Shown here: positions 1 to 64,000 of the stretch, piece after piece | How the letters are laid out: the number at the start of each line of letters is the position of its first letter | How positions within the stretch are numbered: position 1 is the stretch's first letter | NCBI GenBank assembly: GCA_002746935.1 | Contig: PDRW01000028.1 | Coordinates: forward strand, 1-64,000 | Reading direction: 5' to 3' | Source of the DNA: Rhodobacterales bacterium | Lineage (GTDB): Bacteria > Pseudomonadota > Alphaproteobacteria > Rhodobacterales > Rhodobacteraceae | Length of the DNA: 64,000 nt | Notes under the pieces: model-generated | What the model saw: the letters and a program-made list of their open reading frames with translations, nothing else | The model's database searches: none | Told to the model about the DNA's origin: nothing | Made by a program: the position numbers and the translations under genes

Positions 1-1
1 G

Positions 2-262
2 GTGCTGCACGATGTGGGCGCATGGTTCCTGTTTTTGCCGCCATACTCACCCGATCTGAACCCCACCTCTCGGGACATTGCATGCGCAATGCCCTGCCGA
101 CCAATGATCAAGATAGCGTTCTCAAAGCTCAAGGCGCTGATCCGGAAGGCTGCTGCACGCACCTGCGAAGACCTCCAGAGCGCTGTCGGCCACGTCTGCA
201 ATCTCCTTTCCGACAAAGAATGCTTCAACTTCTTCAAAGCCGCAGGATACAGAACCGATTAA
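2..262 (+). pseudogene. IS630-family transposase, C-terminal remnant
   Basis: The reading frame enters from the window edge and ends in the usual C-terminus of IS630-type DDE transposases: FLPPYSPDLNP, then AFSKLKALIRKAAARTCEDL, then ECFNFFKAAGY. In family members the first motif runs on as NPIE, supplying the catalytic glutamate. Here about 14 extra codons interrupt the motif and the residue expected to be Glu reads Lys (IKIAF). The transposase is therefore almost certainly inactive even if its 5' part exists outside the window. The frame stays open through the insertion. Family assignment is by recognised motifs; the extent of the extra segment is inferred from memory of the family. Confidence 0.8.
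65..106 (+). repeat. 42-nt in-frame insertion with a hairpin in the IS630 remnant
   Basis: Relative to the usual transposase motif, about 42 bases separate the NP codons from the ATC-A/GAG-ATG-like codons. The segment holds an inverted repeat, CATTGC-ATGC-GCAATG, extended outward by CGGG/CCTG with one mismatch and one wobble pair (arms 71-81 and 86-96). The boundaries are inferred by comparison with remembered family sequence, so they could be off by a few bases. Confidence 0.45.
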
Positions 263-274
263 ACGCAAGGTGCT

Positions 275-322
275 CTAAACCTGCTTTGCAAGGCCGATAC
301 CGATAATCCCAACTTCGGACAT
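275..322 (-). pseudogene. IS110-family transposase, N-terminal stub
   Basis: A good Shine-Dalgarno (GGGAGG, seven bases upstream) precedes an ATG opening MSEVGIIGIGLAK, the start of IS110-type (DEDD) transposases, which normally read MSEV-x-IG-x-DLAK. After 15 codons the frame stops exactly where the end of the IS630 element begins (the AAACGCAAGGTGCTCTA area). The simplest reading is that the IS630 element landed in, or recombined with, the 5' end of an IS110 element and cut it off. The family's first catalytic Asp position reads Gly here. Confidence 0.55.
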
Positions 323-652
323 GGATACCTCCCTGTTGCTGTTGGTCATAGCCAGCATGGCACATTGCGATGCCGCCGAGTGGAGGTATCCACTCCATCA
401 GGTCAAAAGCCGGAGGCTTTAACGCTCGCTTCACGAGCTCATCAGGGCAAGAATCGAAACCGACCATTTGTACGGCGAAACAGGGGCTGGAACCGTGCCG
501 GGTTTGCCGGAGGCTGGCATGTCACAAGCTATGCGACCATGGTTTCAGTTTCCAAGGCTGGGTAGAACGTGGCTTCGGTCGTTACAGCGGGTTGGCAACA
601 GGTTTTGGCGGGTAGTGAGCTCCACGGCGCACCCGGGACGAGCATCTCAAAC
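323..652. other. Non-coding stretch between IS debris and the CRISPR trailer
   Basis: I see no gene here. Two compact hairpins are present: GAGTGGA-GGTA-TCCACTC (378-395) and AAAGCC-GGA-GGCTTT (406-420). The stretch next to the IS110 stub corresponds to the 5' non-coding end of that element, where IS110-group elements carry their bridge RNA, so the hairpins may be remains of it. The part from about 450 to 652 is the trailer side of the CRISPR array and shows no recognisable feature. Confidence 0.35.
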
Positions 653-3600
653 ATTTGAGTCCGCGCCCCCGTGAGGGGGCGACGGAAATCGGGTGATCCC
701 CACCGGACGGTCTCGACGTTTCAATCCGCGCCCCCGTGAGGGGGCGACAACAGGTACGATCTAGCTGCACCGGGGGTATCTGTTTCAATCCGCGCCCCCG
801 TGAGGGGGCGACTAAGATCGAGAAGCTCCGGCGAAAATTGGCTAAAGTTTCAATCCGCGCCCCCGTGAGGGGGCGACTTCTCGCCATGATGGAGCTTGAA
901 CTCATGACCAAGGTTTCAATCCGCGCCCCCGTGAGGGGGCGACGGCTAAAGGACGCACGAGGGTTCTCTGATCCAGAGTTTCAATCCGCGCCCCCGTGAG
1001 GGGGCGACCGGTACCTATCCGGTTGTGTCTCACAGTCCCTCAGTTTCAATCCGCGCCCCCGTGAGGGGGCGACCTATCGCGCCCTTCACAGTATAACCGG
1101 GACACGGGTTTCAATCCGCGCCCCCGTGAGGGGGCGACAGGTCAAAACCGGTATCTGTCTGCCTCTATGACGTTTCAATCCGCGCCCCCGTGAGGGGGCG
1201 ACGTTGGCATCGTTAGTCTGGTCGCTGGACCTCGGCGAGTTTCAATCCGCGCCCCCGTGAGGGGGCGACGCGGTGCATTGCCGCGTCAGTCTAATAACGG
1301 AGAGTTTCAATCCGCGCCCCCGTGAGGGGGCGACCTCTCAAAACTAGGCCTCACCAAGCGGGCCTTGGTTTCAATCCGCGCCCCCGTGAGGGGGCGACAT
1401 GTGTGTACCCGGTTCCCGGGGCAGCGTGGTTGAGTTTCAATCCGCGCCCCCGTGAGGGGGCGACTTGACTTCACACCTTTTCGGTCTGGATATATGGACG
1501 TTTCAATCCGCGCCCCCGTGAGGGGGCGACGGATTTCGGATACACGCCAAAAACATGGGGTGTGTTTCAATCCGCGCCCCCGTGAGGGGGCGACGTTGTT
1601 TGGCCTTGTCACTGGGATACCCCAGGCCCAGTTTCAATCCGCGCCCCCGTGAGGGGGCGACATTTCGTGGCCCGTGCAGGTGATCTTTTCGACGTGTTTC
1701 AATCCGCGCCCCCGTGAGGGGGCGACGCCCATAGCCCGGGCAAGCTCAGCCTCCAAAGCCGTTTCAATCCGCGCCCCCGTGAGGGGGCGACTTGCGTAGC
1801 GCCGCATTGGCGCCCGGAGGCGTGCCGTTTCAATCCGCGCCCCCGTGAGGGGGCGACCTCTCGCCCCACCCCCCCCCGGCATCGGATCAGTTTCAATCCG
1901 CGCCCCCGTGAGGGGGCGACCCTGGTGGGTGACATACAGCGCCACCAACCGGTGGTTTCAATCCGCGCCCCCGTGAGGGGGCGACTTGCCCTGATGGTCG
2001 GGGTCGCTGCGTGGATTGGGTTTCAATCCGCGCCCCCGTGAGGGGGCGACTTGCTATATAACTTTTGTCATGCTAGATTCAAGCGTTTCAATCCGCGCCC
2101 CCGTGAGGGGGCGACTATCGACGTCATCAAGGATAGCGATGCCGGTTGTGTTTCAATCCGCGCCCCCGTGAGGGGGCGACGGAATAGGCGCGGTGCGTGT
2201 GGGTGTTTCTTCCCGTTTCAATCCGCGCCCCCGTGAGGGGGCGACGAATAGGCGCGGTGCGTGTGGGTGTTTCTTCCCGTTTCAATCCGCGCCCCCGTGA
2301 GGGGGCGACGACGGCGGCGAAGGAGTTCGAGCGCCTCGCCAAGTTTCAATCCGCGCCCCCGTGAGGGGGCGACGACCGCAATTGTCGACTGGTGGACCTA
2401 CTTCACCGTTTCAATCCGCGCCCCCGTGAGGGGGCGACCCGTGAGGTCGGCGCCCGTGAGGTTGGCGTCCGCGTTTCAATCCGCGCCCCCGTGAGGGGGC
2501 GACCCGCGAGGTTGGCGCTCGCGAGGTTGGCGTCCGCGTTTCAATCCGCGCCCCCGTGAGGGGGCGACCATCAGCGGGAGCTGCAAACGTGCGGGTCGGC
2601 GCGTTTCAATCCGCGCCCCCGTGAGGGGGCGACGCGTCCAGTAAATGGTCGGCCCCGAGGGACTCGGAGTTTCAATCCGCGCCCCCGTGAGGGGGCGACG
2701 GCTCTGGTGGTCCAGCGGCTTCTTGAAGTCCATGTTTCAATCCGCGCCCCCGTGAGGGGGCGACCGTCTCGATCATGTGGCACTCCCTTGGTATGGGAGG
2801 TTTCAATCCGCGCCCCCGTGAGGGGGCGACCATCACCGAGAACGACCTGCGCGCCCTGTGCACGTTTCAATCCGCGCCCCCGTGAGGGGGCGACCGGGTC
2901 TACGGGTTTGTACTCAGGCTCCCGGCGGTTTCAATCCGCGCCCCCGTGAGGGGGCGACTTGGGACAGCAACGCATTCCTTGCTTGGCTCCAGTTTCAATC
3001 CGCGCCCCCGTGAGGGGGCGACCTGCATATTTGCTCCGCAGCTTGCGGTTGTGCCGTTTCAATCCGCGCCCCCGTGAGGGGGCGACGCGGGGCTTACAAC
3101 CAGCCACTACAACGCCAGCCGGTTTCAATCCGCGCCCCCGTGAGGGGGCGACGATATGCAGCACATAGCCACTATCAATGCCAACGTTTCAATCCGCGCC
3201 CCCGTGAGGGGGCGACGCGTGCCAGATTCGTCCTCGATATATTTATCCCGGTTTCAATCCGCGCCCCCGTGAGGGGGCGACCTCAATCACATTTTTGCCG
3301 TTATGCCGGACATGTTTCAATCCGCGCCCCCGTGAGGGGGCGACTGGCATCGTTAGTCTGGTCGCTGGACCTCAGCGAGTTTCAATCCGCGCCCCCGTGA
3401 GGGGGCGACCCCCGCATATCGCGGGGCGCGAAAACCGAAAGCGTTTCAATCCGCGCCCCCGTGAGGGGGCGACTACTTAACCTACTGGATATGGTATTAA
3501 ACCATTGTTTCAATCCGCGCCCCCGTGAGGGGGCGACAAGTACACTGGTAAAGCCCTCTATAGCGCGATCGTTTCAATCCGCGCCCCCGTGAGGGGGCGA

Positions 3601-6600
3601 CGGGCACGCACTGGTCCACCTTCAAATCGGAACCGGTTTCAATCCGCGCCCCCGTGAGGGGGCGACCCTACGGGTGCCTTTCTGGATACAGCAAGCAGAG
3701 TTTCAATCCGCGCCCCCGTGAGGGGGCGACCTCAATCACATTTTTGCCGTTATGCCGGACATGTTTCAATCCGCGCCCCCGTGAGGGGGCGACGCCCCAC
3801 TCAGATATGGATCACATGATCAAGCCGGTTTCAATCCGCGCCCCCGTGAGGGGGCGACAGTGCTTGATGGTTCAGCGAACCTGTGTGAACCGGTTTCAAT
3901 CCGCGCCCCCGTGAGGGGGCGACTGGTTCTCTCAGGAGACCAGTTGCGCGGTCGGGTGTTTCAATCCGCGCCCCCGTGAGGGGGCGACGGGCAACAGCGG
4001 GTTGGACGACCGGCCTCAAGGTTTCAATCCGCGCCCCCGTGAGGGGGCGACCTGAAAGTTGCCTGGTGGGTGCACCCGCACACCGGTTTCAATCCGCGCC
4101 CCCGTGAGGGGGCGACGGCCACTAACACTGCAATCATCCACCTGGAGGATGTTTCAATCCGCGCCCCCGTGAGGGGGCGACATAGCCTTATTTTCGGGGC
4201 AATGGTTGACAGGTGTTTCAATCCGCGCCCCCGTGAGGGGGCGACATGGGAAGCTGGGTATCGAGTTCCCGCATATAGAGTTTCAATCCGCGCCCCCGTG
4301 AGGGGGCGACATATAATCGGCGGCCTAACAAGCGGAGCATCACGTTTCAATCCGCGCCCCCGTGAGGGGGCGACTTGTGTGGTTTTGTTGTTTTGTTGCT
4401 GTTAGAACGTTTCAATCCGCGCCCCCGTGAGGGGGCGACAGAAAGGCACTCAACGCTGCTGCTACGGAATCTGTTTCAATCCGCGCCCCCGTGAGGGGGC
4501 GACCCTCTTTTTGGTTTCAAAAATACTTGAGCACGTTGTTTCAATCCGCGCCCCCGTGAGGGGGCGACGCGTGCGGTTAGGGGCGTTCCTGGCCTAAGGT
4601 GAGTTTCAATCCGCGCCCCCGTGAGGGGGCGACAATAGGGAAGTGACTTATTTCACCTGGGATGGTGGTTTCAATCCGCGCCCCCGTGAGGGGGCGACGG
4701 GGCAGATCGCCAGATCTTGTTACCCCACGCAAGTTTCAATCCGCGCCCCCGTGAGGGGGCGACGCGTCCAGTGTCCAGCCGTTTGCGTTCCTGGATCGTT
4801 TCAATCCGCGCCCCCGTGAGGGGGCGACGTGGTTGTAGTCATGGCTTGCCTTCCTTTCTTAGGTTTCAATCCGCGCCCCCGTGAGGGGGCGACATGGTTT
4901 CCATGGGGTTTGCCTGCATCCACGCAGTTTCAATCCGCGCCCCCGTGAGGGGGCGACTTAAACGCAACCATAAAGATCGACATGGGCTTTGTTTCAATCC
5001 GCGCCCCCGTGAGGGGGCGACCCCCCTGACGGGGGCCAGTGGTAGTTGGTTAGTTGTTTCAATCCGCGCCCCCGTGAGGGGGCGACGTCCCCGAATGGGC
5101 GTTTGATGGTGATGAGCATGTTTCAATCCGCGCCCCCGTGAGGGGGCGACCTGCTAGTAGCCACGGACTAGCAGCAATCCAGCTGTTTCAATCCGCGCCC
5201 CCGTGAGGGGGCGACAGCCTAGCTTGTAGATGGCCGTCAGGGGTGGACTGTTTCAATCCGCGCCCCCGTGAGGGGGCGACGATTAGTACGTGATAAAATG
5301 ACTAACCCATTGAGTTTCAATCCGCGCCCCCGTGAGGGGGCGACGGTTAATAACCAGCGTGTCCCGAGGACCGTGTGTTTCAATCCGCGCCCCCGTGAGG
5401 GGGCGACGAGCGGGTTGATTTCCGAGACGTCGACGGCGGCGTTTCAATCCGCGCCCCCGTGAGGGGGCGACCCGGATGCCAGCATGTTGCGCAACGCATC
5501 AGACAGTTTCAATCCGCGCCCCCGTGAGGGGGCGACTTCCGTTTCTAATCTGGCTGTACACGGTCGTGACGTTTCAATCCGCGCCCCCGTGAGGGGGCGA
5601 CGGAGATCAATCGGATCAATGGCGCAGTGGTGGTGTTTCAATCCGCGCCCCCGTGAGGGGGCGACGCGCGAGCGTTGTCGCATCCGCGTCGACCAGGATG
5701 TTTCAATCCGCGCCCCCGTGAGGGGGCGACACCCAACAATCACATCCGGGACACAACTTGCCGTTTCAATCCGCGCCCCCGTGAGGGGGCGACGGTCCGG
5801 CGGCGAGGTGGCCGTCCGCGCCATGCAGTTTCAATCCGCGCCCCCGTGAGGGGGCGACTCCAGGCTGCAAGGATGGGGTGAGGCCATGATGGTTTCAATC
5901 CGCGCCCCCGTGAGGGGGCGACACGATTTTTCTTGCTAATATACACAAGTCCGGTGTTTCAATCCGCGCCCCCGTGAGGGGGCGACTCGGTCCCGCGAGC
6001 ATCGCGCGGGCGTGGATGTTTCAATCCGCGCCCCCGTGAGGGGGCGACAGCTGCCCGAGCACATCAGGGCGGAAATGGAGCTGTTTCAATCCGCGCCCCC
6101 GTGAGGGGGCGACAGTTACCCCGAGCCCGAAACCCACACGACTGGGGTTTCAATCCGCGCCCCCGTGAGGGGGCGACGGTCCGGCGGCGAGGTGGCCGTC
6201 CGCGCCATGCAGTTTCAATCCGCGCCCCCGTGAGGGGGCGACCCTCGCTCATCCGGCCCCGGAAATTCCATCGGGCGTTTCAATCCGCGCCCCCGTGAGG
6301 GGGCGACCGTCCTCGCCGTTCGGCGTCACGATCGCCCACCAGTTTCAATCCGCGCCCCCGTGAGGGGGCGACGGATGGTCCTGACGGGCGTTTTCGTTGG
6401 GGCCCGGTTTCAATCCGCGCCCCCGTGAGGGGGCGACCTGGTTATTGGGTACTGGACGGAGGAGTTCTTGTGTTTCAATCCGCGCCCCCGTGAGGGGGCG
6501 ACAAGGCGAGTTAGCGATGAGGTCGAGATTAAAAACGTTTCAATCCGCGCCCCCGTGAGGGGGCGACGCGCAGTGCCGCGTTGGCGCCCGGGGGCGATCC

Positions 6601-6824
6601 GTTTCAATCCGCGCCCCCGTGAGGGGGCGACTGTCGGGCACGGCCGTATCGTCGCTGAGACGCAGTTTCAATCCGCGCCCCCGTGAGGGGGCGACGCCAT
6701 ACGGGCGTCGATCTCCGCCTGCCGATAGCGTTTCAATCCGCGCCCCCGTGAGGGGGCGACCTGGACTGCGGCTTGGGCCGCGGGCACCGGGTCGTTTCAA
6801 TCCGCGCCCCCGTGAGGGGGCGAC
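653..6824 (-). CRISPR. Subtype I-C CRISPR array, 96 repeats / 95 spacers
   Basis: I counted 96 copies of a 31-base repeat at an average spacing of 64.6 bases, with spacers of about 32-36 bases. In the transcribed (minus) orientation the repeat begins GTCGCCCCC, has the loop TCAC, continues GGGGGCG and ends CGGATTGAAAC. This gives a 7-bp stem with a tetraloop and the 11-base tail that becomes the 5' handle in type I-C, where Cas5 is the processing nuclease. Orientation follows from this tail and from the cas genes pointing into the high-coordinate end, so the newest spacers lie near 6800. Repeats appear identical except the last one (653-683), which has three changes in the handle half, as expected at a trailer end. 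Duplicated and related spacers are listed under findings. Confidence 0.98.
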
Positions 6825-7003
6825 ACTGCCAGAGTAACCCTTTGATCAGGCGAAGGAAAGGGCATGGTTGGCGCGAAAGTGCCGTGCCATGACATCACCA
6901 CCGACCGTCCTTGACGCGCCCCACAAATTTATATTCACGATTTCATCTCGTTAGGTCGAGCGCGATCCTGCGTGGCGCAGTCTGCGCATTTGCGGTTCGC
7001 AAC
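6825..7003 (-). promoter_or_regulatory. CRISPR leader
   Basis: This is the 179-base non-coding stretch between the cas2 stop and the first repeat, in the expected leader position. It has an AT-rich core whose minus strand reads GAATATAAATTTG, a plausible -10 region for the precursor crRNA promoter about 100 bases before the first repeat. No convincing -35 hexamer is seen. The side next to the first repeat, which normally directs spacer integration, has no recognisable motif. Confidence 0.7.
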
Positions 7004-7294
7004 TCACACGATCAGGACATCATCAAAATCCGTTGCGGGTCGCGCACCGCAATGCTCGACGCGCCGTTTCCAGTTGGCACCGAGGTAATAGAAACGCAGG
7101 CTGTCGGTGCTCTCGTCATAGATGTCGATCAGACGCGCGCGCAGAGCCGTCCATTGCGCCGGGTCGACCTCGCATTCAAAGACCGAATACTGCACCCTCT
7201 GACCCAGGTCGAGGCAGGCTTTCGAGATCCGACGCAGGCGTTTTCGTCCGGCGGGGGTCTGGGTGTTCACGTCATAGGTCACAAGCACAAGCAT
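7004..7294 (-). CDS. cas2: CRISPR-associated endonuclease Cas2 (type I-C)
   Basis: A 96-residue protein beginning [20 protein letters not shown], the typical I-C Cas2 opening with the ferredoxin-like first strand and the conserved Asp after the Tyr (TYDV). [10 protein letters not shown] follows in the second strand. Cas2 bridges two Cas1 dimers in the spacer integration complex. It is the last gene of the cas operon, three bases after cas1, and is followed by the leader. Length and sequence are normal. Confidence 0.95.
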
Positions 7295-7297
7295 GGG

Positions 7298-8311
7298 TCA
7301 TTTCCATATGAAGGCCGGGTAGCCGTCGAGATCGCCGCGCAGGTGGCGGGCAAGCAATTGCGCCTGGGCATGAATGAACAGGCCAAGCGGCAGTTTTTCA
7401 TCGAGAAAGGCATGGCGCATCCCGGCGCGTTTGCGCTTTTGCCAGGCGGTCAGCACGGTTTTGCGCCCGTCATCCGACAACAGCACGGCGCCGGTCTCCT
7501 CGCTGCGGAAATCCGACGGGCGCAATTGCCGGCGGTTGATCAGCGACAGGCAGGTCCGGTCCGCAAGAGGGCCGCGGAACTCTTCCATGAGATCGAGGGC
7601 GAGGCTCGGCCGGCCCGGTCGATCGGCATGCAGGAACCCCATCTGCGGATCCAGCCCAACGCTTTCCAGCGCGGCCCGGCAGTCGGCGGCCAGCAGCACA
7701 TAGAGGAAGGACAGGGTCGCGTTGACCGGGTCGAGCGGCGGGCGCCGGGAGCGGCCGTTGAACGGCATGTCGTCCACCCGGATGAGCTGGGGAAAACCGT
7801 TGAAATAAGCGTTGGCGGCTTCGCCTTCCAGGCCTCGCAAGGTTTCCATGTCCGGGGCATCGAGCGCCAGACGGGCCGCGCGGGACAGGCGTGGCTCCAG
7901 CGCGGCAAGGTCGCTATCGCCATCCCCGTGGTCGCGCATATGGCGGCGCAGAACGCCGCGTTGATTGGCCAGTTTCGCCGCGACCATGGCGCGTGCGATG
8001 GGCAGGGGGTCGTGCAGGCTCCGGTCGTGCTGGGCCCGGCGCAACAGGACATTGCCGCTGGTCGGGCCTTCGACGCGTGCAAGAAACCGGCCGGACCAGC
8101 CGAGGAAGGTGATACAGACCCCTTCCCCGGCGCAGGCATGCATCAGCTCCGGCGACACACCGACCTGGCCGAAACAGATGATCGCGCCGAGAAGATGCAG
8201 GGGCGCGCGGCCCTTTTCCGTGCCCTCGACACGCACCACTACGTTGGCCCCGTCCTTGTGGAGCCAAGCCCCCTCGGAGGTCACATAGAGCGTATTGAGC
8301 AGCCTCTTCAT
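7298..8311 (-). CDS. cas1: CRISPR-associated integrase Cas1 (type I-C)
   Basis: A 337-residue Cas1 that catalyses insertion of new spacers at the leader end. The start is the ATG that overlaps the cas4 stop (ATGA), giving MKRLLNTLYVTSEG. The frame is open further upstream, but that part overlaps cas4. Expected metal ligands are visible: Glu in LRGLEGEAANAYF, His in MGFLHADRPG, and Asp in SLALDLMEEFR. Length agrees with I-C Cas1 proteins (about 340). With the intact cas2 and cas4, the adaptation module looks functional. Confidence 0.95.
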   Translation of the reverse strand: MKRLLNTLYVTSEGAWLHKDGANVVVRVEGTEKGRAPLHLLGAIICFGQVGVSPELMHACAGEGVCITFLGWSGRFLARVEGPTSGNVLLRRAQHDRSLHDPLPIARAMVAAKLANQRGVLRRHMRDHGDGDSDLAALEPRLSRAARLALDAPDMETLRGLEGEAANAYFNGFPQLIRVDDMPFNGRSRRPPLDPVNATLSFLYVLLAADCRAALESVGLDPQMGFLHADRPGRPSLALDLMEEFRGPLADRTCLSLINRRQLRPSDFRSEETGAVLLSDDGRKTVLTAWQKRKRAGMRHAFLDEKLPLGLFIHAQAQLLARHLRGDLDGYPAFIWK

Positions 8312-8952
8312 TCCGGCACGCCATTCGATGCGATGGCGCGCCTGAGCCAGGCGCTGACCTGTCGTCCGGCGCGCAGGGCGCGGGGGCGGCAGTGGTCGAG
8401 CAGCGAGCAGGCCGCGCAGCGGCGCTCCTCGAACTGCGGCGGCGGCAGGTGCCCACCATCTCTGCACGCCCGGACGGCACGGGCGGTTTCGCGGGTCAGA
8501 TCCCGCAATTCTGCATCCAGCGCGACGGTCTTGCGGCGTCGGGTCTTGCCATAAAACAGCCCCCCTTCCGGGACATCGCAGGCGAAGGCTTCCTCCAGAC
8601 ACAGCCCCTGGGCACAGAGCTGCACCTCGTCGGCCCTGTGCGCCTTTGGCCGTCCCCGCTTGTATTCGACCGGATAGGGCCGCCCGCCGTGCAGCTCGAC
8701 CACATCGGCACGGCCATGCAGGCCCAGCTCGTGCGAACACAGCTCGACCCCGCGCAGGATGCGGATACCCGGACGCCCCTCGGCCCCGCCAGAGTCGACA
8801 CGCTCATGCATCATGCGCCCTTCGGCGGTAAAGCGGTTCTCGGCCCAGAGCTGCTCCACATGGATCAGCGCATATTGACGCGGACAGTAGAGCCAGTGTT
8901 GCAGGGCCGAGAGGGGGATCGGATCAGAACGGCTCGACAATGGTGATGCCAT
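8308..8952 (-). CDS. cas4: CRISPR-associated exonuclease Cas4 (type I-C)
   Basis: About 214 residues of the RecB-like Cas4 nuclease, which trims pre-spacers and selects the PAM end before Cas1-Cas2 integration. The first FeS cysteine lies in LYCPRQYALIH near the N-terminus. The last three lie in the C-terminal CAACSLLDHC segment. The nuclease core includes GRADVVELHGGRPYPVEYK, with the D and the E-x-K motif. I chose the ATG giving MASPLSSRSD, which overlaps cas7 by 29 bases. A TTG four codons further in is an alternative. The frame extends further upstream without family similarity. Confidence 0.93.
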   Translation of the reverse strand: MASPLSSRSDPIPLSALQHWLYCPRQYALIHVEQLWAENRFTAEGRMMHERVDSGGAEGRPGIRILRGVELCSHELGLHGRADVVELHGGRPYPVEYKRGRPKAHRADEVQLCAQGLCLEEAFACDVPEGGLFYGKTRRRKTVALDAELRDLTRETARAVRACRDGGHLPPPQFEERRCAACSLLDHCRPRALRAGRQVSAWLRRAIASNGVPE

Positions 8953-9835
8953 CCGGCAGGGCGCGGTCGTCGAGCTCGATCCGGTAATCGGAAAACGCCC
9001 GCGCGGGCGGCAGATTGTGGATCCGCGGATCGCCCACGGGGATGGTGTCACCGCCGCTGACCCGGCTCACCGTCACCCGGTCAAACAGCTTGTGGGCCTG
9101 GGCATTGCCAAGAGCGCTGTCATGTTTGAAGGCGATCAGGCGGCGCGCGGCCATCTCGCCCCGCGCGGCAGAGCGGTCGAGGTCGAACATGTCGCGCAAG
9201 GCGGTCCAGAGCGTGTCGAGGTCGCTTTCCGAGAAGCCGGTCTTTTCGGCCAGTTTGGCGTTGATGAACCCATGCGCGCGATACAGGCCATAGGGCACGA
9301 TGTGCTTGCGGCCCATCTCTCCTTCTTCCTTATCCGTATCAGCGACCCTTGTAATCGTGTTTTCGATTGGCAGGATTGGTTCCTCGGAGCGGGCAAAGGT
9401 AAACTGCACGGGGCCGCGCACCTGGCCGGCATTTGGTCCGGTGGACAGCACGGCACCAAAGGTGCGTATGTCGAAATACTGGGCACACATCCATTCCTGA
9501 AGCAGGCGAATATCTTCCTGAGAACGTGCCTTGGCCAGCTTGGTTTCCCATCCACCGTTTTTCTTGGCGAAGGTTGGAAGGTGCTTTACCTCGCACGCCT
9601 TGGCAATCTTGAGGTTCAGCGGCTCACGTTCCCGAATGAAAATCTCATTTCCATCGCCGCCCATCATATTCACATAATTGCGGATCTTGCGCTTCAGCGC
9701 CACGTCGCTCACCAGGCCCTGGCTGGTTTCCGGGTCCATGCGCGGCAGGTTGCCTGCGTCCGGGTCGCCGTTGGGGTTGCCATTCGCCACGTCAAAGAAC
9801 AGCACGAAATCATATCGGTTTTGCAGGGCGGTCAT
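8924..9835 (-). CDS. cas7: Cascade backbone subunit Cas7 (Csd2, type I-C)
   Basis: A 303-residue Cas7 of the Csd2 family, seven copies of which coat the crRNA spacer in the I-C effector. The family opening is clear: RYDFVLFFDVANGNPNGDPD, followed by PRMDPETSQGLVSDVALKRK. The C-terminal half contains the usual RMGRKHIVPYGLYRAHGF-type segment (here EMGRKHIVPYGLYRAHGF). It starts inside the cas8c stop (ATGA). No defects are seen. Confidence 0.95.
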   Translation of the reverse strand: MTALQNRYDFVLFFDVANGNPNGDPDAGNLPRMDPETSQGLVSDVALKRKIRNYVNMMGGDGNEIFIREREPLNLKIAKACEVKHLPTFAKKNGGWETKLAKARSQEDIRLLQEWMCAQYFDIRTFGAVLSTGPNAGQVRGPVQFTFARSEEPILPIENTITRVADTDKEEGEMGRKHIVPYGLYRAHGFINAKLAEKTGFSESDLDTLWTALRDMFDLDRSAARGEMAARRLIAFKHDSALGNAQAHKLFDRVTVSRVSGGDTIPVGDPRIHNLPPARAFSDYRIELDDRALPDGITIVEPF

Positions 9836-10224
9836 TCCTTGTCCTCCAGAACGGGGGTGTCGTCAGTGTCTTGTTTTGGGGTCCAGCGCTGGTGGTAATA
9901 TCCGGCGATGAAGCGGCCCTGATCTTCGAGGTTGAAAGCACGCGGCAGGTCGGGCGCGAGGCCGGACCAGATCACGCCCAACTCCTTCTCCAGCCAATGG
10001 CCCAGGCCACCATTCCCGCCCTTCTTGAGCAGGGCCAGATGATGGGTCGCATTCTTGATCAGCAGCGGAAACACCCGCGCGGGCGTAGCCGAGGCGGCGG
10101 CGAAATAGCGGTCCTTGATGGTGGCGTTCAGCCCCGGAAGCGCCGCCGATTGCGCGCTTTCCAGCACCGCGAAGAGGCGCCCGAGCCGATAGGCCGGGTT
10201 GGTGTTGTCAGGGTCGAGACTCAC
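9832..10224 (-). CDS. cas11c: Small subunit Cas11c, from an internal start in cas8c
   Basis: Type I-C effectors contain Cas11c, made from an internal start within cas8c. A strong Shine-Dalgarno, AAAAGGAG (RNA sense, 10234-10241), lies nine bases upstream of a GTG opening VSLDPDNTNPAYRLGRLFAV. That is about the expected position, giving 130 residues ending at the cas8c stop. An ATG touching the Shine-Dalgarno is too close to be the preferred start. The predicted product is helical (FAVLESAQSAAL; HHLALLKKGG). The frame is that of the intact 3' half of cas8c, so the upstream lesion does not affect it. Confidence 0.65.
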   Translation of the reverse strand: MSLDPDNTNPAYRLGRLFAVLESAQSAALPGLNATIKDRYFAAASATPARVFPLLIKNATHHLALLKKGGNGGLGHWLEKELGVIWSGLAPDLPRAFNLEDQGRFIAGYYHQRWTPKQDTDDTPVLEDKE

Positions 10225-11534
10225 GGGGATCATCTCCTTTTCGAAATGGGTTGCGTCACGGGATTTCAGGGCGCGGTTGATGACCGCCTTGCAGATCGCG
10301 GCACGGCGGCCATTCACCTCGCCATCGGCGCGGATGCGCCCGACCACCGCCGACAGGAGACTGCGGGGCAGCGGCTGGCCGGTCAGCACCGCGCGCATCA
10401 GCTCGCCGCCAAGCAGCGGCGGGATCGTCTCTGCCTTGGGTTTCCCGCCGACACGGATCGCGGTCTCGTAAAGCAGCGACCAGGCGGCGGGCGGACCGTT
10501 CCATGGCGGGCGGTCCGGGCGGCCTTCGATGCGCAGATCTTCCCAGAACGCCAGCATGTTGCGGGCAAAATCGCCGAATTCACCTACATGCCAGAAGCGC
10601 ACCGACAGCCGTGCGGCGTTGGGCGCAAGGCCCAGCATGCAGACCCGGGTTTGCGGATCGAGCTTCGGATCGGCAGGGCGCCCCGTTGCCACATCCTGCA
10701 AGGCCGCGCGCAGGCGGTTGCGCTCGGCCACCTCGTCCGCTCCAATTGGCCGCTGGCCTTGCGCGCCAGAAGCGCATTCAGCGCCGCGCCATAGGCAAAG
10801 GCCGCGTAGTCCGAGACAGGGGCGTTGTCGCCCTGGGATTTGCCGAAGCTTTCGTAGGCGTCGTTGTTGAACGAGACCAGCGACGCACCCGTGCTTTGCG
10901 CTCCCATCACCCCCTTGATCGACGGGTGCAACCGGGCCACAGGCTTTATCTCTCCGGTGACAAGACAGCGCGCCGTGCCCTGGTTGTTGCCACGCGCCAG
11001 AAGCGCGCCCACGGCGGGCAGATCATGCACATATCGCGGGCCGTTTTCGTCTTCGAACTCGAACACGATGTTCTGGTCCAACGCTTCTGTCGTCCAGCCG
11101 AGGCTCTCGAACCGATCCTTGTTCCAGTCGTTCAGAAACTCCAGCAACGCCTTCAGGCCGGGCTCCTCCGTCCCTTCCAGAAGCTCCTGATGCGCCGTCA
11201 CAAAAGCCGCATGTTCCTCCGCCGTCCGCTTTCCCTCTCCGGGCCGGATTTCGCCCTCTTCCTCGACGGCGATCACCCCCAGCACATAGGACGTCTTGTC
11301 CCAGAACATGTTTGGCCGGATCCCTGCGGTGCGCTTCACCGCCTCAGGCACATTCATCATCGCCGGCACAGGCTTCTTGCCATTTGTGTCACGGCGATCC
11401 GACAGAAAGGGCTCCTTGCCCGGGCGCAGCACGATGGCAAAGCTGATCCTTTCAGATGAGAACCCCGGACGTGGCGCCTCGCCGGCTGCCTGCATCCGGT
11501 CGTAAAGCGTCACCAGTGCGGAGAGAATCGTCAT
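9832..11534 (-). pseudogene. cas8c: Cascade large subunit Cas8c (Csd1), frame-disrupted
   Basis: The 5' part ([14 protein letters not shown] to ALNALLARKASGQ) and the 3' part (DEVAERNRLRAALQDV to VLEDKE) are clearly the two halves of one Csd1 protein but lie in different frames. They meet near 10740-10760. The span from the cas5-overlapping ATG to the stop is 1703 bases, not a multiple of three, so one base is missing or a larger non-triplet deletion occurred. Past the junction the first frame runs on into about 50 unrelated residues before stopping. Cas8c recognises the PAM and recruits Cas3, so interference may be lost. The 3' half could be translated alone from a GTG at 10731, and the small subunit Cas11c lies within it. 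A sequencing error is the main alternative. Confidence 0.85.
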
Positions 11535-12184
11535 CGCACCATCCCTCCCTCGCGCGCCGCCGCCACGTCGATCACCCCGTCGACCATCTCGGCGCGGAAG
11601 AACTGCGCGCGGTTTCCGTGTTCGAAATCAATGTCATAGAGTATCCACCCCAAGTCGCGCGTACCCTTTAGCTGCGAGCGCGGCACCTCTTCGACCCATT
11701 CGAAATCCGCCACGAATTCACGCAGCCCCAGCGCCGGGCGGTGAAAGCACTGCCCCTTTTCCGCGCGCCTGCGGAAAATGTCGAAATGCTTGGCGGGAGT
11801 GTCGTCGCCGGCCTTTTGGGTCATCTCGAAATGCGCTTCGATCACATAGGCCACATCGCGCAGGGCCAGTGTCGCGCGCTGCTGGCGGTGCTCGTCCACA
11901 TTCATGTGCAGCGCCGACAGATCCCCGCTGGTCATGGCCGTCTTCGCATTGCGGGCCGAAATCTTGCCCCCCACCTCATTGCGGCGGATGTTCTCGAAGC
12001 GGATCGGGTTGAGCACATGCAGACGGTCGATATGCCAGCGGATCGCGGGTTTCCAATGCACGGCCTCCACTATGCCCCGCGCCGCCGAGGGTGTGATCAC
12101 ATCATAGCTGACCCGCTCCACCTTCATCTCGGGCCGGGTAAAACAGGCGTAGTCACCCCAGACCTTCAGTTTGATGCCGTACAT
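11531..12184 (-). CDS. cas5c: Cas5 (Cas5d), crRNA-processing subunit of type I-C
   Basis: A 217-residue Cas5 of the I-C type, which lacks Cas6 and uses Cas5 to cut the precursor crRNA at the base of the repeat hairpin and to hold the 5' handle. The opening [20 protein letters not shown] and the following [20 protein letters not shown] are characteristic. The catalytic residues in the family (Tyr, Lys, His) have plausible counterparts in the N-terminal half ([15 protein letters not shown]). The stop overlaps the cas8c ATG. Upstream is not cas3 but the unusual 255-base gap with the repeat-like element, so cas5 may have its own promoter. Confidence 0.93.
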
Positions 12185-12359
12185 TTTGTATCCCTTTGAA
12201 GATGCGGAACTCCGGCAGAGCTCCGTGCAACGCTCTCAACAACCGAGTCTTTGCAAGAGTTTCGATCCGCACCCGGAAGGCAGAAAACGTCACTGAAGCG
12301 CCCAAACAAGTCAGGAACATGACGCGTGGCGCTCCACCCGCGTAGTTCGGAAATTTCAT
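12153..12359 (-). CDS. Possible 68-codon ORF in the cas3-cas5 gap
   Basis: An ATG with an AGGA nine bases upstream opens a frame [20 protein letters not shown] that runs through the repeat-like element and overlaps the first 32 bases of cas5 in another frame. I do not recognise the product. The segment [16 protein letters not shown] is moderately hydrophobic and the rest is basic. It could be a leader peptide coupling translation to cas5, a small toxin-like product, or simply an open frame in a regulatory RNA. No coding evidence beyond start and Shine-Dalgarno. Confidence 0.3.
12259..12274 (-). repeat. Degenerate CRISPR repeat in front of cas5
   Basis: In the cas-sense direction this reads GGGTGCGGATCGAAAC, against GGGCGCGGATTGAAAC in the array repeat: 14 of 16 bases, covering the 3' arm of the stem and all of the 5' handle of a crRNA. 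The 5' half of the repeat is not conserved, so no matching stem is present. The bases following the handle (TCTTGCAAAGACTCGG and on) occupy the place of a spacer, about 75 bases before the cas5 ATG. The array lies 5.4 kb away, so this is not an array member. Confidence 0.75.
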
Positions 12360-12394
12360 TGTCTCATTCCTGTTCTCAGGTGATGCCACGGTTG

Positions 12395-12445
12395 TGGAGA
12401 CAGGTATTTCACTTCAATATTTATTAAAAAGTACTAACATTACAT
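12395..12445 (-). promoter_or_regulatory. AT-rich promoter-like patch after cas3
   Basis: Directly after the cas3 stop the composition flips to strongly AT-rich. The minus strand contains GTTAGTACTTTTTAATAAAT followed by ATTGAAG, standing out in a GC-rich locus. Several -10-like hexamers (TAATAA, AATATT) are possible. I cannot fix a single -35/-10 pair. The position, before the repeat-like element and cas5, suggests an internal promoter. Confidence 0.45.
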
Positions 12446-14671
12446 TAACAGATCCCCCAAATCCTCCGGTTCTGCTTCACAAAAGCCGGCCTGTTCGTCG
12501 TAGAGCCGCGGATTTCTCAGCACGACGAACTGATCCTCGAAATCCTCTGGCCGGACCACTTCGGCCGCCCCCAGCCCCACCAGTTTGTCCCGCAGCTTCG
12601 GGCTGATCTGCACGGTAAAGGGCTGCAAGGCGCGCGCCAGAGCGCCGGCGTGCTCGCTGTGCGCCAGCTTGCGCTGTGTTTCTGCGTCCATGCCGAACCG
12701 GCCGTCGCCGATGATCAGCGGCACGGTGAAATCCTCGATCATCCTGAAATCATGGGCGATACTGGCAAACGGAAAGTCCAGAGAACCGGCCCCGAGCTTG
12801 ATCCGCTGCATCAGCTCTTTGGCATCCAGAGCCGCGCCCCAATCGTGATAAAGCCTGCTGAAATAGGCGGTGATCGCCTCGGGCTGCAAGGGGTCGTCGG
12901 GGTAGTCTGCCAGCACGATTGCCGCCACATCGGCGTTGCGGGCAAGCTCCGGCGGCGGCGCGAAATCCTTGTCCGGTTCAAAGACGAAAACCCGCCCCCC
13001 GCCAGCCTGGAGCCCCTCGCGATTGCAGCGCCCGGCGGCCTGGGCGATGCTGTCCAGCCCGGCCACCGCGCGCCAGACCTCGGGAAAATCCAGATCGACC
13101 CCGGCTTCGACAAGCGCGGTCGACAGCACCAGACAAGGCAGATGATCCGCCAGCCGCGCCCGGATCACGCCCAACACGTGGCGGCGATGCCGGGCGGTCA
13201 TATGGGTCGAGAGGTGAAACACGCCCTCGCCCCGCAGCATGTCGAACAGCATCCGCGCCTGACGCTTGTTGTTCACGATCACCAGCGCCGAGCGGCCCCG
13301 CACCCGGTCTGCCAGCGCCGCATTGTCCAGATAACCCACCCGCTCGACCGTGACCCGCTTCAGCACCTTGTAAAGCCGCGCAGGGTCCGGGGCGATTTCA
13401 CGGGTTGCAGCGCGGTCGAGCGCTTCGGGGCATTTCAGGCCGTCCTGCTTGTGCACCGCCGGTTGCGTGGCGGTGCACAGCACCACCGAACAGCCATAGC
13501 CCCGCACCAATTCCCCAAGCGCCGCGAGGCAGGCCCGCAGGAAAGGCAGGGGCAGGCTCTGCGCCTCGTCCAGAACGATCACCGACCCGGCGATATTGTG
13601 CAGCTTGCGGCATTTCTGCGTCCGGTTGGCGAACAGGCTTTCAAAGAACTGCACCGCGGTGGTGACGACGACGGGCCGGTCCCAGTTCTGCGCCGCAAGA
13701 CGGGTCGCTTCGGCGCGGGTTTCGTCCATGATCTCGCGGGCGTCAAACCCCGTGTGATGTTCGAGAACCGCATCCGCGTCGCCCAGCACCTCGCGAAACA
13801 CCGCCGCGTTCTGGTCAATGATCGCCGAAAACGGCGCCACATGGATCACCCGCCGCTTGCCATGGCAGATCGCGTGATCCAGCGCGAATTTCAGCGACGA
13901 CAGGGTCTTGCCGCCGCCCGTGGGCACCGTCAGCGAAAACACCCCCGGCGGGGACGCGGCAGCCTCGCGCGCGCCTTGCAACACCTCGGCCCGCAGGCGG
14001 TTGACCTCTGTCTGCGGCGGGCCGAAGCGCGCAAGGCGCTCGTCCAGCGCATCGCGCAGCGCCGTCAGCGGCGGGGAATGCGGGCGGCGCATCCCCGGAG
14101 CGTAAAACCGCTCGGTCTCGATGAAATCCGCGTCCACCAGCGCCGAAAACAACATCCGCGTGAAGAAATGCAGGGCAAATCCGGGATCGTCTCTCAGCGT
14201 TTGCAGGGGGCCGGGTATCTGTAGTGCCGGGAGGGTCAGCCATTCCGGCAGGTCAAGGCGTTCGGCCTCGTCGAGGCGCTTGTCCAGCGGGGTCGATGGC
14301 CGCAGCCCGTCCCCGCGCCCAATACCGTTCGCCAGCCCGGCATGATGCCCGGCAATGACATAAGCCATCAGCTTGCCAAGCCCCTGTCCGCACTGCTCTA
14401 TTGCCGCGCGCGCGCCTTCGCCGGAATGCGAAACCCGGATGTTTGCCCCGCTCAACCGGGCCTGAAACGCGGGCTTCGCCTTGCCCAGATCGTGCAACAG
14501 CCCGGAAATGGTGGCGCATATGGCCGCATCGAATGCTGCGGCATTCAACCCGGCCCGGCGAGCCACATTGTCACTGTGGCAAGCCAGCGTTTCCCATTGT
14601 TCCTTTGGAGCGTCAGAAAGAGAATGCGCAAACAATGTCGGTTGGTCTTGGGACAAGCCTGAAGAGGTCAT
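12440..14671 (-). CDS. cas3: CRISPR helicase-nuclease Cas3 (type I-C)
   Basis: A 743-residue Cas3 that unwinds and degrades target DNA after Cascade binding. The HD nuclease domain is at the N-terminus: CHSDNV near residue 32, GLLHDLGKAKPAFQ near 58, HSGEG, and AGHHAGLANG. The SF2 helicase follows: VPTGGGKTLSSL (Walker A), VIVLDEAQSLP (DEAQ box), CTATQPAV, and the C-terminal lobe with LVEAGVDLDFP and QAAGRCNREG. The start is the ATG giving MTSSGLSQDQ. The frame is open for another 400 bases upstream, but that part has no Cas3 similarity and holds the likely promoter. No clear Shine-Dalgarno precedes the ATG. Confidence 0.93.
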   Translation of the reverse strand: MTSSGLSQDQPTLFAHSLSDAPKEQWETLACHSDNVARRAGLNAAAFDAAICATISGLLHDLGKAKPAFQARLSGANIRVSHSGEGARAAIEQCGQGLGKLMAYVIAGHHAGLANGIGRGDGLRPSTPLDKRLDEAERLDLPEWLTLPALQIPGPLQTLRDDPGFALHFFTRMLFSALVDADFIETERFYAPGMRRPHSPPLTALRDALDERLARFGPPQTEVNRLRAEVLQGAREAAASPPGVFSLTVPTGGGKTLSSLKFALDHAICHGKRRVIHVAPFSAIIDQNAAVFREVLGDADAVLEHHTGFDAREIMDETRAEATRLAAQNWDRPVVVTTAVQFFESLFANRTQKCRKLHNIAGSVIVLDEAQSLPLPFLRACLAALGELVRGYGCSVVLCTATQPAVHKQDGLKCPEALDRAATREIAPDPARLYKVLKRVTVERVGYLDNAALADRVRGRSALVIVNNKRQARMLFDMLRGEGVFHLSTHMTARHRRHVLGVIRARLADHLPCLVLSTALVEAGVDLDFPEVWRAVAGLDSIAQAAGRCNREGLQAGGGRVFVFEPDKDFAPPPELARNADVAAIVLADYPDDPLQPEAITAYFSRLYHDWGAALDAKELMQRIKLGAGSLDFPFASIAHDFRMIEDFTVPLIIGDGRFGMDAETQRKLAHSEHAGALARALQPFTVQISPKLRDKLVGLGAAEVVRPEDFEDQFVVLRNPRLYDEQAGFCEAEPEDLGDLLM

Positions 14672-14703
14672 GGAAAAATACCGGGGCGGGTTTCGATCGG
14701 CCG

Positions 14704-14734
14704 ATAGTGAGCCCGAGAACAGCTTGCCTGTCAA
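14704..14734 (-). promoter_or_regulatory. Likely cas3 promoter
   Basis: The minus strand shows a perfect TTGACA followed 18-19 bases later by TCACTAT, about 30 bases before the cas3 ATG. The predicted transcript has a very short leader. Just downstream of the -10 (14690-14698) is GATCGAAAC, which matches the crRNA handle tail (GATTGAAAC) at eight of nine bases. Confidence 0.5.
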
Positions 14735-15258
14735 CGACACCGCTTTGGCACTGCACAGCCTCAATGCTTTGTCCTGAAATCCCGGGAAATTCACCTGTTT
14801 GACGATGATCCACAGATGGAAAAGGCGTTTGATGGAAGGTGCGCCCGGCGTTTTCGAAAGCGCAGTCAGACGGGATCCCGGGATCTGAACCCCATGATGC
14901 GGCGTGAGCCGACTGGTTCGGTGCTCTTTCCCAACGCCTTTTCGAGGGTCGTGCCGGACAGGCAGCTGCCGTAGCTCAGGACTGGGGAGGGACCAGATGC
15001 AGGATAGCGCCTTCATTGGGCTTGAGCGACCTTCTGGCCTGCTCTGCGCATGCCCGCACAGGCTGGCTCCAAGGCGCATTCACTCCCGAATGACACTCGA
15101 CCGACACAGTTTTCTGCGCCGGTCCGCCATGGGTCGACCAACCCCGTGTCGCCGCGGGCGAAGGAGCACCGCAAGCTCAAGCGTCAAAACGGCACCACCG
15201 ATTTCGACCGGCTGCGGCGCAAGAGCGCTGCCGACAAGAAAGCGCCCCCGGCAATGCC
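14735..15258. other. Anonymous stretch between cas3 promoter and grpE
   Basis: About 520 bases with no gene I can support. Short open frames exist on both strands but none resembles a known family, has a good start signal, or shows coherent composition. A 12-bp palindrome, GATCCCGGGATC (14874-14885), is present. The stretch is probably the junction where the CRISPR locus meets the conserved grpE-hrcA neighbourhood. No direct repeats or tRNA gene marking an integration event were recognised. Confidence 0.4.
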
Positions 15259-15870
15259 TTACTCCGGTGTCGAAGACACCCCAACCTGCGCCGGACGCAA
15301 CAACCGGTCATGCAGCATGAACCCTTCGGTCATTACCTCGATGATATCGCCCGCCTTGCTGCCCGGCACCGGCGCCTCGAACATCGCTTCATGAATCTGC
15401 GGATCGAACGCATCGCCCACCTCGGGTGCCACCTTGGTGATCCCATGGCGTTCGAAAATGTTCAGAAGCTCCCGCATCGTCAGCTCAAGCCCTTCGATCA
15501 GCCCCCCGGTCGTGCCGCGGATTTCATCGGTCACCAGGCCAAGTGCCCGGTTCATGTTGTCGTAGACCGGCAGCATGTCGCGCGCGAGCCTGGAGCCTCC
15601 GTAGTTCTCCGCTTCCCGCCGGTCCCGCTCCGACCGTTTGCGCGCGTTTTCCGCATCGGCCAGCGCGCGCATGAACTTGTCGCGAAGACTGTCGCGTTCG
15701 GCAATCAGCATCGCGATTTCTTCACTGCTTTCGTCAATTCCCTCTTCGACACTCTCTTCTTCTTCCGCGGTCGATACGACATCGGGATCAATGATATCCT
15801 CACGCATGATTTCCTTTATCGCCGCCTCGACGCCGGAGAAGTCGTCTTTCTTGTCGTTCTTGTCTGCCAT
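15259..15870 (-). CDS. grpE: Nucleotide exchange factor GrpE
   Basis: A 203-residue GrpE, the ADP/ATP exchange factor of DnaK. The acidic, low-complexity N-terminus (EEEESVEEGIDESSEE) leads into the long dimer coiled coil (AERDSLRDKFMRALADAENA, RKRSERDR). The C-terminal beta domain contains RHGITKV, GDAFDPQIHEAMF and a GDIIEVMTEGFMLHDRLLRP-like end that matches the family signature. It lies eleven bases downstream of hrcA on the same strand, the usual hrcA-grpE heat-shock operon. Confidence 0.97.
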   Translation of the reverse strand: MADKNDKKDDFSGVEAAIKEIMREDIIDPDVVSTAEEEESVEEGIDESSEEIAMLIAERDSLRDKFMRALADAENARKRSERDRREAENYGGSRLARDMLPVYDNMNRALGLVTDEIRGTTGGLIEGLELTMRELLNIFERHGITKVAPEVGDAFDPQIHEAMFEAPVPGSKAGDIIEVMTEGFMLHDRLLRPAQVGVSSTPE

Positions 15871-15881
15871 GTCCTAACCCT

Positions 15882-16946
15882 CTACCCCCGGTCGGAGATC
15901 ATTCTCCCGACCAGTTGCGCCGTGTAGTCGACAATCGGAACGATACGTCCATAGTTCAGCCGTGTCGGCCCGATCACACCCACAGCACCGATGATCTTTC
16001 GGTTTGCGTTCATATAGGGAGAAACCACCAGAGAGGAACCGGAAAGTGAAAAAAGCTTGTTTTCAGACCCGATGAATATGCGCACGCCCTCTCCGGTCTC
16101 CGCCAGCTCCAGAAATTCGGCGATGTCGCGCTTTCGCTCAAGATCGTCAAACAGCAGTCTTACCCGCTCGAGGTCCGCCGGCTCTCCGCCCGTCCCGATC
16201 AGGTTTGCCCTGCCACGCACGATCAGCCGTCCATGCGAATCACCCTCATCGGACCAGAGCGCCTGACCTGCGTCGATCATCTTCTGCGCCAGCACATCAA
16301 GTTCCGCGCTGCGTCTGTCGATCTCGCTGGCAATGGCCACACGCAGATCGCTGATGCTGCGGCCCTCGGCTACGGCGTTCACGAAATTGGCGGCCTCCCG
16401 GAAGGACGAATGTGTCTGCCCGGGGGGCGGGGAAAACAGCCGGTTTTCCACATGGCCGTCGCCAAAGACGATCACCGCCATCGCCCGGTCCGGCGCCAAA
16501 GGCACGAATTCGATATGGCTGACCGGCGCTTCGTCATGTTTCGGCGTCAGCACAAGGCTTGCGCCTTCGGTGATTTCCGACAGCGCGGCACCGACGCGAT
16601 CCATCAACGTTCCGAGATCACCGGCCTCCGCAGTCACTGTCGCATCGAGCATCTCGCGGTCGTCGGGGCCGAGATCCGAAACCTCGAGAAACCCGTCGAC
16701 GAACATCCGCAACCCGATCTCCGTCGGCACCCGCCCGGAAGAAACATGCGGCGCATCGAGCAGTCCCATGAGTTCCAGATCCTGCATCACATTGCGCACC
16801 GTCGCCGCCGAGACCTTCTCGGTCATCGCCCGGGTCAGCGTCCGCGAGCCGACCGGTTCGCCAGTGTCGAGATACGCCTCGACCAGTCGCCGGAACACCT
16901 CCCGCGATCGCGCGTTCAACTCCTCCAGCAGCGGACTTTGCGTCAT
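15882..16946 (-). CDS. hrcA: Heat-inducible transcription repressor HrcA
   Basis: A 354-residue HrcA, the repressor that binds CIRCE operators of groESL in alphaproteobacteria. The N-terminal winged helix contains LVEAYLDTGEPVGSRTL and SAATVRNVMQDLELMGLL. The C-terminal part ends with VVSPYMNANRKIIGAVGVIG and the tail VDYTAQLVGRMI. I chose the ATG giving MTQSPLLEEL, because the frame upstream overlaps the start of the divergent rph gene. No CIRCE element is visible in the 76-base divergent region. Confidence 0.96.
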   Translation of the reverse strand: MTQSPLLEELNARSREVFRRLVEAYLDTGEPVGSRTLTRAMTEKVSAATVRNVMQDLELMGLLDAPHVSSGRVPTEIGLRMFVDGFLEVSDLGPDDREMLDATVTAEAGDLGTLMDRVGAALSEITEGASLVLTPKHDEAPVSHIEFVPLAPDRAMAVIVFGDGHVENRLFSPPPGQTHSSFREAANFVNAVAEGRSISDLRVAIASEIDRRSAELDVLAQKMIDAGQALWSDEGDSHGRLIVRGRANLIGTGGEPADLERVRLLFDDLERKRDIAEFLELAETGEGVRIFIGSENKLFSLSGSSLVVSPYMNANRKIIGAVGVIGPTRLNYGRIVPIVDYTAQLVGRMISDRG

Positions 16947-17022
16947 CAGGGCTCCGGCCTTGAGGCTTGCGTTTTTCCGGTCACCGTGAGACTTGACCCT
17001 CAAATTCTTGCGGAGGATCCCC

Positions 17023-17736
17023 ATGCGCCCGTCTGGTCGGAATGTAGATGAAATGCGGCCGATTTCAATCGAGGTCGGTGCCACCAAACACGCCGAAGGC
17101 TCTTGCATGATCAGGATCGGCGACACCCATGTGCTCTGCACCGCCACCCTTGAAGAGCGGGTGCCCCCCTTCCTGCGCAATTCCGGCCAAGGCTGGGTGA
17201 CCGCCGAATATGGCATGCTGCCGCGCGCCACCAACACCCGCATGCGCCGCGAGGCCGCTGCGGGCAAACAGGGCGGGCGCACGGTTGAAATCCAGCGGCT
17301 GATCGGCCGGGCCCTGCGTGCCGGGGTCGACCGGCAGGCGCTTGGTGAGCGGCAGATAACTATCGACTGCGACGTGATCCAGGCCGACGGCGGTACCCGC
17401 TGCGCATCGATCACCGGCGGCTGGGTCGCCCTGCGGCTTGCCGTCAACAAGCTCATCAAGGCCGGCGATGTCACCATCGACCCGCTGACCGACCCCGTCG
17501 CCGCCGTGTCCTGCGGCATCTACGGCGGCCAGCCGGTGCTCGATCTCGACTATCCCGAAGACAGCGAAGCCGGGGTCGACGGCAATTTCGTCATGACCGG
17601 CTCGCGCCAGTTGATCGAAGTGCAGATGTCGGCCGAAGGCTCCACCTTCTCCCATGACCAGATGTCCGAGCTTCTCGCCCTCGCCGACAAGGGCGTGGCC
17701 GAACTGGTCGCCGCACAGAAGGCCGCGGTCGCGTGA
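17023..17736 (+). CDS. rph: Ribonuclease PH
   Basis: A 237-residue phosphorolytic 3'-5' exonuclease that trims tRNA 3' ends. The start is [19 protein letters not shown], preceded by CGGAGGA at good spacing. Core motifs include [29 protein letters not shown] (phosphate-binding Arg region) and [18 protein letters not shown]. It heads a tightly overlapping operon with rdgB and hemW and is transcribed divergently from hrcA, a gene order shared by many alphaproteobacteria. Confidence 0.97.
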
Positions 17737-18344
17737 CCCGGCGGTTCGAAGGCGAAAAGCTCGTCATCGCCACCCACAACAAGGGCAAGCTCCGCGAGAT
17801 CGGCGACCTCCTCGCGCCTTTCGGGATCACCGTGGTTTCGGTCGCCGAATTCGGCCTCACCGAACCGGAAGAAACCGAAGAGAGCTTCGCCGGCAATGCC
17901 CGGATCAAGGCACATTACGCTGCATCAGAGACGGGTTTGCCCGCTTTGTCCGACGACAGCGGCATCATTGTCGAGGCCCTCGACGGCGCCCCCGGGGTGC
18001 ATACCGCCGATTGGGCCGAGACGGGCAAGGGCCGCGATTTCGTCATGGCCATGACCCGCGTCTGGACCATGCTCGAAGAGCGCCAGGCGCCAGAACCCCG
18101 CAAGGCCGCGTTCAACGCGACCCTCTGCCTTGCCTGGCCCGATGGCCATGACGAGCTGTTCGAAGGCCGTGTCGACGGCCGGATCGTCTGGCCGATGCGC
18201 GGCGACAGAGGCTTCGGCTTTGACCCGGTGTTTCAGCCCGACGGCGAGACCCGCACCTTTGCCGAAATGGATCCGGCCGAAAAACACGCCATGAGTCACC
18301 GGGCGCGGGCGTTCCGAAAACTGGTCAAAAGCTGCTTTGGCTGA
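17733..18344 (+). CDS. rdgB: dITP/XTP pyrophosphatase (RdgB/HAM1 family)
   Basis: A 203-residue house-cleaning enzyme hydrolysing dITP, dXTP and ITP to monophosphates. Motifs: [13 protein letters not shown] at the N-terminus, [21 protein letters not shown] (catalytic Asp) and [11 protein letters not shown]. The start is a GTG overlapping the rph stop (GTGA), so translation is probably coupled. Confidence 0.96.
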
Positions 18345-19491
18345 GGCGGTCGAGGGCGGGTTCGGGCTCTACATCCACTGGCCCTTCTGCGCCTCCAAAT
18401 GCCCCTATTGCGATTTCAACTCCCATGTCGCGGCCCGGATCGACATGGGAGACTGGCAAGCCGCCTATCTTGCGGAGCTTGATCGCTACGGCGCCGAGAC
18501 CGCCGGGCGGGTGCTGAACTCGGTCTATTTCGGCGGCGGAACGCCTTCGCTCATGGCGCCCGCGCTTGTTGGCGCCCTGCTTGACCGGCTCCCGACCCAT
18601 TGGCGCTTCGCCAACGATCTCGAAATCACCCTTGAGGCCAACCCGAGTTCCGTCGAGGCCAACCGCTTTGCCGGATACCGCGCCGGGGGCGTCAACCGTC
18701 TGTCAATGGGCTTTCAGGCGCTGAACGACACCGACCTGCGTGCGCTTGGCCGTCTGCACAGCGTTGCCGAATCCCTCGCCGCCCTCGACATCGCCCGCGC
18801 CCATTTCGACCGGGTCAGTTTCGATCTGATCTATGCGCGGCAAGATCAGAGCCTTGCCGATTGGGAAAGCGAGCTGAAACACGCGCTCAGCTTCGGCCCC
18901 GAACATCTGTCGCTCTACCAGCTCACCATCGAACAAGGCACCGCCTTCGGCGACCGTCTGGCTCGCGGCGGTCTCAAGGGATTGCCGGAAGAAGACCTCG
19001 CCGCCGACATGTATTTTCTCACTCAGGACATCTGCGATTCCGCGGGGCTTCCGGCCTATGAAGTCTCTAATCATGCCAAACCCGGCGAAGAATCGCAGCA
19101 CAACCTGATCTACTGGCGCGGCGGCGATTGGGTCGGCATCGGCCCCGGTGCGCACGGACGGCTGACCCTTCGCGGCCAACGATTCGCCACCTGGACGGAA
19201 TCTGACCCTGGCTCCTGGCTCAATCGGGCGCGCAGCACCACCGGTGAAGCCGGACGTGAGCCACTGACAGCCGAAGACCACGCAGGGGAATACCTGATGA
19301 TGGCGCTTCGCACCGCTGAAGGCCTGGATCTTGCACGCTATGCCACGATTGCCGGCTCGCTGCCCGACCCAGCCCGGCTTTCAACCCTCAGGCAACACGG
19401 GTTGGTGATGGAGCAGTCGGGCCGGCTCATCGCAACGCGCACAGGCCGTGCTGTGCTCAATGCTCTGATCACGGAGTTGTTACCGGACTAG
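18337..19491 (+). CDS. hemW: Radical SAM haem chaperone HemW (HemN-like)
   Basis: A 384-residue radical SAM protein. The FeS motif CASKCPYCDFNSH has the HemW-type CxxxCxxC spacing followed by an aromatic. GGGTPSLM and the SAM-binding GVNRLSMGFQALND segment follow. HemW inserts haem into respiratory proteins, and the annotation as coproporphyrinogen oxidase is a common misnaming. It begins with a TTG overlapping the end of rdgB by eight bases. No ATG occurs before the family start, so the exact start is uncertain by a few codons. Confidence 0.92.
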   Translation: MAEAVEGGFGLYIHWPFCASKCPYCDFNSHVAARIDMGDWQAAYLAELDRYGAETAGRVLNSVYFGGGTPSLMAPALVGALLDRLPTHWRFANDLEITLEANPSSVEANRFAGYRAGGVNRLSMGFQALNDTDLRALGRLHSVAESLAALDIARAHFDRVSFDLIYARQDQSLADWESELKHALSFGPEHLSLYQLTIEQGTAFGDRLARGGLKGLPEEDLAADMYFLTQDICDSAGLPAYEVSNHAKPGEESQHNLIYWRGGDWVGIGPGAHGRLTLRGQRFATWTESDPGSWLNRARSTTGEAGREPLTAEDHAGEYLMMALRTAEGLDLARYATIAGSLPDPARLSTLRQHGLVMEQSGRLIATRTGRAVLNALITELLPD

Positions 19492-20372
19492 CCGCTAAGC
19501 TTGCGACAAATGTCATCGAGCTCTTCGAGCGTCTGATAGCGGATCGCCACCACACCCGCTTCGCTTCCAGCCTTGTGGTCAATGGCGACCTTCAGCCCCA
19601 TCGCTGCCGACAGATCGCCTTCAAGTGCGATCGTATCGGCATCCTTCGATTTCGGTGCAGCATTCGCCCTGGCGGATTTCGCCTCGCCGGATGGCTTCTT
19701 GACCATCCGTTCGACATCGCGCACCGAAAGCCCCTTCGCCACCACGGCCTTCGCAAGCGCCACCGCGTCTTCCGCGGTAATCAATGCCCGTGCATGACCG
19801 GCCGAAAGCCTGCCCTCGCGCAGAAGATCCTGCACTTCGTCGGGCAGATTCAACAGCCGCAACATGTTGGCGATATGCGACCGGCTCTTGCCCAGCGCTT
19901 CTGCCAGCTTCTCCTGTGTATGCCCGAACCGATCCATCAGCTCCCGATAGCCGGCAGCCTCCTCCACTGCGTTCAGATCCGCCCGCTGGATATTCTCGAT
20001 GATCGCAATTTCCAGTGCTTCGGTGTCGGAGTATTCCCGAACCAGCGCCGGAACTTCATGCAACTGGGCCATCTGCGCGGCCCGCCAGCGCCGTTCGCCA
20101 GCAACAATCTCAAACCGGTCTTCGGCCTTTTTTCTCAGAATCAGAGGCTGAATGATCCCCTTTTCCCGGATTGAGGCCGCGAGGTCGTCCAGATCGGTCT
20201 GGGTAAAGCTGCGTCGCGGCTGATCCGGATTTGGCTCGACCTGTTCGATCGGCACGAACTGGTCCGCCTTGCGGATCGCAGGCCCCCCGTCCACTGCGGG
20301 TTCGTCCGGCGCCACATCCGCCATCAGCGCTGACAGACCGCGGCCCAATCCCCGTGAGGTCTTTTTTGCCAT
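19488..20372 (-). CDS. parB: Chromosome partitioning protein ParB
   Basis: A 294-residue ParB/Spo0J CTPase and parS-binding protein. The N-terminus RGLGRGLSALMADV contacts ParA. PNPDQPRRSF leads into the ParB/Srx fold with GERRWRAAQMA and ENIQRADLNAVEEA. The helix-turn-helix EKLAEALGKSRSHIANMLRL recognises parS, and the C-terminus dimerises. Its cognate sites are very likely the two perfect palindromes within rsmG and mnmG. The stop overlaps the end of hemW (convergent). Confidence 0.97.
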   Translation of the reverse strand: MAKKTSRGLGRGLSALMADVAPDEPAVDGGPAIRKADQFVPIEQVEPNPDQPRRSFTQTDLDDLAASIREKGIIQPLILRKKAEDRFEIVAGERRWRAAQMAQLHEVPALVREYSDTEALEIAIIENIQRADLNAVEEAAGYRELMDRFGHTQEKLAEALGKSRSHIANMLRLLNLPDEVQDLLREGRLSAGHARALITAEDAVALAKAVVAKGLSVRDVERMVKKPSGEAKSARANAAPKSKDADTIALEGDLSAAMGLKVAIDHKAGSEAGVVAIRYQTLEELDDICRKLSG

Positions 20373-20380
20373 GTATGCTC

Positions 20381-21175
20381 CTATTGCCGTTCCAGGATTT
20401 CCCGGGCCAGCGCTTTATATGCCATGCTGCCCGTCGAGCCGGGATCGTAATTTGACACCGGCATTGCATAAGATGGGGCCTCACTGACGCGAACATTTCG
20501 CGGGATCACTGTTGAAAACACCAGATCGCCAAGGTTCTCGCGCGCATCAGCTTCGACCTGGTGTGAAAGGTTGTTGCGCTTGTCGTACATCGTCAGCACA
20601 ACGCCTTCGATTCTCAGGTCGGGATTCGCGGCCTCGCGCACCTCACGCAAGGTCAACATGAGTTGCGACAGCCCTTCCAGGGCATAAAACTCGCTTTGCA
20701 GAGGTACCAGAACGGTATCGGCGGCGACCATCGCGTTTACGGTGAGCAGGCTCAGCGAAGGCGGACAATCAATGAGGATATAGTCAAGATTAAGCGTCCG
20801 CACATCGGGCGCCCTCAAGGCGTTATACAGCATCTTGCTGCGGTTTTCGGAGGCGCTGAGCTCAATGTCAGCGGACGACAAATCGGTCGTTGCCGGCGCA
20901 ATCCACAAACCTTCGATTTCGGTTTCGTGAATCACGTCGTGCAGCGGTGTATTTTCCAGAAGCAGATCATAGGTGCTGAGATCCCGTTCACTGGCCTCAA
21001 CGCCAATGCCGGTAGAGGCATTGCCCTGCGGGTCAATATCCACAATCAACACGTTGTTCAGCTGTGCCGCAAGTTCGGCACCAAGATTGATCGCGGTCGT
21101 GGTCTTGCCCACACCGCCTTTCTGATTGGTGATTGCGATGATCTTCGGCCGTTTCGGGCCCTTCTGATCAGACAC
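20381..21175 (-). CDS. parA: Chromosome partitioning ATPase ParA
   Basis: A 264-residue ParA/Soj ATPase with the deviant Walker A motif NQKGGVGKTTTAINLG near residue 18, the switch segment IVDIDPQGNASTG and LDYILIDCPPSLSLLT. It drives origin segregation by forming a gradient on the nucleoid that ParB-parS complexes follow. It lies eight bases upstream of parB and overlaps the end of rsmG, the conserved rsmG-parA-parB order next to oriC. Confidence 0.97.
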   Translation of the reverse strand: MSDQKGPKRPKIIAITNQKGGVGKTTTAINLGAELAAQLNNVLIVDIDPQGNASTGIGVEASERDLSTYDLLLENTPLHDVIHETEIEGLWIAPATTDLSSADIELSASENRSKMLYNALRAPDVRTLNLDYILIDCPPSLSLLTVNAMVAADTVLVPLQSEFYALEGLSQLMLTLREVREAANPDLRIEGVVLTMYDKRNNLSHQVEADARENLGDLVFSTVIPRNVRVSEAPSYAMPVSNYDPGSTGSMAYKALAREILERQ

Positions 21176-21794
21176 GGCGGATACTCCGAAGTTTCAGGAT
21201 TGTGGACTGAGGATCGGTCCGGCTCTGGATGGTATCAAGGTGAAACGCCCAAGTCGCAAGCGCTTGCTCGATTTCCGGTGCTTGACCGATGCCTTTAAGA
21301 AACAGCGCGATTCCCTGTTCAGCCAGATGCGGTTGTGCGTAGGCAACAAGCCGATGGAGTGGCGCCAAAGCGCGGGCTGACACAACGCTTGCGCCGAGCG
21401 GAGCAAGAGATTCTATCCGCTCGGCAATGATCTGCACGTCTGTCCCGGTCTCCCGGGCAACGGTGCGCAGGAAAGCGGCCTTACGCTGGTCGCTTTCCAC
21501 GCAGGTAATCTGGAGAGTCGGGTGTTGCACAGCGGCCAGAATCGCAATGACAAGCCCGGGGAATCCGCCTCCACTGCCGAGATCGACCCATTTTCCGGTC
21601 GTTACACCCGCAATGTCCAGAAGCTGGGCCGAATCCGAAAAGTGCCGGGTCCAGATCTGGGGCACGGTCGAGGGGGAAACGAGATTGATGGCCGGGTTCC
21701 AGCGGGCAAGCAATCCGGCATAGACTTCGAGCCGTTCAAGTGTTTCACGTGAAACATCGAACATCTCCGAAAACCGTTGACTATCGCCGCTCAC
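21168..21794 (-). CDS. rsmG: 16S rRNA (guanine527-N7) methyltransferase RsmG
   Basis: A 208-residue GidB-family SAM-dependent methyltransferase with the motif [18 protein letters not shown] and the SAM-contacting [13 protein letters not shown]. It starts with a GTG overlapping the mnmG stop. The N-terminal codons for DVSRET are themselves the parS palindrome, so a partition site is embedded in coding sequence. Confidence 0.96.
21741..21756. other. parS centromere site 1
   Basis: TGTTTCACGTGAAACA is a perfect match to the 16-bp consensus ParB-binding palindrome. It lies inside the 5' end of rsmG, 0.6 kb from parA. Confidence 0.95.
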
Positions 21795-23668
21795 CGTTCG
21801 CCCGCCCGTGTCTGTTGTCGGAGCTTTGCCAAAATCAGAACAAGCGCCGCCGGGGTCATTCCCTCGATACGTCCGGCTTGCGCAAGATTTCCTGGCCGAA
21901 TCCGCGACAGCTTCCCGGCGAGTTCCTTTGTCAGCCCCTCAAGTGCGTCAAAATCGAACCCGGGCGGGATCACCTCTGCTTCATCTCGTTTCAACGCTGC
22001 CACTTCGCGCCGCTGCCGTTCAATATATCGCTCGTATACCGCTTCCCGCGACACCTGTGCACGAATTGCGGGTGATACATCGGCCAGATCCGGTGTCCCC
22101 GCCACGAGCTGCTCGAACGTCACACCTGGTATCGCCAACACCTCCAGGCCATTTCGCCTGGTTCCGTCCTCGCTTACCTCAATTCCGCGAGCCCGGACTT
22201 CTCGCGGGGTCAATGACAGGCCCGCAAGAGCGCTTCTGGCCTTCTCCAAAGCTTCCATTTTCTCGCCAAAATGCCGCCAACGCCTCTCCGAAACAGTTCC
22301 GAGGCTCCGCCCAAGCCCGGTCAACCGCTGGTCGGCATTGTCAGCCCGCAAAGCCAGCCGAAACTCCGCCCGGGACGTAAACATGCGATACGGCTCCGTA
22401 ACCCCCCGCGACACGAGGTCGTCAATCATTACGCCTATATATGACTCCGTACGCGAAAACACGACCTTCTCCTGATCCAGCACTTTCCGCGCAGCATTAA
22501 GGCCCGCCACCAACCCCTGCGCAGCGGCTTCTTCATAGCCCGTCGTCCCGTTGATCTGACCAGCCAAAAACAACCCCGCGACACCACGAAGCTCCAACGT
22601 CGGCCACAATGCGCGCGGATCCACAAAATCATATTCGATCGCATATCCCGCCTGTTCGATCCGCGCGTGTTCAAGTCCCCGGATCGAATGAACATACTCC
22701 TCCTGGACTTCAACGGGCAACGACGTGGAAATCCCGTTTGGATAGACCGTGTCCACATCCAGCCCTTCTGGCTCAAGAAACACCTGATGCGACGGACGAC
22801 TTGCGAACCGGACGACCTTATCCTCGATGGACGGGCAGTAACGCGGCCCAACGCCATCAATATGCCCGCCATACATCGCCGATCGTTCCAGATTGGCAGT
22901 GATAATCGCGTGGGTCTTCTCGTTGGTTTCCGTAATGCCACAACTGATCTGCCGGGCAACCGGTCCTGCGCTGAGAAAGGAAAACATCTCCGGTGTGTCG
23001 TCGCCTGGCTGTTCGGCGAGCGCCTGCCAGTCGATGGTCCGCCCGTCGAGCCGTGGCGGTGTACCGGTTTTCAGCCGTCCAACCGGCAGGTCGAAACCGG
23101 CAATCTGCTCTGCAAGCCGCACGGACGGCCTGTCGCCCATCCGCCCTCCGGGGCTTTGACGGTCACCAATATGAATCATGCCCCGCAAAAACGTTCCCGT
23201 GGTCAGAATAACCGTCTGGCCCGCAATCTCGCTGCCATCGGCAAGCCTGACACCTCGCAGAACCTCGCCGTCTAGCCAAAGCTCTACGACTTCGCCTTCG
23301 ATCACCACAAGCCCGTCTGCTTGCGTAACCTCTGCGCTCATCGCTTCCCGATACAACCGCCGGTCTGCCTGCGCACGTGGCCCCTGGACCGCCGGCCCCT
23401 TGCTGCGATTAAGCAACCGGAACTGAATACCTGCACGGTCGGCAACACGCCCCATAACGCCATCCAGCGCATCAATTTCCCGAACGATATGCCCCTTTCC
23501 AAGACCGCCAATCGCCGGATTGCACGACATGACCCCAAGATCAGCAGCCCGAAGCGAAATCAGCGCGGTTTTCACACCCAATCGTGCCGCGACCAAAGCC
23601 GCCTCTGCGCCTGCGTGCCCACCGCCAACCACTATCACTCCGAAGCCCGGATGTTTCACGTGAAACAC
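21791..23668 (-). CDS. mnmG: tRNA uridine-5-carboxymethylaminomethyl modification enzyme MnmG
   Basis: A 625-residue FAD enzyme (GidA) that with MnmE modifies U34 of several tRNAs. [20 protein letters not shown] is the FAD-binding motif, [12 protein letters not shown] the second conserved block, and [20 protein letters not shown] the third. The start is a GTG with GGGAGGC just upstream. The first codons (FHVKH) are formed by the second parS site. It is 11 bases downstream of mnmE, its functional partner. Confidence 0.97.
23652..23667. other. parS centromere site 2
   Basis: A second perfect TGTTTCACGTGAAACA, spanning the start codons of mnmG, 1.9 kb from site 1 and about 3.2 kb from the putative oriC. 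A ribosome initiating on mnmG and ParB would occupy the same DNA segment. Confidence 0.95.
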
Positions 23669-23679
23669 GCCTCCCAGCG

Positions 23680-24960
23680 TTATTTTCCTATGCAGAAGCT
23701 GGAAAAGATCTCGTCGAGAATATCCTCGACCCCTACCCGACCAACGATGCTGTCCAACGCCCGAATCGCACCGTGGATTTCCTCGGCCGCAATATCTGTC
23801 TGCTCCGGCCCGGCCGATATTGCAATCCGCGCGCTGGCCAAACCGTCTAACGCCCGACCCATCCCTTCCGCATGCCTTTCACGGATCGCCGTCCCCGCAC
23901 CTGCCGCACGTTCGGAAAGCACCTTGGCAACACGCGCCATCAGGGAATCTATACCTTCCCCAGACACGCCTGACACCGCAAACCCCTTGCGCCCAAGATC
24001 GGCTTTGCCTTCGACGACAATATCCTCCCCCAGAGGTTGCAACCCAACCCCTGTCGCACCCTCGTCGGTCAGAAAAATCCGAAGATCCGCCGCACGTGCA
24101 CGCGCCACCGCCCGTTCAATACCAATTCCCTCTATCGCATCTTCCGTTTCACGCAGCCCGGCGGTATCGAGCAACACGACCGGAAGCCCTTCAATATCCA
24201 TCCGCACCTCGATCACATCCCGCGTCGTTCCGGCAATTTCTGACGTGATTGCCGCATCACGACCCGCAAGCATATTCAGCAAGGTAGACTTTCCGGCATT
24301 CGGCGGGCCGACGATAGCCACCTCGAACCCCTCGCGAATGCGTTCGGCAACCCGCACACCGTCACGTTCCCGCGTTACTTCTGCCATAACCCCGTCAACC
24401 AACGCCAATACCTCTGGCGCGACGTCTTCCGGAACTTCTTCATCTACAAAGTCAATTGTTGCTTCAACCAACGCCGCCGCTCGGATCAGATCACACCGCC
24501 AGTGCTCAGCCTTTTTTCCCAGCGTTCCGGCCAACACCCGCAGCGCCTGCACCCTTTGCGCCTCCGTCTCCGCGTCGATCAGATCCGCCAGGCCTTCAAC
24601 CTGCGCCAGATCAAGCCGCCCGTTTTCCAATGCCCTTCGGGTAAACTCCCCCGGCTCCGCCAGTCGCAACCCCATCTCACCCAAGCTTCTAAGGACCGCA
24701 TCAACAACAGCTGTGGACCCATGCACCTGAAACTCGACTACATCCTCGCCCGTAAACGATCGCCCGGCCGAAAACGCAAGAACCAGCGCCTCATCCAGCA
24801 TCGTTCCATCCGAACCGGACAACCTCCGCAATCCCCGCCTTTCAGGCACGCTGCCACCCAGCCGCTCTGCCGCGGCAAACGCTTCCGGTCCCGACACCCG
24901 GATCACGGCCACACCGGCCTTGCCCCGTGCCGAAGCCAGAGCAAAAATCGTCTCCATCAT
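23680..24960 (-). CDS. mnmE: tRNA modification GTPase MnmE
   Basis: A 426-residue MnmE (TrmE). The N-terminal tetrahydrofolate-binding domain opens [20 protein letters not shown]. The G domain has [16 protein letters not shown] (P-loop), EIAGTTRDV and the DTAGLRE switch. The C-terminal CIGK with the catalytic Cys is intact. It partners MnmG downstream. Two ATG codons in tandem make the start uncertain by one residue. Confidence 0.97.
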
Positions 24961-24979
24961 TGCCTCCCGGACTGACGCC

Positions 24980-26248
24980 TCAGGCGTTCATCGAATCGAA
25001 GAACTCGGCGTTGGTCTTGGTTTGCTTGAGCTTGGAAATCAGAAACTCGATCGCGTCGGTGGTACCCATCGGATTGAGAATTCGCCGCAAAACGTAAGTT
25101 TTCTGCAGATCTTTCGGCTCGACAAGCAGCTCTTCTTTCCGTGTCCCGGATTTGAGAATGTCCATCGCCGGGAAGATCCGCTTGTCGGACACCTTGCGGT
25201 CCAGCACGATCTCCGAGTTGCCGGTGCCCTTGAATTCCTCGAAAATCACTTCGTCCATGCGAGAGCCGGTGTCGATCAGAGCAGTGGCAATGATCGTGAG
25301 CGAGCCGCCTTCCTCGATATTTCGCGCCGCACCGAAGAACCGTTTCGGCCGTTGGAGCGCATTGGCATCGACACCGCCGGTCAGCACCTTGCCCGACGAG
25401 GGCACCACGGTGTTGAACGCGCGGCCGAGCCGGGTGATCGAATCGAGCAGGATCACCACATCACGCTTGTGCTCGACGAGACGCTTGGCCTTCTCGATCA
25501 CCATTTCTGCAACCGCCACGTGACGCGTCGCCGGTTCGTCGAAAGTCGAGGCCACCACCTCGCCCTTCACCGAGCGCCGCATGTCGGTCACCTCTTCGGG
25601 GCGTTCGTCGATCAACAACACGATCAGGTAGCATTCCGGATGATTGACCGAGATCGAATGCGCAATGTTCTGCAACAGCACCGTCTTGCCGGTGCGCGGC
25701 GGCGCCACGATCAGCGACCGCTGCCCCTTTCCGACCGGCGCCACCAGATCAATGATCCGCGCCGACCGGTCCTTTGAGGTCGGGTCATCGGTCTCCATCT
25801 TCAGCCGCTCATCCGGATGCAGCGGCGTGAGGTTGTCGAAAGCCACCTTGTGACGCGCGGTTTCGGGGTCGGTGAAGTTGATCTTCTCGACCCGTGTGAT
25901 GGCAAAGTAATTCTCGTTCTCGCCCGGCGCAGACATGATGCCTTCCACCGTATCACCGGTGCGCAGCGAATATTTGCGGATCATTTCCGGTGACATGTAG
26001 ATGTCATCCGGGCCCGGCAGATAGTTCGCTTCCGGGCTGCGCAGGAAGCCGAACCCGTCCTGAAGCACTTCCAGCACCCCATCACCACCGATTTCCCAAC
26101 CGTCATCCGCGCGTTCCTTGAGGATCGAGAACATCATCTCGCCCTTGCGCATCGTGGCGCCGTTTTCAATCTCCAGCTCTTCCGCCATCGACAGCAGGGA
26201 TTTCGGAGATTGAGCCTTGAGCTCGGACAGGTTCAAACGATCGGTCAT
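24980..26248 (-). CDS. rho: Transcription termination factor Rho
   Basis: A 422-residue Rho helicase. The N-terminal RNA-binding domain has [20 protein letters not shown]. The ATPase core has [15 protein letters not shown] (Walker A), the [17 protein letters not shown]-loop region and [16 protein letters not shown]. The start is the ATG giving [10 protein letters not shown]. The open frame continues 36 codons upstream across the promoter and is not coding. Length fits alphaproteobacterial Rho. Confidence 0.97.
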
Positions 26249-26332
26249 GGCACATCCACAGACGACGCCGACTGGCGCGGTCTCTCTCATGTCAAAAGGA
26301 AGCTCACGAGCCGGACGGCCCGCTTGCGTGGG

Positions 26333-26361
26333 CGTATAGGGCCCACCCTGCTCCAAGTCAA
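26333..26361 (-). promoter_or_regulatory. Likely rho promoter
   Basis: TTGACT and TATACG separated by exactly 17 bases on the minus strand, about 85 bases upstream of the rho ATG. This leaves an untranslated leader in which autoregulation, known for rho in other bacteria, could act. Confidence 0.65.
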
Positions 26362-26377
26362 TCCGCCCGCAGCGTGA

Positions 26378-26827
26378 TCAGAATTTGAGAATCACGCTGA
26401 AGATGATGATCAGCATCAGCAGTGTTGGCAATTCGTTCATGATCCGGTAGCGCTTGCCTGGCAAGGTGTTCTGACCTGCGGCAAATTCACGGTGCCGCAT
26501 TGTCAGCCACCAGTGAAACCAGGTCATCACGATCACCGCGATTCCCTTCGCCCAGGGCCAGATCAGCGTCCAGTCGACGATCCCTGGCGTGAACACCAGT
26601 GCCAGCCCGAAGACCCAGGACACGATCAGCGACGGATGCATGATCGCCTTCAACAGCAGACGTTCCATGGTCCGGAACATCTCGTCGGTCTCCGACCCGG
26701 GCTCAACCCGCTCTGCGTGATACACGAAGAGCCTCGGCAAATAGAACAGCCCCGCCATCCAGGTGATGATGGCAATCACGTGGAGCGCCTTGGTCCAGAG
26801 GTAGATGTCGGAGAGCCAATCGAACAT
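26378..26827 (-). CDS. hemJ: Protoporphyrinogen IX oxidase HemJ
   Basis: A 149-residue membrane protein with about four hydrophobic helices, opening MFDWLSDIYLWTKALHVIAI and continuing TWMAGLFYLPRLFVYH. Conserved His residues in the first two helices and Lys/Arg residues in LKAIMHPSLI and WFHWWLTMRH are the ones linked to haem binding in HemJ. It oxidises protoporphyrinogen in bacteria lacking HemG/HemY. It sits next to oriC, as in many relatives. Confidence 0.93.
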   Translation of the reverse strand: MFDWLSDIYLWTKALHVIAIITWMAGLFYLPRLFVYHAERVEPGSETDEMFRTMERLLLKAIMHPSLIVSWVFGLALVFTPGIVDWTLIWPWAKGIAVIVMTWFHWWLTMRHREFAAGQNTLPGKRYRIMNELPTLLMLIIIFSVILKF

Positions 26828-27225
26828 GTCGGGTCCTGTCCCAAACCTATGTGCTCATTCCCATATAAAATGAAAAAGGAAAGAAAAAGATGTAGTTGTC
26901 TTAGAACCTGTGGATTGGTGGGATTAACGAAACGCCCACCTTTTGTCCACAGGCAAGGCAAATGGGTTGTGGGCTGTGGAAATCTGCCGGATTCATCTCA
27001 ACATATTGAAAATTCTATGTATTATGGTCAGCACTCCGGGAAAAATCTGAGGACAGCTGGTTAAGGAAACAATTTGTGTATTGCTGGCAGATTGTTCTCC
27101 ATAGGTGGATAATAGGTGAGCACAGCCCGGATGGACATCGGGTCTTTCCACTGGCCACGGAATGGCTCAGACTCTGCCACGACCAACCGCCGGAACAAAC
27201 CCCAGATATCCACAGGTCTCTGCAC
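26828..27225. other. Putative chromosomal replication origin (oriC)
   Basis: A 400-base gene-free region between hemJ and maf. It contains DnaA-box-like sequences on both strands. Three match TTATCCACA (or its complement) at eight of nine bases: TTGTCCACA (26943-26951), GGTGGATAA (27104-27112) and ATATCCACA (27206-27214). Two match at seven of nine: TGTGGATTG (26909-26917) and TGTGGAAAT (26975-26983). AT-rich tracts at 26861-26903 and 27001-27028 could unwind. parAB and two parS sites lie 3-6 kb away. In alphaproteobacteria oriC is typically near a haem gene and a maf-like gene, which agrees. No gene-like frame with coding character is seen. Confidence 0.8.
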
Positions 27226-27825
27226 ATGGCGCATTCACTCATTCTTGCTTCCCGATCGGAGATTCGTGCCACACTTCTTGCAAATGCCGGACTTGTCGCC
27301 GAACAAATGCCAGCACTGGTTGATGAAGACACAATCAAGGCTGCGATGCTGTCAGACGGCGCAAAGCCCCGCGACATCGCCGATGCCCTGGCCGAGCACA
27401 AGGCACGCCGGATTTCGGCGAAGCACCCGGAAGCTCTGGTGCTGGGCTGCGACCAGGTTGCCGATCTCATGGGCAGGCTTCTGTCGAAACCCGCCAATGA
27501 AGCAGAAGCCCGCCAACAGCTTCGTGACCTCTCAGGCAGGACACACAAGCTGCTGTCCGCCGCAGTGATTTGCCATGCCGGCCGACCGGTCTGGCGGCAT
27601 ATCGGCGTCGTATGTCTTGCCATGAGAAAGCTGAGTGACCGCTATGTTGATGACTACGTGAAACGCAACTGGGCGCGTATTCGCCACACCGTCGGTGCCT
27701 ACAGGCTTGAGGAAGAGGGCGTGAGGCTGTTTTCCCGCATCGAAGGTGACTACTTCAGTGTTCTGGGTTTGCCCCTTACCGAGCTCTTGACCTACCTGAT
27801 CGACAGGGGAGAAATCGCCATATGA
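27226..27825 (+). CDS. maf: Maf-family nucleotide pyrophosphatase
   Basis: A 199-residue Maf/YceF-type protein that hydrolyses modified or canonical nucleoside triphosphates. It opens with MAHSLILASRSEIRATLLANAG, and LGCDQVADL gives the conserved Asp and Gln of the active site. The C-terminal TVGAYRLEEEGVRLFSRIEGDYFSVLGLPL is the most conserved family block. The start is the ATG following the last DnaA box. It heads the maf-aroE-coaE-dnaQ operon. Confidence 0.93.
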   Translation: MAHSLILASRSEIRATLLANAGLVAEQMPALVDEDTIKAAMLSDGAKPRDIADALAEHKARRISAKHPEALVLGCDQVADLMGRLLSKPANEAEARQQLRDLSGRTHKLLSAAVICHAGRPVWRHIGVVCLAMRKLSDRYVDDYVKRNWARIRHTVGAYRLEEEGVRLFSRIEGDYFSVLGLPLTELLTYLIDRGEIAI

Positions 27826-28667
27826 CTACCGGACCTGTCCCGCTTGCCGGGGTCTTGCAGACCGCAGACCGGCCCAGCACCATGACGCACATATTCGACC
27901 ACTGGCTTTCCGCAACCGGCCTGCCTGGACGATTCGTTCCTCTGACAGTCGCTCCGGACGACATTGCCGCTGCCATTGAGCTGCTGCCCCGAATCGGGTT
28001 TGTCGGCCTCAACATCACCCGCCCCTATCAGCATGTCGTACTTGGCCATGCCGACATTATCACAGATCGCGCCGCGCTGATGTCTGGAGCCAACACGCTC
28101 ATCTTCCGCCGCGACGGCAAGGTTCATGCCGACAACACGGATGGCTATGGGTTTATCGAAAACATTCGGCAGAATGCCCCGGGCTGGAATCCGAAATCAG
28201 GTCCGGCTGCCGTCTTTGGTGCCGGTCGGGCCGCCAGGGAAGTGATCACAGCATTGCTTGAAGTGGGCGTGGATGAAATCCATCTTACCAACCGCACCCG
28301 CCCCCATGCCGAGGCGCTGCATTCCGAATTTGGTGGCCGGATTGTCGTCTGCGACTGGGCACGGGCCGCCAGTACCATTGCCGGCGCCCGAACGATCGTC
28401 AACGCGACGCCTCTGGGTTCGCCCGGCAAGCAGGAATTTCATCTTCCGCTCGACGGGCTGCGGCCTGGCAGCGTGGTTTCGGATCTCGCAATTTCGCCGC
28501 GCGCCACCCGGCTCATTCGCATCGCTGTCGACGCAGGATGTTATCCGGTCGATGGAATCGGCATGGCGCTCTATCAGGCCGCACCGGCATTCGAACGCTG
28601 GTACGGGGTGCGACCCGAAGTGGATGCAGCAGCCCGTGCCGCAGTAGTAGAGGCCTGGACCGCATGA
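27822..28667 (+). CDS. aroE: Shikimate dehydrogenase-like protein AroE
   Basis: A 281-residue protein with the AroE fold and position. It has HADNTDGYGF with the catalytic Asp, the Rossmann motif VFGAGRAAREVITALL, LTNRTRPHAEAL, and IVNATPLG. The end YPVDGIGMALYQAAPAFERWYG is typical. The odd point is the substrate loop. The family reads N-x-T-x-P-x-K, with a Lys that is catalytic in E. coli AroE, while this protein reads NITRPYQ, with Gln at that place. The later DLAISP also departs from the usual D-x-x-Y-x-P. It overlaps maf and coaE by ATGA junctions, so it is expressed with them. It may have altered activity. Confidence 0.85.
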   Translation: MTTGPVPLAGVLQTADRPSTMTHIFDHWLSATGLPGRFVPLTVAPDDIAAAIELLPRIGFVGLNITRPYQHVVLGHADIITDRAALMSGANTLIFRRDGKVHADNTDGYGFIENIRQNAPGWNPKSGPAAVFGAGRAAREVITALLEVGVDEIHLTNRTRPHAEALHSEFGGRIVVCDWARAASTIAGARTIVNATPLGSPGKQEFHLPLDGLRPGSVVSDLAISPRATRLIRIAVDAGCYPVDGIGMALYQAAPAFERWYGVRPEVDAAARAAVVEAWTA

Positions 28668-29260
28668 AAGATCGCGTCACCATCGGCCTGACCGGTTCCA
28701 TCGCCATGGGCAAATCGACCACAGCGGCGATGTTTGCCGAGGCGGGGGCAGCCGTTTGGGATGCCGATACCGCAGTTCATCGCCTCTATGAAGCGGGCGG
28801 CCCCGCAGTTGGTCCGATTGGCAGGCTCTGCCCCTGTGCCGTGACAAACAATGCAGTAGATCGCGAAGCCCTGAAAGCATGGATCGGGCGCGACCCTTCC
28901 GCTTTGGCGAAGATCACTGCGGTAGTTCATCCGCTGGTCGCTGCCGACCGCGCCGCCTTTCTCGCGAACACGGATGCCGAGATTGTTGTTCTCGACATCC
29001 CGCTGCTCTTCGAAACCGGCGCGGAAGAAGAGGTCGATTTCGTTGTGGTGGTGTCCGCGCCCGCAGATGTCCAGCGCCAACGCCTGCTCAACCGTGGCCG
29101 GATGGACGGCCAAACCTTGCAGACAATCCTCGCCAAACAAATGCCTGATGCCGAAAAGCGTGCCCGGGCCGATTTCGTGATCGAAACCATCGATATGGAA
29201 ACCGCCCGCGCACATGTCCGCGCGGTGATCGACACCATTCGGGAGCACAAGGATGCGTGA
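28664..29260 (+). CDS. coaE: Dephospho-CoA kinase
   Basis: A 198-residue P-loop kinase for the last step of coenzyme A synthesis. The P-loop is IGLTGSIAMGKSTTAAMF. WDADTAVHRLYEAGGPAV carries the catalytic Asp region, and VLDIPLLFETG the DxPLLFE motif. It starts inside the aroE stop (ATGA) and its end overlaps dnaQ by eight bases. Confidence 0.96.
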   Translation: MKDRVTIGLTGSIAMGKSTTAAMFAEAGAAVWDADTAVHRLYEAGGPAVGPIGRLCPCAVTNNAVDREALKAWIGRDPSALAKITAVVHPLVAADRAAFLANTDAEIVVLDIPLLFETGAEEEVDFVVVVSAPADVQRQRLLNRGRMDGQTLQTILAKQMPDAEKRARADFVIETIDMETARAHVRAVIDTIREHKDA

Positions 29261-29996
29261 AATCGTACTCGACACCGAAACCACTGGCTTCGATGCGCAG
29301 GGCGGAGACCGTATGGTCGAAATCGGTGCCATCGAGCTGATGAACCATATGCCGACCGGCAGCACCTATCACCAGTACATCAACCCCGAACGCGACATGC
29401 CCGCCGACGCTTTCCGGGTGCATGGGCTCGGGCCGGACCTTCTTTCCCCGCCGCGAGCCGCAAAAAGCGGCGAAGTCACGCTGAAAGACAAGCCAGTCTT
29501 TCGCGAGATCGGCCAGGCCTTTCTCGATTTCATCGGTGACGCGAAACTTGTGATCCACAACGCGAAGTTCGACGTGCCCTTCCTGAATGCGGAACTTGAC
29601 TGGATCGGCCTGCCACAGATCGCGATGAGCCGTGCGATCGACACACTGGAAATCGCACGCAGGAAATTCCCGGGCTCGCCGGCGTCGCTCGACGCGCTTT
29701 GCCGCCGCTTCGGCATCGACAATTCGCACCGCACGCTTCACGGCGCCTTGCTCGATTCGGAGATTCTCGCCGAAGTCTACCTGGAGCTGATCGGTGGACG
29801 CCAGCCCGGCCTCGTGCTCGCGCCCACGGGCCAGGAGCGCGCCCGGTCCACCGGCTCCGCCACCGAAACCTGGCGACCGATGCCGCGCCCGGTGCCGCTC
29901 GAACCCCGGATTACCAAAGAAGAAGCCGCCGCCCATGCCGAATTTGTCGAAGGCCTGGGCGACGGCGCGCTGTGGACGAAACCGGACGTCAGTTAG
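29253..29996 (+). CDS. dnaQ: DNA polymerase III epsilon subunit (proofreading exonuclease)
   Basis: A 247-residue 3'-5' exonuclease. Motif I is IVLDTETTGFD, motif II HNAKFDVPFLNAEL, and motif III HGALLDSEILAEVYLEL with the His of the DEDDh class. The C-terminal tail with repeated prolines fits binding to the alpha subunit. Between VHGLG and KDKPVF about 12 additional residues (PPRAAKSGEV region) are present that I do not recall from relatives. The gene ends convergently with secB, overlapping by eight bases. Confidence 0.95.
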   Translation: MREIVLDTETTGFDAQGGDRMVEIGAIELMNHMPTGSTYHQYINPERDMPADAFRVHGLGPDLLSPPRAAKSGEVTLKDKPVFREIGQAFLDFIGDAKLVIHNAKFDVPFLNAELDWIGLPQIAMSRAIDTLEIARRKFPGSPASLDALCRRFGIDNSHRTLHGALLDSEILAEVYLELIGGRQPGLVLAPTGQERARSTGSATETWRPMPRPVPLEPRITKEEAAAHAEFVEGLGDGALWTKPDVS

Positions 29997-30495
29997 GCTG
30001 AGGCTGGGGCGCGGCCTGTCCGGCCTGAGCGCGGCGGGCGATTTCCTGACGGTAAAGCGCAACGAAATCGACATTGTCGAGATTCACCGGCGGGAAGCCG
30101 CCGTCGCGGGTTATGTCGGAAACGATCCGCCGCGCGAAGGGGAACAGCATCCGCGGGCACTCGATCAGCAGGAACTGCGCAAGATGCTCTTCCGGCACGT
30201 TTTCGATCAGGAAAACACCGCCATATTCAAGCTCCAGCAGGAACAATGGCTCATTGCCGCCCTGATTTACCGAGCTCACCTTGAACTTGGTGATGACCTC
30301 GAACTGGTTGTCGATATTGCGTTTCTTGGCATCAAGCGCGACCTCGACCTTGAGTTCCGGCTTCATCTCGCCATTGGCGCCCTTCTGCGCCAGGATGTTT
30401 TCAAACGACATGTCGCGGATGAACTGGCCAAGAATCTGCATCTTGACCTGAGGTGCCTCCGGTTGTCCTTGCGGTGTTGCGGCTTCGTCGGCCAT
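29989..30495 (-). CDS. secB: Protein-export chaperone SecB
   Basis: A 168-residue SecB, the tetrameric chaperone that holds preproteins unfolded and hands them to SecA. The start MADEAATPQGQ follows a reasonable Shine-Dalgarno. Core: MQILGQFIRDMSFENILAQ, LELEYGGVFLIENVPEEHL, and LIECPRMLFPFARRIVSDIT. The Ala/Pro/Gln-rich tail is common in alphaproteobacterial SecB. Confidence 0.96.
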   Translation of the reverse strand: MADEAATPQGQPEAPQVKMQILGQFIRDMSFENILAQKGANGEMKPELKVEVALDAKKRNIDNQFEVITKFKVSSVNQGGNEPLFLLELEYGGVFLIENVPEEHLAQFLLIECPRMLFPFARRIVSDITRDGGFPPVNLDNVDFVALYRQEIARRAQAGQAAPQPQPN

Positions 30496-30554
30496 ATCAA
30501 TCTCCGTACAAAAAGATAACTTCCGGCGTTCCTTAGCAGGTCTGGCCAAGAGCC

Positions 30555-31085
30555 TCAATCTTCCCGCTGCCTGGTCCAGCCCGAAGGGGGCCTGTTGTGG
30601 TTCTGCGCCTTGCGCCCTGCCGGTTCGTCCACTTCGCTGAACTCTCCGTCAATGACATCGCCGCCCGGATCGCGACGCGGCCGCGCAAACGGTTCGCCCC
30701 CCACCGCAGCCCCCGCCGCACCCATGGAGACCCCCTGCACCACGACCCGCTCGCGCAGCTTGCGATAGACCCAGGCGCGTACAGGCGGGACCAACAGAGC
30801 AAACCCCACCCCATCCGTGAAGAATCCCGGGGTCAGCAACAAGGCACCGGAAAACAGAATCATCGCGCCATGGGCGAGCGGCTCCGTCGGGTCACCCAAA
30901 GCATGGAACGATTGCTGCAACTGGCCGAGCGCCTGCACCCCCTGCTGGCGCACCAGCCATGACCCGAGAATGGCCGTAAGAAGCACGATCGCCAGGGTCC
31001 AGCCGAGCCCGATCACCCCTCCAACCTGGATGAACAGGGCGATCTCGATCATCGGGATTGCAATGAACAAGATGAGAAGTGGCAT
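30555..31085 (-). CDS. fxsA: FxsA-family membrane protein
   Basis: A 176-residue inner-membrane protein opening MPLLILFIAIPMIEIALFIQ, with two further hydrophobic segments (WTLAIVLLTAILGSWLVRQQ; GAMILFSGALLLTPGFFTDG). The conserved LTPGFFTDGVGF is the family hallmark. The polar C-terminal tail is cytoplasmic. E. coli FxsA is linked to phage exclusion, but no specific role is known here. I chose the ATG after the in-frame MLPEDV codons because it gives the family start. Confidence 0.85.
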   Translation of the reverse strand: MPLLILFIAIPMIEIALFIQVGGVIGLGWTLAIVLLTAILGSWLVRQQGVQALGQLQQSFHALGDPTEPLAHGAMILFSGALLLTPGFFTDGVGFALLVPPVRAWVYRKLRERVVVQGVSMGAAGAAVGGEPFARPRRDPGGDVIDGEFSEVDEPAGRKAQNHNRPPSGWTRQRED

Positions 31086-31190
31086 GACATCCTCTGGAAG
31101 CAACGGCGCGCCGGTGGACTTGAACGCGGCACTTCCCTACATATGTGCCGTCAGCGCCGGATTTCAAACCGCGCCGGAAAAGAGGTTTTC

Positions 31191-31853
31191 ATGTCGTCGC
31201 CCGTCATTCAGCTTATCGTCCTTGCGGCCATTGCCATCTTCCTGCTCCTGCGTCTGCGCGACGTACTTGGAACGCGCGAAGGTTTCGAAAAGCCCGTTGT
31301 GACCCGCACAGCCGACACCAGCGATACACGCCGCGAGCGGTTCGAAGTGATCGAAGGCGGTATCGACCCCGACATTTCCGACCATGTCGACCCCGACAGC
31401 ACTGCCGGCCACGCGCTCATGGCGATGAAAGTTGCCGAACCTTCCTTTTCGGTGGGAGATTTTCTGACAGGTGCCCGCGGGGCCTATGAAATGATCCTGA
31501 CGGCATTTGAAAACGGCGACCTCGCGGGCATCCGGCCTTTCCTTTCCAATGACGTCTATGAGGGTTTTGCCGCCGTGATCGAAACCCGCGAGCGAAAGGG
31601 ACTGACCGTCGAAAGTCAGTTTGCCGGTCTGCGCGAACTGAGAATTGCCGACGCCACGTTCGATCCCGCCACCCGCGAAGGCGAAATCACCATGCGCTTT
31701 GTCGGCGAGCTGACCTCCGTCGTGCGCGACAAGGCGGGCGAAATCGTCGAAGGCAATCCGAAACAGGTCAAGCGTCAGAAAGACGTCTGGACCTTTGCCC
31801 GGGTCATGGGGTCAGACAATCCGAACTGGCAGCTTGTTGCCACCGGCGAATGA
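31191..31853 (+). CDS. timA: Tim44-like protein (TimA family)
   Basis: A 220-residue protein with one N-terminal membrane helix (IQLIVLAAIAIFLLLRLRDV) and a C-terminal Tim44-like domain (SVGDFLTGARGAYEMILTAF to the end). It has the NTF2-like fold of mitochondrial Tim44 and bacterial TimA. Probably an inner-membrane adaptor facing the cytoplasm. It is divergent from fxsA and followed four bases later by mltA. Confidence 0.8.
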   Translation: MSSPVIQLIVLAAIAIFLLLRLRDVLGTREGFEKPVVTRTADTSDTRRERFEVIEGGIDPDISDHVDPDSTAGHALMAMKVAEPSFSVGDFLTGARGAYEMILTAFENGDLAGIRPFLSNDVYEGFAAVIETRERKGLTVESQFAGLRELRIADATFDPATREGEITMRFVGELTSVVRDKAGEIVEGNPKQVKRQKDVWTFARVMGSDNPNWQLVATGE

Positions 31854-31857
31854 GACG

Positions 31858-32895
31858 ATGCGGCGGCTTCCTGCCCTTGCCGCCGCCTTTCTGCTGGCGC
31901 TGACGGGACCGGTCCAGGCCGGTCTCGACACCGCGAAAGCTTCCATTCTTGCCTTTTCGGAGCTCGAAGGCTGGCCAGAAGACGATCATAACGCCGCGCT
32001 CGAGCTGTTTCGGGAAACCTGCACCCGCTTCGACAGTGACGGTCAATGGCGGGCGATCTGCAACTTCGCCAAAGTCTATGATGGCCCGCCGCGCACATTT
32101 TTCGAACTTCTCTTCCGTCCTGTCCTGATAGAAGACGGTCAGGAACCGCTCTTTACCGCCTATTACGAACCCGAACTCTTCGGCTCGCGGATCCGCACCC
32201 CGCGGTTCAGCATACCGGTCTATCGTCTCCCGGAAGAGGCCGGGGGAACCTGGCTCACCCGGGAGGAAATCGAAACCACCGACGCATTGCAGAACCGCGA
32301 TCTCGAGATTGCCTGGGTCGACGATCCGGTTGCGCTGCAATTCATGCAGATCCAGGGGTCCGGCCGCATCCGGCTGACCGATGGCACACTTCTCCGCCTT
32401 GGCTACGACGGCAACAACGGCCACCCTTTCCGCTCACTCGGAGACGAACTGGTGCGCCGCGGCATTTATACCAGGCATCAGGTGTCAGAGGCGGTAATCG
32501 GCAACTGGGTGCGGCGCAACGAGGCCGCCGGTCAGGAACTGCTGCACCATAACCCCAATTATGTGTTCTTCCGGGAACTGGAAACCTTGCCCCCTCATCG
32601 CGGTCCCGTCGGGGCCATGAACCGACCGCTGACCGCCGGACGCACCCTTGCGGTTGATCCGGAATACACCCCCCTTGGTGCTCCGGTTTGGCTTGAGAAA
32701 CACGGGGCCAAACCGTTCAACCGCCTGATGCTGGCGCTGGATACCGGTTCGCGGATCAAAGGGGCGCAACGCGCTGACATTTTCATTGGCAGCGGCACCG
32801 CGGCAGGCCACCGCGCCGCGCGGATCAGCGATCCCGGGCGGATGATCGTGTTGCTGCCGATCCAGCGGGCCTACACGCTGGCACCGGAGCGTTAG
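31858..32895 (+). CDS. mltA: Membrane-bound lytic murein transglycosylase A
   Basis: A 345-residue MltA with an N-terminal signal peptide (RRLPALAAAFLLALTGPVQA). It cleaves peptidoglycan glycan strands to anhydromuropeptides. The family blocks FTAYYEPELFGSR, FMQIQGSGRI and the 3D domain AVDPEYTPLGAPVWL with ALDTGSRIKGAQRADIFIGSG are present, including the catalytic Asp in the last. No lipobox Cys is apparent at the signal cleavage site, so it may be soluble in the periplasm. Confidence 0.93.
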   Translation: MRRLPALAAAFLLALTGPVQAGLDTAKASILAFSELEGWPEDDHNAALELFRETCTRFDSDGQWRAICNFAKVYDGPPRTFFELLFRPVLIEDGQEPLFTAYYEPELFGSRIRTPRFSIPVYRLPEEAGGTWLTREEIETTDALQNRDLEIAWVDDPVALQFMQIQGSGRIRLTDGTLLRLGYDGNNGHPFRSLGDELVRRGIYTRHQVSEAVIGNWVRRNEAAGQELLHHNPNYVFFRELETLPPHRGPVGAMNRPLTAGRTLAVDPEYTPLGAPVWLEKHGAKPFNRLMLALDTGSRIKGAQRADIFIGSGTAAGHRAARISDPGRMIVLLPIQRAYTLAPER

Positions 32896-32897
32896 TT

Positions 32898-33497
32898 GTG
32901 AGACGCAAACCAAGAAACCTTCGCCCCGACGAGCTGGAACTCTGGCAAAGCTTTGTTCGAAACACCAAACCGATACACGGCACCGCCCCGTCGTCCGCCC
33001 CGAAGGCAAGAACGCAGCCAAAAAACGTTGTGGCCGAACCACCCCTTTCCACCGCGCCCCGCCAGCCTTTTCGCATTGGCGAAACCGCGGAACCCCGGAC
33101 CCGCGTTCCTGACCTCGCCTCGCCAACTGCCGGCCACGTTGCCAACGCCCCGCTGCGGATGGACCGCAAACGCTTCGGCAAGATGATCAAAGGCAGGCTG
33201 ATCCCGGAAGCCCGCATCGACCTTCATGGCATGACACTCGCTGAGGCACACCCGGCGCTTAACCGTTTCATCTTCAATGCCGCAGGCGATGGCTGCCGTC
33301 TGGTGCTTGTCATCACCGGAAAAGGCAAGCTCAGAGATGAATTGGGCCCCATTCCCGCTCGTCTGGGCATTCTCCGCCACCAGGTGCCGCATTGGCTGCA
33401 CACGATGCCCTTGAAGCCCCTTGTGCTTCAGGTCACTGAAGCCCACGCAAGACATGGCGGTTCCGGGGCTTACTATGTCTATCTTCGCCGGAGTTAG
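32898..33497 (+). CDS. Smr domain protein
   Basis: A 199-residue protein with a basic, disordered N-terminal half and a C-terminal Smr (MutS2-type) domain: ARIDLHGMTLAEAHPALNRF, LVLVITGKGKL and QVTEAHARHGGSGAYYVYLR. Smr domains nick or cleave nucleic acids; recent work on related proteins points to ribosome-associated mRNA cleavage. It starts with GTG two bases after the mltA stop, an arrangement common in this order. Confidence 0.88.
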   Translation: MRRKPRNLRPDELELWQSFVRNTKPIHGTAPSSAPKARTQPKNVVAEPPLSTAPRQPFRIGETAEPRTRVPDLASPTAGHVANAPLRMDRKRFGKMIKGRLIPEARIDLHGMTLAEAHPALNRFIFNAAGDGCRLVLVITGKGKLRDELGPIPARLGILRHQVPHWLHTMPLKPLVLQVTEAHARHGGSGAYYVYLRRS

Positions 33498-34588
33498 AAG
33501 GCCCCGATGTTGAAATGGTCGGCGTCCTGTACGGAAACGAAAGAGCTTGGAAGATCGCCCGCAAGGGCGCTGGTGCCGGAGCCGAAGCTCTGGGAAAACA
33601 CGTTCATGTTACTGACGATCTTGAGAAACGCGGGCGATGTGATGGCCGTGTCATGATTCAGCAGCCCGTTCGAATAGCCCGTTACATCGACCACGTTGAC
33701 ATCCAGATCCGACAACTCCCCGCCGAGCTCCAACGCCCCGACACGGGGGTTGCCGTAGATCTCGCTTGCGGCAAAATTCAGCACCCGGTCGCGTCTTGAC
33801 GAAAAGATCACGAACGGCTGTGGCAGCGATCCGATACGTCGTGCCTGAGAGCGAAACACATCGACATCAATATCGGGCGAAACCAGCACGACCCCACCAA
33901 TCCGCGAGCGAATAGACGTATCACCCGAAATCGCGATCTCGCGAAGCGTTTCCATGATCAGCATCGTGCCCATGGAATGGCCGACGATCAGCACCTTTTC
34001 CGCCCCCGCCGCCAGCACGGCACGAATGGTTGCCTCAAATCCATCGCGGGCATAAAGCATCGAATCACGATCGTACCCGTAGCCCAGCAGCTTTTCGGCG
34101 CTGGGCCAGGAATAATGCACCGGCACATCGGTGAGGCCGATGTCCGAGTAGAATTGCGCAAATCTGAACAATCCATCTTCGTAACCGGTATTGTAGCCGT
34201 GGGCAAAGATGATCACGTTGCGCCTGCCCGCCCCACGGCTCAGAAGCTGTGCTTTCAGCTGGCTGCGGAACGTGGCTTCCGAGGCGAACAGCTCACTGCC
34301 CACGGTCGCGAAATGCTTGCGCGGGTCTGAAGCAAAAATGCCGAACTGCACATTGCCTGCGGTGCGGTTCGGCGGGATGGACACATCATACCGCCCGAAA
34401 GAAAGCTTCTCGCCCCGCCTGGAACTCAGGGATCCATCTCTGTTCACCGCGCGAGATGTTACCACGAGGATGGGCACGATCGTCCCCCCCGCCCGGTTCG
34501 CATCCGCAAGCGAAATTTGCCGCGCTCCTCCGGCACAGGCCGAGAGGGCGAGCGCAGAGGTAGCCGTGAGAAACGCCCGACGATCCAT
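33494..34588 (-). CDS. Alpha/beta hydrolase lipoprotein (DUF900 family)
   Basis: A 364-residue protein whose N-terminus (MDRRAFLTATSALALSACAG) combines a Tat-like RR start with a lipobox ending in Cys, so it is probably an envelope lipoprotein. The hydrolase core has NVIIFAHGYNTGYEDGLFRF, YSWPSA and the nucleophile elbow LIVGHSMGTMLIMETL. DVTGYSNGLLNHD near the C-terminus supplies the likely catalytic His. The substrate is unknown. It is convergent with the Smr gene, overlapping by four bases. Confidence 0.8.
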   Translation of the reverse strand: MDRRAFLTATSALALSACAGGARQISLADANRAGGTIVPILVVTSRAVNRDGSLSSRRGEKLSFGRYDVSIPPNRTAGNVQFGIFASDPRKHFATVGSELFASEATFRSQLKAQLLSRGAGRRNVIIFAHGYNTGYEDGLFRFAQFYSDIGLTDVPVHYSWPSAEKLLGYGYDRDSMLYARDGFEATIRAVLAAGAEKVLIVGHSMGTMLIMETLREIAISGDTSIRSRIGGVVLVSPDIDVDVFRSQARRIGSLPQPFVIFSSRRDRVLNFAASEIYGNPRVGALELGGELSDLDVNVVDVTGYSNGLLNHDTAITSPAFLKIVSNMNVFSQSFGSGTSALAGDLPSSFVSVQDADHFNIGAF

Positions 34589-34733
34589 GATCTGTCCCCT
34601 TTTTTTCCGTCGCTACGCCGGATCCGGGCGCTGCACCAGACCAATCTCTCAGCGCCTCAACCCCTCAGCGCCAATCTGCCGAAACCACCATTTGCCTGGG
34701 TTCTTGCCCGGAAACCCGGGTATCATCAGGGGC

Positions 34734-36041
34734 TCAGAGCATGTACCGGCTCACATCCATGGCCTGGGTCAACTCCCCAAGATTGCGCTCCACAAACCCC
34801 GCGTCCACCGTAATCACCTCGCCGGAGCGGTCCGGCGCCGTGAAGCCGAGCTCTTCGAAAACCCGCTCGATCACCGTGTAAAGCCGCCGGGCGCCGATGT
34901 TCTCGACGCTCTGATTCACCTCCGCCGCGATCCGCGCCATCTCCGCAATCCCATCCTGGGTAAACACCACGTCCACTTCTTCGGTCGCCATCAACGCGGT
35001 GTATTGCAGCGTCAGCGCATTGTCGGTTTCGGTGAGGATGCGCACGAAATCCTCCTCGGTGAGCGCACGCAGCTCCACCCGGATCGGCAGACGCCCCTGA
35101 AGCTCGGGCAGAAGATCCGACGGTTTGGCGATGTGAAAGGCGCCGGAAGCGATGAACAGGATATGGTCGGTCTTCACCGGCCCATGCTTGGTGCTGACGG
35201 TGGTGCCCTCGATCAGCGGCAACAGATCGCGCTGCACGCCCTCGCGGCTGACATCGCCGCCGCGCACATCGGCGCGGGCGCAGACCTTGTCGATCTCGTC
35301 GAGAAAGACGATGCCGTTCTGCTCCACCGCGCCAAGCGCGGTGCGGGTGACGGTCTCGTCGTCGAGCAGTTTGTCGGCCTCTTCGGCAACCAGCACTTCA
35401 TAGCTTTCAGCAACCGTCATCGTGCGCCGCACTGTACGGCCGCCAAACGCCTTGCCGAAAATGTCGCCGATATTCATCGCGCCCATGCTCATCCCGGGCT
35501 GGCCCGGCACATCGAACATCGGCATCCCGCCACCGGTATCCTGCACCTCCAGCGTCACCTCGCGGTCGTCGAGTTCACCGGCACGCAGCTTCCGGCGGAA
35601 CATTTCGCGGGTCTGCTCGCGCGCATCCTTCCCGGCAATCGCCTCGATCACCCGGTTTTCCGCATTCGCTTCGGCACTGGCCTTGACGCCCTCGCGCATG
35701 TCGGCGCGGGTCTGGATGATCGCCGCATCCACCAGGTCGCGGACAATCTGTTCCACATCGCGGCCGACATAGCCGACCTCGGTGAATTTCGTGGCCTCGA
35801 CCTTGATGAACGGCGCCTTGGCGAGCCGGGCGAGCCGGCGGCTGATCTCGGTCTTGCCGACACCGGTCGGCCCGATCATCAGGATGTTTTTCGGATAGAC
35901 CTCTTCGCGCAGCTCCGGGCTCAGTTGCTTGCGCCGCCAACGATTGCGCAGCGCCACGGCAACGGCGCGCTTGGCCTCTCTCTGACCGATGATGAACCGG
36001 TCGAGTTCCGAGACGATTTCACGCGGGGTCAGGTCGGTCAT
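34734..36041 (-). CDS. hslU: ATP-dependent protease ATPase subunit HslU
   Basis: A 435-residue AAA+ unfoldase of the HslUV protease. Walker A is [20 protein letters not shown], the substrate pore motif is VGYVGRDVE (GYVG), and Walker B is [13 protein letters not shown]. Sensor regions are [20 protein letters not shown] and [18 protein letters not shown]. The C-terminal SRYML inserts into HslV. It overlaps hslV by ATGA. Confidence 0.97.
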
Positions 36042-36595
36042 TTTCGGATGCTCTCCACGGTCAGGTTGCCGTTGGTATAGACACAGATGTCGGCGGCGAT
36101 CGCCATCGCCCTGCAGGCGATCTCCTCGGCGGGCTTGTCGCTGTCCATCAGCGCCCGCGCCGCGGCCAGCGCAAAGTTGCCTCCCGAGCCGATGGCGGTC
36201 ACGTCATGTTCCGGCTCCAGCACATCGCCCGCGCCGGTAACCACGAACAGCCCTTCGCCATCGGTCACGATCAGCATCGCTTCGAGTTTCTGCAAATACT
36301 TGTCGGTGCGCCAGTCCTTGGCGAGCTCGACACAGGCGCGCGCGAGTTTGCCGGGGGTGACTTCGAGCTTGGCTTCGAGCCGTTCGAGCAGGGTAAACGC
36401 ATCTGCGGTAGACCCGGCAAAGCCCGCTACAATCTCATGTCCGCCAGGGCAGAGGCGGCGCACCTTGCGGGCGGTGCCCTTCATCACGGTCTGACCGACG
36501 CTCACCTGTCCGTCCCCCGCGACGACCACTTCGCCGCCCTTCTTCACCCCGATGATCGTGGTGCCATGCCAGCCGGGAAAGTCTTGCTTGCTCAT
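36038..36595 (-). CDS. hslV: ATP-dependent protease peptidase subunit HslV
   Basis: A 185-residue threonine peptidase. The catalytic Thr follows an eleven-residue leader ending in WHG, before [20 protein letters not shown]. It must be exposed by processing, as in other alphaproteobacterial HslV. The Lys of the active site lies in [11 protein letters not shown]. It heads the hslVU operon and is expected to respond to heat shock. Confidence 0.96.
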
Positions 36596-36994
36596 CTCGC
36601 CTCCAATGCTTCCGCCCCTATATGGAGACGCCCCCAGCTCTCGGCAACCGGCTGATCGGAGCCCGGTCGCAAGCCCGCCCAATGCGGCCCGCTTTGTGAC
36701 ACATTCTCGCCTGGATTTGCCTCATTGCCGAACTTGTGCCCGGATTTCGGTGGGAATTGTTTCCATTTGGAAAACGTCAACAAACGGCACACATCTGATC
36801 GGCGGTAAAGAGCGCAGCAGAGAAGTCTAAATATGCCATATTGATGAACAACAAATACCACATATGGCTATCACCCACCTGAAAGACTGTCTCACTGGCG
36901 AAATCCCGGGTTCTGTACCGCCGGTGACACAAGGGTGATACAGGCCTTTCGTGAACAATCGAAAAGGAAGAACCGTCTGGTTTCCACGCAGAGA
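36596..36994. promoter_or_regulatory. Upstream region of hslVU and 3' flank of hemH
   Basis: About 400 bases without a gene. On the minus strand GTTGCC and CCATAT, 17 bases apart (about 36621-36649), sit just before hslV and resemble a sigma-32 type promoter, though weakly. Further up is an inverted repeat GCCATAT/ATATGGC (36835-36841 and 36862-36868) in AT-rich DNA, a possible operator. An open frame across part of it looks non-coding. Confidence 0.4.
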
Positions 36995-38035
36995 TCAATC
37001 CAGCCAGCCGCCAAGGTTTGTGCAAACAACCTCTTCCATCATGTCGATATGCGCCGCATCGGCATTGAGACAGGGAATATAGGTAAAACTCTCACCTCCG
37101 GCGTCCATGAAACTCTCGCGGATTTCCTCGTTGATTTCTTCGAGCGTCTCCAGGCAGTCGGAAGAAAACGCCGGCGCCATTACGGCGATGCTTTTGTTCC
37201 CCGCCTCCGCCAGCCTCGCCACTTCCTCGACCGTGTAGGGTTTCACCCATTCCTCCGGTCCGAACCTGGACTGAAAGCTGCTCACGATCCGGTCTTCCGC
37301 CCAGCCAAGCCGGTTGCGCAGCAGCCGTGTTGTCTTGAGACACTGGCAATAATACGGATCGCCCTGCGTCACGTAACGTTCCGGAACCCCGTGGTAGGAA
37401 CAGACCAGAATGTCCGGTGCAACGTCACTACTCGGGTAGACCCGCTCGACCGATTGTGCCAGCGCCTCGATGTAGCCCGGCCGGTCGTAATAGGCCGGAA
37501 CCGTGCGCACTGCGGGTTGAAAGGTCACTTTTGTCAGTGCCCGAAAGAACTGATCGTTCATCGTGGCCGTCGTCGGGCCGGAAAACTGCGGATAAAGCGG
37601 GAAAAACAGGATTCGATCGCAACCGGCCTTCACCATTTCGGCAAGCTTCGCATCGGTTGACGGCTTGCCATATCGCATCGCGAAATCGACAATCACCCGG
37701 TCGCCGAACCGTGCCTCCAGCCGCGCCCGCAGCCCGTCCGCCTGTTCGCGGGTGGTGGTCATCAACGGGCCCTCGTTGCGCTCCCTGTTCCAGATCTTGG
37801 CGTAATTGGCGCCGGATTTGAACGGCCGGATCGTCAGGATCGGGCCTTGCAGGATCGGCTGCCATTTCCAGGCCGGATAGTCGATCACCCGCTTGTCGGA
37901 AAGAAACTCGGCGAGATACCGGCGCATTGACCAGTAATCGGTGCCTTCCGGCGTGCCAAGGTTTCCGATCAGCACACCGACCCGCCCGGGCGGTAACTCC
38001 GGATGACCTTTCGGCATATGTGACATGTCACGCAT
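36995..38035 (-). CDS. hemH: Ferrochelatase
   Basis: A 346-residue HemH that inserts iron into protoporphyrin IX, the last haem step. Motifs: VLIGNLGTPEGTDYWSMRRY, PLYPQFSGPTTATMNDQF, and the catalytic His in LVCSYHGVPERYV. VMAPAFSSDCLETLEEINEE has the metal-path Glu residues. A second ATG three codons in (MSHMPKGH) is an equally plausible start. Confidence 0.96.
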   Translation of the reverse strand: MRDMSHMPKGHPELPPGRVGVLIGNLGTPEGTDYWSMRRYLAEFLSDKRVIDYPAWKWQPILQGPILTIRPFKSGANYAKIWNRERNEGPLMTTTREQADGLRARLEARFGDRVIVDFAMRYGKPSTDAKLAEMVKAGCDRILFFPLYPQFSGPTTATMNDQFFRALTKVTFQPAVRTVPAYYDRPGYIEALAQSVERVYPSSDVAPDILVCSYHGVPERYVTQGDPYYCQCLKTTRLLRNRLGWAEDRIVSSFQSRFGPEEWVKPYTVEEVARLAEAGNKSIAVMAPAFSSDCLETLEEINEEIRESFMDAGGESFTYIPCLNADAAHIDMMEEVVCTNLGGWLD

Positions 38036-38080
38036 CGGCTGGCTCTCCTGCTCGCACCCCTCCTGATACCCCGATGCGGG

Positions 38081-38884
38081 TCACTCCGGCAAACCGGTTT
38101 CCACGGTGCCGAGGGCATCCGCCAGACGCGCGGTGGCGGAGCCGGGGCGGAGCGGCTTTTGCTGGTTTTCATGTGGCGCCCAGGCGGTGAGGAAAACCAT
38201 CTCGAATGTTGCGACAATCCGGCCCCCTTCGCCGAACTTCCGCGCATAGCACTCCGCCGCGCGCTTGAAAAGCGCGCGCCGCGTCCACCCGGACCTCTCG
38301 GCCAGCGCGTTGCCCTCGCCCATCGCGCGCAGATCGCGCATCAATGCCGTGAGATCGCCATAGCGCACCTGCCGCAGGACGGAATCGGCAACCGGCAGCG
38401 CCAGCCCCGCCATTTGCAGCATCGCCCCGAGATCGCGGATATGCGCCATCGGCAGCACCCGGGGGCTGAGTCCGCCGGCAAGCCTGGTCTCGGTTTCCGT
38501 GAGAACGGTTCGCAACTCGGAAAGCGTCTGGCCTGCGAAGCCGACACCGAGAAAAAGCCCGTCGGGCACCAGCGCCTGTCCGCACTGAAAGATCTGCGCC
38601 GCCGGGTCGTTGGCCCAGTGCAGCGCCAGCCCATGCACCACGAGGTCATGCGTGCCGGGTTCGAGCGCCAGCAGCTCATCGTCGGGCACGATCAGCGCAT
38701 CGGGGAAGTATTCCCGCCACAGATCGGGAAAACCGGTCACCACGGCGGGCCGCGTAAACCTCCTGTTAACCAGGTTCAGCCGATCCTTCACCTCATCGGC
38801 CGCGGCATGTTGCAGAAACATGCCGTCTGCGCTGGCGCGCGAACGGAGGCGGGCAAGGCGGGTACGGTCGACGAGGTCGGTCAT
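38081..38884 (-). CDS. NDUFAF5/BioC-like SAM-dependent methyltransferase
   Basis: A 267-residue class I methyltransferase-like protein. The start MTDLVDRTRLARLRSRASAD and the segment DEVKDRLNLVNRRF are typical of the alphaproteobacterial relatives of NDUFAF5, the complex I assembly factor that hydroxylates an arginine. HDLVVHGLALHWANDPAAQI and the C-terminal FEMVFLTAWAPHENQQKPL block are conserved family parts. The classical glycine-rich SAM loop is degenerate (VVTGFPDLW). Its function in bacteria is not established. Confidence 0.75.
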   Translation of the reverse strand: MTDLVDRTRLARLRSRASADGMFLQHAAADEVKDRLNLVNRRFTRPAVVTGFPDLWREYFPDALIVPDDELLALEPGTHDLVVHGLALHWANDPAAQIFQCGQALVPDGLFLGVGFAGQTLSELRTVLTETETRLAGGLSPRVLPMAHIRDLGAMLQMAGLALPVADSVLRQVRYGDLTALMRDLRAMGEGNALAERSGWTRRALFKRAAECYARKFGEGGRIVATFEMVFLTAWAPHENQQKPLRPGSATARLADALGTVETGLPE

Positions 38885-38913
38885 TGGGCGGACCATAGAT
38901 GGAGGCGCGTGAA

Positions 38914-39639
38914 ATGCAATCGGCCCTGAGGGCCTTCTCGCTCATCTATCCGGTGCAATGCGCCGGATGCGGCGAACCGGTGGAAGACAGCCACGGGCTT
39001 TGCGGCAAATGCTGGGCCGAAACGCCCTTTGTCACCGGGCATGTCTGTGACAAATGCGGCTGTCCGCTCCCCGGCGAAAGCGACGGCGAAACCGATCTCT
39101 GCGACGATTGCCTTGCAACCCGGCGGCCATGGTCGCGCGGGCGCGCAGCCCTGATCTATGCCGGCCGGGGGCGCAGCTTTGTGCTGGGTATCAAATATCA
39201 TGACCGGCTCGACTATGTGCCTCCCGCCGCGGCATGGATGCATCGTGCTGCCCGGCCCTTCCTCAGCCCCGACATGCTGGTGGTTCCGGTGCCCGCACAT
39301 TGGACGCGGGTGCTCACCCGGCGGTACAATCAGGCTTCAGAACTGGCCCGGGCGCTTGCCCGCCAGGCGGGGCTTGATGTCGCACCCACCGGACTCGTCC
39401 GCAAGACCCGCACCGCGCCGCAGGAACGCAAGACCCGCGAACAGCGTTTCGAAAACCTCGCCGGTACCATCGCACCGCACCCGAAACGTGGCGCTTTACT
39501 GAAAGACAGGCGTGTCGTTCTGGTGGACGATGTGTTCACCTCCGGCGCCACGCTGACCGCCGCGACCGCAGCCTGTCACACCGCCGGTGCCCGGGAGGTT
39601 TTCGTGCTGACACTGGCACGAACGGTCAAGGACGCATAA
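38914..39639 (+). CDS. ComF family phosphoribosyltransferase-like protein
   Basis: A 241-residue ComF/GntX-type protein. An N-terminal zinc-binding part carries CAGC, CGKC, CDKC and CDDC pairs. The C-terminal phosphoribosyltransferase domain carries VVPVPAHWTRVLTRRYNQAS and the PRPP motif VVLVDDVFTSGATLTAA. In naturally competent bacteria ComF helps DNA uptake; in this order its role is unclear. I prefer the ATG giving MQSALRAF because GGAGG lies eight bases before it; an ATG five codons upstream lacks a site. Confidence 0.87.
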   Translation: MQSALRAFSLIYPVQCAGCGEPVEDSHGLCGKCWAETPFVTGHVCDKCGCPLPGESDGETDLCDDCLATRRPWSRGRAALIYAGRGRSFVLGIKYHDRLDYVPPAAAWMHRAARPFLSPDMLVVPVPAHWTRVLTRRYNQASELARALARQAGLDVAPTGLVRKTRTAPQERKTREQRFENLAGTIAPHPKRGALLKDRRVVLVDDVFTSGATLTAATAACHTAGAREVFVLTLARTVKDA

Positions 39640-39684
39640 GGTCGCCCGGAATCGGCGCGCCTCGTTGCCCGGAAAGGACCGACC

Positions 39685-39942
39685 ATGAAGCCCGTGACCA
39701 TCTACACCAAGCAGAGCTGTATCTATTGCCATGCCGCCAAGCGACTGTTGACCCGGAAGCGGGTCGAGTTCACCGAAATCGACATCGGCCGCGAGCCGGA
39801 ATTGCGCGCCGAAATGATCCAGAAGGCCAATGGACGCAGCACCGTGCCGCAGATCTGGATCGGTGAGGTCCATGTGGGCGGATTCGATGATATCGACCGG
39901 CTCGAGGCCCGCGGCCGTCTCGACGCGATGCTCGAGGGCTGA
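39685..39942 (+). CDS. grxC: Glutaredoxin 3
   Basis: An 85-residue glutaredoxin with the dithiol active site CIYC at residues 12-15 and the glutathione-binding TVPQIWIGEVHVGGFDDI. It reduces disulfides and glutathione mixed disulfides. The downstream amidase gene begins immediately after its stop codon, so the two are co-transcribed. Confidence 0.95.
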   Translation: MKPVTIYTKQSCIYCHAAKRLLTRKRVEFTEIDIGREPELRAEMIQKANGRSTVPQIWIGEVHVGGFDDIDRLEARGRLDAMLEG

Positions 39943-40761
39943 ATGCGCGCGGGGCTGATTCAGCTGTGCTCGGGGCCGGATCCGGACGCCAATCTCGCCG
40001 AAACCCGGGCGCTTGTGCAAAGTGCGGCGGGGCAGGGCGCCACGCTGGTGCTGACACCGGAGATGACCAATATCATCACCGCCGACCGCGCCGAGCTTGC
40101 CGCGAAGATCCACCCGGAAGCCAGTGACCCGACCCTTGCCGCGCTGCGAAAGCAGGCTCTGATGCACCGCATCTGGCTGTTGATCGGCTCGCTGGCGCTC
40201 ACGACCGGAGAGCCTGACGGACGCTTTGCCAACCGCTCATTGCTGATTTCGCCCGAAGGCGACATCACCGCGCGGTATGACAAGATCCACATGTTCGATG
40301 TCGACGTTTCCGAGACCGAACGTCACCGCGAAAGCGAAACCTTCCGTCCCGGCACGAGCGCCGTGACCGCTGATATCCCCTTCGCGACGCTGGGCCTCGC
40401 GATCTGCTATGATCTCAGGTTTCCCGCCCTGTTCCGGCGTCTGGCAAAGGCTGGCGCGGGAATTCTTGCCCTGCCCGCCGCCTTCACCCGGCCTACGGGC
40501 GAGGCGCATTGGAAACCGCTGCTGCGCGCCCGCGCCATCGAAAACGGCGCTTTCGTCCTCGCCCCGGCCCAGACCGGCGAAAACGCCCCGGGCCGCGCCA
40601 CCCATGGCCATTCGCTCGCGGTCTCGCCCTGGGGCGAAGTGCTCGTCGACGGCGGAACCGACCCCGGCGTCACAATGGTCGAGATCGACCCGGCGGAGGT
40701 GCAGGCCGCAAGAGTCCGCATTCCCTCGCTCCGCCACAGCCGCGACTATCAGGGCCCCTGA
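39943..40761 (+). CDS. Carbon-nitrogen hydrolase (Nit1/Nit2-type amidase)
   Basis: A 272-residue nitrilase-superfamily amidase. The catalytic triad is visible: Glu in LTPEMTNII, Lys in ARYDKIHMFDVDV, and Cys in GLAICYDLRFPALFR. The sequence is closest to the Nit subgroup that repairs deaminated glutathione or acts as omega-amidase. The position directly after glutaredoxin favours a glutathione-related role, but this is inference. Confidence 0.85.
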   Translation: MRAGLIQLCSGPDPDANLAETRALVQSAAGQGATLVLTPEMTNIITADRAELAAKIHPEASDPTLAALRKQALMHRIWLLIGSLALTTGEPDGRFANRSLLISPEGDITARYDKIHMFDVDVSETERHRESETFRPGTSAVTADIPFATLGLAICYDLRFPALFRRLAKAGAGILALPAAFTRPTGEAHWKPLLRARAIENGAFVLAPAQTGENAPGRATHGHSLAVSPWGEVLVDGGTDPGVTMVEIDPAEVQAARVRIPSLRHSRDYQGP

Positions 40762-41204
40762 TGCCGGGTGAGTCGGAAAACCTTTCCGTTGCGCTGTTCA
40801 GCGAGATGTTCATGGCCGATCAGCTGGCCCGCGCGGCGCTGTCGAAAGTGCTGCCGAAGGGTATGGAACTCAGCCATTTTACCGTGCTGAACCACCTCGC
40901 CAATGCCGGTGAAGCCAAGACGCCCGCCGGGCTCGCGCGCACCTTCCACGTTACCCGCGGTGCGATGACCAACACGCTCGGCAAGCTCGAATGGGCGGGG
41001 CATGTGCATATCCATCCCGATTGGGACGACGCCCGGCGCAAGCTGGTCACGATCAGCCCCGCAGGCCGCGCCGCGCACGATGCCGCCCTTGCGGCGATCG
41101 CCCCGCTGATCGCCGATGTGGTGCAGCGGATCGGTCCCGACAAGGTGCGTGCCGCGTTGCCCGTCCTGCGTGAGATCCGTGAGCAATTCGATCAGCCGGA
41201 ATAA
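40761..41204 (+). CDS. MarR-family transcriptional regulator
   Basis: A 147-residue winged-helix regulator: HFTVLNHLANAGEAKTPAGL, then LARTFHVTRGAMTNTLGKLE (recognition helix) and GHVHIHPDWDDARRKLVTIS (wing with the family DxR). Its start overlaps the preceding stop by one base (TGATG), so it is co-translated with the amidase. The ligand and targets are unknown. Confidence 0.88.
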   Translation: MPGESENLSVALFSEMFMADQLARAALSKVLPKGMELSHFTVLNHLANAGEAKTPAGLARTFHVTRGAMTNTLGKLEWAGHVHIHPDWDDARRKLVTISPAGRAAHDAALAAIAPLIADVVQRIGPDKVRAALPVLREIREQFDQPE

Positions 41205-41216
41205 GTGAAACCGTCT

Positions 41217-41975
41217 CTATTCCGCCTGAACGTCTGGCCGGACTGACGTAACCACATAGTTGACGCTGAGATCGCGTTCCGAGATCGACCAGCTCCACCG
41301 CACCGGACTGAACACGAAGCCAGAACGGTCCTTGACCTCGAGCCCGGCGCGGCTGAGCAATCCGGCCAGTTCGTCGGGGGTGATGAATTTCGACCATTCA
41401 TGGGTGCCCACCGGCAGCCAGCGCATCACCCGCTCGGCCCCGAAAATCGCGATCGCGTAGCTCTTGGGGTTGCGGTTGATCGTTGACGTGATGGTCAGCC
41501 CGCCCGGTTTCAGCAGGTTGTGGCAGGCGGTGAGATAGTCGATCGGGCTTGCCACATGTTCGACCACCTCCATGTTGAGCACCACGTCAAATTGTTCGCC
41601 CGCCTCGGCCAGCGCTTCCGCCGTGGTGTGGCGGTAGTCGATCTCCAGCCCCGATTGCGCCGCATGGATCCGCGCCACCGGAAGATTGCGCTCCGCCGCA
41701 TCGGCGCCGACCACCTCCGCCCCGAGCCGGGCCATCGGTTCCGACAACAGCCCACCGCCGCAGCCGATATCGAGCAGCCGCAGCCCGGCGAAGGGCGTCT
41801 CCGCCGTGAGATCGCGCCCGAAATGCGCCGCGATCTGGCGGGTGATGTAATCGAGCCGCACCGGGTTCATCATGTGCAGCGGTTTGAACTTGCCGGCCGG
41901 ATCCCACCATTCGGCGGCCATCGCCTCGAACTTGGCAACTTCGGAAGGATCGACGCTGGTCTTGGCGGAGGTCAT
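41217..41975 (-). CDS. ubiG: Ubiquinone biosynthesis O-methyltransferase UbiG
   Basis: A 252-residue SAM-dependent methyltransferase acting twice in ubiquinone synthesis. It opens [20 protein letters not shown] followed by [20 protein letters not shown], the family start. The SAM motif is [33 protein letters not shown] and [20 protein letters not shown] are conserved. It is convergent with the MarR gene and divergent from pip. Confidence 0.95.
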
Positions 41976-42026
41976 CGGGGTTTCTTTCTCGTGGCGATTG
42001 CGCAGGTTGCGATATATGAGGATAGC

Positions 42027-43016
42027 ATGGACCGTTCCTCCCGACATAACACCGCAGGCGGAAAACTCTACCCCGCCCGCGAACCCTTTCGCCGCCATAT
42101 GCTCGAGGTCGGCGACGGGCATACGCTCTATGTCGAGGAGGTGGGCAACCCGGACGGCTTTCCGGTGGTGGTGTTGCATGGCGGCCCCGGCGGTGGCTGT
42201 TCGCCGGCGATGCGCCGGTTTTTTGACCCCGAAAAATACCGCGTGGTCCTGTTCGACCAGCGCGGCTGCGGACGCTCCCGCCCCCATGCCGAGACCCGCG
42301 CCAACACCACCTGGCATCTGGTGCGCGACATCGAACATATTCGCACGGCACTGGGCATCGACCGCTGGATCGTCTTCGGCGGAAGCTGGGGCGCGACACT
42401 GGCGCTGGTCTATGCCCAGGCCCATCCCGAGCGCGTCGCCTGGGTGGTTTTGCGCGGGGTGTTCCTGGCGACGAAAGCCGAGCTTGACTGGTTCTATGGC
42501 GGCGGTGCCGGTGCCTTCTGGCCTGACCTCTGGGAGGCGTTTTCAGGCTCTGTTCCAGCGGAAGAACGCGGTGACATGATTGCCGCCTATCACCGGCGGC
42601 TGTTCTCCGGCAAACATGCCGAGGAGCGGCAATTTGCGCTGAAATGGGCCGTCTGGGAAAACGCGCTCGCCTCGATCGAGAGCGACGGCGCCGTGGCCGA
42701 CCCGCCGGCCGATTATGCGCTCGCCTTCTCCAAGATCGAAAACCACTATTTCAGCCATGGTGCCTTCCTTGGGGAAACCCACCAGATCCTCGACAACATG
42801 GCCCGCATCGCCCGGGTGCCCGGCACCATCGTACAGGGCCGCTATGACATGATCTGCCCGCCGGTCTCGGCCTGGAAGCTGCACCGGGCCTGGCCCGCGA
42901 GCGAATTGCTGTTTGTCGGACGGGCCGGGCATGCGGTTTCCGAACCGGGGATCGCGGCGGAACTGGTGCGCACCATGGACAGGCTGGCCCGCCAGGGCCC
43001 GGCGCTTGGCCGGTAG
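42027..43016 (+). CDS. pip: Prolyl aminopeptidase (proline iminopeptidase)
   Basis: A 329-residue alpha/beta hydrolase that removes N-terminal proline. The oxyanion motif is [34 protein letters not shown] and the nucleophile elbow [16 protein letters not shown] are typical of the S33 family. The catalytic Asp is in QGRYDMICP and the His in [13 protein letters not shown]. The C-terminal RAGHA matches the family's SGHS-type motif. Confidence 0.93.
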
Positions 43017-43054
43017 ACCGCAAAGGGCAGAGCGCATGCCCCCTCAGCTTTTCC

Positions 43055-43083
43055 TTGCGGTTTCGCGTCATCCGTCATATATC
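43055..43083 (+). promoter_or_regulatory. Likely promoter of the rimP-nusA-infB operon
   Basis: TTGCGG and TATATC separated by 17 bases, in the only intergenic gap before rimP. The start site would be near 43090, giving a leader of about 100 bases that contains a terminator hairpin. Confidence 0.5.
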
Positions 43084-43137
43084 ACCTGCAACAGCGGCGC
43101 TTCGGCTTCCACCCCCGAGGCTCCACCGGAAATGCTG

Positions 43138-43160
43138 ACGGGCCGCTGGCCCGTTTTTTT
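43138..43160 (+). terminator. Intrinsic terminator or attenuator in the rimP leader
   Basis: ACGGGCC-GCT-GGCCCGT followed by seven T residues, a textbook hairpin plus U-tract, 34 bases before the rimP ATG. It may end the pip transcript. Since the likely rimP promoter lies upstream of it, it could also attenuate the nusA operon. Confidence 0.85.
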
Positions 43161-43193
43161 GTGTCTGAACAAGACCTCAACCCGAGAAGAAAG

Positions 43194-43778
43194 ATGACCG
43201 ATCTCGTCGCCAAAACCGCGATCGACCAGCGTCTTGCCGCCATCGCCCGCCCGGTGATCGAGGGCATGGGCTATGAACTCGTGCGCCTGCGCCTGATGGG
43301 CGGCAATACCCCTACGCTTCAGATCATGGCCGAAAAGCCCGACGGCGGGATCGAGGTGGACGACCTCGCCGGAATCACCACCGCCATCGGTGCCGTGCTT
43401 GATGTCGAAGACCCGATCACCGACCAATACACCCTGGAAATCTCCAGCCCCGGCATCGACCGGCCGCTCACCCGGCTGAAGGATTTCGACACTTGGGCGG
43501 GTTATGTCGCCAAGATCGAGACCGAAGAGCTGATCGACGGCCGCAAGCGCTTCAAGGGCGTTTTGCAGGGCACCGAGGGCGACGAGGTGCTGATCGGGAT
43601 CGAGAATCACGGCGAGCCGGTGACCATCGGCCTCACCTTCGATCTGCTCGCCGACGCCAAGCTCGTGCTCACCGACGCGCTGATCGCCGAGACCCTGCGT
43701 GCCCGCAAACACGCGGCCGACATTGACACAACCCAATTCGACGAGATCCAGACCGACGACGGTCAAGAGGAGGACTGA
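43194..43778 (+). CDS. rimP: Ribosome maturation factor RimP
   Basis: A 194-residue RimP needed for 30S assembly. The N-terminal [20 protein letters not shown], the [17 protein letters not shown] signature and the C-terminal SH3-like domain ending [13 protein letters not shown] are all present. The start ATG has GAGAAGAAAG just before it. The acidic tail is typical of the order. First gene of the nusA operon, three bases before nusA. Confidence 0.96.
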
Positions 43779-43781
43779 CCC

Positions 43782-45398
43782 ATGGCAATCACCTCTGCCA
43801 ACCAGCTTGAACTTCTGCAAACTGCCGCCGCGGTGGCGCGCGAAAAGATGATCGACCCGGACCTGGTGATCGAGGCCATGGAAGAAAGCCTCGCCCGCGC
43901 TGCCAAGAGCCGCTACGGGGCCGAGATGGACATCCGCGTCTCGATCGACCGCAAGACCGGGCGGGCCACATTCACCCGGGTGCGCACCGTGGTCGAGGAC
44001 GATCTTCTGGAGAATTATCAGGCCGAGCTGACCGTGGATCAGGCGAAACAGTATCTCGACGCACCGGAAGTCGGCGATACCATCGTCGATGAGGTGCCGC
44101 CGGTCGAGATGGGCCGGATTGGTGCCCAGAGTGCCAAACAGGTTATCCTGCAAAAACTGCGCGAGGCCGAGCGTGACCGGCAATATGAAGAATTCAAGGA
44201 TCGCGCGGGCACCATCATCAACGGTGCGGTCAAGCGCGAGGAATACGGCAATGTCATGGTCGATGTGGGCGCCGGCGAAGCCATCCTGCGCCGCAACGAA
44301 AAGATCGGCCGCGAGAGCTACCGCCCGAACGACCGAATCCGCTGCTATGTAAAGGATGTGCGCCGCGAGACCCGGGGCCCGCAGATTTTCCTTTCCCGCA
44401 CCGATCCGCAGTTCATGGCCGAATTGTTCAAGATGGAAGTGCCGGAGATCTATGACGGCATCATCGAGATCAAGGCCGTGGCCCGCGACCCGGGCTCCCG
44501 CGCCAAGATCGCCGTGGTGAGCTACGACAGCTCCATCGACCCGGTCGGCGCCTGCGTCGGCATGCGTGGCTCGCGGGTGCAGGCCGTGGTCAACGAGCTT
44601 CAGGGCGAGAAGATCGACATCATCCCCTGGAACGAAGACATGCCGACCTTCCTCGTCAACGCGCTGCAACCCGCCGAGGTCTCGAAAGTGGTGCTCGACG
44701 AAGACGCCGGCAAGATCGAGGTGGTGGTGCCCGACGAACAGCTTTCGCTCGCCATCGGCCGGCGCGGGCAGAATGTGCGCCTCGCAAGCCAGCTGACCGG
44801 GCTCGACATCGACATTCTCACCGAGGAAGAAGAAAGCGCCCGCCGTCAGGCCGAGTTTGCCGAACGCACCAAGCTCTTCATGGATACCCTCGACCTTGAT
44901 GAATTCTTCGCCCAGCTTCTGGTTGCCGAAGGTTTCACCTCGCTCGAAGAGGTGGCCTATGTCGAGCTCGATGAACTTCTGGTCATTGACGGGGTTGACG
45001 ACGATACCGCCAACGAGCTTCAGGCCCGTGCCCGCGACTTCCTTGAGGAACAGGCCCGCAAGGCAATGGAACATGCGCGCGAACTGGGGGTGCAGGACAG
45101 TCTGGTAAACTTCGAAGGGCTGACGCCGCAGATGATCGAGGCCCTCGCCGAAGACGGTGTGCTCAGCCTCGAAGACTTCGCCACCTGTGCCGACTGGGAA
45201 CTTGCCGGCGGCTGGACCACGGTGGACGGTGAGCGCCAGAAGGACGATGGCCTGCTCGAGAAATTCGATGTCAATCTCGAAGAGGCTCAGGCCCTGGTGA
45301 TGACCGCCCGGATCCAGCTCGGCTGGGTCGATCCGGCGGATCTCGTCGAAGAGGAAGAGCCTGAAGAGAGTGACGAAGCCGGGGAGGCCGGGGCCTGA
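43782..45398 (+). CDS. nusA: Transcription termination/antitermination protein NusA
   Basis: A 538-residue NusA. The N-terminal RNA polymerase-binding domain begins MAITSANQLELLQTAAAVAR. The S1 domain (GTIINGAVKREEYGNVMVDV) and KH domains (VGACVGMRGSRVQAVVNELQ; LAIGRRGQNVRLASQLTG) follow. Two C-terminal helix-hairpin-helix acidic repeats (LVAEGFTSLEEVAYV; LAEDGVLSLEDFATC) complete it, as in proteobacterial long forms. Confidence 0.97.
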   Translation: MAITSANQLELLQTAAAVAREKMIDPDLVIEAMEESLARAAKSRYGAEMDIRVSIDRKTGRATFTRVRTVVEDDLLENYQAELTVDQAKQYLDAPEVGDTIVDEVPPVEMGRIGAQSAKQVILQKLREAERDRQYEEFKDRAGTIINGAVKREEYGNVMVDVGAGEAILRRNEKIGRESYRPNDRIRCYVKDVRRETRGPQIFLSRTDPQFMAELFKMEVPEIYDGIIEIKAVARDPGSRAKIAVVSYDSSIDPVGACVGMRGSRVQAVVNELQGEKIDIIPWNEDMPTFLVNALQPAEVSKVVLDEDAGKIEVVVPDEQLSLAIGRRGQNVRLASQLTGLDIDILTEEEESARRQAEFAERTKLFMDTLDLDEFFAQLLVAEGFTSLEEVAYVELDELLVIDGVDDDTANELQARARDFLEEQARKAMEHARELGVQDSLVNFEGLTPQMIEALAEDGVLSLEDFATCADWELAGGWTTVDGERQKDDGLLEKFDVNLEEAQALVMTARIQLGWVDPADLVEEEEPEESDEAGEAGA

Positions 45399-45423
45399 GT
45401 CCCCGGGCCCCGGAGGTTCCGAC

Positions 45424-46059
45424 ATGACCCGCGGAGGGCGACGCAAGGATCGGACGGGCACGCCGGAGCGGCGTTGCATCGCGACCGGCGAGGTCAGGCC
45501 GGTGACGGAACTTGTCCGCTTTGTTGTCGGGCCTGACGGGCAGATCGTTCCCGATCTTCGCGCGCGTCTCCCCGGGCGCGGTATCTGGGTCAGTGCCGAC
45601 AGGAAGGCACTGGAAAAGGCCGTGGCGAAAAACCTCTTTGCCCGCGCCGCCCGCCAGCCGGTTACCGTGCCGGAGGGACTGCTGGACCGGATCGAGGCCC
45701 AGCTGGCCGAACGGGTGGTTCAGTTGATTTCTCTTGCCCGAAAGGCGGGTCAGGCGGTGGCGGGCTATGAAAAGGTAAAGGACTGGCTCGCAAAAGAAGA
45801 AGCCCGGGTGCTGATTCAGGCCATCGACGGCTCCGAACGCGGCAAATCGAAACTGCGCACGCCTTGCGGTGGGTGCTTCATCGGCTGTCTGACCGGTTCG
45901 GAATTGGGTTTGGCATTCGGTCGGGAAAATGTGATACATATTGCGCTCGCGGGTAGCGGACTCACTTCACGTGTAGTAGAGGAAGCCGCGAAACTGTCCG
46001 GAATACGCAATACAACGGACGGCGGGACCGCCCGCCGGAAAGGTACGAAGACGATATGA
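45424..46059 (+). CDS. ylxR: YlxR-type RNA-binding protein fused to an L7Ae-like domain
   Basis: A 211-residue protein. The N-terminal DUF448/YlxR domain has [20 protein letters not shown] and [19 protein letters not shown]. The C-terminal half resembles ribosomal L7Ae/YlxQ ([34 protein letters not shown]). In Firmicutes these are two genes between nusA and infB; the fused form is usual in alphaproteobacteria. Its stop overlaps the infB ATG. Confidence 0.9.
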
Positions 46060-48554
46060 GCGAAAGCGACGGCAAAAAGCCCCTTGGACTGCGTGGTGGC
46101 GGCCGGCCCGGCCAGGTGAAGCAGAGCTTCAGCCACGGCCGGACCAAGAACGTGGTTGTGGAGACGAAACGCAAGCGCGTTGTCGTCCCCAAACACGGCG
46201 CCGCTTCTGTCGGCAGCGGACCCGCCGGCAAGGTGCCCACGCCCGATCCGTCCAAACGCCCGGCAGGGATTTCCGATGCCGAGCTTGAACGCCGGATGAA
46301 AGCGCTCAAGCTGGCCAAGGCCAACGAGGCCGAGGAGGCGCGCAAGCGTGAGGCCAATGAAAAGGCCCGTGAAGAAGAGCGCGAACGCCGCCGCCGGGAA
46401 GCTGAGGAAAAGGAGCGCGAGGAGCTCGAACGCGCCGAGGCCGCGAAACGCAAGGCCGAGGAGGCTGCCGAAGCCGAGCGCAAGCGCAAGGAAGAAGCAG
46501 CCCGCGCCGCGGCACAGCCTGCACCAGACCCGGCCGCGGCTCAGGCGGCCGAAGCCCGCACGGCGAAAGCCCCGGCCGGCGGCCGTGGCAAGCCCGAACG
46601 CGAACGCACCGATCCACGCGACAATCGTGGTCGCGGCAAGGGCGATGCTGGCAACCGTCGTGGAGGCAAGCTCACGCTGAACCAGGCTCTGTCCGGCGAA
46701 GGCGGGCGGCACCGTTCGGTCGCCGCGATGAAGCGCAAGCAGGAACGTCTGCGCCAGAAAGCCATGGGCGGCGCCACGAGCCATGAAAAAGTGGTCCGCG
46801 ACGTGCAGGTGCCCGAGACCATCATGGTCTCGGAACTGGCCAACCGGATGTCCGAGCGCGTGGCCGATGTGGTCAAGGCGCTGATGAAGATGGGCATGAT
46901 GGTGACCCAGAACCAGTCGGTCGATCAGGACACTGCCGAACTCATCATCGAGGAATTCGGCCACCGGATCCACCGGGTGTCGGATGCCGACGTGGAAGAC
47001 GTGATCAAGGCCGAAGAGGACAAGCCGGAAGACCTCCGCCCGCGTCCGCCGGTGGTGACCGTGATGGGCCATGTCGACCACGGCAAGACCTCCGTGCTCG
47101 ACGCGATTCGCCATTCGAAGGTGACCGCGGGCGAGGCCGGCGGCATCACCCAGCATATCGGCGCCTATCAGGTGACCACCGATGGCGGGCAGGTGCTGTC
47201 CTTCCTCGACACGCCGGGCCACGCCGCTTTCACTTCGATGCGCGCCCGCGGGGCCCAGGTGACCGACGTTGTCGTGCTGGTCGTGGCCGCAGACGACGCG
47301 GTGATGCCGCAGACCGTCGAAGCCATCAACCACGCCAAGGCGGCCGGTGTGCCGATGATCGTGGCGATCAACAAGATCGACCTGCCGGCCGCCAATATCG
47401 ACAAGGTCCGCACCGATCTGTTGCAACACGAAGTGATCGTCGAGAAGCTTTCGGGCGATGTGCAGGACGTGGAAGTCTCGGCCAAGACCGGCCAGGGCCT
47501 CGACGAATTGCTCGAAGCCATCGCGCTTCAGGCCGAGATTCTGGAACTCAAGGCCAACCCCGACCGCGCCGCTCAGGGCGCCGTGATCGAAGCCCAGCTC
47601 GACGTCGGCCGTGGTCCGGTCGCCACCGTTCTGGTGCAGAACGGCACCCTGCGTCAGGGTGATATCTTCGTCGTCGGCGAGCAATGGGGCAAGGTCCGCG
47701 CGTTGGTCGACGACAAGGGCAACCGCGTCAAGGAAGCCGGGCCGTCGGTGCCGGTCGAGGTGCTCGGCCTCAACGGCACCCCCGAAGCGGGCGACGTGCT
47801 CAACGTGGTCGACACCGAGGCCCAGGCCCGCGAGATCGCCGAATACCGTCAGCAGGCTGCGAAAGACAAACGCGCCGCCGCGGGCTCCGGCACCTCGCTG
47901 GAACAGCTTCTGGCGCAGGCCAAGGCCAACGAAAACGTCAAGGAACTGCCGATTCTGGTGAAGGCCGACGTGCAGGGCTCCGCCGAAGCCATCGTTCAGG
48001 CGATGGAAAAGATCGGCAACGACGAAGTCCGCGTCCGCGTGCTGCACTATGGTGTCGGCGCCATCACCGAGACGGATATCGGGCTCGCCGAAGCCTCGGG
48101 CGCCCCGGTCATCGGCTTCAACGTCCGCGCCAACGCATCCGCGCGCTCCAGTGCCAACCAGAAGGGTGTTGAGATCCGCTATTACAGCGTGATTTACGAC
48201 CTGGTGGACGACGTCAAGAAAGCCGCCTCCGGTCTGCTCGATGCCGAAGTGCGCGAGAACTTCATCGGCTACGCCCAGATCAAGGAGGTCTTCAAGGTCT
48301 CCGGCGTCGGCAAGGTGGCGGGCTGTCTCGTCACCGAAGGCGTCGCCCGCCGCTCCGCCGGCGTGCGCCTGCTGCGTGACAATGTGGTGATCCATGAAGG
48401 CACGCTGAAAACGCTGAAGCGTTTCAAGGACGAGGTGAAGGAAGTCCAGTCCGGCCAGGAATGCGGCATGGCCTTTGAAAACTATGACGACATCCGCGCG
48501 AATGACGTGATCGAGATATTCGAACGCGAAGAGGTCGAGCGCACACTCGACTGA
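46056..48554 (+). CDS. infB: Translation initiation factor IF-2
   Basis: An 832-residue IF-2. A short IF2 N-terminal domain precedes a long charged, coiled-coil-prone linker ([20 protein letters not shown]). The G domain carries [38 protein letters not shown] and [11 protein letters not shown]. The C-terminal domains hold the fMet-tRNA-binding [19 protein letters not shown]-type block. An alternative shorter form from an internal start is known in other bacteria, but I see no decisive signal. Confidence 0.97.
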
Positions 48555-48575
48555 CCGCAGCACCCGTCAGCCATC

Positions 48576-48602
48576 AAGGGGCGCTCCAGTGCGCCCCTTT
48601 TC
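48576..48602 (+). terminator. Intrinsic terminator after infB
   Basis: AAGGGGCGC-TCCAGT-GCGCCCCTT followed by further T residues: a nine-bp GC-rich stem with a short U-tract, ending the rimP-nusA-ylxR-infB operon. It also faces the end of mutT. Confidence 0.88.
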
Positions 48603-48670
48603 ACATGACGGAACCAGACCGTTCTGGCCCGCGCATTCTGTGAGCAATAACGCATGGAAAAGCGGATTGT

Positions 48671-49069
48671 TTACAGCCAATCACGCAGCATCGCAATCAG
48701 CGGCACATCCGCGGGCGGCATCGGGTAGCGCTTCAAGTCATCCACCCGGACCCAGGCAAGTGTTTGACCTTCAAGGGGAATCACGCTTCCCGTCCACTTC
48801 CGGCAGGCGAATACCGGCATCAGCAGGTGAAAGTCGTCATAGCTGTGGCTGGCGAAGGTGAGCGGCGCGAGACAGGCGGCGCTGACGTCAATGCCGAGTT
48901 CCTCGCGCAATTCCCGGATCAATGCCGCTTCCGGGGTCTCCCCCGGTTCGACCTTGCCGCCGGGAAACTCCCAGAGCCCGGCCATGCTCTTGCCTTCCGG
49001 GCGCCGGGCGAGCAACACCCGGCCATCGGTGTCGATCAGCGCGACCGCAGACACCAGCACTGTTTTCAC
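48671..49069 (-). CDS. mutT: 8-oxo-dGTP diphosphatase MutT (Nudix)
   Basis: A 132-residue Nudix hydrolase. The Nudix box is GGKVEPGETPEAALIRELRE followed by ELGI, complete with all metal ligands. FPGG and the trailing VRVDDLKRYPMPPADVPLI fit MutT. It begins with a GTG overlapping the argJ stop (GTGA), so it is the last gene of a prsA-argJ-mutT operon. The argJ-mutT pairing is conserved in this order. Confidence 0.94.
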   Translation of the reverse strand: MKTVLVSAVALIDTDGRVLLARRPEGKSMAGLWEFPGGKVEPGETPEAALIRELREELGIDVSAACLAPLTFASHSYDDFHLLMPVFACRKWTGSVIPLEGQTLAWVRVDDLKRYPMPPADVPLIAMLRDWL

Positions 49070-50382
49070 GACCGGTAATCCGCGTTTATCTCGATATACT
49101 CGTGCGTCAGATCGCAGGTCCAGACTGTCGCCTCCCCCGCGCCAAGCCCGATGTCGACCGAGATCAGCAGTTCGGCGTTGCGCATGTAGGCGGCTCCAAG
49201 ATCCTCGCGATAGTCCGGCGAAACCCAGCCGTTCTCCGCGACCAGCACATCCCCGAACCGGATCACCAGCTTGTCACGATCGGCAGCGGCGCCGGATTTG
49301 CCGATCGCCATCACCACACGGCCCCAGTTCGGGTCTTCCCCGGCGATCGCCGTCTTCACCAGCGGCGAATTGGCGATGGCGAGCGCATGGGTCCGGGCGT
49401 CAGCGTCTGATGCCGCGCCGCTCACCCGGACCTCGACGAATTTCGAGGCACCCTCGCCGTCGCGCACCACTTGCTGCGCCAGATCCAGCATCACCGCGCC
49501 GAGCGCGTCCCGGAAGGCTGTCGTTTCGGCCGTGACCGTCACCCCGGAGGCACCGGTGGCCGCGAGCATCAGGCTGTCGGAGGTGGAGGTATCGCTGTCG
49601 ACGGTGATCGAATTGAAGGTTGGCCCGGTCAGATCGGCCAACATCCGCTGCAACAGAGACTGTTCCACCATCGCATCGGTGAAAATATAGACCAGCATAG
49701 TCGCCATGTCCGGCGCGATCATGCCCGACCCCTTGGCGAAGCCGGCGATGCGCACCGGCTTGCCGTCGATCTCCACCTCGGCCATTGCGCCTTTCGGGAA
49801 GGTGTCGGTGGTCATGATCGCCCGCGCGGCAAGCTGGATCTTGTCCGGCGCCAGCCCGGCCACCAACTCGCCGATCTTCGCGGTGATCCGCTCATGCGGC
49901 AAACGCTCGCCGATCACCCCGGTCGAGGCGGTATAGACCCTGTTTTCGGCCACACCGGTGGCCTCGGCCACCGCCGTACAAATTGCCTTTACCGAGCCAT
50001 TGCCATGACGCCCGGTGAAGGCGTTGGAATTGCCCGAATTGACGATGATCGCCGCGCCGCCTGTGGTGTCTTGCGCGAGCTTTTCCTGGCAATCGCGCAC
50101 ATTGGCGGAGCGGGTGGCGGACCGGGTGAAAACACCGGCGAGCGTGGTGCCCGGGTCGCAGAGCGCGAGCATCACGTCCGGTCGGTCGGCATAACGGACC
50201 CCGGCCTCGGCGGCGGAAAAGCACACGCCGCCGATTTCGGGAAGCGCGGGAAAGCCCTGAGGCGCCAGCGGCGACACTTTCGGCCCGCGAAGCCCGGCGA
50301 TGTCGGTCTCGATCTGCTCCACTTCCGCCCGGAGCACGGCAAGCCGCGCTTCAAGCGCCTGAAGTTTCTCCCGTTCCCCCAC
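49066..50382 (-). CDS. argJ: Bifunctional ornithine acetyltransferase / N-acetylglutamate synthase ArgJ
   Basis: A 438-residue ArgJ that recycles acetyl groups in arginine synthesis. Family core starts at KVSPLAPQGFPALPEIGGV. The self-cleavage site is in GSGMIAPDMATMLVYIFTDA, before the Thr. Ahead of the core are about 34 residues (EREKLQALEARLAVLRAEVE and on) predicted to form a coiled coil, which typical ArgJ proteins lack. A GGAGG five bases before the GTG start supports translation of this extension. A GTG about 20 codons further in is an alternative start. Confidence 0.93.
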   Translation of the reverse strand: MGEREKLQALEARLAVLRAEVEQIETDIAGLRGPKVSPLAPQGFPALPEIGGVCFSAAEAGVRYADRPDVMLALCDPGTTLAGVFTRSATRSANVRDCQEKLAQDTTGGAAIIVNSGNSNAFTGRHGNGSVKAICTAVAEATGVAENRVYTASTGVIGERLPHERITAKIGELVAGLAPDKIQLAARAIMTTDTFPKGAMAEVEIDGKPVRIAGFAKGSGMIAPDMATMLVYIFTDAMVEQSLLQRMLADLTGPTFNSITVDSDTSTSDSLMLAATGASGVTVTAETTAFRDALGAVMLDLAQQVVRDGEGASKFVEVRVSGAASDADARTHALAIANSPLVKTAIAGEDPNWGRVVMAIGKSGAAADRDKLVIRFGDVLVAENGWVSPDYREDLGAAYMRNAELLISVDIGLGAGEATVWTCDLTHEYIEINADYRS

Positions 50383-50393
50383 ATGCGCCTCCG

Positions 50394-51260
50394 TCAGTCG
50401 AGTATCGACAGATCGCTGAGCACGTCCGGGTCGATCCCGGAAACATCGGCCCGTTCGATCTCGGCCGCGCCAAGAAGGGTTTCGAGCGCCTGCTCCACCG
50501 CGTCATTTTCCAGCGACGCGACGATCTCGTCGCGCACCTCTTCAAGCGCCGGAGCGCCCTTCATCCGCTTGTCATTGAGCTTTACCACATGCCAGCCGAA
50601 CTGAGTCTGAAGCGGTGCCGACACCGCGCCGACCTCCATGCCGCTCACCGCCTCTTCAAAGGGCGTAACCATCATGCCCGGGCCGAACCAGCCAAGCTCA
50701 CCGCCACCGGGGCCGGAGGGGCCGGTCGATTTCTCTTTCGCCAGTTCAGCGAAATCGGCGCCATTCTCAAGCTCGGTCACCAGCGCGGCGGCCTCTTCCT
50801 CGGTCTCGACGAGAATATGCGAGGCGTTCCATTCCTGGGTCGGCTCAGCGTTGGCATAATCGGCCTCGTAAACGGCGGCAATGGCCTCATCGGTCACCGC
50901 GTCTCCGATCACCTTCAGAAGATGATCCGCCGCAACGATCGACCGGCGCTCGTTCTCGAGCTGGATCTGTGCCCGCCGGGTCATCTCGCCCATGGCCTGA
51001 CCCAGAACCGTCTGCTGGATCAGCTGTTCGGTCAGCGCCTCGAACAGCTTTTCGTTCGGCAGCGCCTGAAACTGTTCAGGCAAAGCCAGCCGGGCCGCAA
51101 CAAGATGGCCGATGGTGATGTTTTCACCGTTGACCGTGGCGACGACCGTATCGGCCTCCACCGGCGCGGGCGTGGTATCCTGCGCCCTGAGCGGCGCGGC
51201 CACGGCGAGGGCAAGAGCGGTACTGGCCAGGAGCGCGGTAGGTTTGAACATGAGTTTCAT
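50394..51260 (-). CDS. Periplasmic parvulin-type peptidyl-prolyl isomerase
   Basis: A 288-residue protein with a signal peptide (MFKPTALLASTALALAVAAP to LRA). A SurA/PrsA-like helical N-terminal part precedes the parvulin domain: WNASHILVETEEEAAALVTE, GGELGWFGPGMMVTPFEEA and TQFGWHVVKLNDKR. It assists folding of exported proteins. It is divergent from secA, fitting a secretion theme. The ATG giving MKLMFKP was chosen as it opens the signal peptide. Confidence 0.92.
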   Translation of the reverse strand: MKLMFKPTALLASTALALAVAAPLRAQDTTPAPVEADTVVATVNGENITIGHLVAARLALPEQFQALPNEKLFEALTEQLIQQTVLGQAMGEMTRRAQIQLENERRSIVAADHLLKVIGDAVTDEAIAAVYEADYANAEPTQEWNASHILVETEEEAAALVTELENGADFAELAKEKSTGPSGPGGGELGWFGPGMMVTPFEEAVSGMEVGAVSAPLQTQFGWHVVKLNDKRMKGAPALEEVRDEIVASLENDAVEQALETLLGAAEIERADVSGIDPDVLSDLSILD

Positions 51261-51428
51261 AAGGTTTCCCCGGGTCACGCCGGCATCCGGCATCGTTGAC
51301 ACTTTCAACCCCCGCCCTTACATCGCAAGGGTCTCCGAGGGCACTACCCGCCCTAAATATGGGGCTATAGAGGTGCCGGCAAGGATCTTGGCACAGACGT
51401 GAACAAATAAGCATCGGGCGAACAACAC

Positions 51429-54143
<2,715 letters not shown>

Positions 54144-54364
54144 TCCGGGCATAAATTGACGATGCTGCGGCCGCTCCCGGCAATCCCGGGCACGGTCGTG
54201 GCGCAATTTGGGCAAGCTCATGGCAAAGCCCGAAAAAATGCCTTCTGCACAATCGCTTACCGGGGTTTTCCAAGGGAAACAAAACCGGAAATAGCCACCA
54301 TCTGTTCATTTCCTTGGCTTATTGCGGCGCCAGACTCCCCGTGACGAATTCATGGGAGATCGGC
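54144..54364 (+). promoter_or_regulatory. Intergenic region after secA
   Basis: About 220 bases without a gene. A short GC-rich inverted stretch follows secA (CGGCAATCCCGGGCACG area) without a T tract. The second half, before the next gene, is AT-richer and probably contains its promoter, but no convincing hexamer pair is seen. Confidence 0.35.
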
Positions 54365-55642
54365 ATGCTCGGAGATCTGAAAGAAAAAGCCGCCGGCATT
54401 GACCGCAAGCGGATCTACACAGCAGTGGTGGCACTTCTGGTCGCCGGTACTGCCGGACATTTGATGCAGCGCACATCCGGTAGCGCTCCGGAGACGGCGG
54501 ACTCGGCCCCGCCGGTTGCCGCGCTGGACGCACTCACCGCTCCGCAGGATGCTTCTCCCGCTCAACTCGCGGCTACCACCGTGCCGCCTGCTCCCGAAGC
54601 GGAAGAGCTGGCCGGAACGGAAATCTCAACCACAACGGCACAGGTTCAGTCGGAACCCGTGTCCGCGGCGGCAGCAGATTCTGAAACCGCTCTTCCCGGC
54701 TCCACAGGCGGTATCGGGCCACAATCGAAATCACCCGTCATGGCCGGACTTGCCACTGCCACTGCGTCCGGCGACGGGCTCGTACCCGCTGCTGACCAGA
54801 CGCTGGAAGAAGTTACCCGCTCCAACGCCGATCCGCTGCTGGCCCTCTCCGGGTCGGCGGCAGAACCGACCCCTGAGCGGCCGGACGAAACGGTCCTGGC
54901 CGCTACCGGCGATCTGCAAGACCTTGATCCCGCAACCGCTGCCACTCCGGCCGAGCCCGAACCAACAACCTGCGCCATCGACTTGCAGGCGCGGGCACGT
55001 CCCGCAGCGATGATCGAAATCATTCTTCATGCGCCCTGCAACGCGGGCGAGCCGGTCAGTTTCGAACATGCCGGTCTCAGGTTCACCGAAAAGCTCGGCC
55101 CCGCCGGCTCGCTCATGGTTGAGGTTCCGGCCATGACTGGCACAGCCCGGGTTTCGGCCCGCGTATCTGGCGGCGATGCCCGCGAGATCAGCGTTACCTT
55201 GCCGGATTTTGATGCTTTCGACCGTATCGGAGTGATCTGGCAAGGCTCCACCGGCCTCCAGCTCCACGCGATGGAAGGCGGTGCCAGCTATGGCGATCCC
55301 GGGCATAAATGGTCCGATACGCCGGGCAACCCGGATGAGGCGACTGCCGGTGAAGGGGGCTTTATCTCCGTACTCGGCAGCACCGCGTCGGGCTATGCTG
55401 CTGATGTCTATACCTATCCCGCAAGCCTGATGCAGAAGGGCGTGGAGCCCGAAATCTCCGTCGAAGCCGAAGTGATGCAAAACACCTGCGGCGGCGAAAT
55501 CGAAGGGTTCATTCTGCGCTCCAACCCGGGCCGTGCCCCCAATGCCGAACCACTCAGGATGAAGGTGCCGGGTTGTGACGCGGTTGGCGAATATCTGGTG
55601 TTGAAAAACCTGCCGGTAGAGTTGAAACTTGCGCGCAGATAA
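54365..55642 (+). CDS. Membrane-anchored periplasmic protein of unknown function
   Basis: A 425-residue protein opening MLGDLKEKAAGIDRKRIYTA, with one N-terminal membrane segment (VVALLVAGTAGHLM), a long Ala/Pro/Thr-rich disordered linker to about residue 200, and a folded C-terminal part (CAIDLQARARPAAMIEIILH to the end) rich in beta strands with four Cys. Relatives in Rhodobacterales are often labelled 'translocase' without evidence. It precedes a binding-protein/OmpA fusion by 23 bases, so the two probably act together at the envelope. Confidence 0.7.
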   Translation: MLGDLKEKAAGIDRKRIYTAVVALLVAGTAGHLMQRTSGSAPETADSAPPVAALDALTAPQDASPAQLAATTVPPAPEAEELAGTEISTTTAQVQSEPVSAAAADSETALPGSTGGIGPQSKSPVMAGLATATASGDGLVPAADQTLEEVTRSNADPLLALSGSAAEPTPERPDETVLAATGDLQDLDPATAATPAEPEPTTCAIDLQARARPAAMIEIILHAPCNAGEPVSFEHAGLRFTEKLGPAGSLMVEVPAMTGTARVSARVSGGDAREISVTLPDFDAFDRIGVIWQGSTGLQLHAMEGGASYGDPGHKWSDTPGNPDEATAGEGGFISVLGSTASGYAADVYTYPASLMQKGVEPEISVEAEVMQNTCGGEIEGFILRSNPGRAPNAEPLRMKVPGCDAVGEYLVLKNLPVELKLARR

Positions 55643-55665
55643 AGTGCAAGGCTCGGAGGCATCCG

Positions 55666-57231
55666 ATGAACGGCCTGTGTGCGGCGATCTTCGCCGCACT
55701 TGTTATGTCTTGTCAATGGGTTACGCCAGCCATTGCACAGGATATAGCCCTGAAATCGCACGATGGGGGCCTGGCAGTCAGCGGAACGCTGCTGGGTTAT
55801 GACGGTGCCTTCTACCGGCTTGCCACTGACTTTGGTGTTCTGACGCTGGACGGTTCCGGTGTGACTTGCTCGGGCACGGCCTGCCCCACCCCGGGAACCG
55901 CGCTCGCGCGGGTTACGCTTTCCGGAACCGGGGTGACAGGCGACACGCTTCTGCCGGCGTTGATCAGGGGCTTCGCGGAAACGGAAGGCTATGTAATTGC
56001 CGACACCCGGACCGAAAGTGGTGAGCGGGTGTTTCGCCTGTCGGACAGGCCCGGCGGCGATCTCGCGATCGAGTTTACCTTGCGCACCGCCAGTACAGGG
56101 GACGGCTTCCTCGACCTCATTGCGAACCAGGCCGACATGGTGCTCGCTCTGCGCGAGGTTTCTGATACCGAACGCGCCATCGCGCTCGATGCTGGTCTTG
56201 GCGATCTTTCCGGACCCCGCCAGGTCCGCGTTCTCGCCCGCGATGCTCTGGTTGCCGTTGTTCACCCCGAAAACCCGGTGCGGCAGTTGAGCTTTACGGC
56301 ACTTGCAGCGGTGTTTGCCGGTGAAACGACAAACTGGGAAGCACTCGGTGGAGCGCCCGCGCCGATCACCCTTCACCTGACCAACCCCGGCCATGGCATT
56401 GCCGGGCTCTTTGTCGAGCGGATGCTGAAAGCCGGGGGTATGCCGCTCGCAAGCACTGTGGTGCTTCACCCGTCGGTCGAAGCCGTGGCCGATGCCGTGG
56501 CCGGCGACCCGTCCGCGATCGGAATCAGCCTGCTTTCGCAAACCGACCCGGCAACCGTGCTCACCCTCAGGGACGATTGCACCTCCGGCCTTCCGGCACG
56601 CTCCGAAACGGTCAAGGCGGATGACTATCCGCTGACCATGCCGATGTATCTCTATCTGCCCGGCCGGCGTTTGCCCGGCGCGGCGGCCGATTTCCTGAAC
56701 TGGCTGCACAGCGATGCCGCACAGGAAGCGGTGGAGCGCGCCGGGCTGATCGCTGGCATGACATTCGAGACAACACCGTTCTCTGTTCAGGGTGATCGCC
56801 TTGCCACGGCGATCCGCAATGCGGGCCCAGAAGTGTCTCTCGCCGAGTTGCAACGGATGATGGTGCTGCTTTCCGGCAAGGAAAGGCTTTCGCTCAGCTT
56901 CCGCTTCCATGGCGGATCAACCGATCTCGACGCGGCGTCGCGCGCCAATATCGTCACCCTGGTGGCAGCGCTCGAGGCGGGCCGTTTCGAAGGCCGCCGA
57001 CTGACCTTTGTCGGGTTCAGCGACGGCGCCGGTGACGCAGCATCCAACCTGCGGCTGTCCAGACGCCGTGCGGCAGCGGTCAGAGCCGCGGTGCTGGCCG
57101 AAGCCCGGGAGCTTGACCCCTCTCAGGGCGTGATCGACACCGACGGCTTTGGCGAGGCCCTTCCGATGGCATGCGACGATACCGACTGGGGGAAGCAGGT
57201 GAACCGGCGGGTCGAAATCTGGGTGGATTGA
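55666..57231 (+). CDS. Periplasmic phosphate-binding-like protein with OmpA domain
   Basis: A 521-residue exported protein: signal peptide (AAIFAALVMSCQWVTPAIAQ), a PstS-like solute-binding region (TAASTGDGFLDL-type segment, ARDALVAVVHPENPVRQLSF, AVFAGETTNWEALGG), and a C-terminal OmpA peptidoglycan-binding domain (FHGGSTDLDAASRANIVTLV; GFSDGAGDAASNLRLSRRRA; VNRRVEIWVD). The OmpA part anchors it to the cell wall; the binding part may sense or hold a ligand. It is likely co-transcribed with the preceding gene. Confidence 0.8.
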   Translation: MNGLCAAIFAALVMSCQWVTPAIAQDIALKSHDGGLAVSGTLLGYDGAFYRLATDFGVLTLDGSGVTCSGTACPTPGTALARVTLSGTGVTGDTLLPALIRGFAETEGYVIADTRTESGERVFRLSDRPGGDLAIEFTLRTASTGDGFLDLIANQADMVLALREVSDTERAIALDAGLGDLSGPRQVRVLARDALVAVVHPENPVRQLSFTALAAVFAGETTNWEALGGAPAPITLHLTNPGHGIAGLFVERMLKAGGMPLASTVVLHPSVEAVADAVAGDPSAIGISLLSQTDPATVLTLRDDCTSGLPARSETVKADDYPLTMPMYLYLPGRRLPGAAADFLNWLHSDAAQEAVERAGLIAGMTFETTPFSVQGDRLATAIRNAGPEVSLAELQRMMVLLSGKERLSLSFRFHGGSTDLDAASRANIVTLVAALEAGRFEGRRLTFVGFSDGAGDAASNLRLSRRRAAAVRAAVLAEARELDPSQGVIDTDGFGEALPMACDDTDWGKQVNRRVEIWVD

Positions 57232-57240
57232 CCGCCTCAT

Positions 57241-58008
57241 TCAGATCAGCCCGCCATCCCGGAAACTGAATTCACGGCTGCGACCGATCACAAGGTGATC
57301 GTGCAGCGTGATTTCCAGCGCTTCGACGGCAGTGCGGACCCGTTCGGTCATGACAATGTCGCTCTCCGACGGGGTCGGATCGCCGGACGGGTGATTGTGA
57401 ACCAGAATGAGAGCGGACGCATTGAGCTCCAGCGCCCGTTTTGCCACTTCACGCGGATAAACCGGCACATGATTTACCGTACCGCGCGCCTGTTCCTCAT
57501 CGGCGATCAGGGTGTTTTGCCGGTCGAGAAACAGCACCCGGAAGTGTTCGAGTTCACGATGCGCCATCGTGGTGCGGCAATAGTCGAGCAGCGCGTCCCA
57601 TGAGGAAATGACCGAGCGGCGGATGACCCGGGCACGGGCCAGCCGTTGCGCTGCCGCCTCAATGATCTTGAGCTCGGTAACCACTGCCTCGCCAACTCCG
57701 TTCTGCTCGAGAAGCCGCGGCACCGGTGCCGACAGAACGCCATTGAAATCTCCGAACCGGGCGAGCAATGCACTGGCCAGGGGTTTGACGTCCTGCCGGG
57801 GCAGGGCGCGGAACAGGACGAGTTCGAGCAATTCATAGTCGGGCAAGGCACCCGCCCCGGCGCTGCGAAACCGGGCCCGCAACCGCTGGCGATGATCGGC
57901 GATATATGAGGGCAGGCGGGTGCCGGCAGCCTTCGGGGCAGGCAAACCGCCCTCTCCGGCAAACAGCGGCAGGGGCCCTTCTGAAAACTGCGACTCGCGG
58001 CGTGACAT
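57241..58008 (-). CDS. radC: RadC-family JAB domain protein
   Basis: A 255-residue protein with an N-terminal helix-hairpin-helix part (LPDYELLELVLFRALPRQDV) and a C-terminal JAMM/MPN domain holding the full zinc motif LILVHNHPSGDPTPSESDIV. Despite the name it is not required for recombinational repair in E. coli; its biochemical role is open. Its end faces the OmpA gene nine bases away. Confidence 0.92.
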   Translation of the reverse strand: MSRRESQFSEGPLPLFAGEGGLPAPKAAGTRLPSYIADHRQRLRARFRSAGAGALPDYELLELVLFRALPRQDVKPLASALLARFGDFNGVLSAPVPRLLEQNGVGEAVVTELKIIEAAAQRLARARVIRRSVISSWDALLDYCRTTMAHRELEHFRVLFLDRQNTLIADEEQARGTVNHVPVYPREVAKRALELNASALILVHNHPSGDPTPSESDIVMTERVRTAVEALEITLHDHLVIGRSREFSFRDGGLI

Positions 58009-58415
58009 GAGTTCAGAATGTCGCGATTGCGTGAAGTATCGGTTAACCCGGGCCGGATTTCTGACCGGTCAGGGGAACGCTTCTGTGCCCATCACCGCAC
58101 GGGGCTGAGCACTGTTGACAACAATACCTGCGCGCAGAAATGCCCTGAGAGGACCAGATGACCAGCCCGAAACGTGAGCTTTTTTCGGGGGATGCCATCG
58201 ACTCACCCGCCCCGCAAACGAGCACAAACCAGTCTGGTCAGGAGACAATACGAGCATTTTCTGTAGAACATCCGCAGTATCGCTAAACAATCCCGTCGTA
58301 GCACAAGCGACAATCCTCACACATGGTTAACGCCGGTACTGCCTTGCCGATTGACAAGAAACTTGACTCGGTCCAACATTTGCTGGGCGATGAAAAAGTC
58401 GCCCGCGGAGGCAAC
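58009..58415. promoter_or_regulatory. Intergenic region upstream of xylB
   Basis: About 400 bases between the divergent radC and xylB. TTGACA occurs twice on the plus strand (near 58115 and 58350); the second, with AACATT 18-19 bases later, is a possible xylB promoter. A 42-codon frame with a good ribosome site is listed separately. No palindromic ROK-type operator stands out. Confidence 0.4.
58158..58286 (+). CDS. Possible small ORF of 42 codons upstream of xylB
   Basis: ATG with GAGAGGA five bases upstream opens MTSPKRELFSGDAIDSPAPQ, ending EHPQYR before a TAA. The product is polar, with no membrane segment or recognisable motif. The strong ribosome site is the only support. It could be a leader of the sugar genes or chance. 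Confidence 0.3.
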   Translation: MTSPKRELFSGDAIDSPAPQTSTNQSGQETIRAFSVEHPQYR

Positions 58416-59867
58416 ATGTATATCGGACTCGATCTCGGCACGTCCGGCCTGCGTGCCATTCTCGTGGATGCTGACGGCAAGGTGCTCGCCGCATCCGATC
58501 AGGCCTATCCCGTATCCCATCCCCATTCCGGCTGGAGCGAACAGGATCCCGCGGACTGGATAACGGCAACGGCCAATGCGCTTGACGCGCTGAAGGCAAG
58601 CCATCCGGCCGAATTGGCCGCGCTCAAGGCAATCAGTTTCTCCGGCCAGATGCATGGCGCGACCCTGCTCGACAGCGCCGACAAGGTGCTGCGCCCCGCC
58701 GTGCTCTGGAACGACACCCGTTCGGCCGCCGAAGCGGCGGCGATGGACAGCGACCCGGCCTTCCGCAGGATCAGTGGCAACATCGTCTTCCCCGGCTTCA
58801 CAGCGCCGAAACTGGCCTGGGTGAAGGCCCACGAACCGGAGCTTTTCGATAAAGTCGCCATGGTGCTCCTGCCGAAGGACTACCTGCGTTTGTGGCTGAG
58901 TGGCGACCATGTTTCCGACATGTCGGACAGCGCCGGCACCTCCTGGATGGACGTGGGCGACCGCGCCTGGTCGGCGGAATTGCTCGAAAAATCGGGGATG
59001 CGCGAAGACCAGATGCCGCGTCTCGTCGAAGGCTCGGAAGTCTCCGGCACGCTCCGCCCCGAACTTGCCCGCCGCTGGGGCATCGCCGGCACGGTCAAAC
59101 TCGTGGGCGGTGGCGGCGACAATTCGGCCTCGGCCTGCGGGGTCGGGTGTTTCGATGAGGGCGACGGTTTCGTTTCCCTCGGCACCTCGGGGGTACTGCT
59201 TTCGGCCAAGGCCGGGTTTTCACCGAGCCCGGAAACGGCGGTGCACACCTTCTGCCACTCGGTACCGGGCACATGGTATCAGATGGGGGTGATCCTGTCG
59301 GCAACCGACAGCCTCAACTGGCTCGCCGCCCAGACAGACTCTGAACCAGCCAGACTCAGCGCGCTGCTGCCGGAGGCCATCGACGGCCCCGGGCACATCC
59401 GCTTCCTGCCCTATCTCTCGGGCGAACGCACCCCGCATAACGATGCCGCCATCCGTGGCGCCTTCGCCGGGATCGGCATCGGCGACGGCCACAGGGAGTT
59501 GACGCAAGCGGTGATCGAGGGCGTGGCCTTTGCGCTCAAGGACAATCATGAGGCCCTCAAGGCGACCGGCACGGAGTTGAAAAGCCTGCTCGGCATCGGC
59601 GGCGGCTCCAGGTCCGGCTATTGGGTCGAGCTGATCGCCACCCTGCTCGGTGTGCCGGTGGACCTGCCCGAAGCGGGCGATTTCGGCGCCGCGCTTGGCG
59701 CCGCCCGCCTCGCCATCGTCGGCGATACCGGCGCGGATCCGGCCGAGGTGATGACCCGCCCCGCCGTTGCCCGCACCATCGAGCCGCGCAAGGATCTCGC
59801 CGGCGCCTATGACGACGCCTACGCTCAGTTCCGCGCCCTCTATCCGGCCATTCGGGGAGTGTTGTGA
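58416..59867 (+). CDS. xylB: Xylulokinase
   Basis: A 483-residue FGGY-family sugar kinase. MYIGLDLGTSGLRAILVDAD is the phosphate-binding start. FSGQMHGATLLDSADKVLRP, with WNDTRS, is the xylulokinase signature. The second ATP motif is LLGIGGGSRSGYWVELIATL. It phosphorylates D-xylulose into the pentose phosphate pathway. CGGAGG precedes the ATG at good spacing. No xylose isomerase gene is in the window; galM follows after 82 bases. Confidence 0.93.
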   Translation: MYIGLDLGTSGLRAILVDADGKVLAASDQAYPVSHPHSGWSEQDPADWITATANALDALKASHPAELAALKAISFSGQMHGATLLDSADKVLRPAVLWNDTRSAAEAAAMDSDPAFRRISGNIVFPGFTAPKLAWVKAHEPELFDKVAMVLLPKDYLRLWLSGDHVSDMSDSAGTSWMDVGDRAWSAELLEKSGMREDQMPRLVEGSEVSGTLRPELARRWGIAGTVKLVGGGGDNSASACGVGCFDEGDGFVSLGTSGVLLSAKAGFSPSPETAVHTFCHSVPGTWYQMGVILSATDSLNWLAAQTDSEPARLSALLPEAIDGPGHIRFLPYLSGERTPHNDAAIRGAFAGIGIGDGHRELTQAVIEGVAFALKDNHEALKATGTELKSLLGIGGGSRSGYWVELIATLLGVPVDLPEAGDFGAALGAARLAIVGDTGADPAEVMTRPAVARTIEPRKDLAGAYDDAYAQFRALYPAIRGVL

Positions 59868-59949
59868 ACAGCGGCTTGTTCCTGGCAGGCAAGATCCTTC
59901 GGGAAGACAGGAATATCAGGAAAACGCGGTCAAAAGGATCGGCTGAAAC

Positions 59950-60903
59950 ATGATCACACGTGGCATCACCAATATCGCGGGGCGGGCTGTCGACGTTGCC
60001 CGTCTTGCTGCAAACGACATGGAAGTGGCACTGCTGAGCTATGGTGCGCTGACCCAAAGCTGGCGGATCGGCGAGCGCAACATCGTGCTCGGTTATGACG
60101 ATGCCGCGGCCTACGAGGCTGACACCTGTTTTCACGGCGCCATCGCGGGCCGGGTTGCCAACCGGATCAGGAACGCGCGTTTCATGCTGGAGGGCAGGGA
60201 GGTCATCCTTCCGGCCAACTACGGCCCGCATTCCCTTCATGGCGGGCCCGACGGGCTCAACAAGAAGCACTGGGATCTGGAGGCCGATAGTTCCGCCAAT
60301 TCGGTGCGGCTCGCCTGTATCAGTCCCGATGGCGAAAGCGGCTTTCCCGGTGAGGCGGCGTTCGAGGTCATCGTCACGCTCAATGACAGCAAGCTCGTCT
60401 ATGACATGCGCGCCACCGTTGACCGGCCAACGCCGATCAGCCTGGTTCAGCACAATTACTACAATCTCACCGGCGGCGAGATATGGGATCATGTGCTGAG
60501 CGTCCCGGCGGAAGATTACCTCGTGTCGGAAGGCGAATATCTGATCCAGACCGGCCGGCGCGCTCCGGCCGCCGGAACCCGCTACGATTTTCGCCAGGCC
60601 CGCAGCTTTGCCGATGCCGACCCCGACCGGGAAGGGATCGACGCCTGCCTGGTGCTGCAAAGCGGCGCCCCCGGCGCGGTGCTTTCCGCCCCCGGCGGGC
60701 CGGTGCTCAGCTTCCACACAGGGGAGGTGGGCATGCATGTCTACAATGCCAACATGCTGACCGCGCCCTTTGCCCCGTTCACCGCGATCTGCCTCGAGCC
60801 CGAGAACTTCCCGGATGCGGTGAACCACGATGACTTCCCAGGCATCATCGTGACACCGGATGCCCCTTACAGACAGGTGTTGACCATAGAAGTAAGCAGA
60901 TGA
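59950..60903 (+). CDS. galM: Aldose 1-epimerase (mutarotase)
   Basis: A 317-residue GalM that interconverts sugar anomers. FHGAIAGRVANRIRNARFML, the active-site His in YGPHSLHGGPDGLNKKHW and SLVQHNYYNLTG, and the catalytic Glu in AICLEPENFPDAVNHDDFPG are all present. Placement after xylB suggests it supplies the right anomer of the pentose or hexose used by this locus. Confidence 0.92.
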   Translation: MITRGITNIAGRAVDVARLAANDMEVALLSYGALTQSWRIGERNIVLGYDDAAAYEADTCFHGAIAGRVANRIRNARFMLEGREVILPANYGPHSLHGGPDGLNKKHWDLEADSSANSVRLACISPDGESGFPGEAAFEVIVTLNDSKLVYDMRATVDRPTPISLVQHNYYNLTGGEIWDHVLSVPAEDYLVSEGEYLIQTGRRAPAAGTRYDFRQARSFADADPDREGIDACLVLQSGAPGAVLSAPGGPVLSFHTGEVGMHVYNANMLTAPFAPFTAICLEPENFPDAVNHDDFPGIIVTPDAPYRQVLTIEVSR

Positions 60904-60954
60904 CGCATGGCTCTTGGCCTCGCCGCCACTGCGGACAGACACGAAACCAGGGCC

Positions 60955-62187
60955 TCACACGTCGTTCAGCGCACGTACCGCAATTTCGGTGACGCCCTCC
61001 ATCGCGTGCGCCGCTGCGCCCTTGGCCCACATCATGTCGTCCCATTTGTGAATCCGCACCTCCGGCGGCGGGGCATCGACCTGGAGCACCTGCGACCTCA
61101 TCATGTCGAGTGCGTCATCGGAATAGAGAAAATCGTGGCTCGTCCGTTCGCCCGAGACGATGATGAGCTCTGGATCGAACACGTTTACAAGGTTTGATAG
61201 CCCCATTGCAAATACCTGGCTGGCGCGATCGAGAATGGCCCGGGCTGTCTGGTCGCCGGCTTTTGCCGCTGAAAACAGCGCGTCGCGCTTTTCTTCGGCT
61301 GTGTTGCCGGGCAGGCCCGGCAGCTTTTCGCGGGCTTCGCGCAACAACGCGTAGTCGGCCACATAGGCCTCAAGGCACCCGCGCTGCCCGCACCGGCATA
61401 GCACCCCGTCGAGAGCCACCTTGGTATGGCCAAACTCGGCACCGCACCCGCGGGTGCCGCGATAGACCTGCCCGTCAATCACGATACCCATGCCGACACC
61501 ATTCTCGACCGTAACCACCAGAAAATCCCTGATCCCCCGCCCCTCGCCAAACAGCTGCTCGGCCTTGGCAACCGAATTGGCGTCATTGTCGAGGAAAACC
61601 GGCATGGCCAATGCGGCCTCCAGCATCTCGCGCAGCGCCACGTTGCGTTCGGTAAGAGAGGGCGACCAATGGACGAGCCCGGTCGGCACATCGACCACGC
61701 CCGAGATCCCGACCCCGAGGCCGGAAAGATCGCCAGTCAGACGGCCGGCCTTTGCCGCCGCTGCCCGCAAGGTCTTGACGATGCGCCGGACAAGATCCCG
61801 CGGTGGCATCTGTGCCTGTTCAAGCGCGGCGGTATGCTCGAAAAGCGTCGTGCCTTCGAAATCGACAAGGATCGTGTTGATCGTGCTGGCGGACACCTTG
61901 ATACCCGCCACGATATGCGCCGCCCCGCGTATCCTGAGCGAAACCCGCGGTCTGCCACGTCCGTTGGCGGCAGGTGCGCTTTCAGGGGCGACCTCTTCGA
62001 CCAGTCCGGCCTGAAGCAATTCGGCCGTTATCGCCGTTACCGTCGCCGGGCTCACACCGGTCGCCTGGGCGATGTCGATACGAGCGATCTGGCCGGCAGC
62101 CCGGATCACCGACACCACCTGATGCCGGTTCGCTTTCCGTGGATCGGTGCCTGAGACGGGCCTGTCTGGTCTTGCCACGGTTGTCAT
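60955..62187 (-). CDS. ROK-family transcriptional repressor (XylR/NagC-type)
   Basis: A 410-residue regulator. The N-terminal winged helix has RKANRHQVVSVIRAAGQIAR and SPATVTAITAELLQAGLV. The ROK sugar-sensing domain has GVGISGVVDVPTGLVHWSPS, FLDNDANSVAKAEQLFGEG and the zinc motif CRCGQRGCLEAYV. It lies between galM and the TRAP operon, facing away from the latter, and probably controls both. The kinase-type catalytic Asp region (DNDAN) is present, as in many ROK repressors. Confidence 0.9.
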   Translation of the reverse strand: MTTVARPDRPVSGTDPRKANRHQVVSVIRAAGQIARIDIAQATGVSPATVTAITAELLQAGLVEEVAPESAPAANGRGRPRVSLRIRGAAHIVAGIKVSASTINTILVDFEGTTLFEHTAALEQAQMPPRDLVRRIVKTLRAAAAKAGRLTGDLSGLGVGISGVVDVPTGLVHWSPSLTERNVALREMLEAALAMPVFLDNDANSVAKAEQLFGEGRGIRDFLVVTVENGVGMGIVIDGQVYRGTRGCGAEFGHTKVALDGVLCRCGQRGCLEAYVADYALLREAREKLPGLPGNTAEEKRDALFSAAKAGDQTARAILDRASQVFAMGLSNLVNVFDPELIIVSGERTSHDFLYSDDALDMMRSQVLQVDAPPPEVRIHKWDDMMWAKGAAAHAMEGVTEIAVRALNDV

Positions 62188-62481
62188 CCTCTGCTTGCTC
62201 TATTCTCTACACAAATCCATGGCTTCAGCGCAAATTCTGCTTGACGAAAAGATGATGCCGACTTCCCGGTGTCGTCTCCGAATCTGTCGGCCCGTCGCGC
62301 GTTGGCGCATCGGTTGCTCCAGCGTGGTCGCGGTTTCCTCCGCATGTGGCAAAAACACAAATCCGGGAGAAACCGTTTGAAAATTGTCTGTCGGCACTTA
62401 GTGTTGGCGGCAGCCCTGCGGCCATCCGGCTGACAGGAGCGACAAGACCAAGAAACGACCATCCAAGGGAGGAACAATCAT
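62188..62481. promoter_or_regulatory. Divergent control region between ROK gene and TRAP operon
   Basis: About 290 bases. On the plus strand a TTTGAAAATTGTC tract near 62380, about 100 bases before the TRAP gene, is the AT-richest part and a likely promoter. GGGAGGAAC gives the TRAP gene a strong ribosome site. I could not identify a convincing operator pair for the ROK protein. Confidence 0.4.
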
Positions 62482-63564
62482 ATGGAACGTCGTAGATTTC
62501 TGACCGGTGCCGCGATCGGTACCGCCGGTGCCGCACTGGCTGCCCCGGCGGTTGCCAAGGGCGGCAAGACCATGACCATCGTATCGACCTGGCCGCGGGA
62601 TTTCCCCGGTCTCGGCGTCTCGGCCCAGCGTCTCGCCCAGCGCATCACCGATCTCTCGGAGGGCGCGATCCAGACCGAGTATTTCGCCGCCGGTGAGCGC
62701 GTCGGCGCGCTCGACGTGTTCGACGAAGTTGCCTCCGGCAATTCCGACGCCTATATCGGCGCCGACTACTACTGGACCGGCAAGCACCCGGCGCTGGCCT
62801 ATTTCACCTCCGTGCCCTTCGGCATGACCTTTACCGAACTCAATTCCTGGATTCTCTACAGCGATGGAATGGCGCTCTGGGACAAGGTGCAGGACCAGTT
62901 CGGCCTCAAGGGCCTGCCCGCGGGCAACACCGGCACTCAAGCGGGGGGCTGGTTCAACAAGGAGATCGAAACGGTCGAAGACTTCAAGGGCCTGAAGATG
63001 CGCATGCCGGGCCTTGGCGGCCAGGTGTTGTCCAAGCTCGGCGCCTCGGCCGTGTCGCTGCCCGGCGGCCAGATCTACGAGAACCTCGTCTCCGGCACCA
63101 TTGACGCCACCGAGTGGGTCGGTCCCTATAACGACTACTTCATGAAGTTCTACGAGGCCGCCAAATTCTACTACACCGGCGGCATGCACGAGCCGGGCGC
63201 CCAGCTGTCACTGACCATGAACAAGTCCTGGTGGAGCTCGCTCTCCGATATTGAACAGGCGATCATCACCGCCGCGTCCCTCGAGGAAAACGCCAATTCC
63301 TACTTCGAGAACATGGCGCTGAACGGCGAATACCTCGCCAAGCTGATCGGTGAGCATGGCGTCGAGGTACGGACCTTCGATGAAGATACATGGGACAGCA
63401 TGGCCGAAGCCGCTGAAGAAGTTTTCGAAGAAGTCGCATCCTACGACGCGCTTGCCGCGGAAGTGAACGACGCGGTTCAGAAAAACATGCGTGAAATCGG
63501 CCGTGGCATAGCGATGTTCGAAGGTCAGTTCGTCAACGCACGCAACCGGATCCTCGACATCTGA
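62482..63564 (+). CDS. dctP: TRAP transporter solute-binding protein (DctP/TakP-type)
   Basis: A 360-residue periplasmic binding protein with a twin-arginine signal (MERRRFLTGAAIGTAGAALA). It resembles the TakP/2-keto acid class: TWPRDFPGLGVSAQRLAQRI, ADYYWTGKHPALAYFTSVPF, GFNK-like GGWFNKEIETVEDFKGLKMR (the conserved ligand Arg), and ATEWVGPYNDYFMKFYEAAK. Substrates of this class are 2-oxo acids or sugar acids; the xylose-type neighbours hint at a sugar acid, not proven. Confidence 0.93.
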   Translation: MERRRFLTGAAIGTAGAALAAPAVAKGGKTMTIVSTWPRDFPGLGVSAQRLAQRITDLSEGAIQTEYFAAGERVGALDVFDEVASGNSDAYIGADYYWTGKHPALAYFTSVPFGMTFTELNSWILYSDGMALWDKVQDQFGLKGLPAGNTGTQAGGWFNKEIETVEDFKGLKMRMPGLGGQVLSKLGASAVSLPGGQIYENLVSGTIDATEWVGPYNDYFMKFYEAAKFYYTGGMHEPGAQLSLTMNKSWWSSLSDIEQAIITAASLEENANSYFENMALNGEYLAKLIGEHGVEVRTFDEDTWDSMAEAAEEVFEEVASYDALAAEVNDAVQKNMREIGRGIAMFEGQFVNARNRILDI

Positions 63565-63589
63565 GGCCCGGCGTTTCGGCAACACAGCC

Positions 63590-63611
63590 AGGCGGGGCCA
63601 CGGCCCCGCCT
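63590..63611 (+). repeat. GC hairpin between TRAP binding protein and permease genes
   Basis: A perfect inverted repeat, GGCGGGGCC/GGCCCCGCC with an A/T closing pair, without a following T tract. Such hairpins after a binding-protein gene commonly protect the upstream mRNA so that the binding protein is made in excess over the permeases. Confidence 0.6.
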
Positions 63612-63682
63612 GCACCGGCGCAAGGGAAATCCCGCGCCCAAAAAGACCAACCGCGTGAAACGCGACCAAACAGGGGGAACAT

Positions 63683-64000
63683 ATGGCCAGCCTGACTGAG
63701 CACGACGAGCTTCCGCGTCACGGAAAGCCCGCACCCGTCGCCCGTACATTCGGATGGGCCATGCTGACACTGCTTGCGGCCTTCCTTGTAAACAACGTGC
63801 TGGTGGTCGGTTTCGGCCTGCCTGGCCTGCGCGGCATCGGAACCGAAGGTGGTGGGCTCGGCTGGGTCTCGGCGCTGCTCTATGTGGCCGCCCTTGGCGG
63901 CGCCTTCTGGATCATGGCGCTGCACCCCAACCGCTCGCTCCGCTGGGACGCGCATCTGGTGCACAGTTTCAACGTCTATCTGATCCGCGCGCTGTTCTGG
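63683..64000 (+). CDS. dctQ: TRAP transporter small permease subunit (DctQ), partial
   Basis: The first 106 codons of a membrane protein, cut by the window edge. It opens MASLTEHDELPRHGKPAPVA, with GGGGGAA as ribosome site seven bases upstream. Two hydrophobic segments are visible (WAMLTLLAAFLVNNVLVVGF; LGWVSALLYVAALGGAFWIM) and the sequence then continues WDAHLVHSFNVYLIRALFW. The N-terminal extension is as in TakQ-like permeases. Identity rests on position and topology. Confidence 0.75.
   Translation, partial: MASLTEHDELPRHGKPAPVARTFGWAMLTLLAAFLVNNVLVVGFGLPGLRGIGTEGGGLGWVSALLYVAALGGAFWIMALHPNRSLRWDAHLVHSFNVYLIRALFW

What the first reader, a model, noticed from the sequence alone, without database searches (positions are those of the whole stretch)
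12185..12439. CRISPR-repeat-like element and small ORF in the only real gap of the cas operon
Sequence: most neighbouring genes from cas5 to cas1 overlap by 4 bases (cas7/cas4 by 29), but cas3 and cas5 are separated by 255. The gap holds an AT-rich promoter-like patch, a 68-codon frame with a ribosome site, and GGGTGCGGATCGAAAC, which matches the array repeat's handle half at 14 of 16 bases in the same orientation. A spacer-like stretch follows. Known: CreTA toxin-antitoxin RNAs and CreR cas-regulating RNAs have degenerate repeats in cas intergenic regions and guide Cascade to repress a toxin or cas promoter. Inference: this is a I-C member of that class, or an autoregulatory crRNA mimic controlling cas5-cas8c-cas7. 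I looked for a TTC-flanked partial match of the pseudo-spacer near the cas promoters and found none by eye.
Basis: partly seen in the sequence, partly recalled or inferred. Interest (0 to 1): 0.8.

Follow-up and report, generated by a model that had tools for sequence, protein, structure and literature searches.

The report
Decayed CRISPR-guided toxin switch in cas operon
The gap between two CRISPR genes holds a worn-out copy of a small switch that, judging by its sequence in many related bacteria, uses the CRISPR complex and a built-in guide RNA to silence a neighbouring promoter, often in front of a short membrane-peptide gene; here the guide no longer fits its target and the CRISPR complex itself is broken.

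Summary
The cas3-cas5 gap (12185-12439) holds the array repeat's handle half (14/16; 1 of 20000 shuffles), a spacer-length stretch and a modest second-repeat-like hairpin. It is conserved: of 45 loci scanned with gaps of 120-1500 nt, window included, 36 carry such a tail. In 28 of these 36 the guide matches a TTC-flanked seed in the same gap at 8 or more of 10 positions (swapped pairs: 22 of 1260). Over 21 aligned modules the match runs past the seed at 13-14 but mostly skips 6 and 12, as in characterised CreTA. A -35-like box follows in 13 of 21 (shuffles: mean 1.3). An RBS-led hydrophobic ORF follows in 13 of 24 (shuffles: mean 0.31). So type I-C systems carry CreTA/CreR-like switches here. 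The window's copy is an exception: best seed 5/10, a frame running on into cas5, and cas8c broken by a ~91-97 nt out-of-frame deletion. Best reading: a decayed I-C CreTA-like module. My paper searches showed no I-C CreTA, but two key papers are not held.

The parts
12440..14671 (-). cas3 (743 codons), upstream neighbour; its stop marks the start of the module slot
   Evidence: Pfam Cas3-like_C_2 and DEAD
12396..12439 (-). AT-rich patch at the place where relatives carry the guide's target and the promoter; a GAA lies at 12413-12415 followed by GTGAAA where several relatives have GAA-N-TTGACA. No seed match to the window's guide
   Evidence: table; target scans
12153..12359 (-). SD-led 68-codon frame; begins MKFPN (relatives' ORFs begin MKLPR, MQYPN, MKWPN) but runs on through the repeat tail and guide into cas5; putative decayed toxin ORF
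   Evidence: against: no significant pairwise similarity to the 14 peptides of relatives compared, no Pfam family
12259..12274 (-). PsiR1: degenerate repeat, handle half GGGTGCGGATCGAAAC; the hairpin half is not preserved
   Evidence: 14/16 to the array repeat; hairpin z +0.4
12226..12258 (-). guide (pseudo-spacer), 33 nt up to the hairpin, TCTTGCAAAGACTCGGTTGTTGAGAGCGTTGCA; 78 of 94 array spacers are 33-34 nt
12205..12225 (-). PsiR2-like hairpin CGGAGCTCTGCCGGAGTTCCG directly after the guide, modest
   Evidence: -13.0 kcal/mol, z -1.7; z is -3 or lower at this place in 18 of the 36 loci
11531..12184 (-). cas5c, downstream neighbour
   Evidence: Pfam Cas_Cas5d 2.8e-46
10584..11534 (-). cas8c N-terminal part, ends in a shifted frame
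   Evidence: Pfam Csd1 profile positions 1-255; tblastn with relatives' proteins
9832..10731 (-). cas8c C-terminal part in another frame; about 91-97 nt missing between the parts
   Evidence: Pfam Csd1 profile positions 291-555; DNA alignment
718..6824 (-). CRISPR array, 95 exact repeats; source of the repeat compared

Best explanation
The gap holds a decayed copy of a type I-C, CreTA-like module: promoter, short ORF, then a crRNA-like gene (PsiR1 handle, 33-nt guide, PsiR2-like hairpin) just before cas5. In intact relatives the likely mechanism is this. Cascade loaded with the guide RNA pairs through the seed (positions 1-5 and 7-11, fading after 16) with a TTC-flanked site touching the -35 box. 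It thus blocks the promoter that reads through the short ORF (or structured RNA), the guide gene and probably cas5-cas8c-cas7. The match is too short for cutting. Loss of Cascade would free the promoter and make the product, in 13 of 24 modules a 27-62 aa hydrophobic peptide that may be membrane-active, so the host is tied to its CRISPR system while Cascade supply is set by feedback. In the window the guide no longer matches the promoter region, the ORF runs on without the stop seen in relatives and cas8c is broken, so the switch is probably dead. Shown by sequence: conservation, the guide-target match and its periodicity in relatives, and the losses here. Inferred: transcription, Cascade binding, toxicity, and the order of the losses.
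For: Conservation: among 132 cas3-cas5 loci, 46 have gaps of 120 nt or more; 45 were scanned (L086 was not) and 36, the window among them, carry the repeat tail; 27 of the 36 have it on the cas strand 50-150 nt before cas5. 28 of 36 have a seed of 8/10 or more against 22 of 1260 swapped pairs. First set with the handle fixed beforehand: 16 of 18 own runs of 5 or more against 5 of 306 swapped. Match profile over 21 aligned modules: positions 1-5 at 19-21 and 7-11 at 18-20 (these ten were used for selection), 6 at 9, 12 at 5, 13 at 20, 14 at 21, 15 at 14, 16 at 12, later ones 0-10 (positions 12-16 were not used for selection). Cheng 2021 (PMC8501985, section read) reports seed 1-5 and 7-11 with 6 and 12 dispensable and a TTC PAM for haloarchaeal CreA. 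TTC is the PAM of a studied I-C system, which needs 27 bp for function (PMC8406640, passages). A -35-like hexamer of 5/6 or 6/6 within 12 nt of the PAM in 13 of 21 modules, shuffles mean 1.3, maximum 5 of 1000. PsiR2 hairpin z -3 or lower in 18 of 36. Hydrophobic SD-led ORFs in 13 of 24 modules against a shuffle mean of 0.31, maximum 2. Window: seed 5/10, none elsewhere in its genome above control, cas8c disrupted. Possible further decay cases: L113 (handle kept, seed 6/10 at the usual place) and L024, a long gap without a handle and sister of module-bearing L021.
Against: No RNA data. The window's frame shows no significant similarity to any of the 14 peptides, so its link to the relatives' ORFs rests on position, RBS, an MKFPN start and one four-sequence alignment. 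The window's handle and guide length are well kept, which is odd if everything were drifting. The genome is a 94-contig assembly, 83.9% complete, so a target elsewhere or an assembly error in cas8c cannot be excluded. cas8c is intact in 13 of 13 testable modules with a matching guide but also in 44 of 45 loci without a long gap (the window and L113 were not in that test), so this proves no link. 11 of 24 modules have no hydrophobic ORF by my criterion (L008 just misses it). For L047/L065 the changes show little third-position bias (37, 27, 40). L071 and L072, counted among the 28, are copies of one contig with a site at +483 and may be chance; L107-L109 are near-identical.
Confidence: 0.77

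Rival explanations
1. Active CreR-type autoregulator: the guide represses the cas5-cas8c-cas7 promoter in the window, with no toxin involved.
For: A toxin-less version exists: L107-L109 have target, promoter-like site and guide gene within gaps of 199-201 nt and no ORF, and Tistrella mobilis L152 has the gap of L109. The window's handle and guide are kept and a modest PsiR2-like hairpin is there.
Against: The window guide matches no TTC-flanked site in the gap beyond 5/10 seed positions, none in the cas locus at 7/10 or more (whole window scanned), nor elsewhere in the genome above control. Cascade's large subunit is broken.
Confidence: 0.07
2. The guide has been re-aimed at another gene of the host, a mobile element or a missing part of the genome; the module has moved on rather than died.
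For: The handle and guide are kept while the local target is lost. 16% of the genome is missing. Best far sites are 8/10 at 27625 in the window and one site with 2 mismatches on contig C86.
Against: Those hits are within control counts: 0 forward and 4 reverse, one of them the guide itself, against 2 and 4 for the reversed pattern. Broken cas8c leaves no complete Cascade to aim.
Confidence: 0.1
3. Chance resemblance in an ordinary intergenic region.
For: Only 16 nt are compared, and the first half of the repeat is not preserved.
Against: 1 of 20000 shuffles; a like element lies in 35 of 44 scanned long-gap relatives.
Confidence: 0.02
4. Relic of an array recombination or a lost second array at the cas3-cas5 boundary, never a regulator in this lineage.
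For: PsiR1 and PsiR2 resemble repeats, and modules come and go (at least 15 changes on a weakly resolved Cas5 tree).
Against: Order and spacing match the modules of relatives, including the RBS-led frame upstream and the distance to cas5 (74 nt; 27 of 36 loci lie at 56-144 nt).
Confidence: 0.04

Closest known systems
CreTA of haloarchaea (type I-B; Cheng 2021, PMC8501985, sections read)
   Same: Two degenerate repeats around a spacer-like guide; TTC PAM; seed 1-5 and 7-11 with 6 and 12 free; in H. hubeiense one promoter (P-creTA) is auto-repressed by CreA
   Different: Type I-C, with Cas5 as likely processing enzyme; the ORFs are 27-62 codons and hydrophobic, not mini-ORFs with rare codon pairs; slot cas3-cas5; the window's copy has lost the guide-target match
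CreTA of Acinetobacter I-F (PMC10097628, passages)
   Same: Sits between cas3 and the first effector gene in some species and is absent in others; the antitoxic function needs the Csy complex, not Cas1 or Cas3
   Different: There the 33-bp toxin ORF is divergent from creA; here ORF, guide and cas5 point the same way in the modules with an ORF
CreR (review PMC12737573, passages; original paper not held)
   Same: crRNA-like RNA that represses a cas operon promoter; L107-L109 and L152 have this architecture
   Different: Many I-C modules here also carry an ORF or a structured RNA between promoter and guide
CrePA (review PMC12737573, section read)
   Same: Cascade plus a crRNA-like antitoxin represses a protein toxin
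   Different: CreP is described as typically a KilA-N protein; the peptides tested here match no Pfam or NCBIfam family above cut-off
Small hydrophobic toxins of type I toxin-antitoxin pairs such as TisB and Ldr (recalled)
   Same: Length, cationic amphipathic or transmembrane character
   Different: No sequence family match; the control would be by Cascade, not by an antisense RNA

Membership tests
CreTA | Degenerate ectopic repeat(s) flanking a spacer-like guide inside the cas locus | tested here: met
   PsiR1 handle 14/16, 33-nt guide, modest PsiR2-like hairpin
CreTA | PAM-flanked seed match (1-5, 7-11) of the guide at a local promoter | tested here: not met
   Window 5/10. Met at 8/10 or more by 28 of the 36 loci with a tail
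CreTA | Toxin gene or RNA between promoter and guide | tested here: inconclusive
   SD-led 68-codon frame without a stop before the guide, no significant similarity to the relatives' peptides
CreTA | Intact Cascade to carry the guide | tested here: not met
   cas8c broken by about 91-97 nt
CreTA | Growth arrest when Cascade is lost | not testable with these tools
   Needs experiment
CreR | crRNA-like RNA whose guide matches a cas promoter | tested here: not met
   No TTC-flanked site at 7/10 or more in the cas locus (whole window); 5/10 in the gap
CrePA | Protein toxin with a KilA-N domain under guide control | tested here: not met
   No Pfam family for the window frame at E 0.001, only sub-threshold matches at E up to 1
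type I-C CRISPR-Cas | cas3-cas5-cas8c-cas7-cas4-cas1-cas2 and array | tested here: met
   cas8c in two frames

The most novel reading that the evidence does not exclude
Type I-C systems of Alphaproteobacteria and beyond carry a previously undescribed set of Cascade-repressed switches in the cas3-cas5 gap, in which one promoter drives a small membrane-active peptide toxin, its guide-RNA antitoxin and the effector genes. Addiction and feedback control would then be one circuit. The window catches a lineage in which guide match, toxin frame and Cascade have all been lost, a natural escape from that addiction.
Probability: 0.45. Interest if true: 0.78.

Novelty: new variant of a known kind. Interest (0 to 1): 0.62.

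Why it matters
It would extend CRISPR-regulated toxin switches to subtype I-C and to peptides of a kind not described for CreTA in the passages and sections I could read. The same slot holds toxin-bearing, toxin-less and decayed forms in relatives, so the question whether such modules really hold CRISPR-Cas in a genome can be asked by comparison: effector genes should break only after the switch is lost. The window is one candidate case. It also gives a simple search rule (repeat tail upstream of cas5 and a TTC seed after cas3) that found modules in Alphaproteobacteria and in records named Thalassolituus, Marinobacterium, Vreelandella and Ramlibacter.

Tried and rejected
Chance match of the 16-mer: rejected. 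Local target of the window's guide with TTC, or after any trinucleotide: none beyond 7 of the first 12 in the region from 60 nt before the cas3 stop to the repeat tail. The scan covered only 1245 nt before the window's cas3 stop, since the locus ends there; the whole window was therefore scanned (27625 at 8/10, 42606 and 54275 at 7/10, none in the cas locus). Target elsewhere in the genome: within control. Known RNA family in the window: none at gathering threshold. Module moved elsewhere in loci without a tail in the gap: 3 loci show one or two lone handles; L058 has a 9/10 seed nearby, L012 8/10 and L034 6/10 (no control run). Plasmid relatives of the gap DNA: none. Named families for the peptides: nothing above a curated cut-off in Pfam or NCBIfam, only weak sub-threshold matches. 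cas8c intactness as a test of addiction: uninformative. Rhizobium sp. Q54 plasmid (L151), with cas3 and cas8c each annotated as two genes, was checked as a second decay case: its gap has no handle above 13.0 and instead a piece of an ORF like that of L100. An ncRNA toxin class is only suggested, by folds of L025, L029, L033 and L068 (z -3.7 to -7.5 against mononucleotide shuffles of a stretch that includes part of the promoter region); L003 and L076 show none.

Rows dropped and caps: one search kept the best 80 of 581 relatives. One search left out L093-L096, L105 and L120, then 11 loci without an upstream cas3, and did not scan L086 (gap 2780). Searches used 21 and 24 of the 25 modules with a gap up to 420 nt and a seed of 8 or more. 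L106 holds 10 masked bases. One search stopped with an error and was repeated. In one search the best of several handle candidates was chosen with help of the target score, which favours own matches slightly; one search fixed the handle first. In one search L003 scores low by run length but 9/12 by count.

Full report
What is there. The window carries a type I-C locus on the minus strand: cas3, cas5, cas8c, cas7, cas4, cas1, cas2 and an array of 95 exact repeats. Between cas3 and cas5 lie 255 nt. They hold, in order, an AT-rich patch, an RBS-led 68-codon frame from 12359, the repeat's handle half GGGTGCGGATCGAAAC at 12274-12259, a 33-nt stretch (12258-12226) and a hairpin (12225-12205) ending 20 nt before cas5. 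The handle matches the array repeat at 14 of 16; 1 of 20000 shuffles of the gap reaches that, and outside the array no other place in the window does.

Relatives. I collected loci around Cas5 homologues from genome searches (family 295, order 390, relatives 60, class 385 and phylum 398 genomes, overlapping) and from one scan of named genomes (best 80 of 581 loci). In 132 of 143 loci examined, the window included, cas3 lies upstream. The gap is under 120 nt in 86, 120-420 in 37 and over 420 in 9. Of the 46 long gaps 45 were scanned and 36 carry a repeat tail at my threshold: 35 of 44 relatives and the window. In 27 of the 36 the tail is on the cas strand 56-144 nt before cas5; in 3 it is on the other strand and in 6 it is further away. 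The stretches after the tail differ between most loci, as guides would; L025/L029 and L107-L109 are near-identical sets.

Guide and target. In the first set of 18 modules with the handle fixed beforehand, 16 have a TTC-flanked run of seed matches of 5 or more in their own gap, against 5 of 306 swapped pairs. In the larger set 28 of 36 reach 8 of 10 seed positions, against 22 of 1260 swapped pairs. In 21 of these 28 the site lies 12-50 nt after the cas3 stop on the antisense strand; L065 and L068 have it on the sense strand, L006 at +94, L010 at +266, and L071/L072, copies of one contig, at +483, which may be chance. Over 21 aligned modules, guide positions 1-5 and 7-11, used for the selection, match in 18-21; position 6 in 9, 12 in 5, 13 and 14 in 20 and 21, 15 and 16 in 14 and 12, later ones in 0-10. 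Positions 12-16 played no part in the selection. This is the pattern of Cascade, in which every sixth base is not read (recalled), and it equals the seed found by mutation for haloarchaeal CreA (PMC8501985, sections read). A studied I-C system needs TTC and 27 matching bases to function (PMC8406640, passages), so these sites should be bound and not cut.

Promoter and product. A -35-like hexamer (5/6 or 6/6) begins within 12 nt of the PAM in 13 of 21 modules, against a shuffle mean of 1.3 and maximum of 5; it is exact in L011, L017, L030, L033 and L106 and weak (3/6) in L003, L076, L077 and L124. Downstream, 13 of 24 modules hold an RBS-led hydrophobic ORF of 27-62 codons that ends before or within the repeat tail; shuffled gaps give 0.31 on average and at most 2. 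12 of the 13 peptides carry net positive charge. Some are related: L011 and L102 share 19 of 31 residues with changes mostly at third codon positions (11, 7, 20); L047 and L065 share 20 of 62 with little such bias (37, 27, 40); L008-L030 and L021-L039 align above shuffles (z 8.1 and 6.1 among 105 pairs tried). No family is known for those tested. The other 11 modules have no such ORF, L008 just missing the threshold. L025, L029, L033 and L068 fold strongly in that stretch, and L107-L109 (and Tistrella mobilis L152, whose gap equals that of L109) have almost no room for any product and look like pure autoregulators. After the guide a hairpin stands where the second repeat would be, with z -3 or lower in 18 of 36 loci; the window's is modest, z -1.7.

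The window as exception. Its guide reaches 5 of 10 seed positions in its gap. In the whole window no TTC-flanked site in the cas locus reaches 7, and nothing in its genome exceeds the control. The promoter region has GAAGTGAAA where several relatives have GAA-N-TTGACA. Its frame keeps an RBS and starts MKFPN, but runs on past the tail and guide and has no significant similarity to the 14 peptides compared. cas8c is broken: L013, L014, L018 and L020 show a net 91 to 97 nt more there, not a multiple of three. The nearest Cas5 relatives (L013 and others, up to 84% identical) have a 9-11 nt gap and no module, while L017 (79%) has an intact one. Over 60 rows the Cas5 tree needs at least 15 changes between tail-bearing and short-gap loci; 25 of its 55 inner branches are weakly supported. 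The window is not the only tail without a good target: 8 of 36 fall under 8/10 (L001, L057, L060, L073, L113, L121, L122, L125).

Reading. In relatives the module most likely works as a Cascade-borne self-repressed switch, CreTA-like where a peptide or RNA lies between, CreR-like where nothing does. In the window it is most likely decayed. That decay goes with a broken effector is what an addiction module predicts, but one case is an anecdote: cas8c is intact in 13 of 13 testable modules with a matching guide and also in 44 of 45 loci with a short gap (the window itself was not in that set).

What is known. CreTA is described for I-B and I-F in the papers seen (PMC8501985 sections and passages; PMC10097628 passages; PMC9458426 passages). 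The term I-C occurs in the main text of none of these three, nor in the review PMC12737573 (passages and one section). PMC8501985 refers to bacterial CreTA modules predicted earlier, whose subtypes I could not see. Paper searches, seen as listings of titles and abstract starts, brought up no I-C CreTA. Two papers that may well list I-C elements, the survey of CRISPR-derived regulatory RNAs (not held; recalled) and the CreR paper (title seen only as cited), could not be read, so the claim of novelty is weak on that side.

Noticed in passing
window 9832-11534: cas8c is in two frames with about 91-97 nt missing near 10728-10760 against relatives; effector probably dead although the array has 95 perfect repeats.
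   Followed up: partly
window 718-6824: Two spacers occur twice in the array (3282/3731 and 5794/6178) and one pair differs at 4 places (2439/2504).
   Followed up: no
L012, L100, L151 cas3-cas5 gaps: The gap holds an ORF with ...YKVTWPNGKIYVGS... (117 and 100 codons in L012 and L100, a shorter piece in L151) instead of the module; it looks GIY-YIG-like by eye (recalled) but the L100 one matches no Pfam family.
   Followed up: partly
L082 gap (similar in L060, L071, L072 by eye): A HicA toxin gene (Pfam 8.6e-15 for L082) lies between the guide element and cas5, with 102-codon ORFs on the other strand in all four gaps that may be the HicB partner (recalled).
   Followed up: partly
L010 gap: The module is turned round: handle and guide on the other strand, target at +266 with 8/10 seed.
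   Followed up: partly
L058, about 3.4-3.6 kb after the cas5 start: A lone handle with a 9/10 TTC-flanked seed match nearby, so such modules may sit at other places in I-C loci.
   Followed up: no
21 aligned modules: Guide position 20 matches the target in 0 of 21 modules, fewer than chance would give; one of 34 positions, unexplained.
   Followed up: no
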